From a virus, in IMG/VR virus record IMGVR_UViG_3300025889_000407, positions 1 through 35,848 of that record: 35,848 nucleotides of DNA; one strand, 5' to 3'. Shown piece by piece: positions 1-35,848 of this stretch (its first letter is position 1; each line of letters starts with the position of its first letter). A program made the position numbers and the translations under genes. The notes beneath the pieces are model-generated. The model worked only from the letters and a program-made list of their open reading frames with translations. It had not been told where the DNA came from and made no database searches.

Positions 1-1256
1 CGACGCAAACAGGTACGGGGTTGGTTCAGAGTGGCACCGCAAATCGCATGGCCATTTTTACAACCATAGGCTCTACGGCTGCTGTCCCTGTTGTTGACTT
101 CGACGCCCGAGCATTCACCCCCGGCGTATCCACAGCAGTCTGCCCTGATGGTGCAACCTATACCGTCAATGGCAATGTCTCAATCAAGCAGAACATCCCG
201 AGCAAGTGGGATGCAGATGGGCCTTACGGGTATCTGGCTGAGGAGGCTAGGACTAATATTGCGTTGTATTCGGAGTCTTTTGCTGGTGCGGCGTGGGGGC
301 GCTCAGGGTCAAACTCAACGTATGCCGACAATTATGCTATTGCTCCTGACGGCTCTAAGACTGCCATGCAGCTTGTTGATGATAGCTCCACAGGGACTGG
401 CAATGTTTCTGTATATCAGTCAGTCACCATCGCTTCGGCCACAGATTACACCTTTAGCGCATATCTCAAGGCAGACCAGCTTAGTTGGGTTGCGCTGAAT
501 AATGTTCTTTTTGACACTGGTGGCACTGCTTGGTTCGACTTGGCAAATGGAGTGGTCGGCACAGTCGCTGGCTCAATGTCTGATGCAGGAATCGAATACG
601 CTGGAGATGGTTGGTACAGGTGCTGGGCTGTTTTTCAGTCTACAACCGACTTAGCTGGTCAGATAAGATTCTACCCCGCTCCTGCTGACAACACTTTGAC
701 CGTAGACCTCGACGGCACATCATCAATCCTAGTATGGGGCGCACAACTCGAAGCAGGCTCCTTCCCCACCACCTACCAGCCCACAGCAGCATCAAGCGTG
801 GCTCGCAATGCCGATGTGCTGACATACAGCGCAACGGGGAATGCTGATAGTTTCCCGATGACGGTGAGTGTTGATGTGACGCCTTCGGTACGGGCAACGC
901 TTCAGCGAATTATCTCTGTAGACGACAACTCAGCTAACAATCGAGTCCAAATCAACCTCAATAACGGGATTTCTAGGCTCTATGTTCAGGCAACAACAGC
1001 CCAAGCATCAATAGACGACACCTCCGTATTGATAATCGGTGGCACATCAACATTAACTGGCGCAGTGGCAGTGAATGACGTTGAAAGCTATACAAATGGA
1101 GTGAGCGTAGGCACTCCAGACACTTCGGCAACTATGCCGTCTGGGTTGCTGGAAATTGATATTGGTAGCTATAGCAGCGCTTATGCCAACGGCAACATCC
1201 GTAACGTCAAGATATTCAACAAGCGCCTCAATGACTCGCAGGTGAAAACGCTATGA
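1..1256 (+). CDS. Tail fibre/tail appendage protein, C-terminal part (5' truncated)
   Basis: The reading frame is open from base 3 to the TGA at 1254-1256 and has no convincing start. The first possible start is a TTG at 21, with no ribosome binding site, so the gene enters from outside the window. The product is a beta-rich, Thr/Ser/Asn-rich structural protein. It holds a segment ending in YLAEEARTNIALYSESF, which is typical of phage tail appendages, followed by a carbohydrate-binding or jelly-roll-like stretch (YTFSAYLKAD, WYRCWAVF, DLDGTSSILVWGAQLEAGSFPTTYQ). The C-terminal 150 residues resemble a second lectin-like beta domain. Its likely role is host-receptor recognition at the tail tip. 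It probably belongs to the same gene as the open frame that leaves the right end of the window, since the two ends carry the same domain style. The next gene overlaps its stop by 4 nt. Confidence 0.75.
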   Translation, partial: TQTGTGLVQSGTANRMAIFTTIGSTAAVPVVDFDARAFTPGVSTAVCPDGATYTVNGNVSIKQNIPSKWDADGPYGYLAEEARTNIALYSESFAGAAWGRSGSNSTYADNYAIAPDGSKTAMQLVDDSSTGTGNVSVYQSVTIASATDYTFSAYLKADQLSWVALNNVLFDTGGTAWFDLANGVVGTVAGSMSDAGIEYAGDGWYRCWAVFQSTTDLAGQIRFYPAPADNTLTVDLDGTSSILVWGAQLEAGSFPTTYQPTAASSVARNADVLTYSATGNADSFPMTVSVDVTPSVRATLQRIISVDDNSANNRVQINLNNGISRLYVQATTAQASIDDTSVLIIGGTSTLTGAVAVNDVESYTNGVSVGTPDTSATMPSGLLEIDIGSYSSAYANGNIRNVKIFNKRLNDSQVKTL

Positions 1257-2110
1257 ACTACATAAGCATTTGCACCGACCTGGCCCAACTCGCCACAGAC
1301 TTTCCTGACCTGTTCGATGCGGAAGCAGGCGACCCTAAGCGCGGCAAGCTGATTGGCTGGAGTGGCGACTACACTGTCTACAACAGCAACCAGAGCATGA
1401 AGGTGCTGACAAGCATTGAGGGCTTAGACGAGATTGCTGAGAAGGACTACATCACCGTTACATCATACGAGGAAATCTTTGGATACCGCAGACAGGTTGT
1501 ATTGGATGACGTACCTCAGTTCGGAGAACCTACGGTTACGGTTGTACCAGCCTACACCCCTCAAGTCATCACAAGATACGAGGACGATCTCGACAGGCCG
1601 ATTTACAAGGTTGTCAGACACGAAAAGCAAAAGACCGTAACAAGGACTCACGACGAGGAAGGGAATGAATACCCCGAGCCTCTGGTTGTCCCTGTAGTCA
1701 AAGTCTCATACACCTACACAGAGGACGGTGAGATCGACCAGACCATCGAGACCCCTGTCATGGTGCTGGATTATTACGAGACAACCGACGAGATCGAGGG
1801 CTACCACCAGAAGCCTATTTACGGCCCACAGCAGGAATGGATACAGGTGCTTGAGCCTACGGGTGAAGTGGACGAGTTTGATAACCCGATCATGGTGGAC
1901 AACGGCTACTGGCAGGATGTTGTGATTCCTGAATCATCCTACGAGACACCGAATCCCATCATGGAGGAAGTGCCGGGGAATGCAGAACTGAAAGCCCTGT
2001 ACGACTCCATCTATGACCAGACCCCTGTGACTGACGAGGAAGGCAATGTACATACGCCACCGAAGCTGTTTGCTGTGCCTGGGGGCGCTCCAACGGATCA
2101 CTTGCTCTGA
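1253..2110 (+). CDS. Hypothetical acidic virion-locus protein (285 aa)
   Basis: I do not recognise a family. The ATG at 1253 overlaps the tail fibre stop (ATGA arrangement). The N-terminal 70 residues look globular. The middle (about residues 75-230) is acidic and rich in Tyr, Val, Thr, Pro and Glu, with repeated short beta-like strings such as YEDDLDRPIYKVV and YETTDEIEGYHQKPIYGP. The C-terminus is Pro-rich. Its position directly after the fibre gene would suit a fibre-associated structural protein or a fibre assembly factor, but this rests only on position. No signal peptide or membrane segment is visible. The coding frame is supported by its length, its packing with both neighbours, and the absence of a better frame. 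Confidence 0.7.
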   Translation: MNYISICTDLAQLATDFPDLFDAEAGDPKRGKLIGWSGDYTVYNSNQSMKVLTSIEGLDEIAEKDYITVTSYEEIFGYRRQVVLDDVPQFGEPTVTVVPAYTPQVITRYEDDLDRPIYKVVRHEKQKTVTRTHDEEGNEYPEPLVVPVVKVSYTYTEDGEIDQTIETPVMVLDYYETTDEIEGYHQKPIYGPQQEWIQVLEPTGEVDEFDNPIMVDNGYWQDVVIPESSYETPNPIMEEVPGNAELKALYDSIYDQTPVTDEEGNVHTPPKLFAVPGGAPTDHLL

Positions 2111-2511
2111 TGTTTGGCTGGTTCAAAAGATCGCCTGAAGAAAAGTTCGCAAAGGCTGTCTATCGCCTTGATCGCGGGTTTGATTACAAGTCTGAGCGAT
2201 ACGAGAAGTTGTTTTCTGTCCCGATGTGCATTGCCAGGGGCGGCGGTGACTGTGATGACAAGGCGGATATGTGGTATCGCGCTCTGAAAGCATGGGGCTT
2301 TGCGCCGAAGGTTGTTCATGGTTCTTATCGTGGCGTCCTACACGCTGCGGTTTTGTGCTGGATAGGGCAAAAGAATTTCGTGTTCTGTAATGCAGAGGGG
2401 CGTCTGGCGGAGGCTGATCGCTACCTTGGCGGAAACATGACCGGGTACAGGATCTTGTCTGACGCCGATTATGAGATGTGGTGCAAGATGTACAGAGTTG
2501 ATCGCGTATGA
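2110..2511 (+). CDS. Transglutaminase-like cysteine protease-fold protein
   Basis: The 133-aa product carries the hallmarks of the bacterial transglutaminase-like fold. There is a Cys at residue 48 in GGGDCDDKA, a His at 78 in GVLHAAVL, and an acidic/amide position near residue 94 (FVFCNAEG), spaced as in the Cys-His-Asp/Asn triad. Members of this fold act as cysteine peptidases, amidases or cross-linking enzymes. The substrate here cannot be read from the sequence. The protein has no signal peptide. The ATG at 2110 shares a base with the previous TGA, and the stop overlaps the start of the PAS gene, so translation is probably coupled. Possible roles are processing or cross-linking of virion proteins or attack on host peptidoglycan peptides; all are inference. 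The third triad residue is less certain than the Cys and His. Confidence 0.72.
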   Translation: MFGWFKRSPEEKFAKAVYRLDRGFDYKSERYEKLFSVPMCIARGGGDCDDKADMWYRALKAWGFAPKVVHGSYRGVLHAAVLCWIGQKNFVFCNAEGRLAEADRYLGGNMTGYRILSDADYEMWCKMYRVDRV

Positions 2512-3002
2512 GCATGGAAAGGAAGGGGCGGTTTGACAGGATTGACCACCAGATCAGCCGGATCGAAAGCATCTTCGATAAGATGTCGGAAGCAGACCTG
2601 GAAAGTTTCGAGAAGGCGCTGTCCAACGACGGGCCTCTATCCGGGATGCTGGCTGAGTATTGCGAACACGCGCCCATCCCTATGTGGATGAAAAACCGTG
2701 AAGGTAAGATGCTCTGGTTCAATGAGACGTACACAAAAGTTTATGGTGATTTTGCCTCGGTGGAAAACTACATCGGCAACTCCGATTCGGTGGCATGGAG
2801 TGAAGAGACTGTCCTGAACTTTGACGAGAACGACAAAAAGGTAATTGAAACGATGGAGCCTGTCTTCTGCATTGAAAAGCTGTGGAACAGCAGGGTAAAG
2901 GAATACGAACTACTCCAGGTTATCAAGTGGCCAATAGCAGCGGAGAATAAAGTTGTGGTTGGTGTTGCAGGCTTGGGGGTAGGTTTTCACAGGGTAGCGT
3001 GA
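2508..3002 (+). CDS. PAS-domain protein
   Basis: This 164-aa protein has a short helical N-terminus (residues 1-45) followed by one PAS-like sensor domain (about 48-160). Typical PAS features are the opening APIPMWMKNREG, then LWFNETYTKVYG, a long central helix, and the final strands IKWPIAAENKVVVGVAG. PAS domains sense small molecules, redox state or light, or mediate protein contacts. No kinase, cyclase or DNA-binding output domain is attached. The ATG at 2508 overlaps the upstream stop, and the TGA overlaps the next start, placing it inside a coupled three-gene cassette in the tail region. A stand-alone PAS protein at this place in a podovirus is unusual, and I know of no established role for it. 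Confidence 0.72.
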   Translation: MSMERKGRFDRIDHQISRIESIFDKMSEADLESFEKALSNDGPLSGMLAEYCEHAPIPMWMKNREGKMLWFNETYTKVYGDFASVENYIGNSDSVAWSEETVLNFDENDKKVIETMEPVFCIEKLWNSRVKEYELLQVIKWPIAAENKVVVGVAGLGVGFHRVA

Positions 3003-3220
3003 TGAGCGACGATCTGGAAGAACAGACGAGTTTTGCGGTGCTTCGGCCTTTGATTATCTCGACGCTGAAAGACTTGAAGCAGGAGAGCAAAGACCAGGTG
3101 CAGGAGATCAACGACCTGAAGACAAAGTATGCGCTTCTGAACCAGAAGGTTGCTTTGTATGCGGCGGCGGTGAGTGCCGGTGCTGCCGTTGTCATTCAAA
3201 TGGCTAAGGAATTCTTATGA
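3002..3220 (+). CDS. Small coiled-coil, single-span membrane protein (XhlA/holin-like)
   Basis: The 72-aa product has a charged, heptad-like helix (residues about 15-48, LKQESKDQVQEINDLKTKYALLNQKV split over two turns of coil) followed by one hydrophobic span near the C-terminus (VALYAAAVSAGAAVVIQMA) and a short charged tail. This layout resembles XhlA-type or other small phage lysis/holin-associated proteins. I start it at the ATG at 3002, which overlaps the PAS gene stop; a GTG at 2999 is the alternative. Its 3' end overlaps tail tube A by 4 nt. It could be a holin, since no other holin candidate is evident, or a tail-associated membrane protein. The assignment rests on topology only. Confidence 0.6.
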   Translation: MSDDLEEQTSFAVLRPLIISTLKDLKQESKDQVQEINDLKTKYALLNQKVALYAAAVSAGAAVVIQMAKEFL

Positions 3221-3861
3221 GTACAGACGTTGAAATTTCAAACATGGCGTTGTCCATGATCGGTCAAAGCGAAATCTCAAGCCTGGCCGGGACTGACAAC
3301 GTATCGAAGACTTGCAACGTGCATTTCCAGCAAGCGGTGGATTGGGTGCTGCGTCAAAGAGAGTGGAAGGATGCGGTCTATCGCGCTGCCTTGTCTACGC
3401 CAGACGGGACGCCTGCTTATGGTTGGGATCACTACTACGACCAGCCAGCTTCGTGCCTGAGAGTCCTGGACGTTCGAGCCACGCAACTTGAAGACTATGC
3501 TGAAAATCCTGATCCCTGGTCGTTCGAGCGAGGCAGGATTTACTGCAACATCGCAGACGGGATCAAAGTGAAATACCTCACTCAATTAGCAGCAACGTCG
3601 CTGCCTTCTCACGTTGTTGATGTGGTTGCCCTGGAGCTTGCCAGGCGGATCTGCATACCGATAACGCAAAGCTCAAAGATGCTGGATGACCTTAATGTTC
3701 GGATGTTTGGGGTCGGGAAAGAGGACAAGGGAGTCCTGGGTGAAGCCGCTGCGATTGATGGAATGCAGGGTCGTAACATGAAGGTTCGTTCAAGCAATTT
3801 GGTTAAGGTTCGGATGCAGGGAACATTCCTGGCCGGGCCTTATGTCTATGACTACAGGTAA
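3217..3861 (+). CDS. Tail tube protein A, T7 gp11-like (gatekeeper)
   Basis: The 214-aa protein resembles T7 gp11-type tail tubular protein A, which forms a ring below the connector. The recognisable part is the N-terminus: ISNMALSMIGQSEIS, then a helix with TCNVHFQQAVDWVLRQ and REWKDAVYRAAL. This is the usual pattern of small tail adaptor proteins that end in a beta-sandwich. Its length is close to the roughly 200 aa of T7 gp11. It precedes the tail tube B gene, as in T7-like phages, although here a pair of small genes lies between them. The ATG at 3217 overlaps the upstream stop. Confidence 0.85.
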   Translation: MSTDVEISNMALSMIGQSEISSLAGTDNVSKTCNVHFQQAVDWVLRQREWKDAVYRAALSTPDGTPAYGWDHYYDQPASCLRVLDVRATQLEDYAENPDPWSFERGRIYCNIADGIKVKYLTQLAATSLPSHVVDVVALELARRICIPITQSSKMLDDLNVRMFGVGKEDKGVLGEAAAIDGMQGRNMKVRSSNLVKVRMQGTFLAGPYVYDYR

Positions 3862-3866
3862 CGATT

Positions 3867-4286
3867 ATGCCTAACGTAAAGATTTCAGACCTGACCCTGA
3901 AGTCATCTCCTGCCGGAACTGATGAGTTTGAGCTTCAGGAAACGGGCGGAGGTGCGTCAAAGAAAACGACCCTTGATGACATTTTGGGCGCGCTGACCGC
4001 TGCCAGGTGCCGGGTTAGTGGTGCGGGAACATTGCAAACCGGGTCTGTCGGCGTTACGAGCGCAGCGAAAACGGCATTGGGAAAGTATGACGTTACGCTT
4101 TCAAGCGCGATAACGAATGCTTCTACGGTGCAGCTTTTGGCAGGCGTTGTGTCCTCGTCAAACAGGATTATCACGACGAAGATGGATACCACGTTCACGA
4201 CAACTATCGTGAATGTTTGGATTACTGACAGCGCCGGAACCTATTACGACGAAGATTTCTCCTTGCTCGTTCTGGATGAAGGCTAA
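3867..4286 (+). CDS. Small structural protein, first of a paralogous pair
   Basis: The 139-aa product begins with an extended N-terminus (ISDLTLKSSPAGTDEFELQE) typical of phage baseplate or tail-attachment peptides that hold short motifs of the form LxxSSPxxTDE. It continues as a beta-rich domain ending in YYDEDFSLLVLDEG. It aligns over its whole length with the next gene: KSSP-x2-TDE near the N-terminus, L(Q/K)TGSVG in the middle, TNxxT, and DFS(L/I)LV(L/F)DE at the C-terminus. The likely role is a virion decoration or tail accessory protein attached at the A/B tail interface. That role is inferred from position between the two tail tube genes. The ATG lies 6 nt after the tail tube A stop. 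Confidence 0.7.
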   Translation: MPNVKISDLTLKSSPAGTDEFELQETGGGASKKTTLDDILGALTAARCRVSGAGTLQTGSVGVTSAAKTALGKYDVTLSSAITNASTVQLLAGVVSSSNRIITTKMDTTFTTTIVNVWITDSAGTYYDEDFSLLVLDEG

Positions 4287-4696
4287 TGGCTGACGAGGAA
4301 ATCAACGACCAGACGCTAAAGTCATCGCCAGTCGATACTGACGAGCTTTGGCTTGAGTCCAGCGGAGAAACTCGCCGGACGAGGGTTTCTGACATTCGCA
4401 ACAAATGGGTTCATGCCAGGGGGAGAGTTGATAATCTTGGATCTGGCAACCTGAAAACCGGGTCTGTTGGCATCGCCAGCATCAACCAAGTTGCTCCCGG
4501 CCAGGTTGATGTCACTCTTGAGAATCCGGTGACTAACGTCAACACGGCCCTTGTTTTTCTGACATCGCCTCTCAGTTCTGGCGGCGGTTACGTCACATAC
4601 GTTTTTCAGTCCACCACAGTCATTCGCGTTTATTCGTGGGTTTCTGGTTCTTACTGGAATGGAGATTTTTCAATACTGGTTTTTGACGAGGCGTAA
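4286..4696 (+). CDS. Small structural protein, second of a paralogous pair
   Basis: This 136-aa protein is a diverged duplicate of the preceding gene. The two share the N-terminal attachment-like segment (QTLKSSPVDTDELWLE), the central LKTGSVGIAS, the VTLENPVTNVNTA strand, and the C-terminal YWNGDFSILVFDEA. Overall identity looks low to moderate, so the duplication is old or the copies diverged quickly. The ATG overlaps the preceding gene's TAA by one base, and its own stop overlaps the tail tube B start by one base. The two copies may form a hetero-oligomer or alternative versions of one accessory layer. I cannot tell which from sequence. Confidence 0.7.
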   Translation: MADEEINDQTLKSSPVDTDELWLESSGETRRTRVSDIRNKWVHARGRVDNLGSGNLKTGSVGIASINQVAPGQVDVTLENPVTNVNTALVFLTSPLSSGGGYVTYVFQSTTVIRVYSWVSGSYWNGDFSILVFDEA

Positions 4697-7275
4697 TGAA
4701 AGTTTACCCGGTACAAAACAGGTTCACGGCAGGGGAGATTTCTCCGAAGCTGCATTCGCGCTCTGACATCGAGGGGTATTCTGCCGGGTGCAAGACGCTG
4801 GAAAACTTCATTGCTTTGCGTCATGGCTCTATCGAGCGCAGGGACGGGACAAGGATCGTGTCGACACATGCCGGATACCGGGCAAAACTCTTTGAGTTCC
4901 CAATCTCTGACACGCTGGCTTTCTGCGCGACCTTTTCCAGCAACGGGTTCCTTTATCTGGATGACCGTGACGGGAATCTTCACGGAGACAACCTGGTTGC
5001 CAATCCGAAATTTTCCAGCGACCTTGATTCCTGGATTGACGGAAGCACTGGTCTGGGCAATGTTGACTGGCTCGATGGGCGAGCCCTGTTCCAAACTGGA
5101 TACACTGGCGCAACTGACCTGGCGAAACTGAGTCAGACCTTCACGATTGACGATGCAGTCCTGAGCAACGACCACCTTCTTCGCATCGAAGGCGAATGGG
5201 TAAGGGGTGCGGCGACACTCGACATAAAGCTCGGCACAACTGCCGGTGGTAGTGATTTGATCAACCAGTCGATTGCCGTTCAAGACGAGCCGGTTGATAT
5301 TTCGTTTTTGGTTAATCCTGGCTCTGCTATTGGTGAACGATATACGGCGGAAGGTGATCGTCGCGTCGATTCTTCTGGCAACGTCCTGATTATATCTGGC
5401 GCTGTTGTTTATCTGACCATAGAGGTTGATGGCAACGGCGAGAGCGAAGAAGGCGTCTGGTGGGTTGACCTGGTTTCATTCAGGGAGCGCAACGCTGGAC
5501 TGTCTGCTGAGACAGCCTTGGCCCATCCGTATGACGCGCATGATTTGGCGCAGATGCAGGTTGAGATGGTTCCTGGCGAAGAACAGATGTATGTCGTTAC
5601 CGGTAGGAAGCCGCCCAGGGTGCTGTCCTACAATAGCGGCTCCTGGACGTTTGATGAGATTGACTTTGCCGGGCGTCCTGCTGCATGGACTGGTTACATT
5701 GATTACGACACAAGCGATGGTTCGGTTGAGCCTAACATCGGTGACGTTGTTGAAATCTTGACCGGCTACGCAAGCGGAGGTACGCCCGGTGACGTTTATC
5801 GCTTCCTGGGAACAGAAACGGATCTTGGTACGACAGACTACTCAACTGGCTCCTGGACAGATCTTGGCAAGGCTGATCTTCTTGATGGCGGCTACGATTA
5901 TTCAACAGATGATGGCTCCCGGCGCTTGAATCCTGGCGACAAGATTTTTCTGGTGGCTGGATATGTTGGCGGCGGTACGGCAGGGAACGTCTATCAGTGG
6001 GCTGGCACGATCAACCTTTCCACGAATGATTACACAGGAGATGACTGGACATCTCTTGGCGCAAAAGACGCCTACAACGCAACGGCAAATTTCCCTGGGA
6101 CTGTGACCTTCTTTGAGGGTCGATCCTGGTGGGCTGGCTACCCTGAGACACAAGACACGCTGAACGCATCAAAGTCTGCTGATTACACCGACCTTCGCCT
6201 GGGTGATGGCAATGACGCTGATGGTATTGAGGTGACGATTGACGATCACGCCTTGGTGCAGTGGATTCGGGGCGAGCAAGACCTTCTGCTTGGCACGAAG
6301 AATGGCGAATACATTTTCGTTGCTGAAGCCGGGCCAATTACGCCATCTGATATCAGTGCGAATAAGCAGTCTGCCAACGGGTCGGCCAACATGAAGGCCC
6401 AGGCGATAGGTAATTCTGTTGCCTACACATCCCTGGATGGCAGCAAGATCCGCGACATGGAGTACAAGTTCGTCGTGAATGGCTGGCAATCGATGGACAT
6501 CTCGTTCACGGCAGAACATCTTTTTGATGACACTGGCTACGGTCATGTGACAGAGATCCATTTCGCAAAAGATCCAGAATCAATCATCTGGTTTATCACT
6601 GAGCGCGGGTTCTTGATCGGCTGCACGTTTGACCCGGCGAATGATGTGATCGGCTGGCATCGGCATCCAACTAACGGAAAGGTTCTTGGCGGGACGGTGA
6701 TCCGCAACAAAGGGAAGGCTGAGTTGTGGCTTGCAATGGATCGGTATACCGGAGCGTCAAAAACGATCATGGTTGAGCGAATGTCAAAAAGCGCAACGAT
6801 GGATGCCCAGGCTGGTTACTACCAGGCGGTTGCCAGTACAGCTATTGCTGACTTTGTTCACCTGGCAGGGAAGACGGTCAACGTGAAGATGGATGGCGCC
6901 CAGGCTGATGACAAGGCGCTGGATTCAAGCGGAGATGCGACATCATCTGCTTCTGGCAATCTTGTTGAAGTCGGCATGGAGTTTACTGCGAAGATGGTAA
7001 CGCTTCCGACTGACGTACCTGTCCCTGGAGGAACTGGATACATTCACACATCCAGGTGGAACAAGCTCTATGCCCGGTTGTATAACTCATTCATTCCGAC
7101 AATCAACGGCCAGCTTCCCATTGCCCAGGTTACGGCAGGGAACGAATACGATGGGCTGGTGGACGTTGTAAATCTTGGGTGGGATCTCGACAGCAATAAC
7201 ACGATTGAAATGGCTGCGCCCTACAAGTGCAAAATCTCCGGCATCTTCGGGGAACTGACTGAGGAAATTCGATAA
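4696..7275 (+). CDS. Tail tube protein B / nozzle, T7 gp12-like
   Basis: The 859-aa protein starts with the signature of podovirus nozzle proteins: QNRFTAGEISPKLHSRSDI, YSAGCKTLENFIA, and GSIERRDGTRIV. These correspond to the N-terminus of T7 gp12-type tail tubular protein B (T7 gp12 is about 790 aa). It would form the conduit through which DNA leaves. Residues about 335-392 and 401-455 are two tandem copies of a module with the pattern D-G-S, PGDxxxL, GYxGGGTxGxVY, L-x-T-x-DY and W-x-L-G; a third copy is in the protein at 34237. The later part (EIHFAKDPESIIWFITERGFLIGCTFD) is the usual beta-propeller-like region. It sits directly after the paralogous pair, and its stop overlaps the next ATG. 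Confidence 0.9.
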   Translation: MKVYPVQNRFTAGEISPKLHSRSDIEGYSAGCKTLENFIALRHGSIERRDGTRIVSTHAGYRAKLFEFPISDTLAFCATFSSNGFLYLDDRDGNLHGDNLVANPKFSSDLDSWIDGSTGLGNVDWLDGRALFQTGYTGATDLAKLSQTFTIDDAVLSNDHLLRIEGEWVRGAATLDIKLGTTAGGSDLINQSIAVQDEPVDISFLVNPGSAIGERYTAEGDRRVDSSGNVLIISGAVVYLTIEVDGNGESEEGVWWVDLVSFRERNAGLSAETALAHPYDAHDLAQMQVEMVPGEEQMYVVTGRKPPRVLSYNSGSWTFDEIDFAGRPAAWTGYIDYDTSDGSVEPNIGDVVEILTGYASGGTPGDVYRFLGTETDLGTTDYSTGSWTDLGKADLLDGGYDYSTDDGSRRLNPGDKIFLVAGYVGGGTAGNVYQWAGTINLSTNDYTGDDWTSLGAKDAYNATANFPGTVTFFEGRSWWAGYPETQDTLNASKSADYTDLRLGDGNDADGIEVTIDDHALVQWIRGEQDLLLGTKNGEYIFVAEAGPITPSDISANKQSANGSANMKAQAIGNSVAYTSLDGSKIRDMEYKFVVNGWQSMDISFTAEHLFDDTGYGHVTEIHFAKDPESIIWFITERGFLIGCTFDPANDVIGWHRHPTNGKVLGGTVIRNKGKAELWLAMDRYTGASKTIMVERMSKSATMDAQAGYYQAVASTAIADFVHLAGKTVNVKMDGAQADDKALDSSGDATSSASGNLVEVGMEFTAKMVTLPTDVPVPGGTGYIHTSRWNKLYARLYNSFIPTINGQLPIAQVTAGNEYDGLVDVVNLGWDLDSNNTIEMAAPYKCKISGIFGELTEEIR

Positions 7276-9035
7276 TGGCGCAGAGAGCAGGCGGCATCAG
7301 TGGCGAAATGGCATCTCTCATTCAAGAGGGAACCCAAAAAGCCCTGGACGGCAAAGGCGGTGGTGGCGGCGGCGGCTTCTTTGGTGGCGGCAATACTGGA
7401 GGCAGCGCCCCAACAGGCAATGCCGGGGCTCATTCAAGTGGCCCTGGTGGTAGCGTTATGCCTACTGGTGGTGGTGCCAATGTCATCCTCAAGCAAGTGG
7501 CTGAGAGAAAGCAAAAGCCCGGCGACATATCGCAGGCGGTTCTTGATAAGACTGGCTTGACTGTTGAGCGACTGCAAGCGGTATGGGACGCACAAGATCC
7601 TCTGGCTGGCTCTGACCTGTACAACGACATTGAAGATGCTGCGGCGCAACCGGCAGAGCATACTGGCGAGTCTTCAAGCATCAAAAATAGCGGCATCAAG
7701 ATAGGCGAGATCCTGAAGGGCGCTGGCGTCCAGGACGTTCTTGGCGTGTTAAACGAGATCGGGAAGGTGATCGATCTCGACAAAGAAGATCTCCCAAAGA
7801 CTGTCGTTGTTGATTCAAGCGGCGCGGTGACAGACCAGGAGACATCTCCTTACCTGGATCACTCGGTTACGGTTCCAGAAGATAATGCTGACGGTGGAGG
7901 TGGAGACACTTCTGGCGGCGGTGGCGCTGGTGGCGGTGGCGGGTCTTCGGCCAGTTCTTCGTCCGACTCTGATTCTGGTAGCGCGTCTTCTGGCTCTCCG
8001 TCTAGCTCGACAACATCGGCCAGCTCAGACCCTCTTATGGAGAATGTCGGAGATGTAACTACCAATGCGGTTGAAGGCGCAGGCATGGGCGGCGGAACGA
8101 TTGGAGGGGGGCAGACTGTGGCAACCTCGTCTGAGGTTGATCCTGATGCCGGTACACCCGAAACAGAAGGCGCTGCTGAAGAGCCCGATAAGACTGAGAT
8201 TGATTTCGGTATCGACCTGTCTGAATACGAGGAAGAGGAAGATGCGGTTGTCCCTGTTAACACTAAGATTAACCCTGGGCCGACTCAGTTCCCGGATGAC
8301 AGGACTGATACGGTTACGACAACAGAAACACCTCCTTTGCTTCCAGAAGAAATCACGTCAACTTCTCAAGTGACAGAGACTTCTGCTGAGGAAGAATCGA
8401 CTGATGATTCGACCAGCACATCTACATCGACGGTCACAACTACTACGACCAAATCAACCGGGTCATCGTCAGAGGATGACGGCTCTGGGGTTAGTGATTC
8501 TGATGGCGGTGGGGGTGGAGCATCAGGATCGGATGATTCCGGCGCAGGCTCCAGCAATGGGAATGACAGCTCTGGGGGAGATGCAGACGGCGGAGCTGGC
8601 TCTGCTGGCGGTAACGGTGACGGCCTCGGCACTGGTGATGGCGACGGGTCTGGCGAAGGATCTGGCGGCGGCGATGGGTCTGGTGTTGGTGATGGTGCTG
8701 GTGCTGGTGACGGGTCTGGCGACGGTGATGGATCTGGTGATGGCACTGGCGACGGCACTGGAGAAGGCGACGGCATTGGTGGCGACGGCGACAATAACGG
8801 CGGAGGCACAGGCGGCGGGACTGGAACTGGCGACGGTAGCGGCGATGGCCCTGGTAGCGGAGATGGTGGCGGTCTGGCTGAACCTGAGATCGAAAATCCT
8901 CTTATCGTTCCACCACCAGAACCTTATACGCCAGACAAGCCAAGGTTCACGGTGCGAGGGTATTTCGGATTTGCGAAGAACAATGTTGAAGATGAAAAGC
9001 GGCCTAATGCGTGGCTTTATAGGAGAAGACAATGA
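7275..9035 (+). CDS. Gly/Ser/Asp-rich low-complexity virion-locus protein (586 aa)
   Basis: The protein has a Gly-rich start (residues about 27-75), a short folded-looking part (about 76-195, with ILKQVAERKQKPGDISQ and KIGEILKGAGVQDVLGVLNEIG), and then a long low-complexity region. That region is Gly/Ser first, then Thr/Ser/Glu-rich (about 320-395), then dominated by G-D-G-S-G type repeats (about 400-532). The final 45 residues (PDKPRFTVRGYFGFAKNN) look structured again. The Asp-Gly repeats recall calcium-binding repeats but lack a clean RTX nonapeptide. Its place between the nozzle and the internal virion proteins suggests an ejected or tail-associated protein. Start and stop overlap both neighbours by a few bases. 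The opposite strand and third frame also look open only because of the biased composition. Confidence 0.75.
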   Translation: MAQRAGGISGEMASLIQEGTQKALDGKGGGGGGGFFGGGNTGGSAPTGNAGAHSSGPGGSVMPTGGGANVILKQVAERKQKPGDISQAVLDKTGLTVERLQAVWDAQDPLAGSDLYNDIEDAAAQPAEHTGESSSIKNSGIKIGEILKGAGVQDVLGVLNEIGKVIDLDKEDLPKTVVVDSSGAVTDQETSPYLDHSVTVPEDNADGGGGDTSGGGGAGGGGGSSASSSSDSDSGSASSGSPSSSTTSASSDPLMENVGDVTTNAVEGAGMGGGTIGGGQTVATSSEVDPDAGTPETEGAAEEPDKTEIDFGIDLSEYEEEEDAVVPVNTKINPGPTQFPDDRTDTVTTTETPPLLPEEITSTSQVTETSAEEESTDDSTSTSTSTVTTTTTKSTGSSSEDDGSGVSDSDGGGGGASGSDDSGAGSSNGNDSSGGDADGGAGSAGGNGDGLGTGDGDGSGEGSGGGDGSGVGDGAGAGDGSGDGDGSGDGTGDGTGEGDGIGGDGDNNGGGTGGGTGTGDGSGDGPGSGDGGGLAEPEIENPLIVPPPEPYTPDKPRFTVRGYFGFAKNNVEDEKRPNAWLYRRRQ

Positions 9036-9442
9036 GCAAGTGGAGTGGTGCTAACCTGTTCAAGTTGGGTGCTGGCTTGTTCGGTGCATACCAGCAATAT
9101 GATGCGGGTAAGCAGGCAAAGAAGGCGGCAGATCGTAATGCAGATCGTCTGCTGAGAGAGTCTGAGGAAGAGAAGCGTAGAGCCCGGCGAGATCAAAGGC
9201 AAAAGCAATCTTCGCTGAGAGCGAGAGCTGCTGCGTCTGGCATTAAGTTGAATGGCAGTACCGGCACATTTTTGGATAAGTATGTCCAGGAGGATGAGAA
9301 GCAACTGTCCTGGCTGGATGAATCGGCAAAGAGCCAGGCGAGCATTATTCGCAAGCAGGGCAAGACGGACAAGAAAAACGCGCAGTATGGAGCCTACGGG
9401 AGCTTCTTCAATACTGTCGGTAACTGGTGGGGTGGTGGCTAA
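9032..9442 (+). CDS. Small internal virion protein
   Basis: The 136-aa protein has a short hydrophobic N-terminus (LFKLGAGLFGAYQQYDAGKQAKKAADRNAD), then a highly charged Arg/Glu helix (RESEEEKRRARRDQRQKQ) and the stretch RARAAASGIKLNGSTG. This combination recurs in small phage internal core proteins analogous to T7 gp14 or P22 gp7, encoded just before the large ejection proteins. It is a candidate to form part of the trans-envelope channel. Start and stop overlap the neighbours. Function is by family resemblance and position, not by a catalytic motif. Confidence 0.7.
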   Translation: MSKWSGANLFKLGAGLFGAYQQYDAGKQAKKAADRNADRLLRESEEEKRRARRDQRQKQSSLRARAAASGIKLNGSTGTFLDKYVQEDEKQLSWLDESAKSQASIIRKQGKTDKKNAQYGAYGSFFNTVGNWWGGG

Positions 9443-11037
9443 TGAAACTTCCAAGCGGCGGTCAGAATCTTGGTGTTCAATCTCTTGGCCGGGAGTCCGG
9501 TGATTCAACAGCGAGAGGGAAGCTGGAGCTGGTCAATGCTGTGGTCGGCCAGGTTGATGCTTACCAGGAAAGAAAGTCGCGCCATCAAACGGCCCTGGCT
9601 GATGCAAGAATAGCGACCTGGGATTCTGATTTCCGTCGAAAGTATGACGGCCTGGATCATATCGAGGTTGCGGATCTGCCTAAGGCTATGCAGAAAGAGT
9701 ACGCCAGCGAAACAAGGGTTCCGGCGTTTGAGGTTCGTGCGAGGCTGTACGAAGAAGGTTTGCAGGAAGCGATGAACGATGCCTCTGAGACTATCTCTGA
9801 CGAGCGAGTCCGGGGCGAGTGGTATATCGGTAAGCAGGCAGCGGCCAGCTCGAAGGTTGCAGAGCGATACATCCAGCGCGACGAACAACAGATCGATTTC
9901 TACAAGAAGGAGGCCATCTCTGCGGCAGATGAAGCTGTCGATGAAGGCCACTATGCGGTTGCCAGGCATCTCATCCAATCCTCTGAGCTTGATTCTGTTG
10001 AGAAGAAAGACCGTATCCGGCTGATTGATGGTGCTGAAGAACAAAGCATGGTCAACGATACGCTGAGAACCGGATCGATCGATGATGTCCGTGAGCTGCA
10101 CCAGCTATACGCATCCAAGAAATACGATGGCGCTTTTGATTCTGCCCAGGCTCTCCAGGCGAAGAATGCCCTGAAGACCCGGCTGGAGTTTCTGACTGAT
10201 GCTGAGAAGAAGGCAGAGATCGGCAACAAGGCCGAAGAGTTTGTCAAAAAGGCAATGGCAGATAACACCATCTCGGCCAGTGAGCGCCAGGCAATCATCG
10301 ACGGCATCAAAGACGATGATGTCAGACAGGAAGCCAGGCGTCGATTCACTGCGGCGAAGGCAGCGGAGAAGCGAGCTGAAGCCGAGGAATTGAAGGAGAA
10401 GCAGGATGCGTACCTGGAGTCATTCAGAGACTTCCCTGATCCAGAGAGATTTGCTGCTGCGCCGGATATCCAATCTGAAAACGAGGCTCGCCGGTATTAC
10501 AACCAGATAGTCAGCGGGAAGAAAAAGGTCACTGATCTTAATGTATACCAGGATCTCAGGCAGAAGATCCTCGATGGCAAAGATGTGAACCTTTCACTCA
10601 GTATGAGCAAGCTGACGGACACCGATTACAAGGAGTTGGTGAGGCTGCAACAAGCCGATGACGATGAGATGAAAAGCGCACAATCGCTTAACGCTGAGAT
10701 CAATAGCGTGATGATCGAGATGGGCATGAATCTCAAGTCTGGAACGAAGATCACCGAAGAACAGAATCGAATCTATTACCTGATTAACTCAGAGCTTCAA
10801 ATCGAAGCGGCCCTGAGAGACAAGCCTTTAACCTGGCAGGAAAGGCAGGCGGTTTATGACCGGCTCCAGATGGAGTTCGTCAAAGAAAAAGACTTGTGGT
10901 TCGATGAAGAGTTTGGCCTGGAAGATGTTGTGAAAGACATCCCTACGGCTAGAATCAGAGAGATCCAGGCGGCGCTTCGTGCCGGTGGTTATGAAGTGAA
11001 TGCTGCAAACATAAAGGCTTACATCGACAATGAATGA
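9442..11037 (+). CDS. Internal virion / ejection protein, T7 gp15-like position
   Basis: I start this 531-aa protein at the ATG at 9442, which overlaps the previous TAA, rather than at the in-frame GTG at 9427. It is almost entirely alpha-helical and highly charged, with long Lys/Glu/Ala helices (for example AKAAEKRAEAEELKEKQDAY) and no membrane segment. Size, helix content and place before the giant protein match ejection proteins of the T7 gp15 type, which form the periplasmic tunnel. Sequence similarity to a named family is not evident to me, so the function rests on architecture and gene order. Confidence 0.7.
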   Translation: MKLPSGGQNLGVQSLGRESGDSTARGKLELVNAVVGQVDAYQERKSRHQTALADARIATWDSDFRRKYDGLDHIEVADLPKAMQKEYASETRVPAFEVRARLYEEGLQEAMNDASETISDERVRGEWYIGKQAAASSKVAERYIQRDEQQIDFYKKEAISAADEAVDEGHYAVARHLIQSSELDSVEKKDRIRLIDGAEEQSMVNDTLRTGSIDDVRELHQLYASKKYDGAFDSAQALQAKNALKTRLEFLTDAEKKAEIGNKAEEFVKKAMADNTISASERQAIIDGIKDDDVRQEARRRFTAAKAAEKRAEAEELKEKQDAYLESFRDFPDPERFAAAPDIQSENEARRYYNQIVSGKKKVTDLNVYQDLRQKILDGKDVNLSLSMSKLTDTDYKELVRLQQADDDEMKSAQSLNAEINSVMIEMGMNLKSGTKITEEQNRIYYLINSELQIEAALRDKPLTWQERQAVYDRLQMEFVKEKDLWFDEEFGLEDVVKDIPTARIREIQAALRAGGYEVNAANIKAYIDNE

Positions 11038-14000
11038 AGCGCAACGCAAAGCTCTCGATAGTCTCCAGAAGCAATACGACCAGAAGAGGACGCTGACATC
11101 TCAGCCTGAAGTTTCTCCTGAAGCTCATGCGGATGTCATAAAGCTCTCTGAGGCTACCGGGGTTCCTGCTGACGTTGTGAGTCGGAATCGTGATGCGGTG
11201 AAGAAGACGTTTGAGTCTGTCCCTCCGGCGATGAGCCCAACTGTACAGAAGATGCAGCTTGATCCAGACATGGCCCCGGTCATCAAGGATGACCTGTATA
11301 ACCTGGACTGGTTCGATAGACAGATCGGCGGCATCACTCAGTCCTGGAAGGTCGGCAGGCAGAATGTCGAGATGTCGAAGATCGGCAACGAGATGATGTG
11401 GGGCGACCCTGATGACGTAATGCTTTCACGGCTGAAGGAGATCCAGGCTGACCAGCAAAACATTAAGGACTATGACTTTTCGTATGTTGGTGGAATTCCA
11501 TCTGCTACGGCTGAGAACCTGCCGATCTGGGCTCAGATTGTTTCTGGCTCTGCGGAAGAGGTTGCGGTTGGCGGGGCGTTGGGCTTTGTCGGCACAATGG
11601 GTAATCCTGCTGGTGCTGTTGCTGGCGCAGGCATGGGTTTCAAGGTTGGCTCTGCGACTGAGGCGTTCAAGCTCGAATCCGGGCTGGCTTATATCGAATA
11701 CATGGATATGGGCGAGGACATGGATCACGATACTGCGCGAGGTGCGGCAGTCGCGGTTGGGATGATTAACGCTGGCCTGGAAGCGGCCAGTTTGAATTAC
11801 ATCCTGAGATCCCTCCCTGGTGCTGAGATGCTGACCCAGACTTTCACGCGAGAAGGTTTGAAGAAGGCGATGAAGATCCCTACGATTCGGGATGCTCTGT
11901 CAAAGTTTGGCCGGACGGTTGCCGGTGGCATGGCGACTGAAGGCGTGACTGAAGGTTTGCAAGAACTGGTTACGACTGTCGGCGGCATTGCTGCGGCAGA
12001 ATACAACGGCGGCGAGTTTGATCTTCCGACTGCCGGGGAAGTCCTGGCGAGAGTTTCTCATGCAGCGGTCAAGGGCTCCCAGGGTGGTGCTGGTTTTTCT
12101 CTTGCAACGGGCTCGGCCAATCTTGCCATCGATGCTCATAACGTAAAGCGAGCCAATCAACGGGCCGCTATGTTTCAGGAGATGGGCGCGGCGGCAAAAG
12201 ACTCAAAGCTGAGAGAGCGCCTGCCTGAGAAGTTCCAGAAGTTTATCCAGGAAGCGCAGAACGCATACGGCTCTGTTGCTGACATCTACCTGCCCAGGGA
12301 CATCGTTGACACGCTGTTCCAGCAAGGCTTCGATGAGGTCATGCCGGAGACAATGCGCCGTTTTGAAGAAGCGGATCTGACCGGCCAGGTTGCAGTCCCC
12401 ATCGATGAGTTCGCTACCTGGATCGCACCCTCTGATATGTACAACGAGATTCTGCCGGAGATGAAGCTGTCGCCTGATGAGCTTTCTCTGAGAGAGGCCC
12501 AGGAGAAGCAGGCGGAGCTTGATGAATACAGAGATATGGCTTCCCGGATGGATGAGTCATCGCTGGCAGAAGATCCTGTCTACCAGGACATGATGACTCA
12601 GCTCCAGGAAGCGGGTCAGTCTCCGGTGGTGGCGGAGCAACAGGCAAAGCTGTGGAGCGCATTCTTCAATACCCAGGCTCAACGAACTCAGCAAGATGCG
12701 TTTGAGCTGTACAAGTCATTCAATGCTTCTGTGCGCCGGACGGATCTTCGCGGAGATCCCAGGGGCGGAGTGTCTCGCCTGGACAATCTGCTTGATCGGC
12801 TTCGAGCCGGTAAGATCCCTGAGCAGGGTGACATCTACGGTGACACTTACGGTCAAGCCCTGGCGAAAGCTGGCGGCATCCGTGACTCCGGCGGTGAGTT
12901 GAAGGCGCGAGACTTTGATCGCCGGGTGGCTGACCGGGGCGGAGAGACTTACTTCGCAGGCAGGAAGTTGAGCCGCGAGGATGGCATGTCATTGGCTGAC
13001 GCAATCACCTTCGGCATCGAGAACGGGTACTTGCCTGGATCTGCCTGGGAAACGATGAATGATATGGATGTGGTTGACCTGCTGGATCGAGAGATCAATG
13101 GCGAGCCGGTTTACCGTGACGTTGCTGACCATGAAGCCCTGAAGCTGAGAGAAGATCTTGAGTATCTCCAGGGCGAGCTTGACCGTATGGGGATCGACCT
13201 TAACGAGATGTCGAACCAGGAGGTGAAGGATCTCATCGATGGCGGCGGGGTATTCTTCCAGCGCGATGATAGGAATGACCTGGGGTTTTACTCGAAGGTT
13301 GCGAGGATAGTAAGGGATCTCAAGCTGCCTGAATGGAAAGATGGTGGACTGGCTGACGGGAACGTCATTTGGAAGAAGCTCAACAAAGAAGGGGCCAGGA
13401 AAGAAGAACTTGAATGGCTCGGTATTGAGAACTGGCTGGCTGCTGGCCGTAGTCGAATGGAGATGTCTCTTAAGCTGTTTGACAAGACTCCGGCAAAGCT
13501 CGACTCAAAGGAGATGAAGAAGCTCAACAAGTCTATGACAAAGTTCAGCCGTGAAGAGGTTTTGAACTTCGTTGAGAAGAATGGCGTTCAGGTTGAAGAG
13601 GTTGTCGCTGAAGAAGATTACAGCGGTTACGACAGTGATGAAGGGCCGCGATGGTCTGATCCTGAAGTATGGGATGACAGTGAGCTTTGGGCTCATCGAA
13701 TAGATGACCTGATGTATGAGTACGACAGAGCGGATCACGACTGGTTCGAGCTGGAGGATTGGGCGAACAAAAACTCAGACGAGTATTACGCTGAGATCGG
13801 GAACCTTTTGGATGACAAGTATTTCCCGGAGTTTGAATCGGCATACGAGTCAGAAGACTTCGATGCTATGGAGTCTGCGGCTTCTGAATCTGGCGTGGAT
13901 TTTTGGGAGGTTGTTCGCCAACTGGCGAGAGATGATGCCGAAGATGCTGCTAACGAGCAAGCAAAGGCGGAATACTATGATAATCCTGAGCTTATCTACA

Positions 14001-17000
14001 CGCTGGAGAATGCTGACGAAGATGTCTATATCGTGGGTAACGACGATACCGGATTCAGTCTGCGGCGAGGTGGTCTTGAGTATTGGCATAGAGTCAATGA
14101 CGAGGTTCATTATTCTCTTGGAGAGGCTCAGATTCAGGCGGCTGATTTCATCTATTCTGAAGGACTGCTTGATGACTCAAATAGGGATAGCGAGGCGAGG
14201 TGGGGCGACCACATAACTTCTGAGGTTGGGGATCTTGATAACGCCACAAATTATCGTGAGATCAAACTGACCCTTCCTCAGATAGAAGAAGATTACTACA
14301 ACACGACCCATTTCCCTGACCGCAACATTGTCGCGTTCATGCGTGTTACTGACAGGGATATGGAGCGAGGCCCAGGGGATGAAGGCGGTGCTGGTCGATA
14401 CAAGACGGCTTTCTTTATTGATGAGATGCAGTCGGACTGGCATCAACAGGGCAGGCAGAAGGGGTACAAGAAAGGGCTTTCCTTTGCAGAGTTTCAAGAG
14501 CTTGATGGGCTTGAAAACAATTTCCTTGTCGAATACAGGGACGAGGTTGTTGAAAGATTTTCTGAGGCCGCAAGAAGAGAGGACTGGCCGAAGTCTGTCA
14601 TAGGTGATGGGTTTGAAGTTCTTGGAATGGATATGAGCTTCGGTCAGCTTGATAACGTCCTTGCAGAGCTGGCTCGCAATTCTTTTAAGCACGAATACCA
14701 GGGCGCAACTGGAAATGTCTACGATACTGTTCTTCACATAGCAGAGGCCATTGAGAAGTTTGACAAAGACTGGCTGTACGGGCTCAGGGATAGGCTGAAT
14801 GAGCTTGACGAAGTTAGAAGGGATCTTCATGCAGAAAGGTCTGGCGTACCCAATGCCCCGTTTAAAGGCGACAACTGGATCGCGCTGGCAGTAAAACGTG
14901 CGCTCGTCCTGGCGGCAGAAGAAGGGGCAGAGGTTTTTGCCTGGGCTGACAGCAATGTGGTTGTTGACAGGTGGGGATCAGCATCACAGGAGCTTTACGA
15001 AAACACTTACGACAAGAAGATGCCCGGCATTGTTGCTACTGAAATGAGAAAGCTAGGGTTTGAGCTCAAGCCGGTTCATAAGACGCTGGAGGGTGAGGCT
15101 TATCCGCAAAGGAATGATTACCCGTTTGTAGATGGAACTTATGATCCATATTTTGACGAAGACGAAAACCATTGGATTTTGATAGACCCTAATGGCGAGC
15201 CGCTTCGAGATTACGGGGGATCTTTGCGAACGATGGTTTCAGAAGAAGAAGCTGTCGAGGCTGCGGAGTTTTACCATGAAGAATCGCTAAGGGAGTGGGA
15301 GCAGTTTCATAACGAAACACCTCAAGGCTACTGGTCAATTCCGATAACCAAAGAGTTGAGCGATCAAATCCTCACTGAAGGCTTCACTCTGTTCCAGAAA
15401 GAGCGCATCGATGGCGTGACTGAAGAAGGCGCTGATGCCATGTCCGAAGTCTACTCCGGCATGGATAACGCGAAGGGCTACATCCAGTTCAACGACACGC
15501 GAGACTGGTACAGGATCACGCTGACAGAGAAGGCGGATATGTCTACCTTCCTGCATGAGTCTGGTCACTTCTTCCTGGAAGCGTTGCAGAGGATGGCAGA
15601 GGATGGCCCGGATTCAATGAAGCGCGACCTGGCAATCATCCGTGATTGGCTTGGTGCGACAGGTGAGCTGACAACAGAGCAGCACGAAAAGTTTGCCAGG
15701 GGATTCGAGGCGTATCTGCGCGAGGGTAGAACGCCATCGATGAAACTGGCTTCTGCTTTTGAGAGGTTTCGTTCCTGGTTGAAGCTGGTCTACAGATCGA
15801 TGATGAAGCTGGACGTTGAGCTGACTGATGATGTCCGTGGTGTAATGGATCGCCTGCTGGCGACTGACATGGAGATCCAGGAAGCGAAAGCTGAGACAGG
15901 ATTCATGCCGTTGATCCAGGGCGTTGATACTGAGTTGATGACCCCTGAAGAGTACAAGGCTTACACCAGGTTGCACGAACGAGCGACAAGGGAAGCCGAA
16001 GATGCTCTGGAGAAGCAACTGCTGTCTGAAGTTTCCCAGGAAGCGAAGGCCCGGCTTCGAGAAGAAAAGAAGATCGTCACGGCCCAGGTTAAGGCAGAGG
16101 TTGAGGCCATGCCTGAGCAACGCGCCTACAAGGAACTGAAAGATGGCCCGGTGAAACTTTCCAGGGCAGCTCTCCGGGCAATGTATGTTGATGTCCCGCC
16201 AGCATTGAATTTCGTGAGCGCGAAAGAAGGGGGCGTTCATCCTGATGACGTTGCTGGTGAGTACGGGTACGCAACCGGGGATCAGCTCGTCCAGGCGCTT
16301 GTTTCCAGGCCGAAGAAGCAAGACCTGATAGACAAGATGGTCGACGAGAGAGTGAAGCCGGTTGATTCGTTGTCAGATGGTACAGCTACTGAAAAAGCTC
16401 TCCAGGCGATTCACAATGATCCTGCTGCCCTGTTCCTCCATGCGGAGCTGAAGGCGCTCGGCAAGCGGATCGGCCAGGAATCTTCCCTGGGTGTCGTTAA
16501 GCAGGCGGCGAGGGAAAGAATCTCAAGGCTGCGGGTCATGGATCTCAAGCCCGGCGATTACCGGGTGGCTGAGAAGAGAGCGTCGAGGGAAGCTGTCGAG
16601 GCTTTGAGAAAGAAGAATTATCCTGCGGCCCATGATGCGAAGCGAAGGCAACTGCTGAACCACTACCTCTACATGGAGGCGACGAAGGCAAAGGCCGAAG
16701 CATCCGGCATCTACCAATACCTGAAGCAGTTTGATAAGCGAAGTGTCCGTGAGCGCCTGGGCAAGACTGACTACCTGGACGCCATCGATGCGCTGCTGGA
16801 GGGCGTTGAGCTGAAACAGAAGACGAACCGAACCATCGCCAGGCGCAAGTCGCTGGCCGAATTCGTTGAGTCTGCCTACGCAAGAGAAGAGGCGGTTGTT
16901 ATTCCTGAGAGCCTGATTAACGAGTCTCAGCTACGCAATTACAAGCAGATGACGATGGAGGATTTCAGGGCGCTTAAAGACGCTGTTCAAAACATCGATC

Positions 17001-19039
17001 ACCTGTCCAGGCTGAAAGACAAGCTCAGAAAGAAATGGGATGAGGTTGATTACCAGGCAACGATGGCGAAGCTGGTTGAGACAGTTTACGCCAACAACGA
17101 GAAGCGGCCTGAATCGGAGCGACAGAATCCTAACCTGTGGGACAAGTTCAAAGGGCTCGCCAGGACTGCTCACGCGCAGCTCACGAAGGTTGAATTCATT
17201 ACTCGGTGGATCGATGGAGAAGTTGCTGGAATGGCGCATGAGCTGATATTCCAGCCATTCGTCGATGCACAGGCCGCGAAGTATGACCGGCTGAAAGAGA
17301 TGAACACGAAGCTCCAGGAGATCTTCTCGTCCAGGACGAAAGACCAGGTTGCCCGGCACAAATCGACCTACTACTTCATGGGCAAGAAGATGAAAGGCGA
17401 GGATGTCCTGGCTGTTGCGCTGAATACTGGCAACGAAGGTAATCTGATGAAGCTGACAGATGGTTATGGGTGGAATCCAGGCCAGATGCAGGAAGAGTTG
17501 GATCGGTTTATGACCAGGGAGGATTGGGATCTCGTTCAATCGATATGGGATACGGTTGATTCTCTCTGGCCTGACATCGAGGCGGTACACAAGAGAGCTA
17601 CCGGCTTGTCTCCGGCAAGGGTTGAGGCGCGTCCGGTGGTCACGCAATACGGAACCTATCGCGGCGGCTATTACCCGGTGGTCTATGACCCCAGGCAGAC
17701 CACGAAGAAGTCTCTGGATCAGCGAAGGAACCAGGAAGCGAAAGCTGCAAAAGGCATGTTCGAAAACAACTTCATGCGGCCTGACGTTGACCGGGGATTC
17801 ACGCAATCACGAACAGGGTACTCTGCGCCTATCCTGCTGTCCTTGGATGTCCTGCCTGCCCACATCAACGAGGTGGTTCACTTCATCACTCACTATGAGG
17901 CAGTGACCCAGGTACTCAAGATCGTTGAGGACAAAGATTTCAGGATCGCCATCGAGGAAACGATGGGGCCGGAAATGGCCGGGCAGTTCAAGCCGTGGCT
18001 CCAGGCGATTGCGAATGACTCGAATGTCCACCAGGACGTTACCCTGAAAGACAGGGTGTTCACTCATCTACGGGGAGGCATGACGGTTGTTGCGATGGGC
18101 TTCAAGCTGTCGACTGCTACGATGCAGGCATTCGGTTTGTTCACTACCCTGGACGAGATCGGATGGAAAGGGACGTACCGGGGCATGAAGAACATGCTGC
18201 TTCATCCTAAGCAGTCCTGGGATTTTGTGAACGAGAGTTCTGGCGAGATGCGCCACATCCTGACCACGTTTGACCGGGACATCCGAAAGACCGTTGATGA
18301 GATGTTTGGAAAGCAAAACGTGTGGGATGCGCCGAAGCAATATGCGTTTCACATGATGGGCTACATCCAGAAGACCGTGAACATGATTACCTGGCAGGGT
18401 GCGTATGAGAATGCGATTGAAGCCGGTGAATCACACGAACGGGCGGTGAACATTGCTGATGCTTCTGTGCGTCAATCTCAGTCTGCCGGTGGCGTAAAAG
18501 ACCTGGCTCAGATCCAGCGTGGTACGCCTACTCACCAGATCTTTGTGATGTTCTACACCTACTTCTCTGTGCTGTATAACCGTCTGACAGATACCGGCAA
18601 GGACATCAAAGAGCTGAAGCCTGAAGTGGTTGCCAGGTTGTCATACCTGATCTTGATGCCGGTGTTCTTCGAGACTCTGCTTCGAGGCAAAGAGCCGGAG
18701 GACGAAGACGAGTGGCTGGAATGGTTTGCTGTTCAGTCTGCGCTTTATACTCTGACCACAATACCGTTCGCCAGGGACATCGCATCTGGCGCAATGGGTG
18801 AATACGGCTACAGCATCACTCCTGTTGAGAAGTTCGGCCAGGCTGTGAGCCGGGCATACAAGGGCGCGATGGATGATGATGAGATGACAGAGGCTGAATT
18901 CAGGGCGGCGTTCGACGCGCTCGGCGTTGCGTTCAAGCTGCCTACCGGCCAGGCGTGGAGCTTCTACGAATACATGCGCGACATCGATGACGTTGAAGAT
19001 CCAATCCGCGAGCTTATCGTCGGGGTCGACAAAGACTAA
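11030..19039 (+). CDS. Giant polyvalent internal virion protein with HESGH metallopeptidase-like motif (2669 aa)
   Basis: This is the last gene of the tail/ejection operon and takes the place of T7 gp16 (about 1300 aa) at twice the length. From N to C: a helical start; a Gly/Ala-rich, membrane-compatible part (about 175-330, GALGFVGTMGNPAGAVAGAG); helices; a domain opening with GVFFQRDDRNDLGFYSKVA (about 740-855); an acidic linker; a region with FFIDEMQSDWHQQGRQKGY (about 1128) and WIALAVKRALVLAAEEGAE (about 1285); TLFQ at 1453-1456; HESGH at 1509-1513, a zinc-peptidase-like HExxH; then long helices. The C-terminal 350 residues (WQGAYENAIEAGESHERAVN, ASVRQSQSAGG) match the ends of large polyvalent phage proteins. 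It is expected to be ejected with the DNA, with catalytic domains acting early in infection. It converges with the leftward operon, overlapping it by 4 nt. Confidence 0.85.
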   Translation: MNEAQRKALDSLQKQYDQKRTLTSQPEVSPEAHADVIKLSEATGVPADVVSRNRDAVKKTFESVPPAMSPTVQKMQLDPDMAPVIKDDLYNLDWFDRQIGGITQSWKVGRQNVEMSKIGNEMMWGDPDDVMLSRLKEIQADQQNIKDYDFSYVGGIPSATAENLPIWAQIVSGSAEEVAVGGALGFVGTMGNPAGAVAGAGMGFKVGSATEAFKLESGLAYIEYMDMGEDMDHDTARGAAVAVGMINAGLEAASLNYILRSLPGAEMLTQTFTREGLKKAMKIPTIRDALSKFGRTVAGGMATEGVTEGLQELVTTVGGIAAAEYNGGEFDLPTAGEVLARVSHAAVKGSQGGAGFSLATGSANLAIDAHNVKRANQRAAMFQEMGAAAKDSKLRERLPEKFQKFIQEAQNAYGSVADIYLPRDIVDTLFQQGFDEVMPETMRRFEEADLTGQVAVPIDEFATWIAPSDMYNEILPEMKLSPDELSLREAQEKQAELDEYRDMASRMDESSLAEDPVYQDMMTQLQEAGQSPVVAEQQAKLWSAFFNTQAQRTQQDAFELYKSFNASVRRTDLRGDPRGGVSRLDNLLDRLRAGKIPEQGDIYGDTYGQALAKAGGIRDSGGELKARDFDRRVADRGGETYFAGRKLSREDGMSLADAITFGIENGYLPGSAWETMNDMDVVDLLDREINGEPVYRDVADHEALKLREDLEYLQGELDRMGIDLNEMSNQEVKDLIDGGGVFFQRDDRNDLGFYSKVARIVRDLKLPEWKDGGLADGNVIWKKLNKEGARKEELEWLGIENWLAAGRSRMEMSLKLFDKTPAKLDSKEMKKLNKSMTKFSREEVLNFVEKNGVQVEEVVAEEDYSGYDSDEGPRWSDPEVWDDSELWAHRIDDLMYEYDRADHDWFELEDWANKNSDEYYAEIGNLLDDKYFPEFESAYESEDFDAMESAASESGVDFWEVVRQLARDDAEDAANEQAKAEYYDNPELIYTLENADEDVYIVGNDDTGFSLRRGGLEYWHRVNDEVHYSLGEAQIQAADFIYSEGLLDDSNRDSEARWGDHITSEVGDLDNATNYREIKLTLPQIEEDYYNTTHFPDRNIVAFMRVTDRDMERGPGDEGGAGRYKTAFFIDEMQSDWHQQGRQKGYKKGLSFAEFQELDGLENNFLVEYRDEVVERFSEAARREDWPKSVIGDGFEVLGMDMSFGQLDNVLAELARNSFKHEYQGATGNVYDTVLHIAEAIEKFDKDWLYGLRDRLNELDEVRRDLHAERSGVPNAPFKGDNWIALAVKRALVLAAEEGAEVFAWADSNVVVDRWGSASQELYENTYDKKMPGIVATEMRKLGFELKPVHKTLEGEAYPQRNDYPFVDGTYDPYFDEDENHWILIDPNGEPLRDYGGSLRTMVSEEEAVEAAEFYHEESLREWEQFHNETPQGYWSIPITKELSDQILTEGFTLFQKERIDGVTEEGADAMSEVYSGMDNAKGYIQFNDTRDWYRITLTEKADMSTFLHESGHFFLEALQRMAEDGPDSMKRDLAIIRDWLGATGELTTEQHEKFARGFEAYLREGRTPSMKLASAFERFRSWLKLVYRSMMKLDVELTDDVRGVMDRLLATDMEIQEAKAETGFMPLIQGVDTELMTPEEYKAYTRLHERATREAEDALEKQLLSEVSQEAKARLREEKKIVTAQVKAEVEAMPEQRAYKELKDGPVKLSRAALRAMYVDVPPALNFVSAKEGGVHPDDVAGEYGYATGDQLVQALVSRPKKQDLIDKMVDERVKPVDSLSDGTATEKALQAIHNDPAALFLHAELKALGKRIGQESSLGVVKQAARERISRLRVMDLKPGDYRVAEKRASREAVEALRKKNYPAAHDAKRRQLLNHYLYMEATKAKAEASGIYQYLKQFDKRSVRERLGKTDYLDAIDALLEGVELKQKTNRTIARRKSLAEFVESAYAREEAVVIPESLINESQLRNYKQMTMEDFRALKDAVQNIDHLSRLKDKLRKKWDEVDYQATMAKLVETVYANNEKRPESERQNPNLWDKFKGLARTAHAQLTKVEFITRWIDGEVAGMAHELIFQPFVDAQAAKYDRLKEMNTKLQEIFSSRTKDQVARHKSTYYFMGKKMKGEDVLAVALNTGNEGNLMKLTDGYGWNPGQMQEELDRFMTREDWDLVQSIWDTVDSLWPDIEAVHKRATGLSPARVEARPVVTQYGTYRGGYYPVVYDPRQTTKKSLDQRRNQEAKAAKGMFENNFMRPDVDRGFTQSRTGYSAPILLSLDVLPAHINEVVHFITHYEAVTQVLKIVEDKDFRIAIEETMGPEMAGQFKPWLQAIANDSNVHQDVTLKDRVFTHLRGGMTVVAMGFKLSTATMQAFGLFTTLDEIGWKGTYRGMKNMLLHPKQSWDFVNESSGEMRHILTTFDRDIRKTVDEMFGKQNVWDAPKQYAFHMMGYIQKTVNMITWQGAYENAIEAGESHERAVNIADASVRQSQSAGGVKDLAQIQRGTPTHQIFVMFYTYFSVLYNRLTDTGKDIKELKPEVVARLSYLILMPVFFETLLRGKEPEDEDEWLEWFAVQSALYTLTTIPFARDIASGAMGEYGYSITPVEKFGQAVSRAYKGAMDDDEMTEAEFRAAFDALGVAFKLPTGQAWSFYEYMRDIDDVEDPIRELIVGVDKD

Positions 19040-19344
19040 GGGATCATCTTTTTGATCTGATAGAGGATGTCGACCTTTTCCTCTGCCTTCTCCAGAAGCC
19101 CGGTGACTCGATCCATTTCTTTCTCCAGGCTCTCGACTGTGCTGGTCAGCTCGTCCACCTGGCGCGTGAGCGTTTCGTTCTCAATCCTTCTTTGCTCATA
19201 AAGCCTGGCCTGCTCGTTCGCTTTGTCGGCGTTGGCCTCTACCTGGTCGAGTATGGGGTCGATGTCTTCTGCCAGGTACAGGCTCCCCCTGGGGCGCTTG
19301 ATGATGGCCCTGCCAGCTCTGGCATAGGTTGGTGGTCGCTGCAT
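19036..19344 (-). CDS. Hypothetical coiled-coil protein (102 aa)
   Basis: The N-terminal 30 residues are basic (YARAGRAIIKRPRGSLYL), and the remainder is a long amphipathic helix with clear heptads (LTRQVDELTSTVESLEKEMD, then VTGLLEKAEEKVDILYQI). This predicts a dimeric or trimeric coiled coil. The ATG at 19344 is preceded by a good AAGGAG site 7 nt upstream. It is the last gene of the leftward operon and its TAG overlaps the stop of the giant ejection protein on the other strand. No family is recognised; a role in control or late assembly cannot be assigned. Confidence 0.65.
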   Translation of the reverse strand: MQRPPTYARAGRAIIKRPRGSLYLAEDIDPILDQVEANADKANEQARLYEQRRIENETLTRQVDELTSTVESLEKEMDRVTGLLEKAEEKVDILYQIKKMIP

Positions 19345-19377
19345 ATCACACTCCTTCGCGTAAAAGTGGAACGTTTT

Positions 19378-19521
19378 TTACTTTTTCATTTCCGCTGCTG
19401 CCAGCTCCAGGAAGTAAGCGAAGTCTTCCGGTGGCTGGCCCAGGGAGATCTTGAATTCTTCTTCTCCCCATCTCAGGATCAGCTCGTCTTTTCTGACATC
19501 GATCTCAGCTTCTACGTTCAT
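19378..19521 (-). CDS. Small acidic protein (47 aa)
   Basis: The 47-aa product (MNVEAEIDVRKDELILRW at its N-terminus) is acidic and predicted as a beta-hairpin followed by a helix (PPEDFAYFLELAAAEMKK). I chose the ATG at 19521 because AGAGGA lies about 8 nt upstream. The same frame stays open further upstream, but that extension would run through the att region and has no supporting site. It is followed by the coiled-coil gene and lies beyond the attachment site from int. No family is recognised. Confidence 0.5.
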   Translation of the reverse strand: MNVEAEIDVRKDELILRWGEEEFKISLGQPPEDFAYFLELAAAEMKK

Positions 19522-19573
19522 GTGGATTCCTCTACATTGTGGGTTTCCTGTCTGGAGCCAGCACAGGCCGCAG

Positions 19574-19594
19574 ATGTTCCGCGCATGTTCCGCG
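19574..19594 (+). repeat. Integrase arm-type repeats, P' side (two copies)
   Basis: ATGTTCCGCG occurs at 19574-19583 and again at 19585-19594, an 11-bp period, which puts both on one DNA face. The same 10-mer pair occurs on the other side of the core. Paired short direct repeats flanking a core are characteristic of arm-binding sites for lambda-type integrases. Confidence 0.7.
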
Positions 19595-19619
19595 CTATCT
19601 GCTAAGTGGTTGATTTTAT

Positions 19620-19647
19620 TGGCGGCGGAGGTAAGAGTCGAACTCAC
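19620..19647 (-). other. attP core: tRNA 3'-end mimic
   Basis: Read on the minus strand, these 28 bases split into T-stem GTGAG, T-loop TTCGACT (canonical TTCRANY), T-stem CTTAC, acceptor strand CTCCGCC, discriminator G and CCA. The 5 bp of the T-stem all pair (one G-U). The matching 5' acceptor strand GGCGGAG and an anticodon arm are absent nearby, so this is not a tRNA gene but the part kept by a phage that inserts into a tRNA 3' end. The tRNA identity cannot be read because the anticodon is not present. Confidence 0.7.
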
Positions 19648-19756
19648 CTGGCGTTTCTCTGGTGCAGGCTGGTGCAGTGTTTCATGTGAAACGGTACGGT
19701 TATCCAGGTTAGGAGTCACTGACTTGCCTGCCTCATCCTGCATTATCCATCTCCAA

Positions 19757-19777
19757 ATGTTCCGCGAATGTTCCGCG
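19757..19777 (+). repeat. Integrase arm-type repeats, P side (two copies)
   Basis: ATGTTCCGCG at 19757-19766 and 19768-19777, again with an 11-bp period and in the same orientation as the pair at 19574-19594. This pair lies on the int side of the core. Confidence 0.7.
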
Positions 19778-19836
19778 CGGATGACGTAGTGGGGTAAGGC
19801 GTCCTAACGTCAAGGGGGTAAAATGTGGTATCGAAC

Positions 19837-20874
19837 TCACCGAATTTCTCCCCATATCTTCGCCTGGGCCTCGCTCTCGTCCTTGTCAATCCAGTCTGCG
19901 TAGACCTGGAAAAACATCTGAAGGGAATGCCCCAATACCTTCGCGCAATAAGCTGGCTTCATTCCTGCCTCCAGCATCATCGTCGCGCATGTGTGCCTGA
20001 CGTTGTACGGTGATCGATAGCGAATTCCGCATCGCTTCAGCGTTCGTGAGAAGGCGTCTGAGAGGCGCGTGGCTGACCTGTACCCTTGCCCGTACTGGTT
20101 GGTGATTATGTGCGGGTCGTTAAATCTGCGTGGCGTGGCTGCGAGTATTTTCTGGACGTATGGATGAACCGGAACAATGCGCTCAGTCTTTGTCTTCGTC
20201 GTTCCGTCATTGCCCCTGACCCGGCCCTTCGTCACCCGGAACGAGTTGTCACGGTAGTCGTGCCAGGTGAGGGCGATGGCCTCTGATGGGCGCAGGCCGC
20301 AATAGAATCTGATCGCGTAGAAGAGGTGCTGCTGCGGCTGATTCAAGCTATCCAGGATCGTGTCTCTTTCTTCCCTGGTGAAAGGATCTATCAATCGCTT
20401 CTCCAGGCGGATCTCGCTGGAAAGCAGTTTCGCCGGGTTGTCGGTTCTCCAGCCTGACTTGATCGCCAGGGCGAATACCGGAGATCCTGCCGACAATATC
20501 ATCTTTATCGTTTTTGGCGATAACTTGACCTGCGTCAATTCCAGCAGATCGTCATACCTGATACTGCTGACCGGCATGTCAAAGAACGGAGCCCAATATC
20601 GATTGAGGTATACCTTCTGCGTCCTTCTCGATTCCGGCGTGAGGTTGGCTGTGTCCAGGCGCACCTGGGCAAGTTTGAAAAAGGTTGGTTCCTGGCCGCG
20701 ATACTCTCCGCCTTTGCGGAAAGCGTCGATGTGGTGTTCTCGTATGCGGTAGGCTTTGGCTATTCCAGCCGGAGAGTAGGGGATGTCGAGGGTGAGCGAC
20801 CTGCGCCGCCTGCCCTCGCGCCAGATGATCCGGCATTTCCCTCTATCCTCGTACACGCCCTTGTATTCGCCCAT
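19837..20874 (-). CDS. int: Tyrosine recombinase integrase
   Basis: The 345-aa protein has the lambda-type layout. A small N-terminal arm-binding domain (residues 1-30, EYKGVYEDRGKCRIIWREG) is of the type seen in DUF3596-containing integrases. A core-binding domain (about 60-150) and a catalytic domain follow. Catalytic residues visible are Arg195 (FYCGLRPSEA), Lys near 227-229, Arg293 (YNVRHTCAT), His316 (VLGHS) and Tyr325 (FFQVYADW). The usual His three residues before the second Arg is Tyr290 here. I start at the ATG at 20874 (GAGGA 9 nt upstream), although the frame is open 61 codons further into the xis region. It should catalyse insertion at the tRNA-derived core directly downstream. 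Confidence 0.9.
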   Translation of the reverse strand: MGEYKGVYEDRGKCRIIWREGRRRRSLTLDIPYSPAGIAKAYRIREHHIDAFRKGGEYRGQEPTFFKLAQVRLDTANLTPESRRTQKVYLNRYWAPFFDMPVSSIRYDDLLELTQVKLSPKTIKMILSAGSPVFALAIKSGWRTDNPAKLLSSEIRLEKRLIDPFTREERDTILDSLNQPQQHLFYAIRFYCGLRPSEAIALTWHDYRDNSFRVTKGRVRGNDGTTKTKTERIVPVHPYVQKILAATPRRFNDPHIITNQYGQGYRSATRLSDAFSRTLKRCGIRYRSPYNVRHTCATMMLEAGMKPAYCAKVLGHSLQMFFQVYADWIDKDESEAQAKIWGEIR

Positions 20875-21023
20875 AGCTCGATTTCCTCGACTGAATACAT
20901 TGTGGCCCCTGCGGGATCTCGCCAATAGTGTACACCTTCTGTCCAGTGGAGTTGTCGCCTTCTCCTGACCTGGGCAGAGGTGTACCCGAACCGCTCGCGG
21001 ATGTGCTTCTCGGTGACTGTCAT
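20760..21023 (-). CDS. Excisionase-like directionality factor
   Basis: The 87-aa product has a winged-helix, MerR/Xis-like N-terminus: TEKHIRERFGYTSAQVRRRR, then the wing-type stretch WTEGVHYWRDPAGATMYS and VEEIELWANT. This is the pattern of phage excisionases, including the DUF1233 group. The C-terminal third is Gly/Ala/Ser-rich and probably disordered. Its 3' end overlaps the start of int by 115 nt, which suits co-expression. I start at the ATG at 21023 because it overlaps the stop of the 49-aa gene upstream in an ATGA coupling; an in-frame ATG at 21080 is the alternative. Confidence 0.72.
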   Translation of the reverse strand: MTVTEKHIRERFGYTSAQVRRRRQLHWTEGVHYWRDPAGATMYSVEEIELWANTRACTRIEGNAGSSGARAGGAGRSPSTSPTLRLE

Positions 21024-21169
21024 GCGTAATACAGATGGCTCTTTGGGCTGACCGCAATGCGGATCTGCCTGTGCCACCATTTCTCTGACAGAACTTTGCT
21101 GGCGTTTTCGGAAAGCCTCGGCGCTGGCCGATGCCCTGAGTTTCCCTGGATGAATTGTGTCACCTTCAT
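21020..21169 (-). CDS. Small basic protein (49 aa) coupled to excisionase
   Basis: An ATG at 21169 sits behind the very strong site GAGAGGGGA and lies 9 nt after the ssb stop. The frame encodes 49 residues, basic and with two Trp (EKWWHRQIRI). It ends with TGA inside the ATGA that starts the excisionase. Spacing, Shine-Dalgarno strength and coupling support a real gene that fills the otherwise empty gap between ssb and xis. No family is recognised. Confidence 0.6.
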   Translation of the reverse strand: MKVTQFIQGNSGHRPAPRLSENASKVLSEKWWHRQIRIAVSPKSHLYYA

Positions 21170-21178
21170 GCTCCCCTC

Positions 21179-21571
21179 TCAGAATGGAATGTCATCGTCA
21201 AAATCGTCAGCCGGTGGTGGCGGCTCGTTGCCTTGAGAATTGCTGTCGCCTCTGGAGCCGACGAACTCAAATTCCCTCACCTTGATCTCGGTGGTGTACC
21301 GGGTCTGCCCATCTTTCTCGTAAGATCTGGTTTGCTGCTGACCGGCACACCACAACTGGTCGCCTTTCTTCGCATACTGGCCGATGATCTCAGCCTGTCT
21401 TCCGAACGCGACGAAGCGCACCCATTCAGTCCTCTCCTTTGTTTCACCTGTGTCCCGGTCTTTCCATCTGTCGGAGTGAGCCAGGGAGAAGTTGCAAACA
21501 GCATCTCCCTTTGGCGTATATCTGACCTCTGGATCTTGCCCCAGGCGTCCAAGCATTTCTGTCCTAAGCAT
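21179..21571 (-). CDS. ssb: Single-stranded DNA-binding protein
   Basis: The 130-aa protein is a canonical SSB: an OB-fold with LGRLGQDPEVRYTPKGDAV, FSLAHSDRW, a conserved WVRFVAFGRQAE and VREFEFVG, followed by a short disordered linker and the acidic tip DDDIPF, which recruits partner proteins. It is shorter than the bacterial chromosomal form (about 175 aa), as is usual in phages. It overlaps the exonuclease gene upstream by 8 nt. Together they form a recombination/replication module: nuclease resection and ssDNA coating. A second Met at residue 6 is an alternative start. Confidence 0.93.
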   Translation of the reverse strand: MLRTEMLGRLGQDPEVRYTPKGDAVCNFSLAHSDRWKDRDTGETKERTEWVRFVAFGRQAEIIGQYAKKGDQLWCAGQQQTRSYEKDGQTRYTTEIKVREFEFVGSRGDSNSQGNEPPPPADDFDDDIPF

Positions 21572-22214
21572 TTGCGCTCCTTACATAGTACGGGTTTGTC
21601 TCAATCTGGCTCCGGTACTGGCTGACCAGGTTGAAGAATTCGGCAGTCCTGGCATCGATCATCTTGATCTCGTCCTGGATGTCTGCCCGGTGAAGCCGGT
21701 AGATGAACAACTGCTTCCCTTCTGGAAAGTCGGCGCAATAGCTCACAAAGTCAAGCCAGTCCCGGCCAGTCTTGTCCAGGTTTTGAATGCACTGCCACTT
21801 GTAGGCTGAGTCAATGGTTCCTTTTGAGATCCTGGCGAAGTGAACATTCGGGATGGCTGACTTGATCTCGATCACACCTTCGCCATTCACCAGTCCGTCT
21901 GGTGAGCAACCAATCAAGTCGTTGCAAAAGAACCCGCCGTTCGTGATCGTTGAGAATGTCTCTATCTCGTAAAGCTCTCGGGCGATGGGTTCCTCGATGT
22001 GACCCCTCTCCATGTGTTCGTTGCTGTAGTCCGACGATACTGGCCTGCCTGTGATCTGCTCCAGGGCGATGTTGCTCGCCAGCTTCTTTGCAGGTTCACC
22101 GAAAGCCTTGCCGAAGTTTGCCATGACTTTCGCCAGGTTGGACGAGGTGAGCTTGCCTGCGCGAAGCTCGAACCATTCTTCGCTGTTCTGTTCCACATCG
22201 TAGAAATCAAGCAT
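21564..22214 (-). CDS. YqaJ-type viral exonuclease (lambda Exo-like)
   Basis: The 216-aa protein belongs to the YqaJ/lambda-exonuclease group of PD-(D/E)XK nucleases. Visible motifs are the N-terminal QNSEEWFELRAGKLTSSN, the helix GHIEEPIARELYE with Glu75, the catalytic Asp106 in GCSPDGLV, and the E-x-K at 116-118 in VIEIKSA. A later region (KWQCIQNLDKTGRDWLDFVSY) supplies the conserved Gln and Asp/Asn of the family. It would degrade the 5' strand of double-stranded ends to leave 3' tails for annealing. It overlaps the gene upstream by 8 nt and ssb downstream by 8 nt. Confidence 0.92.
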   Translation of the reverse strand: MLDFYDVEQNSEEWFELRAGKLTSSNLAKVMANFGKAFGEPAKKLASNIALEQITGRPVSSDYSNEHMERGHIEEPIARELYEIETFSTITNGGFFCNDLIGCSPDGLVNGEGVIEIKSAIPNVHFARISKGTIDSAYKWQCIQNLDKTGRDWLDFVSYCADFPEGKQLFIYRLHRADIQDEIKMIDARTAEFFNLVSQYRSQIETNPYYVRSANA

Positions 22215-22713
22215 CCATGATCTCCTGCATCAAAAGGTTTTCGTTTTCAGGGCTGATGTCTGCCTTGGCCTTCACTTTGTCCAGGTTGCCGTCACGCGCA
22301 AAAGCTCGCTTTGCTCCTTCCCATAACGGTGATCCAGGGACGATTGCCTGCCTCTGCGGTGCTGGCCTAATTCGCAGCCCGTCACCAGTGCCTCCGCCAA
22401 TCTGTTTTACGTTGGGGTCAACGTAGATCATCAGGCGAATGCCGCCCCAATCATCGATGAACTTCGAACCTGACAGCTCTGCCATCATCTTCGAGTTTGT
22501 CGCATTCAAAATCATTGGCTTCATCTTCTCGCCAGGGCGGATCTCGGCGTCCTTGAAATAGCAGGTGTTGAAGAATTCACCAGCCTTCTTGTTGACCTTG
22601 TGTGGCTCCAGGGCAACGTGGCTGGTTGTGAATACCTGTGGCTCAACGATGTCTGCTGATCCCAGGTAGGGGGAATTGAAGGCTTTGCGGTAGTGGGTTT
22701 TCTGTTCGCTCAT
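22207..22713 (-). CDS. Conserved recombination-module protein (168 aa)
   Basis: The protein starts at the ATG at 22713 behind AAGGA; an upstream in-frame extension lacks a site and would read through a hairpin. Its sequence (SPYLGSADIV, FNTCYFKDAEIRPGEKMKP, MILNATNSK, FIDDWGGIRLMIYVDPNVK) is of a kind I recall as a conserved, unnamed protein beside phage exonucleases. The C-terminal 40 residues are helical and charged. It probably acts with YqaJ and SSB, possibly as an annealing or end-binding partner, but no recombinase signature (RecT, Erf, Redbeta) is visible, so this is inference from context. Confidence 0.7.
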   Translation of the reverse strand: MSEQKTHYRKAFNSPYLGSADIVEPQVFTTSHVALEPHKVNKKAGEFFNTCYFKDAEIRPGEKMKPMILNATNSKMMAELSGSKFIDDWGGIRLMIYVDPNVKQIGGGTGDGLRIRPAPQRQAIVPGSPLWEGAKRAFARDGNLDKVKAKADISPENENLLMQEIMDA

Positions 22714-22738
22714 TGTCGTTTCCTTTTCGTGGTTAAGT

Positions 22739-22791
22739 CCGTCTGCCCGGCCCCATAGCAGTCTGAGCAATTTGTCGGGGCCGGACAGCGG
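22739..22791 (-). promoter_or_regulatory. Leader hairpin of the recombination operon
   Basis: CTGCCCGGCCCC (22743-22754) pairs with GGGGCCGGACAG (22777-22788), with one G-U, over a 22-nt loop. A further CCG/CGG extends the stem past a one-base bulge. No T-run follows in either direction, so it is not a standard intrinsic terminator. On the minus strand the stem is followed by CCACGAAAAGGAAACGACA and then the ATG at 22713; a very similar arrangement precedes the gene at 23158. Confidence 0.55.
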
Positions 22792-22796
22792 AATCG

Positions 22797-22892
22797 TTAC
22801 CTGATTCGCCCTTCGGCTTTCAGTTTTTCAGCGATGGCTTTGATGAGAGCCTCGCGGTTAATGTAAGTGACGCCCTGATACTGGTAGGTCAT
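22797..22892 (-). CDS. Very small protein (31 aa)
   Basis: An ATG at 22892 with GAGGT 7 nt upstream opens a 31-codon frame (MTYQYQGVTYINREALIKAI at its start). It is a short beta-turn followed by a basic amphipathic helix. The gene starts 2 nt after the upstream gene's stop, and its stop falls just before the leader hairpin at 22739-22791. The well-placed ribosome binding site and tight spacing favour a real gene. No function can be given. Confidence 0.5.
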   Translation of the reverse strand: MTYQYQGVTYINREALIKAIAEKLKAEGRIR

Positions 22893-22894
22893 GG

Positions 22895-23158
22895 CTATAC
22901 CTCGATCTCGTTTTCGGAAAGCCAGGCGTTTGCGTTCCAGCAATTTTTTCCTTCGGCTCGGATGTCATCGATCTCGTCGCGCAGGTGCTTGGTGATTTCC
23001 TTAACGGCGTCTTCAAGGATCATCACAAGGCCGGGGCTTAGGTTGACGCGCTTGGCAAGCTCCATGCTTACCCAGGTGAGGGATTCGAGTTCAGCGTTGG
23101 CTTCGTTGCCGCGCTGCTCCCAGGAAGGATTTTTTTGCAGTGTGGGTTTGATGTTCAT
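22895..23158 (-). CDS. Hypothetical helical protein (87 aa)
   Basis: The product is acidic and predicted fully helical (LESLTWVSMELAKRV, LVMILEDAVKEITKHLRDEI). There is no recognised domain. The ATG at 23158 has GGAGA about 7 nt upstream and is preceded by a perfect 8-bp hairpin. It is the first gene of the leftward operon after the repressor, and would be expressed early if read from the repressor promoter or a promoter near it. Confidence 0.6.
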   Translation of the reverse strand: MNIKPTLQKNPSWEQRGNEANAELESLTWVSMELAKRVNLSPGLVMILEDAVKEITKHLRDEIDDIRAEGKNCWNANAWLSENEIEV

Positions 23159-23181
23159 GTCGTTCTCCGTTTCGTGGCGTG

Positions 23182-23202
23182 GTGGCCGGATTGCCCGGCC
23201 AC
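23182..23202 (-). promoter_or_regulatory. Leader hairpin between repressor and leftward operon
   Basis: GTGGCCGG (23182-23189) and CCGGCCAC (23195-23202) form a perfect 8-bp stem over a 5-base loop. No T-run follows. On the minus strand it is followed by CCACGAAACGGAGAACGAC and the ATG at 23158, matching the leader before 22713. It may be a processing, antitermination or translation-control element. Confidence 0.55.
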
Positions 23203-23238
23203 ATGGAGAACAATAAAGACTTAATAGCTCGAATGCAA

Positions 23239-23568
23239 CTACTTTATAGCCTGCTTTTTAAATCTGAGAAAATCCCTGACTTCAGCCAACTGCTCCGGCT
23301 GGAGCTGCTGAAGCATCGCGGCGCTTTCTTCAAGATCCTCTTTTGTGCCGTTTACCCGGCAGTCGTGAATGAGAAGAAGCCAGGATGGTATCTCAAGGGC
23401 GTCTGCAATTCTTTCGACTACTTGCAGGGTCGAGCCTCTTTTCCCTCTTAAAATAGCGGATATAAGCGACTGAGAGACTCCAGACATTTTGCCCAGGCGG
23501 TATGCCGAAAGGTCGCGTTCGCGCATTAGGTGGCGCAGGTTTTCTCTAAAAATACTGTTGGAAGACAT
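23239..23568 (-). CDS. CI-like repressor (short, HTH-XRE)
   Basis: The 109-aa protein has an N-terminal Cro/C1-type helix-turn-helix (residues about 8-65). SAYRLGKMSGVSQSLISAI contains the turn and recognition helix. A short helical C-terminal region (QLQPEQLAEVRDFLRFK) likely serves dimerisation. There is no Ser-Lys autopeptidase domain, so RecA-stimulated self-cleavage as in lambda CI is not possible; induction must work another way. It is divergent from the Cro-like gene at 23709 and shares its recognition helix. An AGAGG site lies 9 nt before the ATG at 23568. It is the likely lysogeny repressor. Confidence 0.82.
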   Translation of the reverse strand: MSSNSIFRENLRHLMRERDLSAYRLGKMSGVSQSLISAILRGKRGSTLQVVERIADALEIPSWLLLIHDCRVNGTKEDLEESAAMLQQLQPEQLAEVRDFLRFKKQAIK

Positions 23569-23630
23569 TACGTCTTACCTCTGTTTTGGGGATAGCAATG
23601 ATACTCCTTTTTTGTCGCGTAATCATCAGG

Positions 23631-23674
23631 CAAGCTAAAAAGTATGAAAAGTGTTGTCAGCTCAAGCTAGAAAG
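23631..23674. promoter_or_regulatory. Candidate operators (direct repeats) in the immunity region
   Basis: CAAGCTAAAAAG at 23631-23642 and CAAGCTAGAAAG at 23663-23674 match at 11 of 12 bases and lie 32 bp apart, about three helical turns. The second copy sits between the -35 and -10 of the rightward promoter. They are candidates for the shared binding site of the repressor and the Cro-like protein. The rest of 23569-23708 holds no gene. Confidence 0.5.
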
Positions 23675-23683
23675 TCGTACAAT
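23654..23683 (+). promoter_or_regulatory. Rightward early promoter (PR-like)
   Basis: A -35 box TTGTCA (23654-23659), an 18-bp spacer and a -10 box TACAAT (23678-23683) are close to the sigma-70 consensus. They are placed 26 bp before the start codon of the Cro-like gene, with the candidate operator inside the spacer. Confidence 0.7.
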
Positions 23684-23708
23684 GACCTTAATATTTAAAG
23701 GGGGTGAA

Positions 23709-23933
23709 ATGAGCGCGAACGAAGTATTCCGGAAAAACCTGAGCGCAGAGATGGAGCGCCAGGGTCTTTCAGCGTACCGGCTGGCACAGATTAGCGGAGT
23801 GTCTCAGTCATTGATCTCAGCGATTCTGAGAAGTAATCGCGGTGTATCTCTCAGGACTGTCGATGCCCTGGCGTTTGGACTCAACAAGCGACCACATCAA
23901 CTGATCATGCCTCGCCCTGGAGTGGCAGCATGA
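23709..23933 (+). CDS. Cro-like regulator (HTH-XRE)
   Basis: The 74-aa protein is a single Cro/C1-type helix-turn-helix domain with a short tail. I start at the ATG at 23709 behind AAAGGGGGTGAA; an upstream in-frame extension would cross the promoter and is not credible. Its turn and recognition helix, SAYRLAQISGVSQSLISAI, matches the repressor's almost exactly, so both should read the same operators. Size, divergent orientation and position as first rightward gene fit the Cro role. An intrinsic terminator follows. Confidence 0.82.
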   Translation: MSANEVFRKNLSAEMERQGLSAYRLAQISGVSQSLISAILRSNRGVSLRTVDALAFGLNKRPHQLIMPRPGVAA

Positions 23934-23985
23934 TCGGCTTCCCCAACACTGGCTGCTTTAATGCTTGGCGGCGCGGCCAGTTTTC

Positions 23986-24015
23986 GCCCCTGTCTCACGA
24001 TGGGGGCATTTTTTT
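23986..24015 (+). terminator. Intrinsic terminator after cro (tR-like)
   Basis: GCCCC (23986-23990) pairs with GGGGC (24003-24007); three further pairs including G-U wobbles tighten the stem. It is followed by A and seven T (24009-24015). The T-run ends directly at the ATG of the replication gene, so replication and late genes would need antitermination or leaky read-through, as at lambda tR1. Confidence 0.75.
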
Positions 24016-24675
24016 ATGAGCTTTGAAGCTGCGGCATGGGCGATAAAGCAATCGCCGGAGACACAAACAGACAAGCTCGTCCTGATCGCTTTGTGTGACT
24101 GCTACAACAAACACAATTCAAGATGCGACCCGTCAAACACATTCTTGGCGAAATCCGCAATGTGTTCTGAGCGTTATGTCTCGGAGTCACTGTCTCGGCT
24201 TGAGCGTGATGGGTATATCACCATCACCAGGCGAGCCGGAAGAAGGAACAACTACCAGATTATTACCCCTGAACTCAGTTCGGGGGGTCAATTTGACACC
24301 CCTGAACTCAGTTCGGGTGTGCAACCACTAACCCCCGAACTCAGTTCCGAAACCCCTGAACTCAGTTCGGACAAACCAGTAATAACCAATACAACTACAA
24401 CGGCAGCAGACTTCTCGCCTGACGAAAAGCTCTGTCAGCAACTAAAGCAGATCGGCCTGAGTTACGAGCCATCTGATCTCATTGAATACCAGATATACCT
24501 GGACGGAAAGATTGAGCAGGGTCATCGAGTGAATCCGCGCAAATCTTTCATGTCCTGGTTGCAGGTAAAAAAACGAAAGCAAGAAATGGAGAACGTCAAT
24601 GGAGCAAGTCAATCCAGGCCGGGCAGTTCAAGCGGCCCAACAGCAGAACAATTACTCACAGACTACAACTGGTGA
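24016..24675 (+). CDS. Replication initiator (lambda O-like, HTH)
   Basis: The 219-aa protein has an N-terminal winged-helix domain (residues 1-85; FEAAAWAIKQSPETQTDKLV, FLAKSAMCSERYVSESLSRL, YITITRRAGRRNNYQII) of the type in phage primosome initiators. Residues about 84-118 contain PELSS four times, encoded by four DNA iterons. A C-terminal domain (about 130-200) likely contacts the helicase loader. The start is the ATG at 24016, right after the terminator T-run; there is no ordinary Shine-Dalgarno, only a G-run within the hairpin. Initiator plus internal iterons followed by a P-like gene reproduces the lambda O-ori-P order. Confidence 0.82.
   Translation: MSFEAAAWAIKQSPETQTDKLVLIALCDCYNKHNSRCDPSNTFLAKSAMCSERYVSESLSRLERDGYITITRRAGRRNNYQIITPELSSGGQFDTPELSSGVQPLTPELSSETPELSSDKPVITNTTTTAADFSPDEKLCQQLKQIGLSYEPSDLIEYQIYLDGKIEQGHRVNPRKSFMSWLQVKKRKQEMENVNGASQSRPGSSSGPTAEQLLTDYNW
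24266..24370 (+). repeat. Origin iterons inside the initiator gene (four copies)
   Basis: CCCCTGAACTCAGTTCGG occurs at 24266-24283, 24299-24316, 24332-24349 (two mismatches) and 24353-24370. Each copy contains the palindrome GAACT-C-AGTTC. Starts are 33, 33 and 21 bp apart, close to whole helical turns and multiples of three, so the reading frame keeps PELSS each time. An A-rich stretch with few G or C follows at about 24371-24401 and could be the unwinding element. This is the most likely replication origin. Confidence 0.75.
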
Positions 24676-25003
24676 ACAGGAGGTCATCAACGCCTTGTTT
24701 GCCACGATCAAAGTTGCTTATCCGAATTTCCTGAAGAATCAAAATCAGGACATCGGCTCAATAAAGCGGATGTGGATGCTGCATCTCGGTGGATACGCCA
24801 GGGAGAAGATCGAGCAGGCAGCAAAGCTCATGGTTGATCGATACCCGACATTTGCTCCGACATTGGGTGAATTCAAGGCGCTGATTTCTGAACTGAATCA
24901 GGCCAAGCCAGCCCACCAGGAATACATCGCTTTGCCCAGGCCGGAGGCAGATCCATCAATCGCTTCCAGGGAGATCCAGAAGATGCGGGAGATCCTGGGA
25001 TGA
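24599..25003 (+). CDS. Replication protein P-like helicase loader
   Basis: The 134-aa protein resembles lambda P-type loaders, which deliver the host replicative helicase to the origin complex. Visible are the helical core INALFATIKVAYPNF, MWMLHLGGYAREKIEQAA, and RYPTFAPTLGEFKALI, the last close to the conserved part of the family. It is shorter than lambda P (233 aa). Its start overlaps the 3' end of the initiator gene by 77 nt in another frame; GGAG lies 8 nt before the ATG. The stop overlaps the NinB start. Confidence 0.72.
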   Translation: MEQVNPGRAVQAAQQQNNYSQTTTGEQEVINALFATIKVAYPNFLKNQNQDIGSIKRMWMLHLGGYAREKIEQAAKLMVDRYPTFAPTLGEFKALISELNQAKPAHQEYIALPRPEADPSIASREIQKMREILG

Positions 25004-25365
25004 AGGCTGTCGTTCGCAATGATTGGGATCGAGAAAGAGTTTCGGAGGTGATCTGTACATACCTGGATCGGCATGATGCGGTCACAGTCGAAATCAAAAA
25101 GTGGGTTCCGCCCCGGTCTTTGAAGCAAAACAGGAAGGTTCACGCAATGTTCGATGACCTGGCTGACTTCACTGGCGACAAAAACATCAAAGCCTGGATC
25201 AAGACACTCGCATTCTGGCCGGAAGTATACGTCGAACACGCAGGCCAGGGGCAGATGGTTCCGAAGTCTGAAGCCGACCTTAGCCGGGACGAGGAAACCG
25301 AAGTCATCCAGCATCTCTATCTGATTGGCGCTGAACTGCCTGGCTTTGAGTGGAGCCGGGAATGA
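25000..25365 (+). CDS. ninB: NinB recombination protein
   Basis: The 121-aa protein is a NinB/Orf-type recombination mediator, which in lambda binds ssDNA and SSB and helps load strand-exchange factors. The family features are the start VVRNDWDRERVSEVI, the strand-helix VTVEIKKWVPPRSLKQNRKV (Arg/Gln/Asn-rich signature), and the C-terminal LYLIGAELPGFEW. Length is close to the usual 140 aa. It overlaps the P-like gene by 4 nt and would cooperate with SSB and YqaJ encoded on the other strand. Confidence 0.9.
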   Translation: MKAVVRNDWDRERVSEVICTYLDRHDAVTVEIKKWVPPRSLKQNRKVHAMFDDLADFTGDKNIKAWIKTLAFWPEVYVEHAGQGQMVPKSEADLSRDEETEVIQHLYLIGAELPGFEWSRE

Positions 25366-25559
25366 AGTCATTTGGATTCGATAACAAGGGCAACTTGATT
25401 TACTCCGGGCCACGCGAGCCTGGATTCATTGACCACACGAAAGGGCAAAGAAATGACAGAGGCACAGAGGGAAAGAGATCGGATCATGGATCTGTTCGAG
25501 GAAACCAGGGAAGAGTACCTGGTCAGAGCAAGGGTGGCAGCGGCAAATCTTTGGCGTGA
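25362..25559 (+). CDS. Possible small protein (65 aa)
   Basis: The ATG at 25362 overlaps the NinB stop (ATGA), which speaks for translation. The first 30 residues (KSFGFDNKGNLIYSGPREPG) look natural. The rest is Gly/Arg/Ser-rich and lies over the start of the next gene by 107 nt in a different frame, which suggests it is a by-product of that coding sequence. It may be a real short gene with an unstructured tail. No family is recognised. Confidence 0.4.
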   Translation: MKSFGFDNKGNLIYSGPREPGFIDHTKGQRNDRGTEGKRSDHGSVRGNQGRVPGQSKGGSGKSLA

Positions 25560-25743
25560 CAGAAAGACGCCACTGACCATCGATGATGTCCGGGAGGTAT
25601 GTCCACCACCAGGGCATTTTGATCCGCGAGTCATGGGGGCGGTGTTCAACAAGAACGACTGGACGCCGGTTGGGTTCATCAACAGCAAGCGAGGGCATGG
25701 CCGGGCGATTAGGACGTTCGTGCCGATTGGCTATGCACGCTAA
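25453..25743 (+). CDS. Conserved nin-region hypothetical protein (96 aa)
   Basis: I choose the ATG at 25453 (AAAGGG upstream) over an in-frame TTG at 25429. The protein has a helical N-terminus (RERDRIMDLFEETREEYLVR) and a compact domain with LTIDDVREVCPPP, DPRVMGAVFNKNDW and GFINSKRGHGRAIRTFVP. Similar unnamed proteins appear in phage replication regions and look like small winged-helix proteins. DNA binding is possible but not shown. Confidence 0.65.
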   Translation: MTEAQRERDRIMDLFEETREEYLVRARVAAANLWRDRKTPLTIDDVREVCPPPGHFDPRVMGAVFNKNDWTPVGFINSKRGHGRAIRTFVPIGYAR

Positions 25744-26047
25744 TCAGCCGAACGCAGCGCAGAAACGATGGCGCGAAGAGGTGAGGCTTCTTGGCATGGG
25801 GCAGATCATTCACCACGCGATTGATAGGACGATGAAAATCAAAGGCGTTGGCAACATAGGCCACTGGTGGCTGATCCCATGCACAGACGATGCTCATCAT
25901 TTCGCCATTCACAAAATGGGGAAAGATCGAAAGCCATACGAGAAGGCCCGGTTCCAGGAAGTCATCAGGCGGTATGTGGATCTTCACGATGAGAAGCCGC
26001 CGCTACCCGGAGGCGTTTACGAGGCAATCATGGAGTTCACGCGATGA
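25733..26047 (+). CDS. HNH/Ref-like nuclease candidate
   Basis: The 104-aa product starts at the ATG at 25733, overlapping the upstream stop by 11 nt. It has a histidine/cysteine arrangement like that of Ref-type and other His-Me finger nucleases: IIHHAIDRT (His27-His28), then IPCTDDAHHFAIH with Cys50, His55, His56 and His60. Ref is a RecA-dependent nuclease of phage P1, and relatives occur in nin regions. The usual long N-terminal extension of P1 Ref is absent. The assignment rests on the motif and location; a metal-binding protein without nuclease activity is the alternative. Confidence 0.55.
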   Translation: MHANQPNAAQKRWREEVRLLGMGQIIHHAIDRTMKIKGVGNIGHWWLIPCTDDAHHFAIHKMGKDRKPYEKARFQEVIRRYVDLHDEKPPLPGGVYEAIMEFTR

Positions 26048-26220
26048 CCGGGTGCGAGGTCAATCATGTGTTTGATGAGCATGGCATCTGCTTTGAGTGT
26101 GACGCTGAAGCACAAGAACCCTGGTGCAGTTTGACCAGGTGCTATGACCCATGTTTCCACTGCGCGTCACTGGATGAATGCCGGGGGCTAATTGTCCCGG
26201 AGGGATACGATGAAAAATAA
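26044..26220 (+). CDS. Small Cys-rich protein, likely zinc-binding (58 aa)
   Basis: The ATG at 26044 overlaps the upstream TGA. The 58-aa product contains eight Cys, including FECD, WCSLTRCYDPCFHC and DECRG, plus His residues. The spacing suggests one or two zinc sites. The 3' end overlaps the DUF1064 gene start by 11 nt and contains its ribosome binding site. Small zinc-ribbon-like proteins are common in lambdoid nin regions (for example NinF-type proteins). I cannot name the family. Confidence 0.6.
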   Translation: MTGCEVNHVFDEHGICFECDAEAQEPWCSLTRCYDPCFHCASLDECRGLIVPEGYDEK

Positions 26221-26527
26221 ATTCAACGCAGTTAAAACTGAAGTGGACGGAATCACATTCGCCAGCAAGAAAGAGGCGAAGCGATACAGCGAACTAAAGC
26301 TGATGGAGAAGGCTGGCCTTATTGAAGATCTGCAACTCCAGCCGACATTCAAGTTCCCTGACCTGGAATATCCCGACAGGTATGTTGCTGACTTCTCATA
26401 CGTCGAGGGCGGGGTCGAGAAGGTCGAGGACGTAAAGGGGCTGAAGAAGTCTACAGCCTACACTGTCTTTCGTATCAAGAAGGCGCTGATGAAGTATTTT
26501 CACAAGATCGATGTGATTGAGATATGA
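26210..26527 (+). CDS. DUF1064 family, PD-(D/E)XK nuclease-like
   Basis: The 105-aa protein matches the phage DUF1064 family: NAVKTEVDGITFASKKEAKR, YSELKLMEKAGLI, LQLQPTFKF, YVADFSYVEGGVEKVEDVKG. The D61 of VADF and the D-V-K at 74-76 fit a PD-(D/E)XK nuclease core, and the family is often listed as a possible Holliday junction resolvase. The start is the ATG at 26210 with CCGGAGG before it; an in-frame TTG at 26192 is less likely. It overlaps the next gene by 4 nt. Confidence 0.82.
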   Translation: MKNKFNAVKTEVDGITFASKKEAKRYSELKLMEKAGLIEDLQLQPTFKFPDLEYPDRYVADFSYVEGGVEKVEDVKGLKKSTAYTVFRIKKALMKYFHKIDVIEI

Positions 26528-26868
26528 GCCTGCCGGAACGAAACAGTCCTGAATGGGAGAACCTTTGTGACGGGTGCGCCAAGTGCTGCATCTTCCCTGG
26601 GACAATGGTCGCCTGCCGTTACCTGGACATCGATAAACGAAGATGCCTGGCGTATGAATTCCGGCACGAAGTCCCGCATTGTGCTGATCTGAGCAAGATG
26701 ACTGACGCTGAGATCCAGGAGAATCTGCCCTGGTCATGCGCCTACTCACTCGCCATCGATGACCAGCCGCCATTGAACGCCGCATCCCTGATAGCAACCA
26801 GCTCCAGGAGCATAGGCGAAATCAGAGAGCTAATTGAATCCTTGGACAAAGAGGTGAAAATGACATGA
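26524..26868 (+). CDS. YcgN/YkgJ-type CxxCxxCC protein
   Basis: The 114-aa product has the CxxCxxCC motif (Cys15, 18, 21, 22 in LCDGCAKCC), then Cys31, Cys41 (RRCLAYEFR) and Cys53, as in the YcgN/YkgJ cysteine-cluster family thought to bind zinc or an iron-sulfur cluster. The opening segment SPEWENLCDGCAKCC is typical. The role of the family is not settled. Phage copies in the nin-to-terminase interval are known to me only as hypothetical. Start and stop overlap neighbours by 4 nt. Confidence 0.75.
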   Translation: MSLPERNSPEWENLCDGCAKCCIFPGTMVACRYLDIDKRRCLAYEFRHEVPHCADLSKMTDAEIQENLPWSCAYSLAIDDQPPLNAASLIATSSRSIGEIRELIESLDKEVKMT

Positions 26869-27164
26869 ACATGATGCCATTAGATCGATGGGTGGAGATG
26901 ATGTCTGCCAGGGGAGTGACGAAGGTCACGCAAACAACACTGCTCGGCCTGGCGGATGAAAGTCACATCTACAAGATGCTTCACGAAGCTGAGAACATCT
27001 TGGTGGACGATGACACATTGAGCATCTGGCGGCGGGTCAAATTAAAATCAATGGGAGAATATGATGGGAACGAAAGAAATGTATCGACTGGATCTTCACA
27101 GGAACAGGAAGGGGGAGAAGTGGTACACAGTGCTGACACCCGACAAAACCTGGATAACGGATAA
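26865..27164 (+). CDS. Hypothetical protein (99 aa)
   Basis: The ATG at 26865 overlaps the upstream TGA. The N-terminal 65 residues (DRWVEMMSARGVTKVTQTTLL, SHIYKMLHEAENILVDDDTL) look folded and could be a small helix-turn-helix. The C-terminal third is Glu/Gln/Gly-rich and overlaps the next gene by 104 nt in another frame, so only the first part may be under selection. There is no recognised family. Confidence 0.5.
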   Translation: MNMMPLDRWVEMMSARGVTKVTQTTLLGLADESHIYKMLHEAENILVDDDTLSIWRRVKLKSMGEYDGNERNVSTGSSQEQEGGEVVHSADTRQNLDNG

Positions 27165-27324
27165 CGGAGATCCGGTACAGCATGCGAGCGAGGCGCTGGC
27201 GAAGAATGCGATTAAAGACCATTGGGAGTCGAAAGAGATTCCCACTGTGTCGACGTTCGTAGACATGACCGAAAGCCCGACTGATGCAGCAAGGAGAAGG
27301 GGTAATGCAAGGGCAGAGCAATGA
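27061..27324 (+). CDS. Hypothetical protein (87 aa) before terminase
   Basis: Two adjacent ATG codons at 27061 and 27064 follow GGAGAAT. The 87-aa product is basic, with a beta-like N-terminus (MYRLDLHRNRKGEKWYTVLT) and a helix (ASEALAKNAIKDHWES), suggesting a small nucleic-acid-binding protein. Its stop overlaps the terminase small subunit start (ATGA), so the genes are probably co-translated. No family is recognised. Confidence 0.62.
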   Translation: MMGTKEMYRLDLHRNRKGEKWYTVLTPDKTWITDNGDPVQHASEALAKNAIKDHWESKEIPTVSTFVDMTESPTDAARRRGNARAEQ

Positions 27325-27716
27325 GTAACCTGACGCCAAAGCAAGAATTGTTCGTCAACGAATACCTGGTTGATCTGAATGCGACACAGGCTGCCATACG
27401 GGCGGGATACAGCAAAAAGACAGCGAAACAGATCGCAACAGAAAACCTATCTAAACCTGCCATAGCTCGGGCCATAGCTGAGGCCAACCAGGAGCGAATG
27501 GAACGGGTGAAGTACGACGCTGATTGGGTTCTCCAGGAGGCCGGTGAGCAGTACGAGAAGCTGAAAAGAAACGACGAGGACGCCGTTGCGAAGGGCTACC
27601 TGGAGCTGGTTGGCAAGCATACTCAAGTGAAAGCATTTGATAACTCAGTGACCCTGGAGCTTCCTCCGAAGGTCACAAAGAACTTCATGGGCCGGAAACA
27701 CGCGAGCAAAGATTGA
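27321..27716 (+). CDS. terS: Terminase small subunit
   Basis: The 131-aa protein is a Terminase_2 family small subunit: LTPKQELFVNEYLVDLNATQ, AAIRAGYSKKTAKQIATENL and the helix following it form the conserved DNA-recognition domain. The rest (QERMERVKYDADWVLQEAGE) is the oligomerisation helix. It recognises the packaging start and hands DNA to the large subunit, whose gene overlaps by 4 nt. A pac or cos site usually lies in or near this gene, but no repeat pointing to it was seen. Confidence 0.88.
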   Translation: MSNLTPKQELFVNEYLVDLNATQAAIRAGYSKKTAKQIATENLSKPAIARAIAEANQERMERVKYDADWVLQEAGEQYEKLKRNDEDAVAKGYLELVGKHTQVKAFDNSVTLELPPKVTKNFMGRKHASKD

Positions 27717-29164
27717 GCAACCAGACGCACTACGAGTACAACATCCTGCCGCAAGGCCCTGTGCTTGAAGACTACTACCTGGACAGAAGCCCACATCCAA
27801 TGATCCGTGGGCCGCTTGGTTCCGGTAAGACAACCACATCCTGTCAGAAGATCTTTGACCTGATGACTGAGCAATCACCTAACCCTGAAGGTGTGCGTCC
27901 TTCCCGGTGGGTTGCGGTGCGTAACACTGCCGGGGATCTCGCCGGGACAACGATCAAGGACTGGCTTGAGATGTTTGGCGACCTGGGCCGGTTCGTGAAG
28001 GGCGGCGCTGATCCTGCCTGCCATTACCTCCATTTCATGCTGGATGACAATACGACAGTGAAGGCTGAGATGATCTTTCTACCCCTGGATCGTGAAGACG
28101 CTGTTCGCAAGCTGCGTGGCTACCAGGTGACGGGCTTCTGGCTCAATGAGGTCAAGGAGCTGAACAAGGCCGTTGTGGACATCGCTGATTCACGGCATGG
28201 CCGGTATCCGACCACCATCCAGGGCGGGGTAGAGTGCGACTGGCATGGCATGATCGGTGATTATAACTCGCCGGATGAAGATGAGTGGATCTACCACCTG
28301 GCTGAAGAGATCCGTCCTGACAACTGGACATTCCACCACCAGCCGGGCGCGGTTTATTGGGATGACGGGGCAAAGCAGTGGGTCATCAATCCAGACTGCG
28401 AGAACTACGACAACCTGCCTGAGAACTACTACGAGAATCTCATCAAGGGCAAGGCGCATGACTGGATCAAGGTCAACGTGGCGAACGAATACGGGTTCTC
28501 GATTGATGGCAAGCCGGTGCATCCGTTGTACGTCGACAGCATGCACTGCCAGCCCTGCGAGCCGGTAGACGGTCACATCATCCAGTTCGGCCTGGATTTC
28601 GGCCTGACCCCTGCGGCCACCCTGGGGCAGAAGGTAAACGGCCAGTGGAGGATATTCCGGGAGGTGGTCACTGAGGACATGGCTGCTGATGAGTTCGCTC
28701 CCATGCTCAAGGATGTCCTGGAGGAATACCGGGCGCTCGGGTTCAAGGTTGCAAGCGGATTCGGAGATCCTGCCGGTGGCTCAGGCAACCAGTCAACCAA
28801 GAAGACGCCGTTCCAGATCCTCAATGCGGCAGGCGTTCCCTGTGTCCAGGCTGGCACGAATGACGTTGAGATCCGGCGCAAGTCACTCAGCCAGCACTTC
28901 ACCCGGTCAACGATGGCACATGAGCCTGGCATCATCATCGATCCTGGCTGCACGATATTGAGAAAAGGGCTGGCCGGGAAGTTCTGCTACCGGCGCATGA
29001 AGATCGCCGGGGATGAGCGATACCACGATGTCCCTGACAAGAATTACTGGAGTCATGTCTGCGAGTCCCTGGAGTATTTGATGGTTGGTGCAGGCGAAGG
29101 AAGGCAGCTTCTCAGCACCCCGGCGCAGCGAGCCAGGAAGCCCAGGGTCATCAAATCACTGTAG
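27713..29164 (+). CDS. terL: Terminase large subunit
   Basis: The 483-aa packaging motor has an ATPase domain with Walker A GPLGSGKTT at 33-41 and Walker B near 139-147 (VTGFWLNEV, with Asn before the catalytic Glu), and a nuclease domain with GLDFGLTPA (about 290) and GFGDPAGG (about 350). It starts with TTG at 27713 inside the terS stop; the first ATG, at codon 30, would leave almost nothing before Walker A. Translation probably depends on coupling. The size and motifs differ from T7 gp19 (586 aa), so packaging genes and capsid genes appear to have different histories. Confidence 0.92.
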   Translation: MSNQTHYEYNILPQGPVLEDYYLDRSPHPMIRGPLGSGKTTTSCQKIFDLMTEQSPNPEGVRPSRWVAVRNTAGDLAGTTIKDWLEMFGDLGRFVKGGADPACHYLHFMLDDNTTVKAEMIFLPLDREDAVRKLRGYQVTGFWLNEVKELNKAVVDIADSRHGRYPTTIQGGVECDWHGMIGDYNSPDEDEWIYHLAEEIRPDNWTFHHQPGAVYWDDGAKQWVINPDCENYDNLPENYYENLIKGKAHDWIKVNVANEYGFSIDGKPVHPLYVDSMHCQPCEPVDGHIIQFGLDFGLTPAATLGQKVNGQWRIFREVVTEDMAADEFAPMLKDVLEEYRALGFKVASGFGDPAGGSGNQSTKKTPFQILNAAGVPCVQAGTNDVEIRRKSLSQHFTRSTMAHEPGIIIDPGCTILRKGLAGKFCYRRMKIAGDERYHDVPDKNYWSHVCESLEYLMVGAGEGRQLLSTPAQRARKPRVIKSL

Positions 29165-29177
29165 ATCCGTCCATTCT
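29158..29177 (+). repeat. 20-bp intergenic repeat, copy 1 (before portal)
   Basis: ACTGTAGATCCGTCCATTCT overlaps the terL stop and lies 51 bp before the portal ATG. It recurs with one mismatch before the capsid gene at 32950-32969. The rest of this 64-bp gap holds a small CCCC/GGGG hairpin (29192-29208) and the portal ribosome binding site AGGTG. Confidence 0.6.
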
Positions 29178-29228
29178 TATTCAATACCTGACCCCATAAA
29201 ATGCGGGGATACCAGTCCAGGTGTCCCT

Positions 29229-30845
29229 ATGAAACCCGAAGAAATCGTCAAGCGGCTTGAGTCTCTCAAGATGGAGAGGTCGAACATCGATGAGCTATAC
29301 GAGCTGATCGAGCAATTCTGCCGACCATTCTCCGGCCAATACTACAGCCAACACCAGGGCGAGAATTCTGTCGACTGGAGATCCCGGCAACTGTTTGACT
29401 CCACTGCTGTCATTGCCTGCCAGGAGCTTGCGGCCAGCATTCATGGTTCGCTGACGCCTCCACTGATCAAGTGGATGAACCTGGTCTTCGAGGACGATGA
29501 CCTGAACAACAACCAGGAAGCGGCTGAGTGGCTCGAAGAGTGCAGCGAGGTGCTTTACCAGGCGTTGCAGGAATCAGACTTCCACCTGGAGATGAACAAG
29601 GCGTACCTGGATCTCCCGTCATGGGGCATGTCGTTCCTGATCGAAGAAGAGAAAACCCAGGGTGAAGGGGATCTGGAGTTTACGACTGCGCCACTGAAGT
29701 CATCCTATTTCGAGAGCGACATCAACGGCCAGCCGAAGCGATACTACCGGCAGCTATCCTGGTCTGCATCACAGGTGTACGACAAGTTCGGTGAAGATAC
29801 CCCGGCTGACATCCTGGAGAAATACATCAACGGTGATGTGAACGAACGGTTCGACATCATCTTTGCCATTTACGAGCGCGACGAATACAAGGATGCGGAT
29901 GTCAGTCGGCCATTGGCCCCTGAGCTTCGCCCCTGGGGTTATCAGTACGTCTACAGCAAAGGCAAGCAGACAATCGGGAAAGAGGGCGGCTACTACGAGC
30001 GACCAGTGTTTGCTCCCCGGTGGCTTGAGCATTCAGACAGCAAGTACGGCCTGTCTCCTGCGATGCGAGCTATGCCCGACATCCTGACCCTGAACGAGCT
30101 GGTGAAGATGATCCTCACGGCTGCTGAGAAGGCGATTGATCCTCCGTTGTGGGCAGAAGAGGCTGGCCTGTTCTCTGACATTGACTTCAAGGCCGGTGGG
30201 CTGACGATGGTCAGGGACAAAGACTCATTTGGTGTAGTCCAGTCGGGGGCATCCTTCGATGTCTCTCAGCTCCAGAAACAAGAGCTTGTGCAGTCTATCC
30301 GCCAGGCTTTCCATGCTGATGATCTCCAGCTCAAAGAATCTCCGGCCATGACTGCGACAGAAACGATGGCCCGAATGGAGTTGATGCAGAGAACCCTGGG
30401 CGCGACATTTGGATACCTGAAGTCCTACATGCTCGACCCGCTGATTCAGCGAACCTTCAACATTCTGTTCCGCGCCGGGCGACTGCCTGAGCCACCTGCT
30501 GCTGTTATCGAGTCGAATGCTGAGATGGATATCCAGTATCTCGGAACGATGGCGAGGGCTCAGAAGCGAGATGAGATCGATGCAATCCAGGGCTTCCTGG
30601 CTGACGTTGCGGCCATTGCCCAGGTGTTCCCGGAAGCTCTCGATGTGCCTGACGTTGACAAGTTCATCCGCAAGGCTGCTGAAGCTCGCAACCTGCCGAA
30701 AGAGCTGATGAAGGGTATCGAGGAAGTTGAGGAAATGAGAGGGGAGAGGGATCAGATGATGCGTAACCGGGAACAGCTTGAGCAAGATGAGATTGCCAGC
30801 AAGACCATGAGTAACGTGACTCAGATGATGCCTGGAGCGCAGTGA
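29229..30845 (+). CDS. Portal / head-tail connector, T7 gp8-like
   Basis: The 538-aa protein is the same size as T7 gp8 (536 aa) and belongs to the podovirus head-to-tail connector family. Typical parts are the N-terminal LYELIEQFCRPFSG and RRQLFDSTAVIACQELAASI-like region (here WRSRQLFDSTAVIACQELA), HGSLTPP, YLDLPSWGMSFL, and the C-terminal TATETMARMELMQRTLGATF stem/crown. The ATG at 29229 follows AGGTG; an in-frame upstream extension overlaps terL and is rejected. It forms the dodecameric ring through which DNA is packaged and ejected. Confidence 0.92.
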   Translation: MKPEEIVKRLESLKMERSNIDELYELIEQFCRPFSGQYYSQHQGENSVDWRSRQLFDSTAVIACQELAASIHGSLTPPLIKWMNLVFEDDDLNNNQEAAEWLEECSEVLYQALQESDFHLEMNKAYLDLPSWGMSFLIEEEKTQGEGDLEFTTAPLKSSYFESDINGQPKRYYRQLSWSASQVYDKFGEDTPADILEKYINGDVNERFDIIFAIYERDEYKDADVSRPLAPELRPWGYQYVYSKGKQTIGKEGGYYERPVFAPRWLEHSDSKYGLSPAMRAMPDILTLNELVKMILTAAEKAIDPPLWAEEAGLFSDIDFKAGGLTMVRDKDSFGVVQSGASFDVSQLQKQELVQSIRQAFHADDLQLKESPAMTATETMARMELMQRTLGATFGYLKSYMLDPLIQRTFNILFRAGRLPEPPAAVIESNAEMDIQYLGTMARAQKRDEIDAIQGFLADVAAIAQVFPEALDVPDVDKFIRKAAEARNLPKELMKGIEEVEEMRGERDQMMRNREQLEQDEIASKTMSNVTQMMPGAQ

Positions 30846-31099
30846 CAGATACACGAAAGAGAACGGTTGAGGAATTACGCAAGCGGAACATCCGCAAGCG
30901 CAACATGATCCGCCAGATGATAGCGGCGCACCCGGAGGCGTTTGAGGCGCTGAAGGATGACTACTATCACACGGCAGATGACCTGGCGAAAGCTGCTGAC
31001 GATCAAGTGAGGGTGATGATCGGCAATAACCAGGTGATTGAAGCCCTAATCAGAATCGACGCTATGGAGCCCGAACATGAAATACCCATTGATGAATGA
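30842..31099 (+). CDS. Hypothetical helical protein (85 aa)
   Basis: The GTG start at 30842 overlaps the portal stop. The protein is wholly helical and strongly charged: a basic N-terminus (VEELRKRNIRKRNMIRQMIA) and an acidic C-terminus. Small genes of unknown function are frequent between portal and scaffold genes in podoviruses. Its 3' end overlaps the scaffold gene by 23 nt. Confidence 0.65.
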   Translation: MTDTRKRTVEELRKRNIRKRNMIRQMIAAHPEAFEALKDDYYHTADDLAKAADDQVRVMIGNNQVIEALIRIDAMEPEHEIPIDE

Positions 31100-32012
31100 A
31101 GCCGGTGAAGAAGCCGGTGCTGGCGCTGGAGATCCTTCTGGCGAAACCACTGAAACCCCTGAGTTCAACCTACTCGATACCGCCCCTGATTACGCGAAGG
31201 ATTGGGACGAGGTAAAGAACGCAAAGAGCCCTGAAGACTTCTGGCAGTGGGCGGATAACCTGAGATCGTTTCGTGGTCGTGCGGTTGCATTGCCTGGTGA
31301 AGATGCCAGTGATGAGCAACGCATGGAGGTCGCGCAGAAGCTCATGGAGCGAATGCCTGACCTGGTGATGAAGCCCAGGAATGCAGAAGAAGCGGCTGCG
31401 CTGTTCAAGTCTTTGGGGATGCCTGAAGATCCTACCGGGTACAACCTGGACGTTGAAGGCTTTGATCCTGACTCTGAGCGATTTGAGGCGGTACGGCAGG
31501 CGGCGCACCAGGCGAACCTGACTGAAGATCAATTCAAGGCGGTGTTTGGTGCTATGGCGCAGATGGAGGCAGAGGCTTCCGGTGAGCGCCAGTCCAGGGT
31601 CAGTGAGTCGATGTCTCAGCTCAAGACTGAATGGGGTGCGGCCTACGATCAAAAGATCGAAGGTGTGCGCCAGTTTATGAACCAGATGCAGCTCCCTCAG
31701 TCCTGGCGAGATGCTGAAGAGAACGGCCAGTTCGATGCGACTGACTACATGGCGATGGACGCGATGAGGCAGCGCATGGTTGGCGAGTCAGCGCCGGGCG
31801 CAACGAATGGTGGTGAGTCCGGGAAGCTGACCCCTGCGGAAGCTCAGGCGAAGATCGATGAGATCCGGGGCAACCGGGAGCATCCTTTCAACAATCCTCA
31901 TGCTGAACCAGGCGCAAGGCAGCGAGCAATCCAGGAAGTTATGGAGCTGTATCGAATGCTGCCTGGTGGCACTCAACAGGTGGCGACTGCCGCATTCGGA
32001 GATCCTCTATGA
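31077..32012 (+). CDS. Capsid scaffolding protein
   Basis: The 311-aa protein matches T7 gp9 in size (307 aa), place and character. It is acidic, with no strong fold in the first 40 residues, then extended helices (EDASDEQRMEVAQKLMERMP, RFEAVRQAAHQANLTEDQFK). It also has the GYNLDVEGFDPDSERF segment common in such proteins. It would guide capsid protein assembly into the procapsid and then leave. Unusually, the capsid gene does not follow directly: a lysis cassette and a long leader stand in between. Confidence 0.82.
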   Translation: MKYPLMNEAGEEAGAGAGDPSGETTETPEFNLLDTAPDYAKDWDEVKNAKSPEDFWQWADNLRSFRGRAVALPGEDASDEQRMEVAQKLMERMPDLVMKPRNAEEAAALFKSLGMPEDPTGYNLDVEGFDPDSERFEAVRQAAHQANLTEDQFKAVFGAMAQMEAEASGERQSRVSESMSQLKTEWGAAYDQKIEGVRQFMNQMQLPQSWRDAEENGQFDATDYMAMDAMRQRMVGESAPGATNGGESGKLTPAEAQAKIDEIRGNREHPFNNPHAEPGARQRAIQEVMELYRMLPGGTQQVATAAFGDPL

Positions 32013-32245
32013 AAGATAACCCTGAAGGCGTTGTAGGCTGGATGATTGGCGCGTGTATGATCTGGGCGCTGTTTGGTCTTATGCTCCTGGTGCTGTCTGG
32101 CTGCGGCACAACCGGATCTATCAGTATTGATGCTGGTCTGTTCGAGGTTGAAGTCAGCGGAACCATCGGTGATGGCGAGATCGCCAAGCCGAAGATTACG
32201 GTAGGAGGAAGTGATGAGCTTCAGCCCTCTGATCCTGACGTATAA
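32009..32245 (+). CDS. Small lipoprotein, possible spanin or lysis component
   Basis: The 78-aa product has a hydrophobic N-terminal helix (VVGWMIGACMIWALFGLMLL) ending in a lipobox LSGC with Cys32, followed by a short polar domain (FEVEVSGTIGDGEIAKPK). It is predicted to be a lipid-anchored membrane protein. Its position before DUF1353 and the endolysin fits an outer-membrane spanin or other lysis protein, but it lacks the Pro-rich tail of Rz1. The n-region carries only one Lys, so signal peptidase II processing is likely but not certain. Start overlaps the scaffold stop. Confidence 0.65.
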   Translation: MKDNPEGVVGWMIGACMIWALFGLMLLVLSGCGTTGSISIDAGLFEVEVSGTIGDGEIAKPKITVGGSDELQPSDPDV

Positions 32246-32576
32246 CCCTGATAATGACCCGTTTCTCCTGCACTCCAATTTCATTTGGTGGCATCATGGG
32301 TTGCCTGGCGGCAAGTACGTTGTCAGGGCCGGGCAGTCAACTGATCTCGCGTCAATTCCCATCGGGATGAGAAATCTGTTTGACCGGCTTGGGCCATCTG
32401 TCCGGGCTGCTATCGTTCACGATGATATGTGTCGACGCCAATGGGAAACCAGGAAGAAGGCGGATGATATGTTCTACCGGGCTCTGCTTGATTGCGGCAT
32501 GTCTCGTTGGAAGGCGAAGCTCTACCATCGAGGCGTTCGCGTTGGGGCCATGCTTGGCATAGGTGGCAACTGGTGA
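32214..32576 (+). CDS. DUF1353 family protein
   Basis: The 120-aa protein shows the DUF1353 pattern: a beta-rich start, STDLASIPIGMRNLF, RAAIVHDDMCR, KKADDMFYRALLDCG and AKLYHRGVRVGAMLG. The family is frequent beside phage lysis genes and has no settled function. I start at the ATG at 32214 because AGGAGG lies 5 nt upstream; the GTG at 32211 is too close to it. It overlaps the lipoprotein gene by 32 nt and the endolysin by 4 nt. Confidence 0.82.
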   Translation: MSFSPLILTYNPDNDPFLLHSNFIWWHHGLPGGKYVVRAGQSTDLASIPIGMRNLFDRLGPSVRAAIVHDDMCRRQWETRKKADDMFYRALLDCGMSRWKAKLYHRGVRVGAMLGIGGNW

Positions 32577-32950
32577 CATGGGAAAACTTCACCCGCGAAG
32601 AGTTTGCCTGTAAGTGCGGCTGCGGCAGGAACGAGATTCGGGATGAGTTCATCGATGTCATGCAGGAGATCCGTTCAGCGATTGGCAGTGCTCTCATTAT
32701 CAATTCTGGTTATCGTTGTCCTGACCATCCTATTGAGGCTTCAAAAGATGAGCCAGGAGAGCATTCAGAAGGCACATGCGCTGATGTCTCATGCTCGCAT
32801 CGCCTGGCGTTCCGGCTCAATAAGGCGGCAAGCAATCATCCGAAAATCACGGTCATAGGCGTCCAGCAAAAAGGAGGTGGTCGTTATCTGCACCTGGGGA
32901 TTGGGCCAGCAAAGCCTGGCCGACCCAGGCCGCATCTCTACTCGTATTGA
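32573..32950 (+). CDS. Endolysin, M15 family peptidase
   Basis: The 125-aa protein is a D-Ala-D-Ala carboxypeptidase-like (peptidase M15, subgroup 3) enzyme. FACKCGCGRNEI at the start and INSGYRCPDH are typical, and the zinc ligands fit His64 and Asp71 in GEHSEGTCADV and His107 in RYLHLGI. It would cut the peptide cross-links of peptidoglycan at lysis. It starts with GTG at 32573, overlapping the upstream TGA; an in-frame extension upstream runs through the DUF1353 gene. No signal peptide is present, so it needs a holin. Confidence 0.87.
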   Translation: MTWENFTREEFACKCGCGRNEIRDEFIDVMQEIRSAIGSALIINSGYRCPDHPIEASKDEPGEHSEGTCADVSCSHRLAFRLNKAASNHPKITVIGVQQKGGGRYLHLGIGPAKPGRPRPHLYSY

Positions 32951-32969
32951 CTGTAAATCCGTCCATTCT
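32950..32969 (+). repeat. 20-bp intergenic repeat, copy 2 (before capsid)
   Basis: ACTGTAAATCCGTCCATTCT begins at the last base of the endolysin stop. It matches the copy at 29158-29177 at 19 of 20 bases. It lies at the start of the 224-bp capsid leader, about 30 bp before the structured element. Confidence 0.6.
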
Positions 32970-32999
32970 ACTCACTCTCTCTGTGAGCCATAATTCAAA

Positions 33000-33078
33000 C
33001 ACGGCGTAACTGTCGTGGTTTAAATCTCCATTCGTGCCGACTCCCTTCGGGGAGTCAACGGAGATAAAGATAGCCGTG
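33000..33078 (+). promoter_or_regulatory. Structured RNA element in the capsid leader
   Basis: Three nested helices can form. Outer: CACGGC (33000-33005) with GCCGTG (33073-33078). Middle: ATCTCC (33024-33029) with GGAGAT (33060-33065). Inner: GACTCCC (33039-33045) with GGGAGTC (33050-33056), closed by a C(UUCG)G tetraloop. All three stems pair perfectly. No T-run follows, so it is not a standard terminator. It may stabilise the capsid mRNA 5' end, mark a processing site, or regulate transcription. The remaining leader (33079-33174) has no gene; the capsid start follows AGGAG. Confidence 0.6.
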
Positions 33079-33174
33079 AGGTCTTAAGCCAGGCAGAGCA
33101 ACCGTAGTCTAAGCGAGTCCCACCTGGGCCAGCTCCGATGACGATGAGAACCATTCATTACATAGGAGCCTGGT

Positions 33175-34038
33175 ATGGCTATTACAATCGACAATGCGTA
33201 CGTCCTTACGTTTGAAGGCAACGTGCGTCAACTGGCGCAACAGACGCGCTCGAAACTCCGAAACTACGTTCGGGAAGTATCGAAAAACTCTGAATCTCAC
33301 CGATGGGATCGCCTGGCGTCAGTCAGTGCATCCGCGAAATCATCTGCTCGAACCACGTCACCGACGAGTGATGCTGCGTGGAGTGGCCGCAAAACTTCCA
33401 TCTCGACCTACCATGTTGGTGAAACGGTTGAGCCGGAAGATGTAGCACAGATGCTCGCCAATCCTCAGTCAGAGCTGACAAAGGCTATGGCTGCGGCAAT
33501 GAACCGGCAGGTTGATGACATCATCATCGCTGACGCAATCGGTAACGCGCTCGACCAGGACGGCAGCACAGTCGCTTTCACTGCTGGTCAGACTATCGGT
33601 AACGGTTCAGGCGAGATCGATCTTGATTTCATCCTGGAGGTTGATGAGTTGTTCTACGACAACGACATCGATCCTGACATAAAGAAGTGCGCGGTCATCG
33701 GGCCTAAGCAGCGCCGCAAGTTGCTGCAACTGATGGAAGTAACCTCTGGTGATTTCCAGAACCGCAAGGCATTGGCTGACGGCTACATGCCTGGCTTCAT
33801 GGGCTACGATTGGGTTGTTTCGACCCGATTGAATGTCCCTTCTGCTAACGAGCTGGATTGCCTGTTCTTCACTGAATACGGCATCGGCCTCCATGTCGCC
33901 AAGGATATCTGGGCGCGTGTAGCAGAGCGACCTGACCAGTCATTCAACTGGCAACTGTACTGTGCGATGAGCATGGATGCGGTTCGTGTTGAAGACGAGC
34001 ATGTCGTTAAGGGCCATGTGGCTGACACGATCACCTAA
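33175..34038 (+). CDS. Major capsid protein
   Basis: The 287-aa protein has the features of an HK97-fold podovirus capsid protein. There is an N-terminal arm with FEGNVRQLAQQTRSKLRNYV, then a linker, then AMAAAMNRQVDDIIIADAIG, EVDELFYDNDIDPDIKKCAV and the C-terminal MGYDWVVSTRLNVP, LDCLFFTEYGIGLHVAKDI. The opening resembles the Phage_capsid_2 group more than T7 gp10. It is preceded by a 224-bp leader and followed by a terminator-like hairpin, consistent with separate high-level expression. ATG at 33175 with AGGAG 6 nt upstream. Confidence 0.9.
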   Translation: MAITIDNAYVLTFEGNVRQLAQQTRSKLRNYVREVSKNSESHRWDRLASVSASAKSSARTTSPTSDAAWSGRKTSISTYHVGETVEPEDVAQMLANPQSELTKAMAAAMNRQVDDIIIADAIGNALDQDGSTVAFTAGQTIGNGSGEIDLDFILEVDELFYDNDIDPDIKKCAVIGPKQRRKLLQLMEVTSGDFQNRKALADGYMPGFMGYDWVVSTRLNVPSANELDCLFFTEYGIGLHVAKDIWARVAERPDQSFNWQLYCAMSMDAVRVEDEHVVKGHVADTIT

Positions 34039-34056
34039 TCCATAGTAGGTGAACCC

Positions 34057-34092
34057 AGGCCGGGCTCTGGCTCCCTCTCCGGGGCTCGGCCT
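34057..34092 (+). terminator. Terminator-like hairpin after capsid gene
   Basis: AGGCCGGGCT (34057-34066) pairs with GGCTCGGCCT (34083-34092), with two G-U wobbles, over a 16-nt loop. The following TCTCT is only weakly T-rich, so it is a partial terminator or an mRNA-stabilising hairpin. It lies 19 nt after the capsid stop. Confidence 0.55.
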
Positions 34093-34112
34093 TCTCTACC
34101 AGGAGGTGAAGA

Positions 34113-34250
34113 ATGAGGCGAACTGCGAAAGCAAAAACGAATTTCACGAAGTATGCGGAGCAAGCATCGCCTTACGCGAAGCACCGCAACACTACCGGCA
34201 GGAAGATCTACCTGCCTCCCAGGAAGGTGAAGAAAGATGCTGACAAATAG
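34113..34250 (+). CDS. Very small basic head-region protein (45 aa)
   Basis: The ATG at 34113 has an almost perfect Shine-Dalgarno, AGGAGGTGA. The 45-aa product is strongly basic (about one third Lys/Arg; RRTAKAKTNFTKYAEQASPY at its start, KVKKDADK at its end). It follows the capsid terminator and overlaps the next gene by 14 nt. The best guess is a DNA- or capsid-binding accessory protein. No family is recognised. The other frame over this region is an antisense-free shadow without a site. Confidence 0.65.
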   Translation: MRRTAKAKTNFTKYAEQASPYAKHRNTTGRKIYLPPRKVKKDADK

Positions 34251-34635
34251 AAAGAGCTGCGTTCGCCAGGGCGCACTGCCTCGATCCAGGACGAATCTGC
34301 AAAGTCTTGGTCGGGGCGTTGTTGACTTTGGTACTGCTGATGGAACGAAGTCAGTTCGTCCAGGGCAGAGCGTGTTGCTGGCTGGTGGCTACGCTGGTGG
34401 CGGCACTGCTGGCAGTGTCTACAAGCGGGTTGCTGCTGCTGCGTCTGTGAACCTTGGTACAGAGGATTACAGCGTGACAGCGAATTGGGCGCTCCAGGCA
34501 ACAGGGGCCAACTTCATTTTGCTCTCGACTGCGAACCGTGACATCCATGATGCGGTTGCAGATCCGGGCGCGAATACCACAGTGGATGACAAGATCATCC
34601 GCACAATTAACAGGGCAGAGGGTCTTGCACTATGA
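34237..34635 (+). CDS. Head/tail accessory protein with a nozzle-type repeat module
   Basis: The 132-aa product contains one module (about residues 30-85) that also occurs twice in the nozzle protein: DGTKSVRPGQSVLLAGGY, GGGTAGSVYK, VNLGTEDYS and W. The C-terminal part (ANRDIHDAVADPGANTTVDD) is different. It might contact the nozzle or connector, or decorate the capsid; position after the capsid gene allows either. The ATG at 34237 has AGGAAGGTGA upstream. Its stop overlaps the next ATG. Confidence 0.65.
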   Translation: MLTNRKSCVRQGALPRSRTNLQSLGRGVVDFGTADGTKSVRPGQSVLLAGGYAGGGTAGSVYKRVAAAASVNLGTEDYSVTANWALQATGANFILLSTANRDIHDAVADPGANTTVDDKIIRTINRAEGLAL

Positions 34636-34835
34636 GAAAGAATCTAAGAGAAGTTCTTACGTCGAAGAATGCTTCGCGTGTTCAAACAATGGTTGCTGCT
34701 GGCACGACAGACGAAGACATCGCTGGCGAGCTTGGCCTGAGTGTTGACACGATTGCGGCCTACGTCGAGAAGTCTGCGCTGCGAGCAAAGAAGAAAGCTG
34801 CGGCAAAGAAAGAACCATCGTCTGAGAATGAGTAA
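34632..34835 (+). CDS. Small helix-turn-helix-like protein (67 aa)
   Basis: The 67-aa protein has a helix-turn-helix-like segment (TDEDIAGELGLSVDTIAAYV, residues about 26-45) and a Lys/Ala-rich C-terminal tail (RAKKKAAAKKEPS). It may bind DNA. It lies among head genes rather than regulators, so it could equally be a small structural protein. ATG at 34632 overlaps the upstream TGA; its TAA overlaps the tail fibre start. Confidence 0.6.
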   Translation: MRKNLREVLTSKNASRVQTMVAAGTTDEDIAGELGLSVDTIAAYVEKSALRAKKKAAAKKEPSSENE

Positions 34836-35848
34836 TGCCCGAAGCTCTACAGGACATCAAACACGCCTACTTGTCGAACCAGGTGGGCGTAGGGGGCGGG
34901 ATACCGGAACTTGAAAATGAGTTCCTTCAAACGCTGACAGGCACGATTGGCGCGACAGCCGATCTTTGGCACGTTTATTGGGATCTGGTCAATGTCCCTG
35001 CTGGAGCTTACAACGACAGGGCTAAAGCCTGGCTTGTTTCCCTGGGTATTACGTCTGCCAGCCTGGAGCAGATGTGGAAAGATTTTTGGACGTACTATTA
35101 CACGTTTGTTGTAAACCTTACGTCTACCTTGACTCCGAATCACGGCGAGTCACGAACCCCCTCCTTCACCCGCGCCACCACAGCCACCTCTAAGGACGCC
35201 TACGGCAAGATTGTTCCTGCTCTGTCGAATCAGGCAAGGCTTGAGGGGAATCGGGTTGTCAGGAATCTGATCACTGCATCAGAGGATATGACGAATGCGG
35301 CTTATACCGCAGCAGATAACGCTGTTGTTGATTCGCCTACTCAGGCCACGTTCGATGGCACTACTAACGGTCGCATATTCCAGACAATGAATGTGGGAGA
35401 CGATGGCTCTCCTGCGGGTGCTAGGACGGTCGTGTTCAGCGTGTGGGTCAAGCTGATCAGCGGGACAGTTGCCGCAAATACTGATGTAAGCGTGGCAATC
35501 GGTGGCGACTTGATTACACCGGGAGGCTCGGTAGCCGAACAGTTCATAGCCAGCGAACTTAGCACCACGGAATCGAAAAGGTTTTCTGTTGTTGCTTACA
35601 GTGACGGAACAACAACAGGGCAGGTGAACGCTCTAGTCTACAGCGATATAGCAGTAACCCTCGAAATCACCAAATGGCAACTCGAAGAAGTCACAGGCAA
35701 CATCACCCACGCCTCCTCTGAGTATGTGAGTACAGGGGTTGGGACGGGGAGTGAGCTTTGGACAGACCCGTCAAACTTTACAGACGGCTCAAGCAACAAC
35801 TCAGAAGTCACGGTTTCGGACGGCGTTATCACTGGCACGTATGTTGAC
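34835..35848 (+). CDS. Tail fibre / tail appendage protein, N-terminal part (3' truncated)
   Basis: From the ATG at 34835 the frame runs exactly to the last base (338 codons, no stop). Residues 1-107 are helical and look like a virion-attachment domain (FLQTLTGTIGATADLWHVYW). From about residue 108 a beta-rich appendage begins with FTRATTATSKDAYGKI, RLEGNRVVRNLITASEDM, the same domain style as the fibre fragment at the left end. That left fragment would be the C-terminal part of the same gene if the map is circular. The fibre would attach under the connector and bind the host receptor. Confidence 0.78.
   Translation, partial: MPEALQDIKHAYLSNQVGVGGGIPELENEFLQTLTGTIGATADLWHVYWDLVNVPAGAYNDRAKAWLVSLGITSASLEQMWKDFWTYYYTFVVNLTSTLTPNHGESRTPSFTRATTATSKDAYGKIVPALSNQARLEGNRVVRNLITASEDMTNAAYTAADNAVVDSPTQATFDGTTNGRIFQTMNVGDDGSPAGARTVVFSVWVKLISGTVAANTDVSVAIGGDLITPGGSVAEQFIASELSTTESKRFSVVAYSDGTTTGQVNALVYSDIAVTLEITKWQLEEVTGNITHASSEYVSTGVGTGSELWTDPSNFTDGSSNNSEVTVSDGVITGTYVD

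Follow-up and report, generated by a model that had tools for sequence, protein, structure and literature searches.

The PAS-domain protein and the 72-aa membrane protein encoded side by side in the window (the whole stretch of DNA analysed, a 35,848-base virus record) have, in our estimation, an even chance of acting together as a unit of the phage lysis module, namely a membrane-tethered cytoplasmic PAS sensor that would time holin-type membrane opening. The proposal is built on the PAS fold, on a phage family of such proteins, on the split and fused layouts of this family and on its repeated linkage to endolysin genes, as established from sequence comparisons and predicted models.

Genome setting and the three-gene cassette

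Judging from its gene content, the record is that of a temperate podovirus: an integrase, a YqaJ/RecE-type nuclease, a terminase, a portal-type head-tail adaptor, a Phage_capsid_2 capsid and tail tube proteins are encoded, and the internal-virion-protein region contains a gene for a protein of 2,669 aa. Tail fibre-like sequence is present at both ends of the window (3-1256 and 34835-35848), as if a repetitive LamG-type fibre gene had been cut in a circular or permuted genome. The features considered below are the following.

1253..2110, + strand: gene without any family match (285 aa), between the tail fibre and the cassette; a context marker, outside the claimed mechanism
2110..2511, + strand: transglutaminase-like Cys protein (133 aa); Pfam Transglut_core match below threshold; C48, H78 and N94 invariant in three phages
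2508..3002, + strand: PAS protein (164 aa), helical in residues 1-52, with the PAS domain at about 53-162; split-type member of the phage PAS family
3002..3220 (or 2999-3220 from a GTG), + strand: helical protein (72 aa) with a C-terminal membrane segment at about residues 50-68; 75% identity in phage L002
32492..32950, + strand: M15_3 peptidase (Pfam PF08291, E 1.2e-8), encoded away from the cassette

The cassette occupies positions 2110-3220 of the + strand. A preliminary description of this DNA had reported three genes overlapping stop-to-start, and overlaps were indeed found at every junction: 1 nt between the upstream gene and the transglutaminase-like gene (TGATG at 2108-2112), 4 nt between the latter and the PAS gene (ATGA at 2508), 1 nt between the PAS and membrane genes (TGATG at 3000-3004; 4 nt with the GTG start) and 4 nt between the membrane gene and the downstream gene (ATGA at 3217). 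The cassette region yielded neither a promoter-like site nor an Rfam RNA match. In a second phage (L002; L003 appears near-identical to it and probably counts as the same phage), all three genes were found in identical order, with protein identities of 70, 66 and 75% for the transglutaminase-like, PAS and membrane proteins, respectively. Substitutions between the window and L002 amounted to 0.52-0.58 at codon position 3 and to 0.15-0.27 at positions 1-2. This conservation and this codon-position bias outweigh the presence of longer antisense open reading frames, and the cassette genes are therefore considered to be real. The conserved gene order expected in the preliminary description was thus found in L002; in a third phage (L007), the enzyme and a helical membrane gene were kept and the PAS gene was missing.

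The transglutaminase-like call, with its Cys and downstream His, was upheld by the invariance of the GGGDC48DD motif, H78 and N94 in the three phages, in the Cys-His-Asp/Asn order of the transglutaminase-like superfamily; C48-H78-N94 is a candidate catalytic triad. The Pfam Transglut_core match reached E 0.0015 and 19.2 bits, under the cut-off of 23.0. The predicted model (mean pLDDT 71.6) was weaker than that of the PAS protein and gave no PDB fold match at E ≤ 0.001, the best matches of this weak model being the cysteine protease 3isr and SseI (E 0.03-0.05). The GGGDC-D-D motif is also a feature of the BTLCP/LapG cysteine proteases (C93), and LapG (4fgo) provided the one plausible PDB sequence alignment, at a non-significant E of 1.7; the window protein differs from these proteases in being shorter and in having no evident signal peptide. 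The gene was found in only three distinct IMG/VR phages, window included, and no relatives were found in annotated phages. It is missing from nearly all the loci encoding a related PAS protein, and the enzyme is thus not a required partner of PAS. A cell-wall target is possible for this enzyme. A role as the only endolysin of the window phage was ruled out by the M15_3 peptidase, which is likely to be the main endolysin on the basis of its Pfam match; no obvious endolysin was found on the partial L007 contig, and the transglutaminase-like protein may be a candidate for this role in L007 alone. The M15_3 gene belongs to a second lysis-like cluster (32009-32950, lying between portal region and capsid gene), together with genes for a small lipoprotein and a DUF1353 protein (E 4.9e-18).

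The PAS protein, its family and its membrane partner

The window PAS protein matched Pfam PAS_4 with 19.9 bits, slightly under the cut-off of 23.1. This Pfam family was matched at E ≤ 0.01 by 17 of 18 members of the phage family, and the split-type PAS protein of L081 exceeded the cut-off (42.6 bits). A family profile from which the window and L002 had been left out matched the window protein with 80.1 bits (E 8.5e-21), i.e. four times the Pfam score. The AF2 model, made with 18 sequences, had a mean pLDDT of 80.7 and showed the canonical order of PAS elements, with two strands, helices and a three-strand sheet. When this model was compared with the PDB using Foldseek, 422 matches were obtained at E ≤ 0.001, with NifL, VqmA and LOV domains at the top. 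The PAS domains of NifL and VqmA ranged from 5e-8 to 1e-6 (5e-8 for the FAD-binding PAS of NifL, about 6e-7 for VqmA, the DPO autoinducer receptor), and VqmA of phage VP882 was matched at 1.2e-5. A sequence profile search of the PDB returned at E ≤ 0.01 only VqmA (three entries, E 1.6e-4) and BvgS. The predicted structure, the NifL and VqmA matches and the family profile all confirm the PAS domain announced by the preliminary description, which is also right in calling a stand-alone phage PAS domain unusual. By these comparisons the protein is a PAS protein, and the NifL and VqmA matches, which name no ligand, suggest that it binds one. Family positions P56, P58, W60, K62, N72, Y75, D93, D109, G152 and G155 are invariant, and they revealed no signature of a cofactor or ligand. 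A LOV light sensor was ruled out, since the family columns hold no conserved Cys.

VqmA (Vibrio cholerae and phage VP882) is the closest solved PAS protein by sequence profile and among the closest by fold, and its PAS signal is linked to phage lysis. It is a DNA-binding transcription factor with a C-terminal HTH, whereas the 164-aa window protein ends with the PAS domain and has no HTH; moreover, VqmA acts on the exit from lysogeny and not on the lysis module itself.

Relatives of the window PAS protein were found by tblastn in Cellulophaga phage phi14:2 and in Chryseobacterium phages MA9V-1/2. A degenerate DNA pattern of the PAS core matched 23 IMG/VR contigs, 22 of them with relatives; the remaining one (L027) looks like a chance match within another gene. 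A pattern match in L008 was likewise due to chance. Two further scans added L072-L074, L077-L079, L081 and L087. The family was found in about 25 distinct loci. Comparison with viral models using Foldseek, a selection independent of gene neighbourhood, retrieved proteins of Cellulophaga phages phi18:3 and phi19:1. The former (gp090, 172 aa, assigned by length) matched the family profile with 37.9 bits and the latter (gp108, 240 aa, assigned by length) with only 14.7 bits. On the contigs matched by the PAS-core pattern, all complete members outside the close relatives of the window protein have 189-217 aa, and most members of the family have about 190-217. Their layout is an N-terminal hydrophobic span, then a helical linker resembling a coiled coil, with the PAS domain at the C-terminus. 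The phi14:2 gp089 and MA9V-2 gp249 proteins (TM - coiled coil - PAS) share with the window protein the PAS family and a lysis neighbourhood; they differ from it in that PAS and membrane helix form one protein instead of the products of two genes. Their existing annotation is only that of a 'PAS domain-containing' or 'regulatory' protein, and no published function was found for either.

The window PAS protein has no membrane span and therefore departs from the layout with span and coiled coil in one protein. The span is encoded by the next gene, so the window is a split variant of the family, with PAS and membrane helix in two genes as in L002. The 72-aa protein, one of the few small membrane-protein candidates on the late strand of the window, has a single short Ala/Gly-rich hydrophobic segment at its C-terminus (17-residue Kyte-Doolittle mean of 1.86; range quoted 1.34-1.86). 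It had been described as a coiled-coil single-span protein. The membrane segment is retained here; the coiled coil is unsupported in the window copy by a crude heptad shuffle test, in which 656 of 2000 shuffles were as good, and is supported in the L081 relative (19 of 2000). The 72-aa protein matched no PHROG or Pfam holin family, and no match to XhlA (PF10779) was found in the window at E ≤ 1.

Split forms were also found elsewhere. In L081, the tail fibre, PAS, helix-membrane and GH108 endolysin genes follow one another in this order and all overlap. In single comparisons, its PAS protein matched that of the window with a BLASTP E of 7e-18 and its 69-aa membrane protein showed a weak likeness to the window one (E 0.002). 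This small late membrane gene adjoins the endolysin gene, i.e. it is in a holin position, whereas the window endolysin is encoded elsewhere. A PAS-only protein is encoded by seven Brevundimonas jumbo phages, and in one Brevundimonas phage, Kikimora, the gene overlapping the PAS gene encodes a helical protein with a C-terminal span. The split PAS/helical-membrane pair lies at 3953-4868 in L041 and at 3941-4871 in L042, both Brevundimonas jumbo phages. As the same parts occur in fused and in split form, the two window proteins are expected to work together (a Rosetta-stone kind of inference). The fused form has an N-terminal span followed by basic residues and the split form has a C-tail anchor; from this topology, the helical linker and the PAS domain would be cytoplasmic in both arrangements.

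Lysis genes around the PAS family

A verified peptidoglycan hydrolase was encoded within four genes of the PAS gene in 9 of 26 loci (distinct loci with usable context, grouped manually). About 6-7% would be expected per gene, and the binomial probability for adjacency, a statistic that ignores phylogenetic dependence, was 2e-5 at 6.5% and 6e-4 at 10%. A GH19 gene adjoins and overlaps the PAS gene in phi14:2. According to Pfam, the other hydrolases are GH108 (MA9V-2, L057 and L081), M15_3 (L021, where the genes overlap, L030 and L032) and Amidase_3 (L031 and L034). A DUF5675 gene is in the hydrolase position in three more loci (L033, 219-635 on the minus strand; L053, 847-1257; L056, 3266-3694 on the minus strand) and may itself be lysis-related. 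Neither a hydrolase nor DUF5675 was in range in 14 of the 26 loci, and in the window and L002 the PAS/membrane pair does not adjoin the endolysin gene. In T7-like phages, lysis genes come after the tail fibre genes, and the window cassette is placed likewise.

Lipoproteins and small membrane proteins accompany the PAS gene in several loci; PHROGs gave them no lysis name except for a weak holin match of phi19:1 gp107. In phi18:3, gp090 precedes genes for a multi-span membrane protein and for a glycosyl hydrolase, the latter annotated from its similarity to PF09374. In phi19:1, gp108 overlaps a multi-span membrane gene and a lysozyme is encoded five genes downstream. A 134-aa four-span protein with a holin-like shape and no PHROG match is encoded directly 3' of the PAS gene in L078 (5577-5981). 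With four types of endolysin, lipoproteins and small membrane proteins as its neighbours, the family is best assigned to the lysis module. Given the other holin-like membrane genes beside PAS in L078, phi18:3 and phi19:1, the PAS unit may be a holin partner instead of the holin itself.

A possible sensor of lysis timing and alternative explanations

In the mechanism proposed here, the PAS domain would be tethered to the inner membrane via the helical segment and, late in infection, would read the state of the cytoplasm as a small-molecule, redox or energy signal. The helical linker would transmit this signal to the membrane helix, and the assembly of this helix or of a neighbouring holin would be altered. 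Membrane opening would then be advanced or delayed and the endolysin released or activated. The unit would be a single protein in most relatives (membrane span, coiled coil, PAS) and the product of two overlapping genes in the window. The transglutaminase-like protein, which travels with the pair, would most likely be a hydrolase with an accessory part in the same stage; of the whole mechanism, this is the least secure component. The signal and the direction of control, the lysis timing, the action as a holin or holin partner, and the role and substrate of the enzyme are what we infer from the comparisons above. It is also conceivable, though we hold it more doubtful than the unit itself, that in several phage lineages a dedicated PAS receptor tethered to the membrane, fused or split, links holin triggering directly to a chemical or energy signal from the cytoplasm. 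Such signal-gated lysis would be post-translational and would form a class apart from antiholins that sense superinfection and from transcriptional switches based on quorum sensing.

No description of a PAS family tied to phage lysis, a holin or a spanin was found in the open-access literature. The PAS/membrane pair as a lysis-timing sensor is probably new; signal-responsive control of lysis as such is already known. In phage T4, a signal-responsive domain controls holin timing through the holin T and the antiholin RI (PMC11413866), and RI, which is periplasmic, is thought to sense superinfecting DNA (PMC8385771). The likeness is in the way of working, i.e. lysis timing that responds to a signal; RI differs in being periplasmic and in having no PAS domain. 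The mycobacteriophage protein LysF1b is a single-span N-out/C-in protein required for normal lysis timing (PMC13056207), and the coiled coil of D29 gp11 matters for lysis timing (PMC9671378). These two proteins resemble the proposed unit in layout only; they have no PAS domain and act in a Gram-positive-type host. Outside the T4-like phages, little is established on how lysis timing follows the state of the host cell. The PAS protein that recurs close to lysis genes in crAss-like phages, Chryseobacterium phages and others is a concrete molecule with which this can be tested. Isolates exist (phi14:2, MA9V-2 and phi18:3), which makes deletion, lysis timing and ligand work possible. If the proposal is true, a class of sensor domain would be added to lysis control, and proteins at present annotated as hypothetical or regulatory would be given a role.

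PAS domains commonly dimerise. The VqmA PAS domain itself does so (PMC8284805), which counts in favour of a PAS domain that binds no signal and serves for dimerisation or as a scaffold in a lysis protein anchored in the membrane (a holin partner or a spanin-like protein). The cassette would then act in lysis but not as a sensor. The lysis neighbourhood fits this explanation equally, and the invariant family positions include no evident cofactor residue (LOV Cys or heme His). It is unlikely all the same: polar and aromatic core positions are strongly conserved across very divergent phages, beyond the needs of a generic scaffold, and NifL and VqmA, the closest solved relatives, bind ligands.

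The cassette lies in a structural operon, with tail fibre genes on one side and tail tube A on the other, and in L002 and L007 it is always preceded by the homologue of the 1253-2110 gene, which itself comes after the tail fibre. Its products could thus be virion or tail-assembly proteins, the enzyme processing a tail component. However, the genes downstream of the cassette vary with the phage (tail tube A; a gene of no assigned function and then terminase; portal, in L007), and L009 has the tail tube gene and no cassette. The cassette is therefore modular rather than part of a tail tube operon. In phi14:2, phi18:3 and phi19:1, tail genes were annotated from virion mass spectrometry and PAS genes were not, which is negative evidence only. 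A virion role is accordingly judged quite improbable.

Another possibility is that the PAS protein is a signalling moron which, at the membrane, redirects a sensor pathway of the host, lysis genes being close because late accessory genes are usually inserted there. The Brevundimonas pair, which is flanked by a tRNA array and phoH and is more than about 20 kb away from any annotated lysis gene, and several other loci without lysis neighbours are in line with such a host-takeover role. It is nevertheless given little credence, as the PAS gene repeatedly overlaps genes for endolysins or holin-like proteins, the hydrolases being of several types. In addition, a slightly longer PAS pattern, whose added position would be satisfied by 17 of 20 aligned members, had zero matches in 257 Gb of cellular genomes, so that the domain is not a host kinase domain copied recently; two scans of bacterial genomes gave no relative.

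Genes for superinfection exclusion are usually expressed early or from a prophage. The function put forward by the preliminary description, namely envelope sensing with modification of a virion or wall target, or else exclusion of superinfecting phages, has in its favour that one operon holds enzyme, sensor and membrane protein, and it was set aside as very unlikely because the enzyme is missing from nearly all PAS loci, the cassette sits inside a late operon, PADLOC gave no defence-family match (for which reason a defence system was rejected) and the comparative evidence supports lysis better.

As a minor observation, two neighbouring genes flanked by those for tail tube A and the large tail protein (3867-4286 and 4286-4696; 139 and 136 aa) have the look of tandem paralogues, with a common start TLKSSP..TDE...
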